Assembly (NCBI GenBank): GCA_003278175.1
Contig: QCGF01000006.1
Span: 1 to 44,937 of the forward strand
Direction of reading: 5' to 3'
Source: Prochlorococcus sp. AG-363-P15
GTDB lineage: Bacteria > Cyanobacteriota > Cyanobacteriia > PCC-6307 > Cyanobiaceae
Length of the DNA: 44,937 bases
Positions 1-44,937 of the stretch are shown piece by piece; the first letter of the stretch is position 1; each line of letters opens with the position of its first letter. The position numbers and the translations under genes are program-made. The notes below the pieces were generated by a model. That model saw only the letters and a program-made list of their open reading frames with translations, was not told the origin of the DNA and did no database searches.

Positions 1-901
1 AGCCTAGTGAATCAGCTGTTCGTGCAAATGTTTGATCGTTGTTATGTGTGCGACCCATCCCGCCGCCAACGTAGACATTACAACCTTTTAAATTGCCATT
101 GTTTTTTACAAAGGCTACTAACCCTATGTCATGAGAATTATCTCCCGGTACTGTTACGGCGCATTTGAATTTTCGGGGCATATATGTTGATCCATAAAGA
201 GGTTCATTTTTATCGCCACTATAAATAGAACCTTTCTTTTGGCTTTCTTTTGCTTTTTTGACTTTATTATTTGGCTGAATTCTATATTTCAAGTCACCAT
301 TTACCCAAAGATCAAGATATGAACCTTGGGCTGCAGTGGGGGTTAGTAAGTCTGCTATTTCATTGGCAAGTCTTTGTGCGGCAGGATAGGCACCTTTTTT
401 ATATGGGGCTGCTGGTGCCATAACGTTGCGGTTTATATCTCCGCACGCAGCAAGTGTTGAGCCCATCGATTTGATAATTGTTCCAATTACTTCTTTGAGG
501 TTCTCTTTCCGAATGCCATGCATTTGAAATGCTTGCCTTGTGGTTGCCCTCAGAGTTTCATTCCCAAGACGATCAGATAGGTCATCTAAAGCGCTATATA
601 ACGATGCCGGTATTTTCCCTCCAGGGCTTCGAAGCCTGAGCATCATTTGCCAATCTTTTTCAGTTCCTTTCTTACGATTCTCTCGATTGTCTTGTTGATA
701 ACTGCCGTGAAACTTTAGTAATTGGACTGAATCGTTAGTGAAATTCTTGCTCTGGTTTTGAAGTTCAGTGGCAAGAGGCTCTCGTAAGTATTGGCTAGCA
801 GCTTTAAATTGCTCAAATTTTGTACGCTCTGATCCATTGGCAATGCACGAAGAAAGCCTTTTCTTTGCCGATTGGCTTGATTCTCTCTGCCCTTGAATCA
901 C
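1..901 (-). CDS. sir: Ferredoxin-sulfite reductase, N-terminal half (truncated by window edge)
   Basis: Assimilatory sulfite reductase takes six electrons from ferredoxin to reduce sulfite to sulfide for cysteine synthesis, using siroheme and a [4Fe-4S] cluster. About 300 residues are visible. The translation includes ACGDINRNVMAPAAP, typical of the sulfite/nitrite reductase fold, and GGGMGRTHNNDQTFAR near the cut edge. The C-terminal half with the cluster and siroheme cysteines lies outside the window. I chose the GTG at 901 because the ATG eight bases upstream runs into TGA at its third codon; the reading then runs VIQGQRESSQSAKKR into the conserved body. It is transcribed divergently from glyS across about 95 bases, which must hold both promoters. 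Family is confident; the start is less so. Confidence 0.88.
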   Translation of the reverse strand, partial: MIQGQRESSQSAKKRLSSCIANGSERTKFEQFKAASQYLREPLATELQNQSKNFTNDSVQLLKFHGSYQQDNRENRKKGTEKDWQMMLRLRSPGGKIPASLYSALDDLSDRLGNETLRATTRQAFQMHGIRKENLKEVIGTIIKSMGSTLAACGDINRNVMAPAAPYKKGAYPAAQRLANEIADLLTPTAAQGSYLDLWVNGDLKYRIQPNNKVKKAKESQKKGSIYSGDKNEPLYGSTYMPRKFKCAVTVPGDNSHDIGLVAFVKNNGNLKGCNVYVGGGMGRTHNNDQTFARTADSLG

Positions 902-996
902 GTCATGATCTTTCTCCTATTGCAGCGTAGCTAAACGTACCCTGATTTATCGTTCGACCATTCAATAAAGTGTGATATACCATTACCTCTTTCTCT

Positions 997-3162
997 GTGG
1001 CGACTTTTCTGCTTGAGATCGGGACCGAGGAGCTTCCAGCCGATTTTGCAAGGCTTGTGGTATCTCAATTAGAGAAAATGGTTAGCCATGATTTGATACA
1101 AAAACGTATAAGCCATGAATTAGTTACATGCACAAGTACTCCTCGGAGGATTGTTCTTCTTGTAGAAGGTTTGGCTGAATACGCAGATGATTCAGAGGAG
1201 CTCTTTAAAGGACCTCCTGCATCACAGGCCTTTAAAGATGGGGTTCCTACCAAGGCTGCACTTGGCTTTGCTAGTAGATTTAAAATTGACCCTTCAATGT
1301 TAGAAATACGAGAGACACCAAAAGGACCATTCGTTTTCGCGAAGGTTCTTGAATATGGTTCCCTGACCAAGAATTTGTTAAGTGAACTAATTCCTGAATG
1401 GATTGGAAATATCCAAGGCACAAGATTTATGAGATGGGGAAATGGAGAAAGGCGTTTCCCTAGACCGATACGCTGGCTCGTTTCCCTATTGGATAAAACT
1501 TTGGTTCAGGTCCGACTTGAGGGTGGAGATCCTGCAGTTATTTCCGCAAACGTGAGTAGAGGAAATCGATTGTATAAGGATGATGTAGTAATTCCTTCTG
1601 CTGATGAGTATGCTTCGACTCTGAGAACTGTTGGTGTAGAGATTGATAGAGGAAAAAGAAAGTCTTTGATTCGAAATCTGATCGAAGACTCGGCTAAAGA
1701 ACTTCATGCTAGCCCTGGTTTGACTAATGATTTATTGGAGGAACTTACTGATCTGGTTGAGTCTCCTTCTATTATTAAAGGTGAATTTGAACATTCATTT
1801 TTAGATCTTCCTTCAGAAGTACTTTGTACTGTTATGCGTGTTCATCAACGTTATATACCTCTCTATTTAGGCAACGCTTCATCAGACCCTCTGTCTTTGG
1901 ATGCTAGGAACAAATTACTTCCTAATTTTTTGTGTATATCTAATGGTTTACCTGCCGCTAATGAATCTATTAGAAGAGGAAATGAACGTGTTCTTAGAGC
2001 TAGGCTTTCGGATGCAGAGTTTTTTGTAAATTCTGATATTTCAGTACCGAATAGTGATAGATGTGATGAACTTAGAAGGATTACCTTTTCAGAGAATTTG
2101 GGTACATTATATGACCGTGTTAATCGCATTGAATTACTTTCTTTACTGCTTGGTGAATCGTTAAATATTTCGGAACTACAATTGAAAAATGTTATAAGAT
2201 CAGCAAGACTCTGCAAACATGATCTTGCTAGCCAAATAGTAGGTGAGTTTCCAGAACTACAGGGACTTATGGGTGGTAAATATCTTCTTGCAGAGGGTGA
2301 AAATAGAGAGGTCGCATTAGCAGTATTAGAGCATTATTTCCCGCGATTTGCTGGAGATCAACTTCCTAAATCTAATGAAGGTTGCATCCTAGCTTTGTCA
2401 GATAGGATTGAGCTTTTGATTAGTATTTTTGCTAAAGGTGAAAGGCCTAGTGGTTCTTCTGATCCTTATGCATTACGTAGAGCTGGCAACGGAGTTTTGC
2501 AGATTATTTGGGACAAGGAATGGAAGGTGAATTTAGTGGAATTAATCGACATGGCTATAAATAAGTGGGCAATTTTACTTCCTGATCTTGAAATTAATAA
2601 AGCAAGGGTCCTGCAAGATTTATTAGAGTTTTTCCGTCAAAGAGTTGTGAGTTTACTAGAAGAGTATGGTATTGATATTGACCTGATTCAAGCAATTGCT
2701 GGAGAGACCACATCAGTTAAAAGGACACTATCTGATCCTTTGGATGCAAGATTACGCGTAATGTTGTTATCAAGCATGAGAGATTCAAATGAGCTCACAC
2801 TTGTACAATCTGTTGTGACCAGGGCATCTCGTTTAGCAGCTAAAGGTTCTTTAGATAAGAGTATTATTAGTACGTCTGACTATATTGATCCTGAATTGTT
2901 TGAGAAATCTAGTGAGGAAAATTTGATGCATGTTTTAAATTCTTTAGAGCCTATTACTAGAAGTAGTTCTTCTGACCGTTATAAACTTTTGGCGGAGGGG
3001 CTTGCTTCTGGGTCAGAAGCCCTGGCTGCATTTTTTGATGGTGAGCAAAGCGTAATGGTTATGTCTGATAATGATCTTATTAGGAATAATCGACTTAATC
3101 TGTTGGGTGTCTTTTGCAATCAGGCAAGCATACTTGCTGATTTCGATCAAATAAAAAACTAG
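997..3162 (+). CDS. glyS: Glycyl-tRNA synthetase beta subunit
   Basis: This is the beta subunit of the bacterial alpha2beta2 glycyl-tRNA synthetase. It recognises tRNA-Gly, while the alpha subunit (glyQ, not in this window) carries the class II catalytic core. The 721-residue length is normal for the family. The N-terminus FLLEIGTEELPADF is the family signature, MRWGNGERRFPRPIRWLVSLL lies near residue 145, and the C-terminal quarter (from about residue 590) is the DALR-type anticodon-binding region. The start is GTG at 997, directly before the conserved N-terminus, with no better upstream codon. It stands alone between divergent sir and convergent chlP. Confidence 0.95.
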   Translation: MATFLLEIGTEELPADFARLVVSQLEKMVSHDLIQKRISHELVTCTSTPRRIVLLVEGLAEYADDSEELFKGPPASQAFKDGVPTKAALGFASRFKIDPSMLEIRETPKGPFVFAKVLEYGSLTKNLLSELIPEWIGNIQGTRFMRWGNGERRFPRPIRWLVSLLDKTLVQVRLEGGDPAVISANVSRGNRLYKDDVVIPSADEYASTLRTVGVEIDRGKRKSLIRNLIEDSAKELHASPGLTNDLLEELTDLVESPSIIKGEFEHSFLDLPSEVLCTVMRVHQRYIPLYLGNASSDPLSLDARNKLLPNFLCISNGLPAANESIRRGNERVLRARLSDAEFFVNSDISVPNSDRCDELRRITFSENLGTLYDRVNRIELLSLLLGESLNISELQLKNVIRSARLCKHDLASQIVGEFPELQGLMGGKYLLAEGENREVALAVLEHYFPRFAGDQLPKSNEGCILALSDRIELLISIFAKGERPSGSSDPYALRRAGNGVLQIIWDKEWKVNLVELIDMAINKWAILLPDLEINKARVLQDLLEFFRQRVVSLLEEYGIDIDLIQAIAGETTSVKRTLSDPLDARLRVMLLSSMRDSNELTLVQSVVTRASRLAAKGSLDKSIISTSDYIDPELFEKSSEENLMHVLNSLEPITRSSSSDRYKLLAEGLASGSEALAAFFDGEQSVMVMSDNDLIRNNRLNLLGVFCNQASILADFDQIKN

Positions 3163-3229
3163 TAAATTTTAATATGGCTAATTTCTTAATTTATTTTGGA
3201 TGTTCTCTCTTTGTTCTCAGTTATAGGAC

Positions 3230-4570
3230 CTAACTTTTATCGGTCGCTTTTTTTATACCGCCTTTGATAGATGATACCTCAAGCATTTTAGTTACTTCTT
3301 CTTCGTCTCTTACAGCACTTGGAACTGGTTTGTATTTGTCTGGAGCGAGTGCTCGACCTCTAAGCACTGACCCTATGGTCATTAGCGTAAGTTTTATTTG
3401 TTGCAGTGGTTTCATTGCGACTACAGTTTTATATAAATAGCTGTCAAAAGTTAGTCTTTGAACGTCTAGATCGTCACACATTTCAACAAAAGCTTCCCTG
3501 GCTCCGTCATTTGAATAAAAGATATTTTGCAGAATTTCAAGAACTTTATAAGTGGCTCCATACTTCTTATCCCATTTTGTTAAATATTTTTTGAGATCCT
3601 TTTCAGTAGGAATTATTTTTCCATTTTGACTTGCCATAACAATCTCTTCTGCACACATGCGACCACTTTTTGCTGCAAAATATATTCCTTCTCCAGAACT
3701 TTTTGTTACATATCCTGCTGCATCACCTACTAAGGCCATTCGCCCTACAACTCTGCGTGGGCGTGGATGTTCAGGTATGGGGTGGGCCTCGACCTTGATG
3801 ACCTCTCCATTTACAAGTCGTTTTTTAGCTCTTTCTCTTACACCAAATTGAAGGCTTTTTATTAATGACTGGTTTTTCTGCATGGTTCCAGTCCCTACTG
3901 CAACATGATCGTATTTTGGGAAAACCCATCCATAGAAGTCTGGTGAGACATCAGTCCCTACATACATCTCTGCGAGGTCTTCGTAGTAAGACATTTCTTT
4001 CTCGGGAAGTTTGATGCGCTCTTGGAAGGCAATTGCGACGTTGTAATCCCCTGCATCCATAGCTTTTGCTACCCGACTATTTGCTCCATCAGCCCCAATT
4101 ATTAGATCTACTTCAAGGTTTTTGGACTCTCCAGTACTTTCTCCGGATGAATAATCTGAGTATGTGAGTTTATATGGCCCTTGTCGATTGGAGCCTGTAT
4201 CTATCTTGGTAACTAATCCATTAATTAGGTTTGCTCCAAGTTCTGCGGCTCGATCTCTCATAAAGGCATCCATTACCTCTCTTCGACACATGCCAATGTA
4301 TTCATTGTCAGTTTCTCCATATACCTTGTCTAGGCTTATATCTACTTCACGGTTAGATGGTGAGATCATCCTCATATTCCTCACTTTCCGATCAATTATT
4401 GAGTCTGGAAGGTCAAATTCAGCAACCATACAAAGTGGTATTGCACCCCCACATGGCTTTGCGTTGTCTAGCTTCCTTTCAAAGATCCAAGTTTGGATAC
4501 CGGCTTTGGCAAGAATTTCTGCGGCACATGAGCCACTTGGCCCGCCACCGATCACTGCAACTCGCAACAT
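3230..4570 (-). CDS. chlP: Geranylgeranyl reductase (chlorophyll phytyl side chain)
   Basis: ChlP reduces geranylgeranyl groups, on chlorophyllide or the diphosphate, to phytyl, supplying chlorophyll and tocopherol side chains in the thylakoid. The N-terminus VAVIGGGPSGSCAAEILAKA is a Rossmann FAD-binding GxGxxG motif. It is followed by the family's PCGGAIP segment near residue 40 and the GDAAGYVTKSSGEGIYFA FAD motif near residue 290. I chose the ATG at 4570 because it places the GGGPSG motif about eight residues in. An in-frame TTG at 4597 would add nine residues with no conserved look. It is divergent from the M15 peptidase gene (65 bases between) and convergent with glyS. Confidence 0.93.
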   Translation of the reverse strand: MLRVAVIGGGPSGSCAAEILAKAGIQTWIFERKLDNAKPCGGAIPLCMVAEFDLPDSIIDRKVRNMRMISPSNREVDISLDKVYGETDNEYIGMCRREVMDAFMRDRAAELGANLINGLVTKIDTGSNRQGPYKLTYSDYSSGESTGESKNLEVDLIIGADGANSRVAKAMDAGDYNVAIAFQERIKLPEKEMSYYEDLAEMYVGTDVSPDFYGWVFPKYDHVAVGTGTMQKNQSLIKSLQFGVRERAKKRLVNGEVIKVEAHPIPEHPRPRRVVGRMALVGDAAGYVTKSSGEGIYFAAKSGRMCAEEIVMASQNGKIIPTEKDLKKYLTKWDKKYGATYKVLEILQNIFYSNDGAREAFVEMCDDLDVQRLTFDSYLYKTVVAMKPLQQIKLTLMTIGSVLRGRALAPDKYKPVPSAVRDEEEVTKMLEVSSIKGGIKKATDKS

Positions 4571-4635
4571 CTTTTGAACTAATCTTTGATTAATCAAAGA
4601 AAACTAACTCGCCAAAACAAATCTCGTAAAGATTA

Positions 4636-5427
4636 TTGCTAAGCCCGTTACGATCGAAACATCTAAAGAATCCATTTTTTGTGTATCGGGCACAATCAGC
4701 TCGAAAGAATCTATCTGACGAAATCCCTCTCGCAAAAAGGTCTAGTCCTCTTAGGAGGCCAACACCAAGAGAGTATCGTCTAATAGCTTTTATATCTATT
4801 TCCCTTACTGTTGGCTTGCTATTACTAGCTTTTAGCCTGCCTTCACGATTTAGAAGAACCCTTTCTCTTTTTTGGCCTGAGGCAGTGCCTTCTTCTGATG
4901 GCCGTTTGCTTGGTCATTATCCCTACCCTGAAGCATCAAATAATGATTTGATTACTGTTTATCCAGGCCTTGAACTTCATAAAGATACTTATAAGGCTCT
5001 TAAATTAATGCGAGCAGCTGCTGCATATGACGGAATTGATTTGGTTTTCCTGAGTGGATATAGATCTATTGATCTTCAAAGACAAATTTTTTATGGAACA
5101 AAAAAGGCTCGAAATCAAATTGCTGTTGAGAGAGCAAAAGTATCTGCCCCACCAGGATATTCAGAACACAGTACAGGATATGCAATTGATTTGGGTGATG
5201 CAAGAAGACGTGACACTGATTTTGAGGTCGAGTTCGCAAATACTGATGCTTTTAAATGGCTTGAAAAAAATGCAGCCAAATATCACTTTGTAATGTCTTT
5301 CCCGAAAGGTAACGCACAGAAAGTTAGCTATGAACCCTGGCATTGGAGGTTTGAAGGGACGGTAGAAGCACTCCGACAATTTGAGGCTGCCAATGAGAGT
5401 CGACGGAAGGCAGAATCGCTAAATTAA
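4636..5427 (+). CDS. Membrane-anchored D-Ala-D-Ala carboxypeptidase (VanY/LdcB type, M15B)
   Basis: This looks like a zinc peptidase of family M15B that trims the D-Ala end or tetrapeptide of peptidoglycan. One membrane helix sits at about residues 47-70 (IAFISISLTVGLLLLAF), so the catalytic domain should face the periplasm. The fold signature is clear: SGYRSIDLQRQIF near 137, SEHSTGYAIDLGD near 175 (His and Asp zinc ligands) and EPWHWRFEG near 233 (third zinc His). The 263-residue length fits a single-domain anchored enzyme. The start is TTG at 4636; no upstream ATG is available and the basic N-terminal stretch is poorly constrained, so the true start could be a little downstream. DD- and LD-specificity cannot be separated by eye. 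Confidence 0.85.
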   Translation: MLSPLRSKHLKNPFFVYRAQSARKNLSDEIPLAKRSSPLRRPTPREYRLIAFISISLTVGLLLLAFSLPSRFRRTLSLFWPEAVPSSDGRLLGHYPYPEASNNDLITVYPGLELHKDTYKALKLMRAAAAYDGIDLVFLSGYRSIDLQRQIFYGTKKARNQIAVERAKVSAPPGYSEHSTGYAIDLGDARRRDTDFEVEFANTDAFKWLEKNAAKYHFVMSFPKGNAQKVSYEPWHWRFEGTVEALRQFEAANESRRKAESLN

Positions 5428-5595
5428 TCAATTTTTATATGACTACCCTTTTGGATATTTTTTTGAGTAGAACCTCATAAGTGCTATTAAAGATGCCTAA
5501 AGGTCTTTGAATGCTCTTTAAAAAGGTTCTTTTCTCACTTTCTGAGATAACCTTCGGCAGATGTACTTTTATCCATTACTGAAGCCACAAATAAA

Positions 5596-7401
5596 ATGAG
5601 TACAAAAGAACAGTCGATCAGAAATATTGCAATCATCGCCCATGTGGACCACGGTAAAACCACTTTGGTTGATGCTTTATTAAGTCAGTCAGGAATTTTT
5701 CGGGACAATGAGGCTGTACCTACTTGTGTACTTGATTCAAATGATTTGGAACGCGAGAGGGGAATTACGATCCTTTCAAAAAACACAGCGGTAACCTACA
5801 AAGAGACAAGGATAAATATTGTTGACACTCCTGGCCATGCTGACTTTGGAGGTGAGGTTGAACGAGTTCTTGGAATGGTAGATGGATGTCTTTTGATTGT
5901 GGACGCAAATGAAGGTCCTATGCCTCAAACTCGTTTTGTACTTAAGAAAGCATTAGAACAGGGTTTGAGGCCTATTGTTTTTGTTAACAAAGTAGATCGG
6001 GCCAGGGTAGAACCTGAGACTGCTGTAGACAAAGTTCTTGATCTATTTCTTGAATTGGGTGCTGACGATGATCAGTGTGACTTCCCTTATTTATTTGGAA
6101 GTGGATTGGGTGGATTTGCAACTGAAGACATGGCAGATAAAAGCGATAATATGAAACCTCTTTTTGATGCAATTCTCCGTCATGTCCCGCCACCAGTCGG
6201 TGATAAAGATAAGCCTTTGCAGTTACAGATAACAACTCTTGATTATTCTGACTTCCTAGGAAGAATTGTTATAGGTAGGGTACATAATGGTATTATTAGA
6301 AATGGACAAAATGCAATTTTAATTAAAGAGAATGGCACAAATAAACGGGGGAGAATAAGCAAATTATTGGGTTTTGATGGTTTGCAGAGAGTTGAAATTG
6401 ATAATGCCTTGGCTGGAGATTTAGTCGCTGTAGCAGGTTTTGATGAGGTTAATATTGGCGAGACTATTGCATGTCCAGATGAGCCAAAAGCTTTGCCATT
6501 GATAAAAGTGGATGAACCCACTTTGCAAATGACATTTGTTGTTAATGACTCTCCTTTTGCAGGGAAAGAAGGAAAGTTTGTAACTAGTAGGCAATTACGT
6601 CAACGGCTTCAGAAGGAATTGCTCACTAATGTTGCCCTAAGAGTTGAAGATACAGATTCTCCAGATCGTTTCTCTGTAAGTGGAAGAGGGGAGTTACATT
6701 TGGGGATTCTGATTGAAACAATGCGTAGGGAGGGCTATGAGTTTCAAGTTTCTCAGCCTCAAGTTATTTTTCGAACAATTGATGAAATTGCTTGTGAGCC
6801 GGTTGAAACTCTTGTAATGGATGTTCCTGAAGAAGCAGTTGGATCATGTATTGAAAAGCTTGGAATTAGAAGAGGTGAGATGCAAAATATGGAGACTGGC
6901 AGTGATGGAAGAACTCAACTTGAATTTGTTGTTCCTTCTAGAGGTTTAATTGGGTTTCGCGGAGAGTTTGTTCGTGCTACACGTGGAGAGGGTATTATGA
7001 GCCATTCTTTCTTTGAATATCGACCTATTGTTGGTGAATTTGATGCACGAAGGAATGGGGTTTTAATTGCATTTGAAGAAGGTGTTGCTACTTTTTATGC
7101 ACTCAAAAATGCAGAAGATAGAGGACAATTCTTTATTCGTCCAGGCACAAAAGTTTATAAGGGTATGATTATTGGTGAAAACAATCGACCTCAAGATCTT
7201 GAAATAAATATTTGTAAGACTAAGCAGCTAACCAATATGAGGTCTGCTGGGGCAGAAGAATTGGATACTTTGCAATCTCCTATGGAGATAACTCTTGAAC
7301 GTGCCCTTGAATATATAGGTCCAGGAGAAATGCTTGAGGTAACCCCGGAATCAATAAGATTGAGGAAATTATCTGTGAAGAAGAGCTCTAGTAAACGCTA
7401 A
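5596..7401 (+). CDS. typA: Ribosome-associated GTPase TypA/BipA
   Basis: TypA is an EF-G-like translational GTPase that binds 70S ribosomes and supports 50S assembly and stress growth. All G motifs are visible: [15 protein letters not shown] (G1, about residues 15-29), RERGITI (G2), [10 protein letters not shown] (G3) and NKVDR (G4). After these come the domain II, III and V regions and the BipA C-terminal domain, including [12 protein letters not shown] near residue 450. The length of 601 residues is normal. The gene starts with ATG and its TAA overlaps the next ATG by one base (TAATG), so it probably heads the DUF309-lpt-ccsA transcript. Confidence 0.96.
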
Positions 7402-7796
7402 TGGAAACCTTTAAAGATAAAAAAATATCTTTATTAGAAGATCAACGTTTTCAAAATGCTATGAATTATTTTAATTCCGAAGACTGGTATTGTGCCCATG
7501 ATTCCTTTGAAGAACTTTGGCATGAATCTATTGGTATTGAACGAAATATATTGCAAGGAATATTGCAAGTTGCAGTTGCTCAATTACATTTAGAAAGAGG
7601 CAACAAAAATGGTGCAACTATTCTTTTTGGCGAGGCTTTGGGAAGGCTGAATAGAGTCGGATGCTCTGATTTTGGATTAGATATACGGAGACTTTGTAAG
7701 TGCATTGAACATAGGCTTTACTCTCTTCAAAATAATCGTGATTTGGATCTTTGTACTATTCCACGCCTCTCCAAAAATAGTGAAGGAGAAACCTAG
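7401..7796 (+). CDS. DUF309 domain protein
   Basis: This is a 131-residue helical protein of the DUF309 family, whose function is not established. The family pattern is plain: AMNYFNSEDWYCAHDSFEELW at about residues 20-40 (acidic/histidine-rich helix), then RNILQGILQVAVAQLHLERGN with the alternating small residues typical of DUF309. The conserved His, Glu and Asp residues look like a ligand or metal site, but this is inference. Its ATG overlaps the typA stop by one base and its TAG immediately precedes the LptA-like ATG, so it is co-transcribed and probably translationally coupled with both. The neighbours do not reveal its job. Confidence 0.85.
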   Translation: METFKDKKISLLEDQRFQNAMNYFNSEDWYCAHDSFEELWHESIGIERNILQGILQVAVAQLHLERGNKNGATILFGEALGRLNRVGCSDFGLDIRRLCKCIEHRLYSLQNNRDLDLCTIPRLSKNSEGET

Positions 7797-8285
7797 ATGA
7801 ATTTTATGTTGCACGAGAGTATTAAATTTAAAAGTTTTTCTCAAACTAGAAAACCTTTTATTTTGAAAAGATTAGGTGTTCTTATCTTGTTAACTTATGG
7901 ATTTTTGCAACACTCACATGCACAACAGTTAAAAAAAATAGACACAAATAATAATCAGAGTGAAATCATAATAGAATCAGAAAACCAAAGCTCAAATAGT
8001 ACAAATCGAGTCTTTACAGCGTATGGAAATGTTAGAATTGTATACCCAGAAAAGGGAATTGTAGCGACTTCTAGGCAAGTTCAATTTTTAAAAGATGAAG
8101 GTATAGTTGTACTTACCGGAGACGTAGATGTAATCAGAGATGGTATCAATTCACTACACGGAGAACGTGTTGTTTTTTTTCTGGAAGATGACAAATTGAT
8201 AGTAGATTCTCAATCTGGATCACAGGTTTTGCTTAAATTAATTCTTGAATCAGACAAGTTAAATGATGGAACATCTGATCTATGA
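7797..8285 (+). CDS. lptA: LptA/OstA-like periplasmic LPS-bridge protein
   Basis: LptA-family proteins polymerise into a periplasmic beta-jellyroll bridge carrying lipopolysaccharide to the outer membrane. The 162-residue product has a hydrophobic stretch at about 26-38 (LGVLILLTYGFLQHSHAQ) with an AQ that could be a signal-peptidase site. It is followed by the OstA pattern: TAYGNVRIVYPEKGIVATSRQVQFLKDEG, then VVLTGDVDVIRDGINSLHGERVVFFLEDD. The first ATG is immediately after the DUF309 stop; a second ATG is at codon 4. It overlaps lptB by four bases (ATGA). Function rests on fold and on the adjacent lptB and permease genes. Confidence 0.8.
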   Translation: MNFMLHESIKFKSFSQTRKPFILKRLGVLILLTYGFLQHSHAQQLKKIDTNNNQSEIIIESENQSSNSTNRVFTAYGNVRIVYPEKGIVATSRQVQFLKDEGIVVLTGDVDVIRDGINSLHGERVVFFLEDDKLIVDSQSGSQVLLKLILESDKLNDGTSDL

Positions 8286-9010
8286 GCCTTACTCTTGATC
8301 AAGTCGCTTTAAATATTGGTGGTCGTCCTTTAGTAAGGGGAGTTTCTTTGTATTTGAACCCTGGAGAAGTTGTTGGCCTTTTGGGGCCAAATGGTGCGGG
8401 CAAGACAACCACTTTTAACTTAGTTATCGGTTTGTTACGTCCTGACTCTGGTCAGGTTTTGCTGGATGGAAAGTTAATTAGACATTTTTCAATTCCTGAT
8501 AGGGCTCGATTGGGAATTGGTTATTTGCCTCAAGAACCAAGCATATTTAGACAGCTTACTGTACGAGAAAATCTTGACCTTGCCCTCTCTCATAGTGATT
8601 TATCTAAAGCTCTAGCGCGTTTACGGCGCGAAGAATTGATAGAGGACTTTAATCTCAGTTCATTCATTGATCGACGCGGATATCAGCTCTCTGGGGGAGA
8701 AAGACGTCGGTGCGAAGTTGCTAGGGCACTTAGTGTAGGGAGGGTAGGTCCAAAATACTTACTTCTTGATGAGCCATTTGCAGGAGTAGATCCTTTGGCT
8801 GTTGGAGAATTGCAAACCTTAATACAGAAACTTAAGGATAGAGGGATGGGAATCCTGATTACTGATCACAATGTCAGAGAAATTTTAGCCATTACAAACC
8901 GTTCTTATATTCTTAATGATGGAAGAATTCTTTCGTCAGGGCTATCTAATGAAGTGGCTGATGATCCACTTGTGAGAAGACATTATTTAGGTGAGACTTT
9001 CCAATTATGA
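8282..9010 (+). CDS. lptB: LPS export ABC transporter ATPase LptB
   Basis: This is the cytoplasmic ATPase that powers LPS extraction from the inner membrane through LptF/G. The 242-residue length matches LptB. Visible motifs are Walker A GPNGAGKTTTFNLV (about residues 36-49), the Q-loop YLPQEPSIFRQLTVRENL, signature LSGGERRRCEVARAL (near 139), Walker B YLLLDEPFAGVDP and the switch His in ITDHNVRE. The LSGGERRR form and the FAGVDP Walker B are characteristic of LptB. It overlaps the LptA-like gene by four bases upstream and the permease gene by four bases downstream (ATGA both), indicating translational coupling. Confidence 0.95.
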   Translation: MSLTLDQVALNIGGRPLVRGVSLYLNPGEVVGLLGPNGAGKTTTFNLVIGLLRPDSGQVLLDGKLIRHFSIPDRARLGIGYLPQEPSIFRQLTVRENLDLALSHSDLSKALARLRREELIEDFNLSSFIDRRGYQLSGGERRRCEVARALSVGRVGPKYLLLDEPFAGVDPLAVGELQTLIQKLKDRGMGILITDHNVREILAITNRSYILNDGRILSSGLSNEVADDPLVRRHYLGETFQL

Positions 9011-10218
9011 AGCTCTCTCTATTTAATATCTCGGTTGACCGAGATTCATGGTTGGGGAAGTTACAACGTTGGTCATATTCTAAGTGGCGTTTGGTTCCAT
9101 TAATTGATAGATGGCTATTTGGTGAGTTAGTGCCTCCTCTGCTTTTTGCAATAGCAGCTTTTACAGTTGTTTCATTATCTGTAGGAGTGATGTTTGATTT
9201 GATAAGGAAAATTGTTGAAGCAGGACTTCCAGTATTTATTGCAATTAAAGTTTTAATCTTAAGTTTGCCGGGATTTTTAGTTATTTCTTTCCCGATGGCC
9301 ACACTTATGGCCACTTTGCTTGCTTATAGCAGGCTTTCTGCTAACAGCGAATTAAAGGCATTACGAAGTATTGGTGTCTCAACCAGAAGGATGATTGCTC
9401 CAGCTTTGGCCTTGGCAGTTTTAATGACAGGATTGACTTTCATATTTAATGACAGTCTTGTTCCATTGTCTAATAGAAATGCTGAAATAACTTTAAAAAG
9501 AGCTTTGGGTAAAGCTATATCTTTAGAAAAGGGAAATGATATTATTTATTCAAGGAAAGGAGTTGTAAATGATCCTTCTTCGAATAAGATTAGAGACGGC
9601 CTTACTCATTTATTCTACGCTCGAAAATTTTTTAATAACGAGATGAATGATGTTACTGTTTTAGATTTTTCAAGGTTTGAAACTAGTCAGATCCTTATGG
9701 CCAATAAGGCTTTTTGGAATAGTGATGAATCTAAATGGGAGTTTATAAATGGAAAGATAATTACTATTGATTCAGATGGCATTACTACTACAGCTCTCTT
9801 TTCTCGTTACCTATATCCCCTAGATACTGGGCCAAAAAGAATTGCTGAGCTTCCTAAAGATGCTAATGATATGACACTTGCCGAGGCTATTAAGGCGGAG
9901 AAACTTTATGCAGAAGTAGGTAATGTAAAAGAATCACGAAGAATTAAGGTAAGAATTCAGGAGAAATTTACGTTGCCCATGGCATGCATTGTGTTTGGTC
10001 TAATTGGTGCCAGTCTAGGAGCTAAGCCAAATACAACTACTAGTAGAAGTCAAGGTTTTGGTATAAGTGTCGTTTTGATTCTCTTTTATTATGTCCTTAG
10101 CTTTAGCTTTAGTTCTCTAGGAGTAAAGGGCACGCTTTCACCATTAATTGCGGCATGGTCACCTGTTTTGATATCAATTTTGGGAGGTGAGTTGCTTTTA
10201 AGGCAGGCAAGTCGCTGA
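9007..10218 (+). CDS. LptF/LptG family permease (YjgP/YjgQ)
   Basis: This is an inner-membrane permease of the LPS transport complex. The 403-residue product has the LptF/G layout: an N-terminal helix pair (PPLLFAIAAFTVVSLSVGVMF, then VFIAIKVLILSLPGFLVISFPMATLMATLLAY), a coupling segment LSANSELKALRSIGVSTRRM, and a long periplasmic jellyroll stretch at about residues 145-310. Three C-terminal helices start at PMACIVFGLIGASLG. LptF and LptG are hard to distinguish by eye, and only one permease is present here, as commonly reported for cyanobacteria, so a homodimer is possible. It overlaps lptB by four bases. Confidence 0.9.
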   Translation: MKLSLFNISVDRDSWLGKLQRWSYSKWRLVPLIDRWLFGELVPPLLFAIAAFTVVSLSVGVMFDLIRKIVEAGLPVFIAIKVLILSLPGFLVISFPMATLMATLLAYSRLSANSELKALRSIGVSTRRMIAPALALAVLMTGLTFIFNDSLVPLSNRNAEITLKRALGKAISLEKGNDIIYSRKGVVNDPSSNKIRDGLTHLFYARKFFNNEMNDVTVLDFSRFETSQILMANKAFWNSDESKWEFINGKIITIDSDGITTTALFSRYLYPLDTGPKRIAELPKDANDMTLAEAIKAEKLYAEVGNVKESRRIKVRIQEKFTLPMACIVFGLIGASLGAKPNTTTSRSQGFGISVVLILFYYVLSFSFSSLGVKGTLSPLIAAWSPVLISILGGELLLRQASR

Positions 10219-10258
10219 TTATGACACCAGAAATTTATTTACTTGATAAAATTAAATT

Positions 10259-11188
10259 ATGAATTCGCAGAACATTGCATACTTTATTGACGAGCCAGTA
10301 CTGGCCTTTGGCTTGATTGCATTTTTTCTGTTATTAGTTGCACTTCCTTTGACTTTGTGGAGTTTAGGTGATACTAAGACATCCAATACTGCTCGTATTC
10401 TAATAATTTTAGCTAATTTTTCGTTAGCCTCACAATTGACACTTAGATGGTGGCAATCGGGACACTTTCCGATTAGTAATCTTTATGAATCACTGTGCTT
10501 TTTGACCTGGTCTTTTACATTTGCGCAAATACTTCTTGAAAAGACTTTCTCTTCCCCTCTTGTTCTTGCCTCAACTACACCTATTGCCTTGTTATGCATA
10601 GCCTTTGCAAGTTTTGCTTTGCCTGAAAGACTTCAAGAATCTTCGCCTTTAGTTCCTGCACTTAGATCCAGTTGGCTTGTGATGCATGTTAGTGTAGTTA
10701 TGTGTAGTTACGCAGCTTTAATTGTTGGCTCATTGTTATCAATAGCTGTTCTTTTTACTGATAGAGATAAAAAGTTTGCTATTAGAAGTAGTTCGACTGG
10801 TTCTGGTGGTTTTAGAGATGATCTCGCACTTCCTATTAATAACTCGTTCAATATGAGTTCAGTTGAATTTAGCAGGATAGAAAAACTCGATAGTATTAGT
10901 TATAGATCAATTACTTTTGGATTCTTACTATTAACATTAGGCTTGATAAGTGGAGCCGTTTGGGCAAATGAGGCCTGGGGGACTTGGTGGAGTTGGGATC
11001 CCAAGGAGACTTGGGCACTTATTTGCTGGTTGGTATATGCAGCTTACCTACATACACGAATAACCAGAGGTTGGACTGGAAGAAAACCAGCAATAGTTTC
11101 ATCTATAGGTTTAGTTGTGATAGTTGTTTGTTATATAGGTGTTAATCTTCTTGGAGTTGGTCTGCACAGTTATGGTTGGTTCTTTTAA
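10259..11188 (+). CDS. ccsA: Cytochrome c biogenesis protein CcsA (system II)
   Basis: CcsA (ResC) with CcsB handles heme delivery and attachment to apocytochromes c on the lumenal or periplasmic side, serving cytochrome f and c6. The 309-residue product is a multi-helix membrane protein. The tryptophan-rich heme motif is clear at about residues 238-255: [19 protein letters not shown]. Conserved histidines flank it, with HVS near residue 142 and the C-terminal [10 protein letters not shown]. The start is ATG at 10259, 40 bases after the permease gene. The partner ccsB is not in this window. Confidence 0.93.
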
Positions 11189-11267
11189 CCATTATTTCTC
11201 CTATTATTTCTAGAGTTTCTAGAGTTACTAGTGTTGATAGGTCTCTATTTTTACGTAAAAAATATAT

Positions 11268-11942
11268 TCATGAATTTGGATTTTTGCTATTGCGTATTCC
11301 CTTAATTGCTTCTGCATAGTCTGGCTGATTGAATATTCCTGACCCACTGACTATTGCATTTGCTCCTGCATCAATAACCTTCCACGCATTATCTGCTTTG
11401 ATGCCGCCATCTACTTCTATCCATGGGTCAAAACCTTTTTCATCGCATATATTTCGTAGGTCTCGTATCTTTTTAACTTGACTTTCAATGAAACTTTGTC
11501 CACCAAAACCTGGGTTTACACTCATAATTAAAACTAGATCACAGAGTTCTAAGCAATATTCCAAAGTGTCCAGAGGTGTACTCGGATTGAGAACTGCGCC
11601 AGCTTTCTTCCCTAGATCCTTAATCTGACCAAGATTTCGATGAAGATGAGGGCACGCTTCTACTTGAACATATATATGATCAGCTCCTGCTTTTGCAAAA
11701 TCTCCAACATATCTCTCTGGTTCAACAATCATTAGATGAACATCTAATGGCTTTGATGTTACTGGTCTTAATGATTCAACAATTAATGGACCAATAGTTA
11801 TGTTTGGGACAAAACGACCGTCCATTACGTCAACATGAATCCAGTCGGCCCCTGCTTTGTCTACAGCACTAACATCTTCGCCTAGACGAGCAAAGTCTGC
11901 TGAGAGGATTGACGGTGCGATAACAAGAGGTTTGGTGCTCAT
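11268..11942 (-). CDS. rpe: Ribulose-phosphate 3-epimerase
   Basis: Rpe interconverts ribulose 5-phosphate and xylulose 5-phosphate in the Calvin and pentose phosphate pathways. The 224-residue TIM barrel has the expected markers: [16 protein letters not shown] at the N-terminus, [20 protein letters not shown] (metal and substrate residues), [20 protein letters not shown] near 140 and [10 protein letters not shown] near 175. The start is ATG at 11942, shared with a roughly 210-base divergent promoter region toward glpX. It converges with ccsA across an 80-base AT-rich gap. Confidence 0.95.
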
Positions 11943-12150
11943 CGATCTTTAACTTTGACTCGCGATTCTATTGATTAATGGTCCTTTCACCATTTTTGCG
12001 TTACTTGCACTGATAAAGTTAGCGGCGCCTAAGAGCTGAGAACCACTGCGGCACCAAGTTCTTATCTTGATTAGTGAAAAACCTTTGCTATCAGTAAAGT
12101 TCAGCCCTTCTCTTTTCTTACGTAATTAAATTCTTCTCTGTAGTCATCAA

Positions 12151-13155
12151 GTGGATCGCACTCTTATTCAGGAAATTCTCGAAGTTGTAGAGCAAGCGGC
12201 TATTGCCTCTGCTGAACTGACTGGCTTGGGTAAAAAGGACGAAGCAGATGCTGCTGCAGTCGAAGCCATGAGAAAACGAATGGGTCAAATTGAAATGCAA
12301 GGCCGAATAGTCATTGGAGAAGGAGAGAGAGACGAGGCCCCAATGCTTTATATAGGAGAAGAGGTTGGCAGTGGTAGTGGACCTGGTGTTGATTTTGCTG
12401 TTGACCCCTGTGAAGGGACAAACCTTTGTGCAAATAGCCAACGTGGATCAATGGCAGTGCTAGCAGCTTCTGATCGAGGAGGTTTGTTTAATGCTCCTTA
12501 TTTTTATATGAAGAAGCTTGCAGCACCTCCAGCAGCAAAGGGCAAGGTTGACATAAGGAAATCTGCTACTGACAACATAAAAATCCTTAGTCAATGCCTT
12601 GGCTTGGCAATTAATGAATTGACTATTGTTGTCATGGATAGAGCAAGACATAAAGATTTGATTGCTGAGATCCGTTCAACTGGTGCAAGAGTTCAACCAA
12701 TCTCTGATGGTGATGTACAGGCTGCAATTGCATGTGGTTTTGCTGGAACTGGTACTCATTGTTTAATGGGAATTGGAGCCGCTCCAGAAGGTGTGATTTC
12801 TGCTGCCGCCATGAGAGCCCTCGGCGGGCATTTCCAAGGCCAATTGGTATATGACCCTGCTATTGCTCAGACCAGTGAGTGGGCTGATTACACAAAGGAA
12901 GGAAATATTGCTCGGCTGAATGAAATGGGTATTACTAATGTTGACAAGATTTATGAAGCAGATGAATTGGCATCAGGTGAAAATGTTGTATTTGCTGGGA
13001 GCGGTATAACTGATGGACTTTTGTTCCATGGGGTTAAATTTGAGACTGACTGCACTAGAACCAGCAGTCTTGTAATTAGCACTCTTGATAACTCAGCTCG
13101 ATTTACTAACACTGTTCATATCAAGGATGGTGCTAAAAGTATTGCTTTGAGCTGA
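12151..13155 (+). CDS. glpX: Class II fructose-1,6-/sedoheptulose-1,7-bisphosphatase
   Basis: This GlpX-type enzyme dephosphorylates both fructose 1,6-bisphosphate and sedoheptulose 1,7-bisphosphate, a regenerative Calvin-cycle step. The 334-residue product shows the class II signatures [23 protein letters not shown] (about 50-73), [15 protein letters not shown] near 80-95 (catalytic acidic and metal site) and [10 protein letters not shown] near 166. The start is GTG at 12151, the first plausible codon before the conserved [14 protein letters not shown]-like N-terminus (here [20 protein letters not shown]). It lies 31 bases before hemA on the same strand and is divergent from rpe. Confidence 0.95.
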
Positions 13156-13186
13156 ACGAATCAATAGTTGAACTGAGGAAACCTTT

Positions 13187-14494
13187 ATGCACATTGCCGT
13201 CGTAGGTCTCAGCCATCGCACGGCACCTGTTGAAGTCCGTGAGAAACTCAGTATTTCTGAGCAATCTATAGAACAATCTCTTAAGTCATTAAAAGGAGAT
13301 GAACAGGTATTAGAGGTTTCTATTCTCAGTACTTGTAATCGACTTGAGATTTATACATTGTTGAGACACCCTGAATTAGGCCTCGATGCAATAAGACAAT
13401 TCCTTATCGCTCATTCTGGCCTTTCAGAGGACGATTTGTTTCCTCATCTTTTTACTTATAACCAAGAAGAAGCAGTGGCTCATTTGATGAGAGTATCTGC
13501 AGGGCTAGATAGCTTGGTTCTGGGAGAAGGTCAGATACTTTCACAGGTCAAAAAGATGTTGCGTCTTGGACAAGAGCATCAGTCAATGGGGCCTATTTTG
13601 AATAGGCTGCTAACGCAAGCTGTCAGTACAGGTAAGAGAGTTCGTAGTGAAACTAACCTTGGGACAGGTGCTGTATCTATAAGTTCTGCTGCAGTAGAGC
13701 TGGCTCAATTGAAACTAGGACAATCTCAAGGTAAGGATCAATTGGTAAGCCTTGAGCCAGAACAAGTTGCTGTAGTTGGAGCAGGAAAGATGAGCAGACT
13801 TCTTTTGCAGCATTTGCAATCCAAGGGATGTTCTAAGTTGACGCTTGTAAATAGATCGAGACCAAGGGCAGAGACTTTGGCTTCATCATTCCCTGACCTA
13901 GAGGTAGATTGTCAATTACTTGATGATCTTGATCATTGCTTGAGTAAATGCTCTTTGGTTTTTACTAGTACTTCTTCTGATAAGCCGATCATTGATGCTT
14001 CTCGTTTAAAAAAACTCTCTTTAAGTTCTCTTCGGCTTATTGATATTGGTGTACCTCGCAACATTGCATCAGATGTAGAAGGTATATCAGGGGTTGAGTC
14101 TCATGATGTTGATGATCTACAAGAAGTTGTTTCTAGAAATCAGGAAGCTCGACAGAAAGTAGCCTTAGAGGCTGAAGGATTGCTAAATGAGGAAGGTCGT
14201 TTATTCCTTGAATGGTGGGATAGCTTGGAAGCTGTTCCGACTATCAATCAACTTAGAGCAAGTCTTGAGGCTATAAGAAGTGAGGAGCTTCAAAAAGCTT
14301 TAAGTCGAATGGGTCCAGATTTCTCAGCAAGGGAAAGAAAAGTAGTTGAGGCATTGAGTAAAGGAATTATTAATAAGATCCTTCATACCCCAGTAACGCA
14401 ACTTAGGGCTCCACAAGCCCGCTTGGAGAGGCAGGAGGCCCTTAAAGTTGTTGAAAACCTATTCAATTTGCAACTTCCCTCTGATGGAAATTAA
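13187..14494 (+). CDS. hemA: Glutamyl-tRNA reductase
   Basis: HemA reduces glutamyl-tRNA to glutamate-1-semialdehyde, the committed step toward heme, chlorophyll and bilins. The 435-residue product contains the nucleophile Cys50 in STCNRLEIY, the GLSHRTAPVEVREKL N-terminus, LDSLVLGEGQILSQVK near residue 110, an NADPH-binding VGAGKMSRLLLQHL near 200 and a C-terminal dimerisation helix region. The start is ATG at 13187, preceded by a purine-rich GAGGAAA about nine bases upstream that could be a ribosome binding site. It follows glpX by 31 bases, so the two are likely co-transcribed. Confidence 0.95.
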   Translation: MHIAVVGLSHRTAPVEVREKLSISEQSIEQSLKSLKGDEQVLEVSILSTCNRLEIYTLLRHPELGLDAIRQFLIAHSGLSEDDLFPHLFTYNQEEAVAHLMRVSAGLDSLVLGEGQILSQVKKMLRLGQEHQSMGPILNRLLTQAVSTGKRVRSETNLGTGAVSISSAAVELAQLKLGQSQGKDQLVSLEPEQVAVVGAGKMSRLLLQHLQSKGCSKLTLVNRSRPRAETLASSFPDLEVDCQLLDDLDHCLSKCSLVFTSTSSDKPIIDASRLKKLSLSSLRLIDIGVPRNIASDVEGISGVESHDVDDLQEVVSRNQEARQKVALEAEGLLNEEGRLFLEWWDSLEAVPTINQLRASLEAIRSEELQKALSRMGPDFSARERKVVEALSKGIINKILHTPVTQLRAPQARLERQEALKVVENLFNLQLPSDGN

Positions 14495-14554
14495 TCCATA
14501 CAATTGGATATTTTCTTTCTTTTTCTTGGCAGCCATTAATTCATCTGCCCTTTT

Positions 14555-14572
14555 TGTCGTCTTTAGGCGACA
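14555..14572 (+). promoter_or_regulatory. Small hairpin in the glgC leader
   Basis: TGTCGTC and GGCGACA flank a TTTA loop, giving a seven-base stem with one G-U pair, 45 bases before the glgC ATG. No T tract follows on either strand, so it does not look like a terminator. It may be a leader element or chance; nothing else in the 123-base hemA-glgC gap stands out. Confidence 0.25.
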
Positions 14573-14617
14573 TCGCTCCAGTATGTTTACTTTGCAACGC
14601 AATTTTGCGGAAGCATA

Positions 14618-15913
14618 ATGAAGCGTGTTCTTGCAATAATTTTGGGGGGAGGAGCAGGGACTCGCCTGTACCCCCTAACAAAGATGAGGGCAAAGCCTGC
14701 AGTTCCTCTCGCAGGTAAGTATCGACTTATTGATATCCCAATAAGTAACTGCATTAATTCGAACATCAATAAGATGTATGTTTTAACGCAATTTAATAGT
14801 GCTTCTCTTAATAGACATCTAACTCAAACTTATAATTTAAGTGCCCCTTTTGGTCAAGGTTTTGTTGAGGTTTTAGCTGCACAACAAACACCTGATAGTC
14901 CATCATGGTTCGAGGGAACAGCAGATGCAGTTAGAAAATATCAATGGTTATTTCAAGAATGGGATGTAGATGAATACTTGATTTTGTCTGGTGACCAGCT
15001 CTATAGAATGGATTACAGTTTATTTGTTGAACATCACCGTAATTCAGGTGCTGACTTAACAGTTGCAGCTCTTCCTGTAGATGCTCAACTGGCAGAATCA
15101 TTTGGATTGATGAGAACCGATGAACATGGAGATATTAAACAATTTAGTGAGAAGCCAAAAGGTGATAATTTGAAAGCAATGGCAGTTGATACTTCTAGAT
15201 TCGGACTTTCAAAAGAGTCTGCTAAAAGTAGACCTTACTTAGCCTCTATGGGCATATATGTGTTTAGCAGAGATACTTTATTTGACCTGCTTAATAAAAA
15301 TCCATCACACAAGGATTTTGGCAAGGAAGTGATTCCAGAAGCCCTTAATAGAGGAGATGTTCTAAAAAGTTATGTCTTTGATGATTATTGGGAAGATATT
15401 GGGACAATAGGAGCATTCTATGAGGCAAATCTTGCTCTAACGCAACAGCCTTCTCCACCTTTTAGTTTTTATGATGAAAAGTTTCCGATATACACTCGAC
15501 CACGTTATTTGCCTCCTACTAAGTTGGTAGAGGCACAAATTACGGACTCAATTATTGGTGAAGGATCAATTCTTAAATCTTGTAGTATTCATCATTGTGT
15601 ACTAGGTGTAAGAAGCAGAGTTGAAAGTGATGTAGTCCTAAAAGACTCCTTAGTTATGGGATCAGATTTCTTTGAGTCTTATGAAGAACGTGTAGCTTTA
15701 AGGCAAGGAGGCGGAATTCCTTTAGGGGTTGGTCAAGGTACAACAGTAAAAACGGCAATACTTGATAAGAACACAAGAATTGGCAACAACGTGGCAATAA
15801 TAAATAAAGATCGTGTTGAAGAAGCTGATCGATCAGATGAAGGTTTCTACATAAGAAATGGAATAGTGGTAGTAGTCAAGAATGCAAGTATTTTGGACGG
15901 AACCGTTATTTAA
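14618..15913 (+). CDS. glgC: Glucose-1-phosphate adenylyltransferase (ADP-glucose pyrophosphorylase)
   Basis: GlgC makes ADP-glucose, the committed donor for glycogen synthesis. The 431-residue length matches cyanobacterial enzymes. The N-terminus [21 protein letters not shown] carries the nucleotide-binding loop and allosteric-region basic residues, followed by [19 protein letters not shown], the catalytic [11 protein letters not shown] near residue 128 and FSEKPKGD near 180. The C-terminal third is a left-handed beta-helix (repeated small hydrophobic turns such as [23 protein letters not shown]). In cyanobacteria it is activated by 3-phosphoglycerate and inhibited by phosphate. It is flanked by hemA and gnd on the same strand. 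Confidence 0.95.
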
Positions 15914-16079
15914 AAAGTCCTTCTGGATTGATTTTTTGCTTGTTAAAAGTCTTTTTTTGTCGATAAGGGGCAAAATTGATTTAATCAAAACAATTTTCCA
16001 ACCCTGACATTGCATCGTTAAGAGCAGCAGTTTTGAATTTACACGGTCACACTGGCGCAAGTTGAGATTTCCTTTTGCT

Positions 16080-17501
16080 ATGTCCAAGGCTCATTTTGGT
16101 TTGATTGGTCTTGGGGTAATGGGTGAGAACCTCGTTTTAAATGCAGAGAGAAATGGATTCTCAAGTGTTGTTTATAACCGAACCTATTCGAAAACAGAGG
16201 AATTTTTGAAAGGTCGTGGTAGTGGTAAGTCCATTACTGGGGCAAGTGATCTTAAGGAGTTTGTTGACAGCCTTGAGAGGCCTAGACGGATTCTTATGAT
16301 GGTCAAGGCAGGAAAGGCAACTGACGCAGTCATTAATAACATCTCACCTTATTTGGAAGAGGGGGATTTGCTTATTGATGGTGGAAACTCTGAATTTAGA
16401 GATACAGAGAGAAGAGTTCTTGAACTCGAACGTAAAAGCTTTGGTTATATAGGAATGGGTGTTTCGGGTGGGGCCAAGGGTGCATTAGAAGGTCCAAGCA
16501 TGATGCCTGGAGGAACAAAGTCTTCTTATGACGCTATTGAGAGTTTGTTAGTGAAAATGGCTGCACAAGTTGAAGATGGTCCATGCGTTACATATATAGG
16601 CCCAGGTGGGTCAGGACATTTTGTCAAAACCGTCCACAACGGGATCGAATACGGAATTGAACAGATACTTGCTGAGGCTTACGACCTTATGAAAAGGGTT
16701 GCCGGAATGAATGGAGATCAAATCGCTGATGTCATGGCCTACTGGAATAAAACAGAAGAATTATGTTCCTACCTTGTTGAGATAACAGAAGCTTGTTTGC
16801 GTGCAAAAGATCAAAATGATGGAACTTACATAGTCGAGAAGATTATGGATAAGGCTGGTCAAAAGGGTACTGGCCTTTGGACAGTTGTTAGCGCCTTGGA
16901 GCTAGGAGCTTCTGTTCCAACTATTTATGCTTCGTTAAATGGCCGGGTTATGAGCTCAATGAAGTCTCAAAGAGTTCAAGCCGAAAAAATTTTAGATGGC
17001 CCTGCTATTAGCCATTCAATTGACTTTGGAAGTCAATTGAATGGTATGCCTCTTTTGATGGATGCTGTTGTTTTGGCAACTATGGCAAGTTACGCACAGG
17101 GCATGGATCTGTTGCGGATTGCATCTGTTGAATACAACTATGATTTAAAAATGCCTGCTATTGCTCAGATTTGGAAGGGTGGATGCATTATTCGATCACG
17201 TTTGTTAAAACATATACAGTTTGCATATGAACAGAACCCTAGCCTTTCAAATCTTTTACTTGATTCTTGGTTTTCGGAACAAGTAAATGATCGTTTGCCA
17301 GGATTAGCAAAAGTTGTTGCATGTGCAGCTAAATCTGGCCTGCCTGTTCCATGCTTAAGTAGCACATTGGACTATTTAAATAGTTATCGAACAGCACGTT
17401 TGCCACAAAATTTGGTGCAAGCTATGAGGGATTGTTTTGGCTCTCATACTTATGAACGTGTTGATATGGAAGGTACGTTCCATACAGAATGGATTAAATA
17501 G
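16080..17501 (+). CDS. gnd: 6-phosphogluconate dehydrogenase
   Basis: Gnd oxidatively decarboxylates 6-phosphogluconate to ribulose 5-phosphate and makes NADPH, the last step of the oxidative pentose phosphate branch used at night. I chose the ATG at 16080 (473 residues), giving MSKAHFGLIGLGVMGENL; an in-frame TTG at 16062 would only add six residues. Other motifs are IGMGVSGGAKGALEGPSMMPGG near 125, the catalytic segment GPGGSGHFVKTVHNGIEYG near 180 (Lys and substrate residues), and the C-terminal YFGSH-type tail, here CFGSHTYERVD. It lies 11 bases before pgl. Confidence 0.95.
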   Translation: MSKAHFGLIGLGVMGENLVLNAERNGFSSVVYNRTYSKTEEFLKGRGSGKSITGASDLKEFVDSLERPRRILMMVKAGKATDAVINNISPYLEEGDLLIDGGNSEFRDTERRVLELERKSFGYIGMGVSGGAKGALEGPSMMPGGTKSSYDAIESLLVKMAAQVEDGPCVTYIGPGGSGHFVKTVHNGIEYGIEQILAEAYDLMKRVAGMNGDQIADVMAYWNKTEELCSYLVEITEACLRAKDQNDGTYIVEKIMDKAGQKGTGLWTVVSALELGASVPTIYASLNGRVMSSMKSQRVQAEKILDGPAISHSIDFGSQLNGMPLLMDAVVLATMASYAQGMDLLRIASVEYNYDLKMPAIAQIWKGGCIIRSRLLKHIQFAYEQNPSLSNLLLDSWFSEQVNDRLPGLAKVVACAAKSGLPVPCLSSTLDYLNSYRTARLPQNLVQAMRDCFGSHTYERVDMEGTFHTEWIK

Positions 17502-17512
17502 GATTATCTAAG

Positions 17513-18220
17513 ATGAATATTTACAATGTTGAAAGATCTCTAAATGATAGAGATTTAGCAAGAAGGACAAGCCAATTAATTGCATCTCAAATTTATTTGA
17601 TATTAGAGCAGAAGGAACGTGCTCAGATTGCATTGTCAGGAGGTTCAACGCCAGTAGAGTCTTATTACTTACTATCTAAAGAACATTTACCTTGGGAAAG
17701 GGTTGACTTATTCCTAGGTGATGAACGATGGGTAGCTTATGAAGATAAAGCAAGTAATGCGGCAATGATACATAGGACTTTACTTTCATCTGGTCCTTCA
17801 GCTTCGTGTAAATTTCATCCTATCCCTACGGTACAGTGTAAAAATCCTCAAGAAAGTGCAAACAAATTCGCAACACTTTTGGATACTATATGTACTGGTC
17901 AGCCACCCATTCTTGATTTGATTTTGCTTGGTCTAGGGGATGACGGGCATACAGCCTCTCTTTTTCCAGGCAGTGATTGCTTAAGTGTTACAGATAGTTG
18001 GGCATGCACCAGCAATGCTAAAGGACATGACCGCGTTACCATGACTGCTCCAGTCTTAAGTTCATCCAAAAAGATAATTTTTCTTGTCAGTGGTTCTTCT
18101 AAGCAAATAGCTTTAAAAAGATTACTTGATCCTGATGAGTCTTTTAATAGAACGCCAGCTAAATTGGTTAAATCTGATTCCGAAATTCTAATATTAACTG
18201 ATAAAGATGCTTTCCCATAA
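17513..18220 (+). CDS. pgl: 6-phosphogluconolactonase
   Basis: Pgl hydrolyses 6-phosphogluconolactone to 6-phosphogluconate, the step just before Gnd. The 235-residue product is of the SOL/DevB type, with IALSGGSTPVESYYLL near residue 41, LFLGDERWVAYEDKASN near 65-80 and LILLGLGDDGHTASLFPGSD near 142, which together mark the sugar phosphate isomerase-like active site. The ATG is 11 bases after the gnd stop, so the two consecutive pathway steps are almost certainly co-transcribed. Confidence 0.93.
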   Translation: MNIYNVERSLNDRDLARRTSQLIASQIYLILEQKERAQIALSGGSTPVESYYLLSKEHLPWERVDLFLGDERWVAYEDKASNAAMIHRTLLSSGPSASCKFHPIPTVQCKNPQESANKFATLLDTICTGQPPILDLILLGLGDDGHTASLFPGSDCLSVTDSWACTSNAKGHDRVTMTAPVLSSSKKIIFLVSGSSKQIALKRLLDPDESFNRTPAKLVKSDSEILILTDKDAFP

Positions 18221-18260
18221 AATCTATTTAATCTTCCAATTAAAATATATTTAATTTATT

Positions 18261-18833
18261 ATGAATGATTATCATAAACAATCTTTTAATGAAGAAGACT
18301 TTATTATGAATTCTCAAAGTTTTTCTAATTGGTCTCCACTTAATGATTCGATTATGGGTGGAAATAGTCAGGCAGAATGTACAATCAATCAAAATGGTCT
18401 ACAGCTAACAGGCTACTTAGTTGAAAAAGGAGGAGGCTTTGTTAGTTTTCGCTCGCCATTATTTAATCCCCCTCTTAATCTTTCCAAATATCGTGGATTA
18501 AATGTTCAGGTTGATGGCGAAGGTCGTACCCTTAAGTTTGCATTGTATTGCAAATGCTGGATGTCAAATTTAAATGATATTTTTGCTTCTGGACTTCATT
18601 GGGTAACAGAGATTCCTACTTTACCTTCTGGAACAACTTCTTTAGAAATACCCTTCTCAAGCTTTCTGCCAACTATTCGTGCTAAAGAGATTCCTTTCTC
18701 TCTTGAACTCGACTCTTCTGCAGTTACACAGTTTCAACTATTGCATTCGAAGTTTGGTCTTCCTGGTTTGCTAAATGCATCTTTTAGACCAGGAAAAATT
18801 AATATTTTACTTAGATCAATTAGTGGCTATTGA
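18261..18833 (+). CDS. CIA30 (NDUFAF1-like) family protein
   Basis: The protein resembles the CIA30 domain, a galactose-binding-like beta fold named after a mitochondrial complex I assembly factor. Matching segments are WSPLNDSIMGGNSQAECTI at about 26-44 (the usual W-x-x-x-N/D-D-x-V-M-G-G-x-S motif), GGFVSFRSPLFNPPLNLSKYRGLNVQVDGEGR and IPFSSFLPTIRAKEIP. Length is 190 residues. An in-frame ATG at 18306 (codon 16) is an alternative start because the first 15 residues are not conserved-looking. In cyanobacteria a role in NDH-1 or other complex assembly is only a guess. It follows pgl by 40 bases and overlaps the next gene. Confidence 0.75.
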   Translation: MNDYHKQSFNEEDFIMNSQSFSNWSPLNDSIMGGNSQAECTINQNGLQLTGYLVEKGGGFVSFRSPLFNPPLNLSKYRGLNVQVDGEGRTLKFALYCKCWMSNLNDIFASGLHWVTEIPTLPSGTTSLEIPFSSFLPTIRAKEIPFSLELDSSAVTQFQLLHSKFGLPGLLNASFRPGKINILLRSISGY

Positions 18834-19224
18834 TCAATTTCCTAAAGCTTATGTCCGGCTTATAGCCAATGCTGCTGATGTTTGTATGCAGCCATGGAAA
18901 CATGCAGTAGTTCATACAAATACTATTGTTAATGAGCAGATTGACATTAAAGAACCGATTGAACTAGTTCTTCGAATTGAGTGTAGAAGTGCAGAGGGTG
19001 AAAGATACCCTATGAATGATTTGGATCTAGAGATTTATCGAAGTGGAATTGAGTTGAATCTGATGTTGGGATGGTCTAATCAATTGGATAGGCCAATACT
19101 CTGGCAAGGTCAGCATTCGGTTTGGATGGACGCTAATACTGGTATTCGTTGTAAAGCACCTAGTGATTGTGTATATCTTGAGGCTTTGGCTCGCAGGCTG
19201 CGCGCTTTGTTTTGCCCCTCCTAG
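18823..19224 (+). CDS. Conserved-looking hypothetical protein, function unknown
   Basis: I do not recognise the family. The product is about 133 residues if the GTG at 18823 is used, overlapping the CIA30-like stop by 11 bases. An ATG at 18775 would add 16 residues and a 59-base overlap, which is less economical. It is soluble, with no signal or membrane helix, mixed alpha/beta composition, acidic patches (DLDLEIYRSGIELNLM) and a C-terminal LEALARRLRAL helix. Coding character is good, and coupling to the upstream gene suggests shared expression. It converges with ilvD, only 12 bases away. Confidence 0.65.
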   Translation: MAIDQFPKAYVRLIANAADVCMQPWKHAVVHTNTIVNEQIDIKEPIELVLRIECRSAEGERYPMNDLDLEIYRSGIELNLMLGWSNQLDRPILWQGQHSVWMDANTGIRCKAPSDCVYLEALARRLRALFCPS

Positions 19225-19236
19225 ATCGATTGATAT

Positions 19237-20907
19237 TTATTCTCTGTCAGTTACTGCGCCTTTGCTAGAACTTTCAACTAATCGTGCGTATTTGCCCAAA
19301 ATTCCTGATGTGTAACGAGGAGTCGGTTTTTCCCATTTTGAGCGTCGCATATTTATTTCGGTCTCATCTACATTGAGTTGGATTAATTGTTTATGGGCAT
19401 CAACAGTAATACTGTCACCTTCTTTTATTAGTGCAATCGTTCCGCCTACAGCAGCTTCGGGAGCCACATGTCCAACAACAAGTCCATAAGTTCCGCCGCT
19501 AAAACGTCCATCGGTGATCAATGCAACTTTGTCACCTAATCCTTGGCCAACTATTGCTGATGTAGGAGCAAGCATTTCTCTCATGCCCGGGCCACCTACT
19601 GGCCCTTCATATCTCACAACTACTACGTCTCCTGAATTTATTTCGTTATTTAAAATAGCTTTTAAACAATCTTCTTCACTTTCAAACACTTTCGCAGGAC
19701 CTGTTAGTACTGGAGTTTTAATTCCACTGATTTTCGCAACGCAACCTTCTGTTGCAAGGTTTCCTTTCAAAATCGCTAGATGTCCTTTTTTATATATTGG
19801 GTTTTTGATGGATCTAATTACATCTTGATTAGAAGGAGGTTCACTCGGAACATCTTTCAGGACTTCTGAAAGCGATTTTCCTTCAATATTTATACAGTTG
19901 CCATGTAGTAAACCTGCATCAAGCAAAATTTTCATTACTTGAGGTATTCCTCCCGCTTTATGTAAATCAACAGTAACGTATTTACCACTTGGCTTTAGAT
20001 CACATATAACAGGAACTTTTTGCCGAATAATTTCAAAGTCGTCTATTGAAAGTTCAACTTCGGCAGTTCTTGCTATGGCGAGTAAATGAAGTACAGCATT
20101 AGTTGAACCACCTACTGCCATTACAACACTTATTGCATTCTCAAAAGCTTCTCTAGTAAGTAGATCTAAGGGTTTTATATCTTTTTTAATTGCATTTACA
20201 AGCACTTCGGCGCTTCTAGCAGCACTGTCAGATTTTTCATCATCTTCTGCTGCCATTGTCGAGCTATAGGGAAGGCTTAACCCAATTGTTTCTATAGCTG
20301 CTGACATTGTATTGGCTGTAAACATGCCTCCACAACTACCTGCTCCTGGGATTGCATTTTTTTCAACTGATGTTAATTTCACCTGATCTATCTTCCCACT
20401 TGCAAGTTGACCAACTGCTTCAAATGCACTGACAACTGTTAAATCACACCCATCTAATTTGCCAGGCTTAATTGTTCCACCATATATAAAGATTGCAGGT
20501 ATATTCATTCTCGCCATTGAAAGGATTGCTCCAGGCATGTTTTTGTCACAACCTCCAATAGCTATTACCCCATCCATACTTTGAGCATTGCAAGCTGTCT
20601 CAATGGCGTCTGCAATTACCTCTCTAGATACAAGTGAATATTTCATGCCTTCTGTTCCCATTGAGATCCCATCACTTACGGTTATGGTCCCGAACATTTG
20701 AGGCATTGCACCAGCATTACGTGCGGCTGCCTCAGAGCGAATAGCTAAATCATTAAGGCCTACATTGCATGGTGTAATCGTGCTGTAGCCATTCGCAATA
20801 CCAATAATTGGTTTATTGAAATCATCGTCTCCGAAGCCAACAGCTCGAAGCATTGCACGATTAGGAGAGCGTTGGACCCCCTGTGTGATAGCTGATGATC
20901 GAAGCAT
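19237..20907 (-). CDS. ilvD: Dihydroxy-acid dehydratase
   Basis: IlvD dehydrates 2,3-dihydroxy acids to 2-oxo acids, the third common step of valine, isoleucine and leucine synthesis, using an Fe-S cluster. The 556-residue length is typical. The cluster cysteines are seen in GCDKNMPG near residue 119 and [12 protein letters not shown] near 192. Further markers are [14 protein letters not shown] near 435 and the C-terminal [21 protein letters not shown] near 465. The start is ATG at 20907. A 42-base gap separates it from the small TM/coiled-coil gene upstream on the same strand. Confidence 0.95.
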
Positions 20908-20949
20908 GGTTGGTTTGGTTGTAATTTAAGACGCTGTTTTATTTATGGT

Positions 20950-21249
20950 TTAATTCCGATCGCCAAGGTCTTCTAGTTGTTTTCTTACATCAGCGATTGC
21001 TGCATTAAGTTGCTCTACTCGTTGTTCAAGTTGTTCACTGGTTTCCTTTTTCTTTAGAGGACTAGATGTTTCAAGGGCTTCTGATCCATCTTGAATTCGG
21101 GGTGCATAAAGCATGGCTCTTTGTTTCCTGCTTTGCTGTCTTCGCTCGGCTTCAGAAAATAGCCACCACGCAAGACCAGCGGCACCCAGGACTGCTCCGC
21201 TAATCAAAGACGAGAGACTGCCTGTTGTTGATTCACGATACTGACTCAT
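20950..21249 (-). CDS. Small membrane-anchored coiled-coil protein, unknown
   Basis: I do not recognise a named family. The 99-residue product has one N-terminal membrane helix at about residues 11-30 (SLSSLISGAVLGAAGLAWWLF), a basic cytoplasmic-looking segment (ERRQQSRKQR), a linker and a C-terminal heptad-rich coiled coil at about 70-95 (EQLEQRVEQLNAAIADVRKQLEDL). This plan suggests a single-pass scaffold or tether. It lies between ilvD and the uracil phosphoribosyltransferase-like gene on the same strand, 24 bases after the latter, so it may be co-transcribed with it. Confidence 0.7.
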   Translation of the reverse strand: MSQYRESTTGSLSSLISGAVLGAAGLAWWLFSEAERRQQSRKQRAMLYAPRIQDGSEALETSSPLKKKETSEQLEQRVEQLNAAIADVRKQLEDLGDRN

Positions 21250-21273
21250 AATTACTAAAGAGATCTACTAATG

Positions 21274-21891
21274 CTAGTTCGGGCCTTTGATTTTGGTATT
21301 CAGTCTTAAGGATGGATTACCAATTCCTGGTTTGATAACACCATTATCTGCTATTTCTGAATCTATGCAGGCACAGTAGATATTTAGATCAGGAACACTT
21401 TCTGCGATTAATTGGAGTCCTGGCTTGGCTGATAAAGCTGATATAACTCTAATTCTTCTGGGATCCACATTTTGCTGATTTATTACTTGAAGCGTCTCAA
21501 GTAGATTCATTCCATCAGAAATTTGATCTAAATAGACAATTATTCCAGCATTTTCTTCAATACTGTTAGGTATGCCATCAATACACAGGTGAGCATTTGG
21601 CAAAACATCCCTTCCTCCATGCCAAAGTTCATACCCTCCGGGGTTTTCAGGTATTGCAATTAGTGGAACGCTTGATTCAATAACAGTTCCAACTGAGTCT
21701 CCATGTTGTGTCATTATTCCTTCTTTTTTATGAGGTAACCAATCCCTTAAGGCTTCATAGGTGAGCCATCTCCCAAGTTCCTCTAGGCCTTTTGCATACA
21801 AAGGTGCTGGAGTGGTGACATCGCGAAGCATCGTGAGCCAATGAGCGATCAGTGGGTGAGGAGGAACTACAACTCTCAATTTCATAGACAT
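21274..21891 (-). CDS. Uracil phosphoribosyltransferase-like protein with altered PRPP loop
   Basis: The 205-residue product aligns with uracil phosphoribosyltransferase: LRVVVPPHPLIAHWLTMLRD at the N-terminus matches the HPL-H/KHKL-T-LRD pattern, and the C-terminal CIDSEIADNGVIKPGIGNPSLRL matches the uracil-binding D-LNE-GYI-PGLGDAGDR region. However, the PRPP-binding DPMLATGGS motif is replaced around residues 119-129 by YLDQISDGMNL. Salvage activity is therefore doubtful. It might be a regulatory or moonlighting homologue. I chose the ATG at 21891 because the conserved N-terminus begins right there; an in-frame start at 21933 adds 14 unconserved residues. It is divergent from the pentapeptide-repeat gene. 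Confidence 0.75.
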   Translation of the reverse strand: MSMKLRVVVPPHPLIAHWLTMLRDVTTPAPLYAKGLEELGRWLTYEALRDWLPHKKEGIMTQHGDSVGTVIESSVPLIAIPENPGGYELWHGGRDVLPNAHLCIDGIPNSIEENAGIIVYLDQISDGMNLLETLQVINQQNVDPRRIRVISALSAKPGLQLIAESVPDLNIYCACIDSEIADNGVIKPGIGNPSLRLNTKIKGPN

Positions 21892-21963
21892 TTTTTTTGC
21901 ATGGGGTTTGTTTTGCCATAACGTAAATAACAAATTACTGTCTAGTAGCCAATTTCAACTCTC

Positions 21964-22476
21964 ATGTCCTTTCCATCAGTCTTATTTTCTCGGTTTCGAA
22001 TTTTTGTTGTTCTATTGGCATTGCTCTTGATCTCTGTCTTTCCTTTGCAGGAAGTCTTGGCTAAAACTCCACCTGAGATTAGAAATCAGGACGAATTACA
22101 AATTTCTCAGGATATGCACGGGAAGGATCTAAATGGATATGAGTTTGTGAAGCTTGATTTAAAGAATGTAGATTTTGGTGAGGCAGATCTTAGAGCTTCA
22201 ATATTTAATAACAGTCAACTTCAGGGAGCAGATTTACGAAGTGCTGATTTGGAGGATGCTGTTGCGTTCGCGTGTGACTTTGAAGGTGCTGATTTAAGAG
22301 ATGCAAATTTGACACAAGCTCTTCTTATGGAAAGTTCATTCGAAGGGGCCCTAATTGATGGAGCAGATTTCACAGATGCTGTTGTTAGTAGAATTCAACA
22401 GAAACAACTTTGTTCAATTGCTGATGGTACTAATTCTCTTAGTGGTATAGATACAAGCTATAGCCTTGGATGCTAA
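21964..22476 (+). CDS. Secreted pentapeptide-repeat protein
   Basis: The 170-residue product starts with a clear signal peptide (hydrophobic core FVVLLALLLISVFPL at about 14-28, then QEVLA as a likely cleavage region), suggesting export to the thylakoid lumen or periplasm. About residues 55-140 are pentapeptide repeats of the A(D/N)LXX type, such as FGEADLRASIF, LQGADLRSADLEDAV and FEGADLRDANLTQA, which form a right-handed quadrilateral beta-helix. The cysteine-bearing tail (KQLCSIADG...YSLGC) resembles the conserved end of thylakoid lumenal pentapeptide proteins. Molecular role is unknown. Confidence 0.85.
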   Translation: MSFPSVLFSRFRIFVVLLALLLISVFPLQEVLAKTPPEIRNQDELQISQDMHGKDLNGYEFVKLDLKNVDFGEADLRASIFNNSQLQGADLRSADLEDAVAFACDFEGADLRDANLTQALLMESSFEGALIDGADFTDAVVSRIQQKQLCSIADGTNSLSGIDTSYSLGC

Positions 22477-22507
22477 ATCTTAAGACTAAGTTGTTAAACT
22501 ATTTCTA

Positions 22508-23575
22508 ATGTCAAATCGACTCCCAGTCACTGTCATTACTGGTTTCCTTGGGGCTGGGAAGACCACTCTTTTACGACATTTACTTCTACATGGGAAACAA
22601 CGTTTAGCAGTGATGGTTAATGAATTTGGCAGTGTTGGTTTGGATGGAGACTTAATACGTACTTGTGGATTCTGCACAGAAGATGAATTGGATAGCCGTC
22701 TTGTAGAGCTAAATAATGGTTGTTTGTGCTGCACAGTTCAAGATGATTTTTTGCCGACAATGGAGAAGATATTGAACAATTCTGCAAATCTTGATGGGAT
22801 TGTCGTTGAGACAAGTGGCCTGGCTTTGCCTATGCCACTAATTCATGCACTGAATTGGCCTGAGATAAGAGCAAAAGTTTTTTTAAATGGAGTAGTTACT
22901 CTTGTAGACGGAGAAGCTATTTCGGCAGGGAGTCCAGTTGGAGATATTTCTGCTCTCGAAAAACAAAGACAAGAAGACCCTAGTCTTGATCATCTGACCC
23001 CTGTTAATGAATTATTCGAAGACCAGTTGATTGCAGCTGATTTGATTTTAGTTAGTCGGTCTGATCTTCTAGTTGCTTCTGAAGTGGAAAAAATTCAATT
23101 ACAGCTTGCAGATAAGTCAAGGAATGGAACTTCTGTTTTATTTATTAGCAATGGCAAAATTGATCCAGAACTAGTTCTTGGAATAAAAGTTCATGATGAT
23201 TATGAATTAAAGATTAATGATGAACATGATTCTCACCATCACGATCATCATCATTTGAAAGTATCAAGTACTGTAATACGGATTGATCTGCCTGTTGAGA
23301 AAGATCTTCTTGAAGGTCTTTTGCCTGAACTGGCAGTTAAATATCAAATCCTTCGGTTAAAAGGACGGTGTTGGCTTCCAGGGAGATCCATCCCACTCCA
23401 GATTCAAATGGTGGGCTCAAGGTTAAGTAGTTGGTTTGAGCCAGTAGCAGAAAGCAATTGGAATCCAAAGCGAGGTGGGATTGAGTTCGTTTTGCTTAGC
23501 CTTCAAGACAATGTCAAAGCTTCTATCTCTGACGAGATAATAAAAAGCTGTAGACATTCCATGAGTAAAAAATGA
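22508..23575 (+). CDS. CobW/ZNG-family metal chaperone GTPase
   Basis: This is a G3E-family GTPase of the COG0523 type, which loads zinc or cobalt into client proteins. The 355-residue product has Walker A GFLGAGKTTLLRHLL at about 12-26, the family's metal-binding CXCC in NNGCLCCTVQDDF near 73, Walker B-like IVVETSGLALPMP and the nucleotide-specificity region LVSRSDLL near 180. A histidine-rich stretch at about 243-251 (HDSHHHDHHH) is a likely metal store. The CobW C-terminal domain follows. The metal is unknown; zinc is likelier than cobalt by family trend, but no zinc-box operator was recognised in the 31-base upstream gap. Confidence 0.88.
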   Translation: MSNRLPVTVITGFLGAGKTTLLRHLLLHGKQRLAVMVNEFGSVGLDGDLIRTCGFCTEDELDSRLVELNNGCLCCTVQDDFLPTMEKILNNSANLDGIVVETSGLALPMPLIHALNWPEIRAKVFLNGVVTLVDGEAISAGSPVGDISALEKQRQEDPSLDHLTPVNELFEDQLIAADLILVSRSDLLVASEVEKIQLQLADKSRNGTSVLFISNGKIDPELVLGIKVHDDYELKINDEHDSHHHDHHHLKVSSTVIRIDLPVEKDLLEGLLPELAVKYQILRLKGRCWLPGRSIPLQIQMVGSRLSSWFEPVAESNWNPKRGGIEFVLLSLQDNVKASISDEIIKSCRHSMSKK

Positions 23576-23691
23576 TTTTTATGACTTATATAACTATTTG
23601 GTTGTGAAATTCAAGAACCTTGGCGAACATTGTTGAGTCATTTGCGAACTAAAGGCAATGACTTCTAAAAGTTCCAGCCCCCCTTCTCCTT

Positions 23692-23889
23692 TTGAATGAG
23701 ACTTCAGTGATTATTTCAGAAAACAAAAATCAAGCCAAATCTGTTTGCAAGGTAAGAATCCCTTCTAGAGAAACCTCCATTTGTAATCACTGCGGTGGAA
23801 ATGGCTATATGAAGACTAGTCCTAATTGTTATCACACCTGTCTTGATTGCCTAGGAAGAGGATTGAAATGTGTCGTAAAGAACAATTAA
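23692..23889 (+). CDS. Mini DnaJ-type zinc-finger protein
   Basis: The product of up to 65 residues contains a paired CxxCxGxG-like module: CNHCGGNGYM at about residues 31-40 and CLDCLGRG at about 50-57, resembling half of a DnaJ cysteine-rich domain. Such short proteins are found in cyanobacteria, and some relatives (BSD2 type) assist assembly of photosynthetic enzymes, but the function here is unproven. The only in-frame start is TTG at 23692. An ATG at 23658 begins a natural-looking N-terminus (MTSKSSSPPSPFE) one frame off and ends in TGA at 23697, so the true 5' end may be frameshifted. A strong palindrome follows. Confidence 0.7.
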   Translation: MNETSVIISENKNQAKSVCKVRIPSRETSICNHCGGNGYMKTSPNCYHTCLDCLGRGLKCVVKNN

Positions 23890-23917
23890 CTCTTATTTGT
23901 CCTTATTCCTGGGTTTT

Positions 23918-23947
23918 AGAATCACTATTCATATGAATAGTGATTCT
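23918..23947 (+). terminator. Perfect 30-base palindrome, probable terminator
   Basis: AGAATCACTATTCAT is followed directly by its exact reverse complement, a 15-base-pair stem that would fold with a small apical loop. A T-rich run (TGTTTTACT) follows. It sits 29 bases after the zinc-finger gene stop and 36 bases before purS, as expected for a rho-independent terminator separating the two, though the stem is AT-rich. Confidence 0.6.
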
Positions 23948-23982
23948 TGTTTTACTAGATACAAAACAGCATTTAATTAACT

Positions 23983-24240
23983 GTGCCAAATTATCAAGCA
24001 AATGTATCTGTTCGGCTACGTCCTTCAGTACTTGACCCTGCCGGTGAAGCGACAAGAGCAGCTGCCAAAAGGCTTGGGGTTGATGGAATAAAAAAACTCA
24101 GGATAGGTAAATCAGTTTCATTGGAGCTTGTTGCACCTAATGAATCTGAAGCACGAAAGCGTGTTGAATTACTCGCAGATCGATTACTTGCTAATCCAGT
24201 TATAGAAGACTGGACGATGGAACTTAAACCTGCTCCCTAA
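23983..24240 (+). CDS. purS: Phosphoribosylformylglycinamidine synthase subunit PurS
   Basis: PurS is the small structural subunit that joins PurQ and PurL in the three-part FGAM synthase of purine synthesis. The 85-residue product has the family pattern [25 protein letters not shown] (residues 8-32), [12 protein letters not shown] and [18 protein letters not shown] at the C-terminus. The start is GTG at 23983. The stop lies five bases before the purQ ATG, giving a typical purSQ pair. Confidence 0.93.
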
Positions 24241-24245
24241 GTTCA

Positions 24246-24900
24246 ATGAATATCGGCATAGTTGTTTTCCCAGGTTCAAATTGTGATCGTGATGTTCGCT
24301 GGGCCACTCAAGGTTGCCTTGGTTTTCCAACGCGATTCCTATGGCATGAAACTAGAGATTTAAGTGGGCTTGATGCAGTTGTCCTTCCTGGTGGATTTAG
24401 TTATGGAGATTATCTTCGATGTGGTGCAATAGCTCGTTTTGCTCCAGTGCTTCAATCATTAATTCAATTTGTTGATAGGGGGGGGCAAAGTACTTGGTAT
24501 TTGTAATGGCTTTCAAGTTCTTACAGAATTAGGAATTCTTCCAGGTGCATTAACTAGGAATCGCCATCTTAATTTTATTTGTGATGATGCTGTCCTAACT
24601 GTTGCAAGTACTAGATCAAGCTGGCTTTCTACTAATCAACTTGGTGATGAAATTACATTACCAATTGCCCATGGGGAGGGTCGGTACCAATGCACTCAAG
24701 ATACTTTGAGCAAACTTCAAGATGAAGATTCAATTGCATTGCGCTATTCAAATAACCCTAATGGTTCAATTTTTGATATAGCAGCTATTACTAATTCAAG
24801 AGGAAATGTGCTTGGAATGATGCCCCATCCTGAAAGAGCATGTGATCATTTGACTGGAGGTTTAGATGGCAGAATTATTTTGGAGTCATTAATGAAATAG
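24246..24900 (+). CDS. purQ: Phosphoribosylformylglycinamidine synthase subunit PurQ, frame broken at G8 run
   Basis: PurQ is the glutaminase subunit that supplies ammonia for FGAM synthesis. The reading frame from ATG 24246 gives [18 protein letters not shown] and [22 protein letters not shown], but after FVDRGG it shifts and stops at 24506. The rest continues in another frame with [16 protein letters not shown] (nucleophile Cys), IAHGEGRY and [10 protein letters not shown] (catalytic His and Glu), ending at 24900. Removing one G from the run at 24478-24485 restores one 217-residue PurQ of normal length. All catalytic residues remain. This is an essential pathway gene in a small genome, so an assembly error or slippage-rescued translation seems likelier than true loss. 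Confidence 0.88.
24478..24485 (+). repeat. Eight-G homopolymer inside purQ
   Basis: Eight consecutive G residues occupy the exact point where the two purQ frames meet. Seven would read Arg-Gly-Gly-Lys in the intact frame; eight give a plus-one shift. Confidence 0.95.
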
Positions 24901-24903
24901 ACA

Positions 24904-24931
24904 AAAAAAGGAGCTTATAAGCTCCTTTTTT
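24904..24931. terminator. Bidirectional rho-independent terminator between purQ and fba
   Basis: A perfect palindrome centred on GGAGCTTATAAGCTCC is flanked by six A residues on the left and six T residues on the right, so each strand gives a GC-containing stem followed by a T run. It lies four bases after the purQ stop and 17 bases from the end of the convergent fba gene. This is the clearest terminator in the window. Confidence 0.92.
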
Positions 24932-24947
24932 CTCTATTTAAATTGAT

Positions 24948-26021
24948 TTAAACAGCAACTGCATTTTTGGGATCTAGCTGACCTTTTGAATAAAGATCTG
25001 CATAATAATTGATACTTTGCTGTTTGATTTTGCTTGCTTGGCCAGCACACCAGAACTGTTGGTACCTATCTAGGCATACTTGCTTCATGTACTTTCTTGC
25101 AGGTTTGTTGAAGTGACGTGGATCAAAGTTAGTTGGGTCAGCTGATGCTGCTTCTCGTACAGCTGCTGTAAATGCAAGACGATTATCAGTATCTATGTTG
25201 ACCTTGCGAACTCCGTTTCTGATTCCTTCTTGAATCTCCTCTACAGGAACACCATAAGTTTCAGGAATCGCTCCCCCGAATTTATTAATCATGTCTAACC
25301 ACTCTTGAGGGACTGAACTAGAACCATGCATAACTAGATGAGTATTTGGAATGGCTTTATGGATTTCGGCAATCCTGCTTATTGCAAGTACTTCTCCTGT
25401 TGGCTTTCTGGTGAATTTATATGCACCATGGCTTGTACCAATAGCTATTGCTAAAGCATCAACTTTTGTCTTTGCTACAAAATCTGATGCCTCTGCTGGA
25501 TCGGTGAGGAGCATATCTTTAGATAGTTCACCTTCAAATCCATGTCCATCTTCTGCTTCACCTTTGCCAGTTTCAAGTGAGCCAAGGCAACCTAATTCTC
25601 CTTCGACACTGACTCCAACAGAATGCGCAAAGTCAACTACAGTTTTTGTTACTTCTACATTGTATTCATAACTTGCTGGGGTTTTTGCATCAGCTTCTAG
25701 AGATCCATCCATCATGACCGAAGTAAATCCGTTAATTGCTGCCGAATAGCAAGTAGAAGGATCATTACCATGGTCTTGATGCATTACTACAGGAATATTT
25801 GGATATGTCTCTGTAGCAGCAATAATTAAATGTCTAAGGAATATTTCACCTGCATAGCTGCGAGCACCTCTGGAAGCCTGAAGGATAACTGGGCTGTCGG
25901 TTTCCGCAGCTGCCTCCATAATTGCTTGAACTTGTTCAAGGTTGTTAACGTTGAATGCAGGTATGCCATAGCCGTTTTCAGCAGCGTGGTCTAGCAAAAG
26001 TCTTAGCGGAACGAGGGCCAT
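24948..26021 (-). CDS. fba: Class II fructose-bisphosphate aldolase
   Basis: This zinc aldolase condenses triose phosphates to fructose 1,6-bisphosphate and, in the Calvin type, also makes sedoheptulose 1,7-bisphosphate. The 357-residue product shows the class II markers [18 protein letters not shown] (residues 20-37), [14 protein letters not shown] near 80 (catalytic Asp and zinc His), [23 protein letters not shown] near 137-160, [14 protein letters not shown] near 230 and [13 protein letters not shown] near 278. The start is ATG at 26021. A strong inverted repeat lies 36-71 bases upstream in the leader. The distal end shares the bidirectional terminator with purQ. Confidence 0.95.
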
Positions 26022-26320
26022 CGATGTCTCCGAGGTGTCATAAGGACCCAGTTCTCTTTTAAAGCCCGGGTCGAGGGCCCAGGACTTTAAAAGATTGAGG
26101 TGTGAAATGTCACCTATTAGAATTAACAGATTGTTTTCGAAGACTAGAAAACCTTATTGGCGCAGCTATTTCGGCCTATCAGTGTTTTTAAGTCAAAATC
26201 CTAAAGAGCTGTAAAACATATTTGTAAATAACGAAATCGGCTAAAAACACCATATGATCCCTTTCGTAGACATCAATTTTTATACCTCTTAACTTGGCTT
26301 TGTTTTTTTGTCTAAAAAAA
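26022..26320. other. 299-base intergenic region upstream of fba
   Basis: The region carries the inverted repeat at 26057-26092 and a weaker dyad GGTGTGAAATGTCACC at 26099-26114. The rest is AT-rich without a convincing ORF or tRNA fold. It should hold the fba promoter on the minus strand and the 3' end of the oxidoreductase transcript. I could not place a firm -10 or -35 box. Confidence 0.5.
26057..26092 (-). promoter_or_regulatory. Inverted repeat in the fba leader
   Basis: TTTTAAAG and CTTTAAAA form eight-base arms around a GC-rich centre in which CCCGGG can pair with CCCAGG with one bulge, leaving a seven-base loop. On the minus strand it lies 36 bases before the fba ATG. It is not followed by a T run on that strand, so I read it as a leader hairpin or operator and not as a terminator. 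Confidence 0.45.
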
Positions 26321-27433
26321 TTAAATAAAAACCTTTTGCCCTGCATTATTTGATTCTCTTGCTTTGTCAACGACTTTTTGACTTGCAAACCCTTCAGATA
26401 GACCAGGGACAATAGGATTGCCTGTCCTAATACTTTCAGCCCACCAGCTTTGTAATCTTGCTACAGGAGCAATTCTTCCGTCGGTCCATGTTGTTGAGAA
26501 TGCCAAATCATTGTCAGGGCTAATACTTTTCGTCTTCTCTCCAGATTTTGTTAGCCAAAGGCCAAAGCCATGAACGTAGTCCTTTTGGTTATCGCTGCCA
26601 AGTATGAGTGTTCCTTTGCTTCCATAAATCTCTATCCAGCATCCCCTTCCTTGTTTCGTTACTGCTGAAAGTGATATTTGGGTTGGGATTAGTTGATTGT
26701 TATTTACTCCTATGATGTTCTGTTGAATAAGTGCAATGTCTTCACTAGTTACTTGGCATATATTTCCGGTTAATGGATTTGTTCTTTCTTTTATAGATGT
26801 AGAAAGTAAGGCGTTAATGCTTTTTGTTGGACCAAATAGCCAATGGATAATGTCAAATGCATGTGTACCCAGTGCTCCCATAACACCCCCACCTTTTTCA
26901 ACTTCGGAATACCAATTCCATGGTCTTGATTGATCCGCTCGACTACTCATTAACCAATCAAGCTTTACCAGCCAAGGATCACCTATGGAACCTTCTTCAA
27001 GAATTCTTTTGGCTTGCATAAATAAAGGAACGGCTCTGTATTCAAAATCAACTGCAACACTTAGTTTTTTACTTAAGGCTAACTTTTGAAGTTCAGCCAC
27101 CTCATTTGCGTTTAGAGCAACTGGCTTCTCTAGAAGCAAATGTTTGCCTGCTTGAAGTGCTTCTTTGGCCAGTTTATATCTTGGTTCTGGCGGTGTTGCG
27201 AGGATTATTGCTTCGACATTGGCATCACTTAGGAGATCATCCCAATTCTCATGAATCTTAAGTTTATTCTTTTGGGAAGCTTCTAAAAGACGCTTATTGC
27301 GAGGGTGCCATAAGGATATGGGTTGAAATTCTGGATTTGAGGTTAAAGCAGGAAGATGAACTGATTCACCAAATCCGAGTCCTGCTATTGCAATCTGGAT
27401 TGGTGTTTGATGAATTGATTTTTGATTAGTCAT
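26321..27433 (-). CDS. Gfo/Idh/MocA family NAD(P)-dependent oxidoreductase
   Basis: The 370-residue product has an N-terminal Rossmann fold with AIAGLGFGESVHLPAL at about 14-29, the family motif LLEKPVAL near 96 (active-site Lys) and a C-terminal GFO_IDH_MocA domain with GVMGALGTHAFDIIHWLFG near 187 (His-containing motif). Family members oxidise or reduce sugars, inositols or pyranosides, but the substrate cannot be read from sequence. The start is ATG at 27433. It sits alone between fba and accD with long AT-rich gaps on both sides, suggesting its own promoter. Confidence 0.88.
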   Translation of the reverse strand: MTNQKSIHQTPIQIAIAGLGFGESVHLPALTSNPEFQPISLWHPRNKRLLEASQKNKLKIHENWDDLLSDANVEAIILATPPEPRYKLAKEALQAGKHLLLEKPVALNANEVAELQKLALSKKLSVAVDFEYRAVPLFMQAKRILEEGSIGDPWLVKLDWLMSSRADQSRPWNWYSEVEKGGGVMGALGTHAFDIIHWLFGPTKSINALLSTSIKERTNPLTGNICQVTSEDIALIQQNIIGVNNNQLIPTQISLSAVTKQGRGCWIEIYGSKGTLILGSDNQKDYVHGFGLWLTKSGEKTKSISPDNDLAFSTTWTDGRIAPVARLQSWWAESIRTGNPIVPGLSEGFASQKVVDKARESNNAGQKVFI

Positions 27434-27631
27434 TTTTGAGATTTGGAGATACAGACATCATTAATTAATTCATCTATTAATACATTATCTTTAGAGGATA
27501 TACAACCTTTATTCCTAAATGCATTTTTCGACGTAATTCCTATAGATGAATATGAATAATCAGAAATATACTAAATATGAAGATTATTTTATTTGATGAA
27601 AATTTAATTTTTTACATTTCATTTAATAATT

Positions 27632-28501
27632 CTATTTACTCTTTCTACTACCATGCAGTCTCAAAAGTGTACTCAAAGTTTTACGTAATTGTGTTCGCGG
27701 AACAATTGTGTCAACAAAACCATGATCTTGAAGGTATTCTGCTGTTTGAAAATTATCAGGAAGTTTCTCTCTAAGTGTTTGTTCAATTACTCTTCTGCCA
27801 GCAAATCCTATTAATGCTTTAGGCTCCGCAAGTATTAAATCTCCCAGCATTGCGAAGCTAGCAGTAACTCCACCAGTTGTTGGATGTGTAAGAAGCGGCA
27901 TATAAAGAAGTTCTGCTTTTCTATGACGTTCAAGTGCTCCTGAAATTTTGGCCATTTGCATAAGGCTTAACATCCCTTCCTGCATGCGAGCTCCTCCAGA
28001 AGCACAAACTATTAATAGCGGTACCTTTTGTGATGTTGCACGTTCTATTAATCGAGTTATTTTTTCTCCAACCACTGAACCCATTGATCCACCCATGAAC
28101 CTGAAATCCATCACAGCTAATGCCATTGGAATAGATTCAACTTTGCAAAAACCTGTCACAACTCCATCTTTCATCCCTGTATTTGCTTGACTTTCTCGAA
28201 GGCGGTCTGCATAAGCCCTTCTGTCTTTAAACCCAAGTGGGTCTGTTGGGCTTAGGTCACTATCAAAATCTTTAAAGCTTCCTGGATCGACAATTATATT
28301 GATTCTCTCTTCACTATCAATACGATTGTGGTGCCCACAGTTACTGCAAACACTTGCATTGGCGATTAAATCTTTGCGATAAACAACTTGGCCACATTCG
28401 GGGCATTTCCCCCAAAGTCCATCGCTTTCGTCAGTTTCTTGGCTCACTTTGCCAACAAACTGACCTTTGCGACGATCTGCAAACCAGTCGAAAAGTGACA
28501 T
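27632..28501 (-). CDS. accD: Acetyl-CoA carboxylase carboxyltransferase subunit beta
   Basis: AccD with AccA transfers carboxyl from carboxybiotin to acetyl-CoA, making malonyl-CoA for fatty acids. The 289-residue product begins [12 protein letters not shown] and has a four-Cys zinc ribbon [13 protein letters not shown]...VCSNCGHH at about residues 34-56. The crotonase-fold domain follows, with [16 protein letters not shown] near 133, [20 protein letters not shown] near 166 and [18 protein letters not shown] near 204. The start is ATG at 28501. The 242-base gap to prk upstream is AT-rich and presumably carries the accD promoter. Confidence 0.95.
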
Positions 28502-28743
28502 GGCTCTAAAATGGATGACTTGATACTAAAGGATACGGAGCTGTAATGATTGTTTCTATTTGAAATTTATAGTTATATCAGGCTTATCTTTATTATAATT
28601 TTTTGAATAATTAACTTGAAGCTTTACTTTTTAATATTCTGCTTGTGGGAATAATACAATATATATTTTATATTCAAAATAATTAATATAAACTTTAAAG
28701 TAGTAACCTATGGCTAAAGTAATTAATATTTAGGACTACTATC

Positions 28744-29646
28744 TTATTGTGCTTTCTTCTTCTCTTCGATCATCTTATGTATGATTGGGGTAAGAATTAA
28801 TTCCATGGCAAAACCCATTTTTCCACCATTAACAACAAGGCTGGTAGGGCTTGACATGAAAGAGTCATGAATCATTCCTAAAAGATATTGAAAATCAATT
28901 CCCCACTTTTCTCGTGATCCTTTTCTAAAGTGAATGATTACAAAGCTCTCATCAGGAGTTGGGATATTCCTACATATAAATGGATTCGATGTGTCCACTG
29001 TTGGCACTCGTTGGAAGTTAATATCAGTACGGCTAAATTGAGGGCAGATGTGATTTATATAGTCAGGCATTCTTCTTAGAATTGTTTCTACAATGGTTTC
29101 AGCTGAATAACCTCTCTCTGCATTGTCTCGATGAATTTTTTGTATCCATTCAAGATTAGTTATTGGTACTACACCAACTAACAAGTCAGCTAATGAAGCA
29201 ACGTCATATGTGTCTCCTACTACGCCACCATGAAGTCCCTCATAAAAAAGCAGGTCTGTGCCCGCTGCAATATCTTCCCAAGGTGTGAATTGACCTGGAT
29301 CTAGTTTTGTACCAAGGCGAGTGTTGTGTTCATCTGCTTCTTCAGGACTATGAAGGTAGTATCTCTTTTGACCTTTTCCAGACTCCCCATAAGTCTTAAA
29401 AAGTTCTTCTAATTTGTCGAATAGATTTGCTTCGGGACCGAAGTGAGAAAAGTTTTCACCTTTTGAAAGAGCATCAGACATTGCTTGCTTCATAGGTGCT
29501 CTCTCAAAGCGGTGGTAGCTGTCGCCTTCAACCACTGCTGGAATGATGCTTTCTCTTGCAAAAATATGCTCGAAGGCTCTTTTTACTGTGCTGGTACCTG
29601 CTCCGGAGGAACCCGTAACGGCTACAACCGGGTAACGCTTCGACAT
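28744..29646 (-). CDS. prk: Phosphoribulokinase, proteobacterial (class I)-like
   Basis: Phosphoribulokinase makes ribulose 1,5-bisphosphate for RuBisCO. The 300-residue product resembles the short class I enzymes of proteobacteria: P-loop VTGSSGAGTSTVKRAF (about 9-24), VVEGDSYHRFERAPMK near 39, FYEGLHGGVV near 131, IHRDNAERGYSAE near 167 and PQFSRTDINFQRVPTVDTSNPFI near 200. The P-loop lacks the regulatory Cys of plant and freshwater cyanobacterial class II enzymes. I chose the ATG at 29646; an in-frame TTG at 29652 would add two residues. It lies between accD and leuB, with a small hairpin in its leader. Confidence 0.92.
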   Translation of the reverse strand: MSKRYPVVAVTGSSGAGTSTVKRAFEHIFARESIIPAVVEGDSYHRFERAPMKQAMSDALSKGENFSHFGPEANLFDKLEELFKTYGESGKGQKRYYLHSPEEADEHNTRLGTKLDPGQFTPWEDIAAGTDLLFYEGLHGGVVGDTYDVASLADLLVGVVPITNLEWIQKIHRDNAERGYSAETIVETILRRMPDYINHICPQFSRTDINFQRVPTVDTSNPFICRNIPTPDESFVIIHFRKGSREKWGIDFQYLLGMIHDSFMSSPTSLVVNGGKMGFAMELILTPIIHKMIEEKKKAQ

Positions 29647-29674
29647 CGACAATCAAATAACAATCAAGCGATTT

Positions 29675-29692
29675 TGGCAGGTCGCCTGACCA
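29675..29692 (-). promoter_or_regulatory. Small hairpin in the prk leader
   Basis: TGGCAGG, a TCG loop and CCTGACCA form a seven-pair stem with one bulged base, 29 bases before the prk ATG on the minus strand. No T run follows, so it is not an evident leuB terminator. It could affect translation initiation. Confidence 0.3.
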
Positions 29693-29741
29693 TCTGATGA
29701 TTTCATGAAGAGAGGACTGATTATTTTGTTAATTGGAACTT

Positions 29742-30815
29742 TCAAATTGCTTTTAGTAATTCCTTGCCGATGTCTCTACAGCCTAGTTCTGTAAAGGGTT
29801 TACTCATCAGATCAGCTGTCCTTAGGCCTGCATTAAGAACTTTGTTAACTGCTTCTTCTAGTTGATCTGCTGCTTTTGTTTCTTTAAGCCCTATTCGTAA
29901 CATCATTGCTGCTGAGAGCACCATTGCCATCGGATTCGCTTTGTCCAGCCCAGCGATGTCTGGTGCAGAGCCATGGACAGGTTCAAAAAGCCCTGGACCT
30001 TGAGTGCTCAAAGATGCAGAAGGAAGCATTCCAATTGATCCAGTGAGCATTGCTGCTTCATCACTGAGAATGTCACCAAAGAGATTACCTGTGAGGATTA
30101 CATCAAACTGGCTTGGGTTCCTTACTAGTTGCATGGCTGCATTATCGACATACATATGACTTACAATTATATCTTTATTTTTTCTTGCCATAAGATCCAC
30201 TCTTTCTCTCCATAATTGACTTACATCTAGAACATTTGCTTTATCGATAGAACAGATTTTCTTCTTCCTATTTTTAGCGAGCTCAAAGGCAACTTTGGCT
30301 ATTTGATCAATCTCTTGATCTGAATAACTCATTGTATTAAATGCTCTTGTACTTTTATCAGTTTCTATACGTCCTTTAGGTTTCCCAAAATATATTCCAC
30401 TAGTTAATTCTCTTACAACAATAAGATCTACATCTTTTACCACTTCTTCTTTAAGAGTACTTGACTCTATAAGAGATTTCCATATCTTAACAGGCCTAAT
30501 ATTTGCAAAAAGGTTTAAACCTTCTCTCAATGCAAGAAGGCCAGTCTCTGGTCTCTTTTCTCTTGGTAAATTGTCATGTTTAGGGCTGCCTATAGCTGCC
30601 ATTAGTATTGCATCACTATTTTTGCATGCTTCAAGTGTATTAATCGGAAGTGGTGAACCTGTTTCATCAATGGCAGCACCTCCAATTATGTGCTCTTCAA
30701 AAATCAATTGAAAGCCATTTACTTGACTTAGTTTGACGAGCAGTTCTTTTGCTACATAAGTGATTTCTGGTCCAATGCCATCACCAGGCAGTAATACAAT
30801 TTTGTGTTCTCTCAT
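29742..30815 (-). CDS. leuB: 3-isopropylmalate dehydrogenase
   Basis: LeuB oxidatively decarboxylates 3-isopropylmalate in leucine synthesis. The 357-residue product shows KIVLLPGDGIGPEI at the N-terminus, AAIGSPKHDN near 75, LRPVK-type substrate residues (here LFANIRPVKIW), VRELTSGIYFGKPKGR near 134, DNAAMQLVRNPSQFDVILTGNLFGDILSDEAAML near 224-258 and EPVHGSAPDIAG near 277, all typical of NAD-dependent beta-decarboxylating dehydrogenases with LeuB spacing. The start is ATG at 30815, 35 bases after lpxD on the same strand. Confidence 0.95.
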   Translation of the reverse strand: MREHKIVLLPGDGIGPEITYVAKELLVKLSQVNGFQLIFEEHIIGGAAIDETGSPLPINTLEACKNSDAILMAAIGSPKHDNLPREKRPETGLLALREGLNLFANIRPVKIWKSLIESSTLKEEVVKDVDLIVVRELTSGIYFGKPKGRIETDKSTRAFNTMSYSDQEIDQIAKVAFELAKNRKKKICSIDKANVLDVSQLWRERVDLMARKNKDIIVSHMYVDNAAMQLVRNPSQFDVILTGNLFGDILSDEAAMLTGSIGMLPSASLSTQGPGLFEPVHGSAPDIAGLDKANPMAMVLSAAMMLRIGLKETKAADQLEEAVNKVLNAGLRTADLMSKPFTELGCRDIGKELLKAI

Positions 30816-30850
30816 TTTGAATTTTTAAATGATCGCGTCTTTTACTGAGA

Positions 30851-31894
30851 TTACTCAGATGAGTGACGATTTATCTCTTTAATTGCTTTTACTATTTCAG
30901 GTAGTTTTTTGAAGTTGGCGGAGCATCGAAGCCATAGTCGATTTGGCATTGCTGGAAATCCGCTTATAACTTGATTGGGATTGACATCTGCATGGATTCC
31001 ACATTTAGAGCTGGCGATTACTTTGTCACCAACTTTGACCCTATTCCCCACTCCTACTTGGCCTGCAAGGATTACTCCATCACCAAGTTGGGCTCCGCCT
31101 GCAATTCCCACCTGAGAGGCCATTGCGCATGATTTGCCAGTTTTTACGCCGTGACCTATTTGAACAAGATTATCGATTTTTGTACCTTTTCCTATTGTTG
31201 TTTTTCCAACAGCAGGGCGATCAATTGTTGAACAACACCCGATCTCTACATCATTTTCAATTACTACTATTCCTGTCTGTGGCATCTTGTACCAACCTTG
31301 AGGTGTAGGTACAAAGCCAAAACCGTCAGACCCTATTACTGAATTGGAATGAAGAATACAATTGCTTCCTATTAATGAATTTGGATGAATTACACAATTT
31401 GCATGTAATTCAGAATTGTCTCCAATGGTAATTTTGTCATAGAGGACAACTCCAGGGTGGATAACACTTCCATTACCTATCTCGCAATTATTCCCAATAC
31501 AGACGTTTGCTCCGATAGAAACCATATCTCCTATCTTTACGTTTTCACCTATTACTGCTGATGAATGGATTCCAACTTTTGGTTTTTGTCTTGGATTAAG
31601 GATGTTTAATGACTCTGCGAATGCCAACCTGGGATTTTTCAGCACAGCCCAGGCCAGTCCATTTTTGTTTGCTTCCTTTATTACTTTTGCATCTGGGGGC
31701 AGTAAAACCGCTCCTGCATTGCTTTCACTGAGCTTTGATTTTAATGCACTTTCATTTTCTAGAAAGCTGAGATCATTAGATCTGGCTTCCTCTAGTGAAG
31801 CTCCAGTAGATAATTCTGGATCGCTTGCAAGATAGTGGTCTTGCAGTTCAGCGTTTCCATTTTCAAGAGCAATGATCAGTTGACTGAAACGCAT
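30851..31894 (-). CDS. lpxD: UDP-3-O-acylglucosamine N-acyltransferase
   Basis: LpxD adds the N-linked hydroxyacyl chain in lipid A synthesis. The 347-residue product has the LpxD N-terminal domain (about 1-100) and a left-handed beta-helix of hexapeptide repeats at about 105-320 ([21 protein letters not shown] and onward). The catalytic-region signature [19 protein letters not shown] is near 190, and [12 protein letters not shown] carries the active-site His near 247. Its presence supports an LPS-bearing outer membrane, matching the Lpt genes at 7.8-10.2 kb. The start is ATG at 31894; the gap to proB is 47 bases. Confidence 0.94.
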
Positions 31895-31941
31895 GGCAAA
31901 AAGATTGTCGAAACGATCGTAGAGGTATTTGTATCTTTAAG

Positions 31942-33027
31942 TCACTCCTCTATAAGGACTAGTACGTCTCTATGAATTACCAATGGTGATGGTGTTGATG
32001 ATGTACAAGCTTTTAATGCCCTTTTTATAAATTCACTGCTAAGTGAACTTATGCCTCTAGCAATTTCTATGGATTGGGAATTAATAATTCTGACTGGTTG
32101 ATTAGCAGAAAAGTTTCCATCTACTTTAAGTACTCCTACTAGTAATAATGATGCACCTCTTTCCTGAATTGCTTTAGATGCCCCATCATCAAGATGAATG
32201 CTGCCAAGAGGTTTAATGGCATGAGCTAACCAACTCTTCTTGGTAGGAAGTGGTTTTGGGTGAGGGTGAAACACTGTCCCTCCACGACTACCTTTTAATA
32301 GTTCATCCAGTGCTTTTGGCTTGCGGCCATCGGCCAGATGAACAGTTATCCCACTGGCTGTTGCAATCCGTGCCGAGGCAAGTTTTGTTCTTATTCCGCC
32401 AGTCCCCCAATTACCGCCTTCTTCACTAAAATTTTCTAATGATTTCAATTCTCTTGGATTCCGAACGTCATAAATAGGCTCTGCATTTGCATTCTTTCTT
32501 GGATCAGTTGAATACAATCTATCTACATCAGTTAAAAGAATTAATTGATCGGCTTTGACTGCAGTTGCAACAAGAGCTGACAGTGTGTCGTTATCACCGT
32601 ATCTAAGTTCTTCTGCCGATAGCGTGTCGTTTTCATTTACCACTGGAATTATTCCTTGCCCAAGTAATTTCTTTAATGTCATTGATGCGTTGTGGTAACT
32701 AAGCCTTGATCCAAGATCTGCTCTAGTTAGTAATATTTGAGCAACGTTGTACCCATATCTGTTCATTGACGCTTGATATAGACCCATCAATTGGACTTGT
32801 CCTACGGCTGCTGCAGCCTGCAAACTTGGCAAATCATCCGGTCGTGTTCTTAGGCCTAATCTCTGGCAACCAAGGCCTACTGCCCCACTAGTAACAATAA
32901 TCACCCCGTCACCACGGTTTTTGCTATTTGCAATGCACGAGCTATAGCAATTAATTATTTCAGAAGTTGATTGATTTTTGTCCCCTCTAAGGAGGCTTGT
33001 TCCAATCTTGACGACCCATATAGTCAT
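31942..33027 (-). CDS. proB: Glutamate 5-kinase (kinase plus PUA domain)
   Basis: ProB phosphorylates glutamate in the first step of proline synthesis. Residues 1-255 form an amino acid kinase domain: [44 protein letters not shown] near 130-149, [13 protein letters not shown] and [19 protein letters not shown] near 208. Residues of about 275-355 form the PUA domain found in full-length ProB, probably for regulation or oligomerisation. The start is ATG at 33027, overlapping the upstream HAD gene stop by four bases, so the two are translationally coupled. Confidence 0.94.
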
Positions 33028-33533
33028 TTCCTAAGAACTCCTATGATATTTGCGATTCTTTGTTCGATATATTGGGTTTTATTTGTAAGAGATGTCATAC
33101 CATTTGGACCTATTGGCTTAACTAATACTGTGTATATACCTAATCGGTTCCCAGCTATTACATCTGTAAATAGCCTATCTCCTATTATGGCTATTTCTTT
33201 TGGATCTTTATTTAGTGTTCTTAGTGCTTTTATTAAAGCACCCCTAGTTGGTTTGGCAGCCTTATATGTGTAGCTTACATCTATCTGTGAAGAGATTGAT
33301 TTGATGCGTCTTTTGGAAGGATTGTTGCTTAATAGATGAATAGAAAAATAATTTTTAGCTTTGCATATCCAATCAATTACAGAACTATGCAATACCAGTT
33401 CATTACTTGGTAGAAGTGTTCCATCTACATCAAGAAGAATAGCTTTAATTCCCATTGAAAGTAAATGTTCAAATGGTAAATTTGGAGTACTTAAGCCTGG
33501 CTCCCAGTCTGGCTTAAGCCAGTTTTGAGCCAT
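33024..33533 (-). CDS. YqeG-type HAD phosphatase
   Basis: This is a 169-residue HAD-superfamily phosphatase of the YqeG (IIIA) type. Motif I is [14 protein letters not shown] at about 34-47 (nucleophile Asp and acid Asp), motif II is in [11 protein letters not shown] near 70, and motifs III/IV are in the Lys-containing [13 protein letters not shown] and [19 protein letters not shown] near 116-134. The substrate is unknown; plant and bacterial relatives include phosphatidylglycerophosphate phosphatases, so a PgsA-linked role is possible but inferred. It overlaps proB by four bases and DUF3727 by one. Confidence 0.88.
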
Positions 33534-34084
33534 TATTGATTAAACTCCCTATCTTCTATTTCGTTTTCTAATAGTGGTTGGATTCTGTCGAATTCCTTTC
33601 CTTCGACAAGAACGGCCTGGCCGTCGACTAACTCTCCCACAACAAAAAATGGATCTAGCGGAATATATAGACCATATTCATCATCTTTGACTCTAAAACT
33701 AACCAGAAGCTCATACGTTTCTGAGTCATCTTCTGCATCTTCTTCTTCAAGTTCATCAGGGTCTGGTTCATCCAATTCACCCGTAACGGTGAGTGTTACC
33801 GCGGAGCGAACCAACGTCAAATCATGTTCTTGAAGTACTACATCAGCCACTGCGAGTATTGGCTCACTGCTTGAAATCGTTTCAACTAACTCGGGATCTC
33901 CTTCTTCTTTTAATAGAAACAAAGAAACCGGTGTATCTACAGGTGTAAGAAGTGCATATTCTTTATTTTCAATAGGTATTAGTTGCTCAAGGAAACATAG
34001 CAAAGCACTCCCATTACTATCTTTGACCAGCAAAGTTGGTACTTCGTCACTTTTGTTTGTTTCTGATGAAGACATTTTGTTCAA
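33533..34084 (-). CDS. DUF3727 acidic protein
   Basis: The 183-residue product matches the cyanobacteria- and plant-associated DUF3727 family as far as I recognise it. It is strongly acidic, with an Asp/Glu-rich linker at about residues 119-136 (EPDPDELEEEDAEDDSETY) between two beta-rich halves (VPTLLVKDSNGSALLCFLEQLI and YELLVSFRVKDDEYGLYIPLDPFF). No enzyme motif is visible. The start could be ATG 34084 or ATG 34075. It ends on the first base of the HAD gene ATG, so the HAD gene and proB follow it in a coupled chain. Function unknown. Confidence 0.75.
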   Translation of the reverse strand: MNKMSSSETNKSDEVPTLLVKDSNGSALLCFLEQLIPIENKEYALLTPVDTPVSLFLLKEEGDPELVETISSSEPILAVADVVLQEHDLTLVRSAVTLTVTGELDEPDPDELEEEDAEDDSETYELLVSFRVKDDEYGLYIPLDPFFVVGELVDGQAVLVEGKEFDRIQPLLENEIEDREFNQ

Positions 34085-34111
34085 GCTTTTGTTGATAAAG
34101 GTTGGAGTATC

Positions 34112-34573
34112 TCAGCTCCCTTGGCTTCTAGGGTATGCCGGCATGTGTACTGGTTTTAGTTCTGGGCCTTCCCTGAGCCATTGTTCTAGCAACAATGCTG
34201 CTGCTGCACTATCAAGTTGTCCAGATCGGTCATTATGAAGTTTATTTTGTTCTGCTGCAGCCCAAGTACTGCTGTGTTCATTGACCCATGCGATTGGCAA
34301 GACTAGTCTTTTTGCAGTTTTAATTCCGTAATTTTCACAATATTTGGCTTGTTTTGTAGGAATCCCTTTGTCATCAAGCGGCAATCCAACAACAAGACCT
34401 TCAACTTTTCTTTGCTCGCAATATTTTTTTAATATGAACATATCTTGATCAAAATCTCTGCGCATTATTGCTGGAAGTGTTGAAACAGTAATCCCTAGTG
34501 GATCACATCCAGCTAAACCAATTCTTTTGCGACCTACATCTAGACTAATTATTGATATTGGGTTTGGTTTCAT
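34112..34573 (-). CDS. ruvX: Holliday junction resolvase-like RuvX/YqgF
   Basis: This is a YqgF-family RNase H-fold nuclease, linked to Holliday-junction resolution or 16S rRNA 5'-end maturation. I chose the ATG at 34573 (153 residues), which puts ISLDVGRKRIGLAGCDPLGI with the first catalytic Asp about 12 residues in. The longer in-frame start at 34651 would overlap the upstream gene by 71 bases. VVGLPLDDKG near 77 is the second signature. WVNEHSSTWAA and a C-terminal SGQLDSAAAALLLEQWL (final catalytic Asp) complete the family pattern. Confidence 0.9.
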   Translation of the reverse strand: MKPNPISIISLDVGRKRIGLAGCDPLGITVSTLPAIMRRDFDQDMFILKKYCEQRKVEGLVVGLPLDDKGIPTKQAKYCENYGIKTAKRLVLPIAWVNEHSSTWAAAEQNKLHNDRSGQLDSAAAALLLEQWLREGPELKPVHMPAYPRSQGS

Positions 34574-34580
34574 AATTAAC

Positions 34581-35630
34581 TTACCTAGGCTCAAGGCTTG
34601 GAGTTGGGAGTGGAGGACTTTGTGGGCCAAATCTTCCAAGCATAGACTCAAGTTGATTTGCTCCTTTGATTAACCTTTGACTTTCTTGTCTTCGCCAAAT
34701 AGTACGACCTAAAAGTAGAGTTTCATGTTTAAGATTCCAACTACACGATTTGATTAGTTCTGTTAACTCGGTATCTTCAATTGAAGATTCAAGTGTAATG
34801 TTTTTAGGCTGTAGTTCAATATTTTTTAGTATTTTGGGGATAGCTTCAGATAGACGCTGGTCCCATGCTAAATCCCTTAAAAGTTTAATTATCAATTCTC
34901 CTTCTAATATGTCATGCACTACGAAACCTGCAATTGCAATTTGAGAATTGTTAGACTTAGAGATTAATACTTTGTTAAAAGGTGATTTTGGATTTAAATA
35001 ATCTCTCCATTGCCGATCTTGGATTTGACGTAATTGACTAGATTCTGCTGCTTGTTCGAGTCTCAAAAGATCGTTTGCATTTGATGTGTTGACTTCTTGC
35101 CACACTAGGTTGTTCTCTGAATCACATAAGTAATGTTCAGTTTCTGAAGGATTTATCTTCTGAGGCGAATGCCATGTGTTTGATAATTTTAGCGGTTGAA
35201 AACCAAGCTCACGAACAATAGCTATATGACTTTTTTCATTAGCTGGAAATCTTATTAGCCAACTTTGTGCCTTATCTTTATATAGATCTAAAGCATTTTG
35301 AATTAGTTTTTGTCTGATAAAAGGGACCGTCAATACTTGTGGATTATTTAGTATTTCGGGAAAGTTGATAAACCAACAACTGCCTCTTCTATTGCATGGT
35401 CTAATAACAATTAGAGCTATTGGCATATCGTTTTCTAGTCCAACTAAGCAAAAAGGTCTCCTTGTTTGGAGATCAATATGAGTATTCCTTTCTAATTTCG
35501 CTATTAGATTATTGAACAGCATTAACTGAAGCCAGCCAAGTCTGTTGGTTGGCCTTAACGACGCAAGTTTTGATAAGTGACTTGCACTTAGCGATTCCAC
35601 GCGAAGGGGGCTGTTAGGTGCCTCGATCAC
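34581..35630 (-). CDS. Cyanobacterial GNAT-like protein, function unknown
   Basis: The 349-residue product looks like two degenerate acetyltransferase-like halves: about residues 10-165 (with MPIALIVIRPCNRRGSCWFINFP and VRELGFQPL) and about 180-320 (with LRLEQAAESSQLRQIQDRQWRDYL and QIAIAGFVVHDILEGELIIKLL). I see no canonical acetyl-CoA Q/RxxGxG/A loop, so catalysis is uncertain. The start is GTG at 35630, giving VIEAPNSPLRVESLSASHLSKL. It ends seven bases before the chosen ruvX start and is probably co-transcribed with it. Confidence 0.7.
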   Translation of the reverse strand: MIEAPNSPLRVESLSASHLSKLASLRPTNRLGWLQLMLFNNLIAKLERNTHIDLQTRRPFCLVGLENDMPIALIVIRPCNRRGSCWFINFPEILNNPQVLTVPFIRQKLIQNALDLYKDKAQSWLIRFPANEKSHIAIVRELGFQPLKLSNTWHSPQKINPSETEHYLCDSENNLVWQEVNTSNANDLLRLEQAAESSQLRQIQDRQWRDYLNPKSPFNKVLISKSNNSQIAIAGFVVHDILEGELIIKLLRDLAWDQRLSEAIPKILKNIELQPKNITLESSIEDTELTELIKSCSWNLKHETLLLGRTIWRRQESQRLIKGANQLESMLGRFGPQSPPLPTPSLEPR

Positions 35631-35691
35631 GTTCGTCCCATGATTCTTGATAACAATCTATCTATCCCTCAAGATTATGCTTTTAGTTTTA

Positions 35692-36882
35692 TTAATTTGG
35701 CCTTACAAGGACAATGGGTGTTTGTTCATTCGCATTGCCAGCAGGATTTGACCTCAATGATTTTTTTAGAAAGGCTTTATTACACTTTTTGTTTGCAGCA
35801 AGCACTTTTACCCTGCCCAAATCGTTTACATCAACAATGGCAACGTCAATACCCAGTTTGCTAGATATATTTTCACAGATTTCTTTGGGAGCTATTGGAC
35901 CAAGAACGATTGTCTGGTCATAGGGAGGGGTTGTTCCTGTTATGTCGTCAATGAGACGTGCTTGTTCTCCTGCAAGTCGATAAAAAAGACCTTTTATACC
36001 TATAAATTTTCCTCCAACACCAATAAGGAATGAAATAATCACTCTTGATGGCCCTACAAGATCGATTAAAGCTTGTAGCCCACACGCAGTAGCAAGACTG
36101 CTTGTGGGATGAAAAGCACGACATAAGAGTCTTGCTATTAATCCTGGTCTAATTGTGCTTGGGTGTTTATAACGACCTTGCATTACCGCTATTGGAGTTT
36201 CTCCTATTGTCAGGACATCTCCAGGACGAGCAATGTTTGCTGTATATGTAGTCAATACTTCTACGATGTCATCTTGCGGACCTAGAAGGTGTGTTTTCAA
36301 TGGGAGTAATTGGTAATCTTTATATTGCTGAAAGTATGCATTGTCAGCAGTTAGAGGCATAGGCCTTTTTAAAGGTATAACTATTCCGTCTCGTTTTCTT
36401 ATTCTCCCAAAAGGTCCATAATTTATCCAATTTATTTCAACCCAAACATTTTCTACCACTGAAATTGCTTCAATTGATTCACTATTAATTAATTTGATGG
36501 AGACAAAGGCCCGAGTGCTTTTTTTGCTTTTTATTATGTAGGCTTGCCAGTAGCCGTCCTTTCTGTATTCTTCATCTGGATGAACTGCTTGAATATTACT
36601 TCTGACTATTATTTCGTTGACACCCTCTTTCCCGAGCAAAGTTGGTGATATATCAATTTCAGGCACCATAACTTCCATACGTTTATGAGGGTTACTTATT
36701 TCCAACCAACCAATTATTTGTATTCCATCAATACTCTTTTTAATTTCCCAATCCAGAGTATCGAGAATTAGTGGAGAAGAGGGCCTTAATCTATGTCTCA
36801 ATTCAAGACAAGCTGCTATAAAGCAAAGGACTATTAGGAATATATGAAGACCGGTCATAAGAATTACCGGATTGACTTGCAA
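35692..36882 (-). CDS. Membrane-anchored CofE-like (F420-0:gamma-glutamyl ligase family) protein
   Basis: The 396-residue product has an N-terminal helix at about residues 5-25 (VILMTGLHIFLIVLCFIAACLEL) and a beta-rich region at about 35-170. The C-terminal half resembles the F420-0:gamma-glutamyl ligase fold: TYTANIARPGDVLTIGETPIAVMQGRY near 213, IIGVGGK-like SFLIGVGGKFIGIKGLFYRLAGEQARLIDD near 290 and the final VAIVDVNDLGRVKVLA. Homologues in marine cyanobacteria carry this label, but no other F420 gene is seen here. The true substrate may be another gamma-glutamyl or amide bond. The family assignment is by eye. Confidence 0.6.
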   Translation of the reverse strand: MQVNPVILMTGLHIFLIVLCFIAACLELRHRLRPSSPLILDTLDWEIKKSIDGIQIIGWLEISNPHKRMEVMVPEIDISPTLLGKEGVNEIIVRSNIQAVHPDEEYRKDGYWQAYIIKSKKSTRAFVSIKLINSESIEAISVVENVWVEINWINYGPFGRIRKRDGIVIPLKRPMPLTADNAYFQQYKDYQLLPLKTHLLGPQDDIVEVLTTYTANIARPGDVLTIGETPIAVMQGRYKHPSTIRPGLIARLLCRAFHPTSSLATACGLQALIDLVGPSRVIISFLIGVGGKFIGIKGLFYRLAGEQARLIDDITGTTPPYDQTIVLGPIAPKEICENISSKLGIDVAIVDVNDLGRVKVLAANKKCNKAFLKKSLRSNPAGNANEQTPIVLVRPN

Positions 36883-36960
36883 GTAATGCCCTCAAGCGTA
36901 GTTGGTTATTTAAAAGGATTACGTATAATTCTTAATCCAGCAATCATTTTTTTCATTAGT

Positions 36961-37518
36961 TCACTGACGTGGGTCTGTATAGCCTTCTTTAGAAGGCTCA
37001 CTGTTGTACTCGTTAAAGCTTTTTATTGAAATTGAAAACTCTGGCTCTTTAAGGCCTGAAGCCTTTGAAATTGCCTTATTTATTGTTTCTATAGACACTT
37101 GCCCATCTTGGTCTAGTTGTATGTGCCCTTCTCCATCAATTACAACTACTTGAGGTATATTTCCATGCCAATAATAGGCTTCTTCATTGGGGTCATTAAC
37201 TTGAATACCTTGGAATTCATCTGTGGTGACTGGCGTTATATCTATGGATGTACCCCAAAGAAGTTTTAATCCTGACAAGACTGGTGCAAAGGCTTTACTT
37301 GTCGAACTGTCATCAAGATAAAAAACAAGGACACTTGTCCTTTTATTTTCAAGAGAGGTTGAAAGTGAACTTCTTGGTGGAACAAGGGATCCATTGCCAG
37401 CATATATCGGAAATATGTTGCCGTCATAGCTATTAGTGTCTCTTGAGGCATGGACTGGATTTATAAGCAACAAGAGCGTCAGGACTAGAGTTAGAAGTTT
37501 TGGAATGAGACGAAACAT
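36961..37518 (-). CDS. Exported thioredoxin-fold protein without CxxC
   Basis: The 185-residue product begins with a signal peptide (LIPKLLTLVLTLLLLINPVHASR, probable cleavage after HAS), placing it in the periplasm or thylakoid lumen. The rest has a thioredoxin-like layout: TSVLVFYLDDSSTSKAFAPVLSGLKLLWG near 61-89 (beta-alpha), then GNIPQVVVIDGEGHIQLDQDGQVSIETI with a cis-Pro-like position. At the place of the redox CxxC it has DDSSTS, and no cysteines are visible in the mature part, so it cannot be a disulfide enzyme. Role unknown; possibly a structural or chaperone member of thylakoid thioredoxin-like proteins. Confidence 0.7.
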   Translation of the reverse strand: MFRLIPKLLTLVLTLLLLINPVHASRDTNSYDGNIFPIYAGNGSLVPPRSSLSTSLENKRTSVLVFYLDDSSTSKAFAPVLSGLKLLWGTSIDITPVTTDEFQGIQVNDPNEEAYYWHGNIPQVVVIDGEGHIQLDQDGQVSIETINKAISKASGLKEPEFSISIKSFNEYNSEPSKEGYTDPRQ

Positions 37519-37568
37519 TTGAAAGATCAGCGAAGTGTAGTCAATTTTTTGATATTGAATGAAATTTA

Positions 37569-39239
37569 TTAGTTTCTTCCAAGACTTCTTCCCATACCTT
37601 GAGCGATGCCACGTCCTACAAGTCCAATCGCACGACCTATGACCTGAGTCAAAATAATAACCATCAAGTCACCTACTTTGGTAATGAGTAGTTGAATTTG
37701 TGGAGCTATTGCATCTCTGGCTTCTACTAGTAGTGCAACTTGCTGTTGCCACCAATCAAGTTGCCGTAACTCTTCATCTCTTGGCTCTGTCACAAGAACT
37801 GGTTGTATATGGCCTTTCCTTAATCTATAAAAAAGACGTTTACTTTCGTATAATTGGATTGGTCTCTGAATAAGTTGTTTCCATCTGTTTTGACTATTTA
37901 ACTGGTTTCGTAGTCGTTCGAGTTCGCGAGTCGAAATAAATTTGGGTTTGAGAAGATATCTCCTTAATTCTGGCCATTGCCCACTTGCTGAGATAACTTC
38001 TGAACTCACAAGCTCAGCACTACGAATTAACCAGTTGCTAATAAACATCTCTAGCTGAATAACGGCACGAGGATCATCTGCAGGTAAAAGCTGTCCTTCT
38101 ATAGTTAAGGGTGTATTTGTTAAGAGGGGATTCAACATTTGTTCGCATTCTGGAAGCTCCTCGTCACTTTCGGATAAATTAGACATTGTTAATACTTGTT
38201 CTCCCACTGGTGTTAGTTGATTTTTGAATGGGAGACGAACATAGCTACCTGCCATAGATCGTAATGCTTCTTTAAGCAATTCTGGCTGTAGTTCTAACCA
38301 GCTCTCCTTGTAGGTAGAAGAAATGTCTTTCTGATTTCGCAGTTTTTTAATTACTTGGTCTAATTGGTTTAGTAGTGCAATTAGTAAGTCTTTTTGCCTG
38401 GATACACTTAATCCTTCAATTGCCAGAAGATTGCCAGTCGAATTAACGAGTCCTTCTTGAATAGTTTTATCTAATCGGTCATGAATGGCTTCCCAAACGG
38501 ATATTGAATCTCTTTTTTTTAGGTTAATATTTGTCCCATATTCATTTCCTAAGGGATAGCCAGACGATCCAATTGATGACTTTAAGGTGAAAGGGGTGTC
38601 TTTATTTGATTCAAGAGGGTCTATTGCAACTCTGAGAGGGCCCCATAACCAATAAAGAATCATCTTTGATGCTTTTAACTCTCTTCTTCTTCCATATAGA
38701 AGAATTTGCTTGAACGAATTTTGAGGTGGGGGATTCAGATGCTGTTCTACTTTCTGGAGTTCGCCGTTGATTTGTTGAATTCCACTAAGAAGTAGCCATT
38801 GTCCAAGCCCCATGGTTGATTGTTCTCTGAATCTTTTGTCTTCTTCTTGGTCTTTTAGCCTTACTACTCGACCACCGCCTCTAATTGTTCCTATTGCCTC
38901 TCTTAAAGTATTTATATCTGGATCTTGAAGGAGACCTGGACAATCAAATTGGAGAACCTCACTGGTTTTGAGGTTTACTTTTTCTGGTAATAGTAATAGG
39001 ACGGGAGCCGGCATCCAATATTCTTGTAAACGTCGGAGTTCTATTTGAACAACACTTGCTATTTCAAGCCTTTCTATAGACCAAATCACTAGACATGGAT
39101 TCCTAGTGAGGTCTTCCTTTCTTAAGAAGATTTTTAGATCTGGCTCTTGATTATTTAGCTGTGTGGACAATGATTCTCCTAACAATTTTGGAGCCAGCAA
39201 GAGGATCTGATTGGATTCTCCCTCAGCCAAATTGATCAC
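37569..39239 (-). CDS. DUF3685 protein
   Basis: The 556-residue product matches DUF3685, a family found in cyanobacteria and plastid lineages, as far as I recognise it. The N-terminal ~120 residues look like a receiver-type alpha/beta domain (ILLLAPKLLGESLSTQL, LVIWSIERLEIASVVQIELRRLQ, APVLLLLPEK). A long helical region follows, and the C-terminus at about residues 525-550 is hydrophobic (VGDLMVIILTQVIGRAIGLVGRGIAQGMG), suggesting membrane attachment. No enzyme motif is seen. The start is ATG at 39239. It lies between the thioredoxin-fold gene and hisA. Confidence 0.75.
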   Translation of the reverse strand: MINLAEGESNQILLLAPKLLGESLSTQLNNQEPDLKIFLRKEDLTRNPCLVIWSIERLEIASVVQIELRRLQEYWMPAPVLLLLPEKVNLKTSEVLQFDCPGLLQDPDINTLREAIGTIRGGGRVVRLKDQEEDKRFREQSTMGLGQWLLLSGIQQINGELQKVEQHLNPPPQNSFKQILLYGRRRELKASKMILYWLWGPLRVAIDPLESNKDTPFTLKSSIGSSGYPLGNEYGTNINLKKRDSISVWEAIHDRLDKTIQEGLVNSTGNLLAIEGLSVSRQKDLLIALLNQLDQVIKKLRNQKDISSTYKESWLELQPELLKEALRSMAGSYVRLPFKNQLTPVGEQVLTMSNLSESDEELPECEQMLNPLLTNTPLTIEGQLLPADDPRAVIQLEMFISNWLIRSAELVSSEVISASGQWPELRRYLLKPKFISTRELERLRNQLNSQNRWKQLIQRPIQLYESKRLFYRLRKGHIQPVLVTEPRDEELRQLDWWQQQVALLVEARDAIAPQIQLLITKVGDLMVIILTQVIGRAIGLVGRGIAQGMGRSLGRN

Positions 39240-39355
39240 CTGAAAATCTCTATAGAAAATATAACGAGTATTAGTAAATACTCCAGCCCTATAACATTTT
39301 AAAAACCCATGAATTAAAGCCTATAAATTTGATCATCAACAAATTTTCTATTTGC

Positions 39356-40123
39356 TTACGAAAAAAAATTTTTGTTCATAGGAGGATCTTCAATATGACC
39401 ATTTTCAATCGCATTCATTGCTTCCTTAAGACCTATGGCGCCGTTGTAAAGGGCTCTGCCAACGATAACTCCTGTCACTCCTTGATCTTCTAGTGCGAGT
39501 AGAGAAATTATGTCGGAAATTGATCCAACTCCCCCAGAAGCAATTATTGGAACATTACTGGCATCTGCTATTTCTCTTAATGCCTCAATATTGGGACCTT
39601 CTAGAGTTCCATCAGTGGCTATATCAGTACTTATAATCGCTGCAATCCCTGTATTGGAATAACTTCTGGCTAATTCTGTTGCAAGTGTTTTGCTTTGACT
39701 AATCCAACCACGTGTAGCAACTTTTCCTTCTTTGGCATCAATTCCTATAACAATCTTTCCAGGAAAACGTGTTGCGAGATTCTTCACTAGGTCAGGTCTT
39801 TCTATTCCAAGTGTTCCTAGGATGACCCGATCGAGTCCGTAATCGATAAGTTCTTCTGCTCTATCTATTGATCTGACGCCCCCACCTAGTTGTATAGGAA
39901 TTTCTAAAGCATCAACGATTTGCTTTATCGATGAGTCGTTTATTGGTAGACCTGTTTTTGCTCCATCAAGATCAACCAAATGAAGTCTTGAAGCTCCTTG
40001 ATTTTGCCAATCCAGGGCTTGATTTACTGGGTCATCATTGAATTGGGTGACCTGACTGTAGTCGCCTTGGTTGAGTCTTACGCATTTCCCTTCCAGCAGG
40101 TCAATGGCTGGGATGATTTCCAT
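39356..40123 (-). CDS. hisA: ProFAR isomerase (phosphoribosylformimino-AICAR ribotide isomerase)
   Basis: HisA performs the Amadori isomerisation of ProFAR in histidine synthesis. I chose the ATG at 40123 (255 residues), which gives MEIIPAIDLLEGKCVRLNQGDY with the catalytic Asp in the first strand. An in-frame upstream start at 40150 adds nine residues. TIM-barrel phosphate motifs follow: QLGGGVRSIDRAEEL near 78, IGIDAKEGKVATRGW near 125 (second catalytic Asp), ISTDIATDGTLEGPN near 160 and IIASGGVGSISD near 190. It is divergent from the epimerase gene across 100 bases. Confidence 0.94.
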   Translation of the reverse strand: MEIIPAIDLLEGKCVRLNQGDYSQVTQFNDDPVNQALDWQNQGASRLHLVDLDGAKTGLPINDSSIKQIVDALEIPIQLGGGVRSIDRAEELIDYGLDRVILGTLGIERPDLVKNLATRFPGKIVIGIDAKEGKVATRGWISQSKTLATELARSYSNTGIAAIISTDIATDGTLEGPNIEALREIADASNVPIIASGGVGSISDIISLLALEDQGVTGVIVGRALYNGAIGLKEAMNAIENGHIEDPPMNKNFFS

Positions 40124-40223
40124 AACATACTTTATTTCCTTGCTAACCATCCTGAATGGCTGACGAGCTTTTCGCTCTATTTATTTACGCGCTTGAATGG
40201 TCTTGTATTTTGATACTTGAATT

Positions 40224-41153
40224 TTGAAGACTCTTGTACTTGGAGGGACACGGTTTGTTGGTAAATCGTTGGTCTCTAGATTGGCAGCAAATGGCCACAA
40301 CCTTACTTTATTTACTCGTGGCAATCGAGCCGTCCCAGATAATGTTGAGCACTTGAAAGGAGATCGCAAATCTACAAATGATTTGAAAATATTAAAAAAT
40401 AGGCGATTTGATGTGATTATAGATATATCTGGCAGGGAGCTTGAAGATACACAGGAAATCATTGCAAATACAGGATTCCCAACTCATAGATTTGTTTATG
40501 TAAGCTCAGCAGGCGTGTACGCTGATTCAAATATATTGCCACATGATGAGCATAGTTTAATAGATCCAAACAGTAGGCATTTTGGCAAGGTAAAGACTGA
40601 GAAATGGCTGGCTAATGAGGGCATCCCTTTTACTGTTTTCCGACCTACATATATTTATGGAGCTGGCAATTACAATCCTATTGAGAAATGGTTCTTTGAC
40701 AGAATAATAAATAATAGGCCAGTTCCTATACCCGGTAACGGATCTTGGATAACTCAACTAGGTCATGTAAGTGACTTGGCTGAAGCAATGTCCATCTCGA
40801 TAGAAAGAAAGGCTGCAAATAACAAAATTTATAATTGTTCTGGAAGTAAAGGCTCCACATTCCTCGGAGTAGTAGAAGCCGCAGCTTATGCCTGTGGTAA
40901 GAACATTGACCAAATTAATATCTGCTTTTTTAACCCTGCTTCTTTGGACCCAAAGGCTCGCAAAAATTTCCCTTTAAGAATTGGGCATTTTTTAACTGAT
41001 ATAACTAGAATTGAAAGGGACTTAGATTGGAAACCAAAATACACTTTATTAGAAGGCTTCAAAGATAGTTATGACAATGATTATTTATTGAACCAATCAG
41101 ATTCAATTGACTTTAGTTCAGATCAGATATTACTTGATTCTTCATATAATTGA
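40224..41153 (+). CDS. NAD-dependent epimerase/dehydratase-like (CSP41-type) protein
   Basis: The 309-residue product is an extended short-chain dehydrogenase. It has the Rossmann motif LVLGGTRFVGKSLVSRLAANGH (about 4-25), GDRKS near 51 and RFVYVSSAGVYAD near 92. The usual YxxxK is replaced by a FGKVKTEKWL segment. It resembles cyanobacterial relatives of the chloroplast stem-loop RNA-binding protein CSP41, whose atypical catalytic site fits an RNA-binding rather than an epimerase role, though this is inference. The start is TTG at 40224, directly before the conserved beta strand. The last 41 bases overlap the convergent pgsA gene. Confidence 0.82.
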   Translation: MKTLVLGGTRFVGKSLVSRLAANGHNLTLFTRGNRAVPDNVEHLKGDRKSTNDLKILKNRRFDVIIDISGRELEDTQEIIANTGFPTHRFVYVSSAGVYADSNILPHDEHSLIDPNSRHFGKVKTEKWLANEGIPFTVFRPTYIYGAGNYNPIEKWFFDRIINNRPVPIPGNGSWITQLGHVSDLAEAMSISIERKAANNKIYNCSGSKGSTFLGVVEAAAYACGKNIDQINICFFNPASLDPKARKNFPLRIGHFLTDITRIERDLDWKPKYTLLEGFKDSYDNDYLLNQSDSIDFSSDQILLDSSYN

Positions 41154-41682
41154 TACCTGAATATAAACATAAGAATAAAGACGGCCAGAAAATTAGCCAG
41201 CCTAATCTCTGAACTTCTAGTGCAAAAGAGATTCCACCCCAACTCAGTGGCCAAATCATTAATAATACACTTGCAAATTGAAGAATTGTTTTTGCTTTGC
41301 CTATTTGAGAGGCAGCTCCTCCTTTTGCTTCAGAAGCTCGCCACAAAGTAATAATTAACTCTCTTGTCAGAACAATCCATACTGACCAGAGTGGCAAGAA
41401 TGAATTGCTTGATAACCAAAGCAATGGTGATAAAAGTAGAATTTTGTCAGCTAGTGGATCTAATCTTGCCCCCCACTTTGTTCCTCCTCCGGCTGCTCTT
41501 GCCAACTTTCCGTCAGCGAAATCACTTATTGCACCAAGCATAATTAATATCCATGCAAAAGATAAATTCTTTGAACTTAAGGCAAGTAGAATCGGAAGTC
41601 CAACTAATGCTCTGAAGAGCGTCAAGAGATTTGCAAGTTTGCGGAGCTTAAGTTTTCGAGTGTCTTTAATAGAGGGGGCCAA
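41113..41682 (-). CDS. pgsA: CDP-diacylglycerol-glycerol-3-phosphate 3-phosphatidyltransferase
   Basis: PgsA makes phosphatidylglycerophosphate, leading to phosphatidylglycerol, the main phospholipid of thylakoids. The 189-residue product has several membrane helices and the CDP-alcohol phosphotransferase motif DxxDGxxAR-x8-GxxxDxxxD as SDFADGKLARAAGGGTKWGARLDPLADK at about residues 52-79. The N-terminus LANLLTLFRALVGLPILLAL is also typical. The start is TTG at 41682; no in-frame ATG lies before the conserved N-terminus. It overlaps the convergent epimerase gene by 41 bases. Confidence 0.93.
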   Translation of the reverse strand: MAPSIKDTRKLKLRKLANLLTLFRALVGLPILLALSSKNLSFAWILIMLGAISDFADGKLARAAGGGTKWGARLDPLADKILLLSPLLWLSSNSFLPLWSVWIVLTRELIITLWRASEAKGGAASQIGKAKTILQFASVLLMIWPLSWGGISFALEVQRLGWLIFWPSLFLCLYSGINYMKNQVISDLN

Positions 41683-41778
41683 AATGCTTATCAGTGGATT
41701 TTATTTTGTTATTAATATATGCAATATTGCACGTATCTATTAAAAGTGCGAAGATTATGTAAACAAGCTTATTTTTTA

Positions 41779-41856
41779 ATGACAACTTTCCTGCTCCTTG
41801 TCTTGGTTGGCTCTCTAGTCGCAATGACCTATATAGTTCGTAAAATGGAAGAATAA
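41779..41856 (+). CDS. 25-residue single-helix membrane ORF
   Basis: The ATG at 41779 opens a 25-codon frame ending in TAA: a hydrophobic helix (TFLLLVLVGSLVAMTYIV, about residues 3-20) followed by a short charged tail RKMEE. This is the plan of small single-pass subunits of photosystems, cytochrome b6f or NDH-1, but it does not match any such subunit that I can recall. It sits alone in a 232-base gap between pgsA and the DUF2993 gene, both on the opposite strand. No clear ribosome binding site is visible, which is common in this group. Confidence 0.5.
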   Translation: MTTFLLLVLVGSLVAMTYIVRKMEE

Positions 41857-41914
41857 TAAATTTACATTATATGAATTAGGCAATATTCGTTAAATTTCAG
41901 ATTTTAAATTATCT

Positions 41915-42454
41915 TTAAGTATATCCACTAAGTTGGCAATGCAGCTCTGCTAGGGCTTCATTAGGAAGTTTTAGAAATGTATCAAGTAGAAAATTACCAG
42001 TTGGTTGAATAATTGCTGACCCAACTAATATGACCATCCCATTTTTTTGAAGATGCATGCCCTGAGCATTAAAATTACTTGTTTGTACTTTGTTAGTCGT
42101 TAGTACCGTATCTACAACAAGATCTGGAGCTTTGAAGATATTTCCAATAGTAAAGTTAAAGTCAGCATGAAAATCTAGTAAAAATAAACCATTATCTAGA
42201 TATAACCTACCTAATAATTTTTTAGGTTTAATAGTGATTTCTAAGCCTGGTAATATTGGTATCCCAAGTATTTTAGCTGTTTTCCAATTTAATGGAGGTA
42301 TTGAAAAGTTAGAAGTGTTAAAGACAATAGATAAGAATTCATCTGTGGAGTCATTTTGTATTATACCTTCACCTCCTCCTCCAATAGCATTATAAGAAAA
42401 TGTAGGATAATTACTTATAGATAACTTGCAGCCATTAAGACTTTTTAAATGCAT
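41915..42454 (-). CDS. DUF2993 (LmeA-like) protein
   Basis: The 179-residue product has the all-beta pattern of DUF2993 proteins (LmeA-like, common in cyanobacteria and actinobacteria), for example IPILPGLEITIKPKKLLGRLYLDNGLFLLDFHADFNFTIGN and APDLVVDTVLTTNKVQTSNFNAQGMHL. No signal peptide is obvious with the ATG at 42454. The fold is related to lipid-binding tubular domains, so a lipid or membrane function is plausible, but no substrate is indicated. It is divergent from the PPC-glutaredoxin gene across 144 bases of AT-rich sequence. Confidence 0.65.
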   Translation of the reverse strand: MHLKSLNGCKLSISNYPTFSYNAIGGGGEGIIQNDSTDEFLSIVFNTSNFSIPPLNWKTAKILGIPILPGLEITIKPKKLLGRLYLDNGLFLLDFHADFNFTIGNIFKAPDLVVDTVLTTNKVQTSNFNAQGMHLQKNGMVILVGSAIIQPTGNFLLDTFLKLPNEALAELHCQLSGYT

Positions 42455-42598
42455 TTTTATAAATTTTATAGTGTCTTATGAGTTTATAAAAAATTAGAGG
42501 ATTGATCTACTCTTCCTTAAATTCTTATATATTTTGGATTTAGAGGTTGGTAGATTTCAATACGATCTCCTAATCTTGTATCAAACTTAGAGCTATGT

Positions 42599-43219
42599 AT
42601 GGAAACCTTGCCTCTCAAACTTAGTTCTGGAAGCGATTTGCGTCTAAGCCTTGAGAAGGTTGGCATTCAAAGCAGTAAATCTGGTTTTGTTATAGGAGTT
42701 GTTGGGAACCTATCTAAAGCGTGTTTTCAATGCCCAGGAAGATCGAAACCAACAGTTCTCGAGGGAAATCTTGAGATAATTACTTTGAATGGAACTGTCA
42801 CTAAAAATGGGGTTCACCTTCACCTAAGCATTTCTGATAGTGATTGCAATGTATGGGGCGGACACCTTGAACCAGGCAGTGTTGTTTTAAAGGCGGTTGA
42901 TTTGCTTGTTGGCTTTATTGATACATCAAAAACTGACTCAGGAAATACTGCTAATAATCTTATTAAAGGTTCTACTCCCAGATTAGAGATAGCCGTTATG
43001 CCGGGCTGTCCATGGTGCACAAGAGCACTACGCATGATTAGAGCATTAAATATTCCTCACATTGTCAAGACAATAGAAGATGATAATTCATTCCTGTCGA
43101 TTAAAGAACAAACCGGAATTGATACATTCCCTCAAGTATTTATTGATGGAATATATGTAGGAGGTTATGAAAAATTTGCTGAGTTACATGCAAGTAAGGA
43201 ATTAGAAGAATTAAGATGA
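42599..43219 (+). CDS. PPC (DUF296)-glutaredoxin fusion protein
   Basis: The 206-residue product has two domains. Residues of about 4-106 match the PPC/DUF296 fold: LKLSSGSDLRLSLEKV, GFVIGVVGNLSKACF, LEIITLNGTV, HLHLSISDSDCNVWGGHLEPGSVV. After a low-complexity linker (about 107-126), residues 127-206 form a glutaredoxin with a CPWC dithiol at 137-140, TFPQVFIDG (cis-Pro) near 176 and GGYEKF near 188. Glutaredoxins reduce disulfides or glutathione adducts; PPC domains form trimers and occur in DNA-associated proteins. The fusion suggests a redox module on a trimeric scaffold. Its stop overlaps the next gene's ATG (ATGA). Confidence 0.85.
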   Translation: METLPLKLSSGSDLRLSLEKVGIQSSKSGFVIGVVGNLSKACFQCPGRSKPTVLEGNLEIITLNGTVTKNGVHLHLSISDSDCNVWGGHLEPGSVVLKAVDLLVGFIDTSKTDSGNTANNLIKGSTPRLEIAVMPGCPWCTRALRMIRALNIPHIVKTIEDDNSFLSIKEQTGIDTFPQVFIDGIYVGGYEKFAELHASKELEELR

Positions 43220-43458
43220 AGGATAATATTGAAAGCTTTTCCTATAATGATTTCTGGGATGAAAAGCCTTTTTGGTGTCAACCATGGAGTATTCTGCTTA
43301 CTGGCATTATAGTAATTTTAATTAGCCTTTGGTGGCCTAATCGTATTTGGATAACAAGTATTTTATCTATTTTAATTCTCTTATGGTGGATATTATTCTT
43401 GCTAATTGCACCAATAGCATATTCAAATCTAAACAAAACTTCTAAAGACATCGTCTAG
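43216..43458 (+). CDS. Small two-helix membrane protein
   Basis: The 80-residue product has two adjacent membrane helices (WSILLTGIIVILISLWWP at about 24-41 and ITSILSILILLWWILFLLIAP at about 46-66) and an aromatic N-terminal segment, DFWDEKPFWCQPWS. It resembles a cyanobacterial family of unknown function (possibly DUF6737, from memory). Its ATG overlaps the PPC-glutaredoxin stop by four bases, so the two are translationally coupled and might work at the same membrane. Confidence 0.7.
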   Translation: MKDNIESFSYNDFWDEKPFWCQPWSILLTGIIVILISLWWPNRIWITSILSILILLWWILFLLIAPIAYSNLNKTSKDIV

Positions 43459-43507
43459 TCAAAAATTTTCTTCAATTACGATAGATATATTTTGATCTAA
43501 CATTGTC

Positions 43508-43525
43508 ACTAAATATATATTTAGT
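43508..43525. repeat. Perfect 18-base AT palindrome
   Basis: ACTAAATATATATTTAGT is a perfect palindrome 49 bases after the two-TM gene. It could act as a weak terminator or a regulator site for the downstream acetyltransferase; its low GC makes chance likely too. Confidence 0.35.
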
Positions 43526-43635
43526 CCTATATTTATATACTGCAATTTGATTCTTGTCTTAAATATTCTTGTTTCTTGATAAATAGACAGGCAACTGTCA
43601 AAATGGTATTACCTTTTTCGATGGAGTTCTAGAAA

Positions 43636-44547
43636 ATTACACAAGTATTTCCAAAGAGTAATTCTTACTTAAAAATAAGGCCTCTTGAGCGAGGAGATAT
43701 TCCTAGAGTTACACAATGGTCGCGCCTTGAAGGTTTTACACCTGGGGCAGGTGATGTAAGTATTTATCGCCATACTGATCGTCAGGGACTATGGGTGGGT
43801 TGGCTTGGCAATACACCAATTGGGTGCATTGCAGGAGTGAGATATAACGCATCATATGGATTTATTGGACTTTTTCTTGTTATTCCTGATCAACGAGGTA
43901 ATGGGTATGGCGTTGAACTCTGGAAACATGCGTTGAATCATTTAATCGATCTACCTTGTATCGGTTTAGAAGCAGCCCTTGATAGAGTTTCAGATTATTC
44001 ACAATGGGGTTTTAAGCATTCGTCAGTTACTACGCGATGGCAATGTATAGGGAATGGTGATTCATCATTTAACTTTATAACTGAACACATAGATTTAGAA
44101 GGTTTAATGATTCTAGAAGATAAAGATATTCCTTCTAATGTTGTTCAATCTTATGATGCAATGAGGGAGCCAAGTCCTAGGCCACATTTTCTTGCAGATT
44201 GGCTTAACCATCCTGCAGGTAAAGTTTTGGCTCTTGTTGATGCTAATGGCCGTTGTCACGGCTTTGGCCGCATCCGACCTTGTCTTCTTAAGGAAGGTGA
44301 AGGTTGGAGAATTGGCCCTTTATTAGCAGATACCCCGAAGCTAGCAGGACTATTGTTAATACATCTATTAAGAAAGCACTCTGGTGTAATTTTGTTAGAT
44401 ACACCCGGTCTTAATCCATTTGTAAAGGCTCTTTTAGATACACTAGGTTTTGAAAAGCTTTCTAATACAATTCGTATGTATAAAGGTGATCAACCACCTA
44501 TAAATATGCATGATGTTTATGGCTTGGCGTGCCTTGAATTAGGCTAA
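43636..44547 (+). CDS. Double-GNAT N-acetyltransferase with non-standard start or in-frame TAG
   Basis: The product has an N-terminal GNAT domain with FIGLFLVIPDQRGNGYGVELWKHAL (acetyl-CoA loop RGNGYG) and a C-terminal Acetyltransf_18-like half (GFGRIRPCLLKEGEGWRIGPLLADT...LDTPGLNPFVKALLDTLGFEK). The first standard start in frame is GTG at 43795, but clear GNAT coding sequence (YLKIRPLERGDIPRVTQWSRLEGF) lies upstream of it with no ATG, GTG or TTG. An ATT at 43636 gives a sensible start (MTQVFPKS if initiated with Met), preceded by GGAG nine bases before it. Alternatively ATG 43603 or 43621 is the ancestral start and TAG at 43630 interrupts it. Substrate unknown. Confidence 0.72.
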   Translation: MTQVFPKSNSYLKIRPLERGDIPRVTQWSRLEGFTPGAGDVSIYRHTDRQGLWVGWLGNTPIGCIAGVRYNASYGFIGLFLVIPDQRGNGYGVELWKHALNHLIDLPCIGLEAALDRVSDYSQWGFKHSSVTTRWQCIGNGDSSFNFITEHIDLEGLMILEDKDIPSNVVQSYDAMREPSPRPHFLADWLNHPAGKVLALVDANGRCHGFGRIRPCLLKEGEGWRIGPLLADTPKLAGLLLIHLLRKHSGVILLDTPGLNPFVKALLDTLGFEKLSNTIRMYKGDQPPINMHDVYGLACLELG

Positions 44548-44620
44548 TAATATACTAAATAATGCTCAATTTTAAAATTCCTAGATTTATTGAACTGTTA
44601 GTTTCTTCTAAGGTTATATT

Positions 44621-44812
44621 TTAATTTAACTCACGTAAAAGCTGCTTTTCTTGTCTAAGATCTGATTCAAGTTGCTCTATTAATTTTGTGACTAATGTCT
44701 GAAATTCTGGTTGACAACCACGAAATGCAGCCTTATGTCTTATTGGTTCATGACGTGTACGCAGATCTGTAAGCATTAACTGCAACGCGTCGATTTTTGC
44801 GTTGGTGTTCAT
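44621..44812 (-). CDS. Small charged coiled-coil protein, unknown
   Basis: The 63-residue product is highly charged, with a helical C-terminus (TLVTKLIEQLESDLRQEKQLLREL) of coiled-coil type. The middle has RTRHEPIRHKAAFRGCQPEF. There is no signal or membrane helix. The start is ATG at 44812. I do not recognise it, but the composition and the isolated ORF with flanking AT-rich gaps suggest a real small gene. It converges with the acetyltransferase across 73 bases. Confidence 0.6.
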   Translation of the reverse strand: MNTNAKIDALQLMLTDLRTRHEPIRHKAAFRGCQPEFQTLVTKLIEQLESDLRQEKQLLRELN

Positions 44813-44839
44813 TTGAGCTTCTATTTTTTTATATAGTAC

Positions 44840-44937
44840 TTAATTTTTTACTTTAAAGCTTTCTATTGCTTCATTCATGGACAATGACTTGGCTTGCTGG
44901 CTGCTGGTAATTTCAATGATTTGACCAATAGAGCTTT
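44840..44937 (-). CDS. C-terminal tail of an unidentified protein (cut by window edge)
   Basis: A frame open from the right edge on the minus strand ends in TAA at 44842-44840. It reads SSIGQIIEITSSQQAK and ends SFKVKN (31 residues), with plausible soluble coding composition. The other two frames close by stops without coding character. Too short to assign; it lies 27 bases upstream of the small coiled-coil gene on the same strand. Confidence 0.45.
   Translation of the reverse strand, partial: SSIGQIIEITSSQQAKSLSMNEAIESFKVKN

Follow-up and report, generated by a model that had tools for sequence, protein, structure and literature searches.

A Prochlorococcus tandem GNAT acetyltransferase gene with a probable, conserved ATT/ATC start codon

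To our knowledge, conserved start codons other than ATG, GTG, and TTG are known for very few bacterial genes, and such codons are ignored by gene finders. The pcnB gene of Escherichia coli, which encodes poly(A) polymerase, has an AUU start and is expressed at a low level. The infC gene starts with ATT in E. coli and with ATC in Streptomyces, and its translation is repressed by IF3 (PMC5472188). IF3 also represses the translation of the Streptomyces gene sigR, which has a GTC start and a very extensive ribosome-binding site (RBS), and replacing GTC with ATG, GTG, or TTG causes the protein to be overproduced (PMC5472188). Among the papers searched, we found none on near-cognate starts of this kind in cyanobacteria.

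Here, we describe a tandem GNAT acetyltransferase gene of Prochlorococcus sp. AG-363-P15, located in a 44,937-nucleotide contig (QCGF01000006.1, hereafter the window), that probably belongs to the same kind. It resembles infC in having a near-cognate ATT/ATC start that would be discriminated against by IF3, and differs from it in being another gene, for which no self-control loop is expected. Like sigR, it is a non-infC gene with a nonstandard start and, as we infer, low translation. However, the start is GTC in sigR and ATT here, regulation is demonstrated for sigR and putative for the GNAT gene, and the extensive RBS of sigR contrasts with a GGAG in just half (4/8) of the GNAT orthologues concerned. 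Its likeness to pcnB is that of an enzyme gene with an AUU start, although poly(A) polymerase is unrelated to GNAT proteins.

The GNAT gene, its neighbors, and its protein

The genome containing the window (G000) is a single-cell-type assembly of 65 contigs with 57% completeness. The features of the locus are as follows.

42599 to 43219, plus strand: PCC-glutaredoxin fusion gene (Pfam; conserved synteny)
43216 to 43458, plus strand: DUF6737 gene (Pfam; same order in relatives)
43603 to 43632, plus strand: nine-codon in-frame upstream ORF (MVLPFSMEF, then stop), probably incidental, with no counterpart in orthologues
43623 to 43626, plus strand: GGAG, Shine-Dalgarno-like, 9 nt before the ATT; found 7 to 9 nt upstream in 4/8 of the group
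43630 to 43632, plus strand: in-frame TAG closing the upstream frame, outside the gene; unconserved in orthologues
43636 to 43638, plus strand: proposed ATT start, at codon -14 as counted from the R of LKI-R; ATT/ATC occupies this codon position in 7/8 orthologues without a usable standard start
43636 to 44547, plus strand: tandem-GNAT acetyltransferase coding sequence, 303 aa (open frame, Pfam, syntenic orthologues); proposed start ATT 43636, stop TAA 44545 to 44547
43795 to 43797, plus strand: GTG, the first in-frame standard start codon; internal (residue 54, within predicted strand 2), not the start
44621 to 44812, minus strand: convergent small ORF downstream, 82 to 95% identical in orthologous loci

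The order of the PCC-glutaredoxin fusion, DUF6737, GNAT, and convergent small ORF was identical in the relatives examined, and their GNAT loci are therefore orthologues. The 206-aa product of the fusion gene joins a PCC (PPC) domain to a glutaredoxin domain, an arrangement also kept in all of the relatives examined. An Rfam scan of the window at gathering thresholds found no RNA element.

The original prediction had described an acetyltransferase frame extending upstream of its first standard start, and all of its coordinates (the two ATGs, the TAG, the ATT, the GGAG, and GTG 43795) proved exact. The frame is open for 304 codons, from 43633, directly after the TAG at 43630 to 43632, to the TAA whose last base is 44547, and no ATG, GTG, or TTG occurs in it between this TAG and GTG 43795. 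The ATGs at 43603 to 43605 and 43621 to 43623 share the frame, and both run into the TAG. Coding does reach upstream of GTG 43795, as the stretch from 43666 (YLKIRPLERGDIPRVTQWSR...) was kept in relatives that start with an ATG seven codons before the R. Homologues beginning with conserved residues only downstream of 43795 were looked for, and none was found.

Pfam assigned the N-terminal half of the protein to Acetyltransf_1 (81.3 bits; cutoff, 22.7) and the C-terminal half to Acetyltransf_18 (PF18014; 43.1 bits; cutoff, 20.7), and AlphaFold2 predicted two GNAT domains in one chain (pLDDT, 85.8; pTM, 0.84). With the ATT taken as residue 1, the predicted fold has strand 1 at residues 12 to 16 (LKIRP), helices at 19 to 31 and 40 to 46, and strand 2 at 49 to 57, while residues 1 to 8 have low model confidence, as in a disordered tail. 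According to this model, a start at GTG 43795 would delete strand 1 and helices 1 and 2, sparing only the end of strand 2. The best PDB match, over nearly the full length, was 3ddd, a putative tandem GNAT acetyltransferase from Pyrococcus horikoshii (profile match, E 4e-12; fold match, E 2e-16, TM 0.72), although the two are only 19% identical. An NCBIfam search and a single-sequence PDB search with the protein gave no match, and a search for a phage homologue found none. Purifying selection on the protein is strong: among the orthologues, dN was approximately 0.15 to 0.26 and dS ranged from 1.7 to saturation (dN/dS, approximately 0.1), with internal stops absent.

Start codons in the GNAT orthologues

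In 56 GNAT loci, codons were numbered upstream from the R of LKI-R; 41 of these loci have an ATG close to codon -7 (M-x-S-x-LKI-R). A usable ATG, GTG, or TTG was absent in eight genomes from three GTDB genera, namely, G000, G001, G002, G004, G005, and G006, which belong to the genus of the window, and G076 and G086, which represent two other genera. Seven of these eight have ATT (five) or ATC (two), never ATA, at codon -14, a near-cognate codon thus being kept at one place across species. The eighth, G001, has an ATC at codon -11, three codons downstream, as though three codons had been deleted. An alignment with homologues, which the original prediction had proposed for settling the start, thus showed that ATT/ATC is kept in the group of the window and that the TAG at 43630 to 43632 is not conserved.

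Both G000 and G005 have a stop at codon -16, which confines initiation to the next 15 codons or to a site far inside the gene, and the ATT at -14 is the sole near-cognate codon common to the two besides the conserved Ile at -1. An in-frame TTG lies at -28 in G002, 14 codons upstream of its ATC, and another at -29 in G086. G003, of the same genus as the window, has a TTG at the ancestral place (codon -7), and G027 has an ATG at codon -11. In G018, an ATT at -14 coexists with an ATG at -7, which indicates that an Ile codon at -14 can exist without being a start. The ATG at -7 is lost in three orthologues from genus g55 (L057, L063, and L073), whose TTG at -16 to -18 seems to reflect a separate shift of the start in the upstream direction.

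Given a combined ATT and ATC frequency of 0.07 in upstream DNA, the naive binomial probability of ATT/ATC at one column in 7/8 genomes is approximately 6e-8, or approximately 1e-6 over 16 columns, which is optimistic, as the genomes are related. The mean pairwise nucleotide identity was 0.84 at column -14, whereas the remaining columns between -20 and -6 had values of 0.22 to 0.60. The poorly resolved GNAT gene tree means that these column statistics overstate independence. Lack of time for divergence does not explain the retention of codon -14, because synonymous divergence runs from 1.7 to saturation. A GGAG is located 7 to 9 nt before the ATT/ATC in G000, G004, G076, and G086 and is absent in the other four. 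Among 289 G000 genes whose start is shared with G002, only 13 (4.5%) have a GGAG within 3 to 12 nt of the start (binomial, 2.5e-4), as does 1 of the 41 ATG-type GNAT orthologues (Fisher, 0.0015).

From these comparisons, we consider it highly probable that the gene encodes an intact tandem GNAT acetyltransferase translated from ATT 43636, and that a near-cognate ATT/ATC has replaced a lost ancestral ATG in this group. The ancestral ATG at codon -7 would have been lost in the Prochlorococcus group, with the ATT/ATC seven codons upstream taking over. In AG-363-P15, the GGAG at 43623 to 43626 would position the ribosome on the ATT, and the initiator tRNA would pair with AUU despite a third-base mismatch, giving fMet-TQVFPKSNSYLKIRPL... 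as a short disordered N-terminal extension. Such initiation would be weak and opposed by IF3, so that initiation at this codon would be expected to give low or IF3-sensitive expression. The third base of the start toggles between T and C and never becomes G in place, suggesting that a strong start is not favored by selection.

We also considered infC as a link to the GNAT start. This was dropped, as infC starts with ATG in all seven genomes of the genus that have a match, where the ATG directly follows a TGA; six further infC genes from cyanobacteria offer standard codons as well. The autoregulation of the infC type is thus missing in the genus of the window, and any action of IF3 on the GNAT gene would run without the infC feedback loop.

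Alternative readings of the GNAT start

The original prediction offered two readings, a rare ATT start or an in-frame amber codon that is read through or reinitiated past. The orthologue alignment, the Shine-Dalgarno placement, and the lack of other candidates favor the former, while the latter is contradicted by orthologue upstream regions that differ. The most serious of its forms is termination-reinitiation, in which the nine-codon ORF at 43603 to 43632 is translated and the ribosome restarts at the ATT. The ATT does begin just 3 nt past the TAG, and the GGAG sits within the short ORF. However, the orthologues that keep ATT/ATC have no such ORF, and we regard this course as improbable; since neither the TAG nor MVLPFSMEF is conserved, reinitiation could be at most a local aid, and the start would still be the ATT.

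A start farther inside, either at 43675, where the conserved Ile codon is ATA in this strain, or at some other noncognate codon from -13 to -1, is quite unlikely, even though codon -1 is ATT, ATC, or ATA in every homologue listed. This Ile is a core residue of strand 1 in ATG-started homologues, and the strand would lose its LK; moreover, the conserved codon at -14 and the placement of the GGAG would be left unexplained.

Readthrough of TAG 43630 from ATG 43603 or 43621, by a suppressor tRNA or by recoding, would require the in-frame ATGs and the TAG, which do exist here as originally described. Orthologues have neither, however; upstream, their frames are closed by TAA or TGA at other positions or lack a stop nearby. 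For example, an in-frame ATG is missing nearby in G005, G002, and G004, which have, respectively, a TAA at -16, no stop within 30 codons, and a TAA at -21. With the TAG and the short ORF unconserved, readthrough is effectively excluded. It is equally implausible that the copy is decaying or mis-sequenced, its start having been lost through single-cell amplification error or pseudogenization. The assembly is indeed incomplete and of single-cell type, and another of its genes has a start-breaking indel in a G run. However, the start is missing alike in eight assemblies, including the complete one-contig genome G002, and the low dN/dS and the lack of internal stops do not fit a pseudogene.

Finally, programmed frameshifting from a start in a different frame, for which no supporting point was found, is the least credible reading, as the orthologues share no ATG, whatever its frame, in the 150 nt upstream, and G005 and G002 have none there. 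With the TAG unconserved and no frameshift reading conserved, the start of the GNAT gene is almost certainly the conserved, probably weak ATT/ATC.

The gene with the G-run indel is a small conserved gene on the minus strand of G000:C2 near 12814 (L155, L156, and L175), which we take by eye to be DUF1816-like; its start is one base out of frame in the G run relative to G002, likely a single-cell assembly error. On the plus strand of the same contig, from 12839 onward (L155), 42 codons before the first standard start match G002, third positions included (e.g., a shared ATT TCT), which points to an RNA element or a further unusual start.

Other genes with nonstandard starts

When 1.2 Mb of G002 was scanned ab initio, by codon score, for coding sequence ahead of first standard starts, the signal was too weak, and a homology scan of 768 kb of G000 against 1.2 Mb of G002 was used instead, yielding 439 pairs with a length of 90 aa or more. 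An aligned standard start was common to both genomes in 354 of 432 pairs. Besides the GNAT gene, two of the scanned genes were convincingly without a standard start, a helicase gene and menD, both named on the basis of Pfam. Other matches, including PGK, FBA, MurI, and L28, were rejected as conserved leaders before ordinary ATG or GTG starts. The scan was strict and covered about half of the genome; therefore, more such genes may exist.

The ResIII/Helicase_C helicase (L193 to L211 and L213; from G000:C18:15633 and G002:C1:803485 onward) has ATT (6) or ATC (12) in 18 genomes. This codon aligns with the ATG of Synechococcus/Cyanobium-type relatives (I-S-x-x-SFDL versus M-x-x-x-SFDL), and in G004 an ATG lies two codons downstream of this position. 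The gene tree implies six or more changes between T and C at the third base, and ATA, a codon that makes up 27% of the internal Ile codons, does not occur. Upstream of the helicase (L194, L196, L202, L207, and L213) lies a conserved GTTAGAAAGACCTAAATTC-like sequence, which reads ..KRxVRKT and a stop in varying frames and may be a leader element or the 3' part of a small gene. A frameshift fusion of the helicase with this upstream peptide was rejected because the frame of the peptide varies relative to that of the helicase.

The menD gene (L223 to L245; G000:C11, minus strand), an identity that we also take from a conserved LCPGSRSAPLA motif recognized by eye, has an invariant CTG six codons before a conserved Asn in 23/23 picocyanobacterial loci. 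This CTG is only one codon past a stop in several of them (TAG CCC CTG in L226, TAG ATC CTG in L238, and TGA GAA CTG in L239). Approximately 20 to 40 nt upstream of it, many genomes (L240 and others) have a conserved TGTCCGARGATTGnnTTAGTT-like stretch. A GGAG was looked for before the helicase and menD starts and was absent in both.

Given the nonstandard starts of the helicase and menD genes, an ATT start of the GNAT gene becomes much more credible, and the three genes are new candidates in a known, sparsely populated kind represented by infC, pcnB, and sigR. They come, with precise start positions, from a photosynthetic group that ranks among the most abundant on Earth, and they illustrate that near-cognate starts are recognizable by species comparison. 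The automatic models of all three are probably truncated or mis-started. More tentatively, and with rather low confidence, marine picocyanobacteria may use near-cognate starts to keep the translation of a small, evolutionarily retained set of genes (the helicase with ATT/ATC, menD with CTG, and the GNAT gene in one group) low or dependent on conditions, with the stringency of initiation as a shared regulatory input despite the ATG of infC. If selection does keep these starts weak, the fidelity of initiation would be a regulatory input in cyanobacteria.
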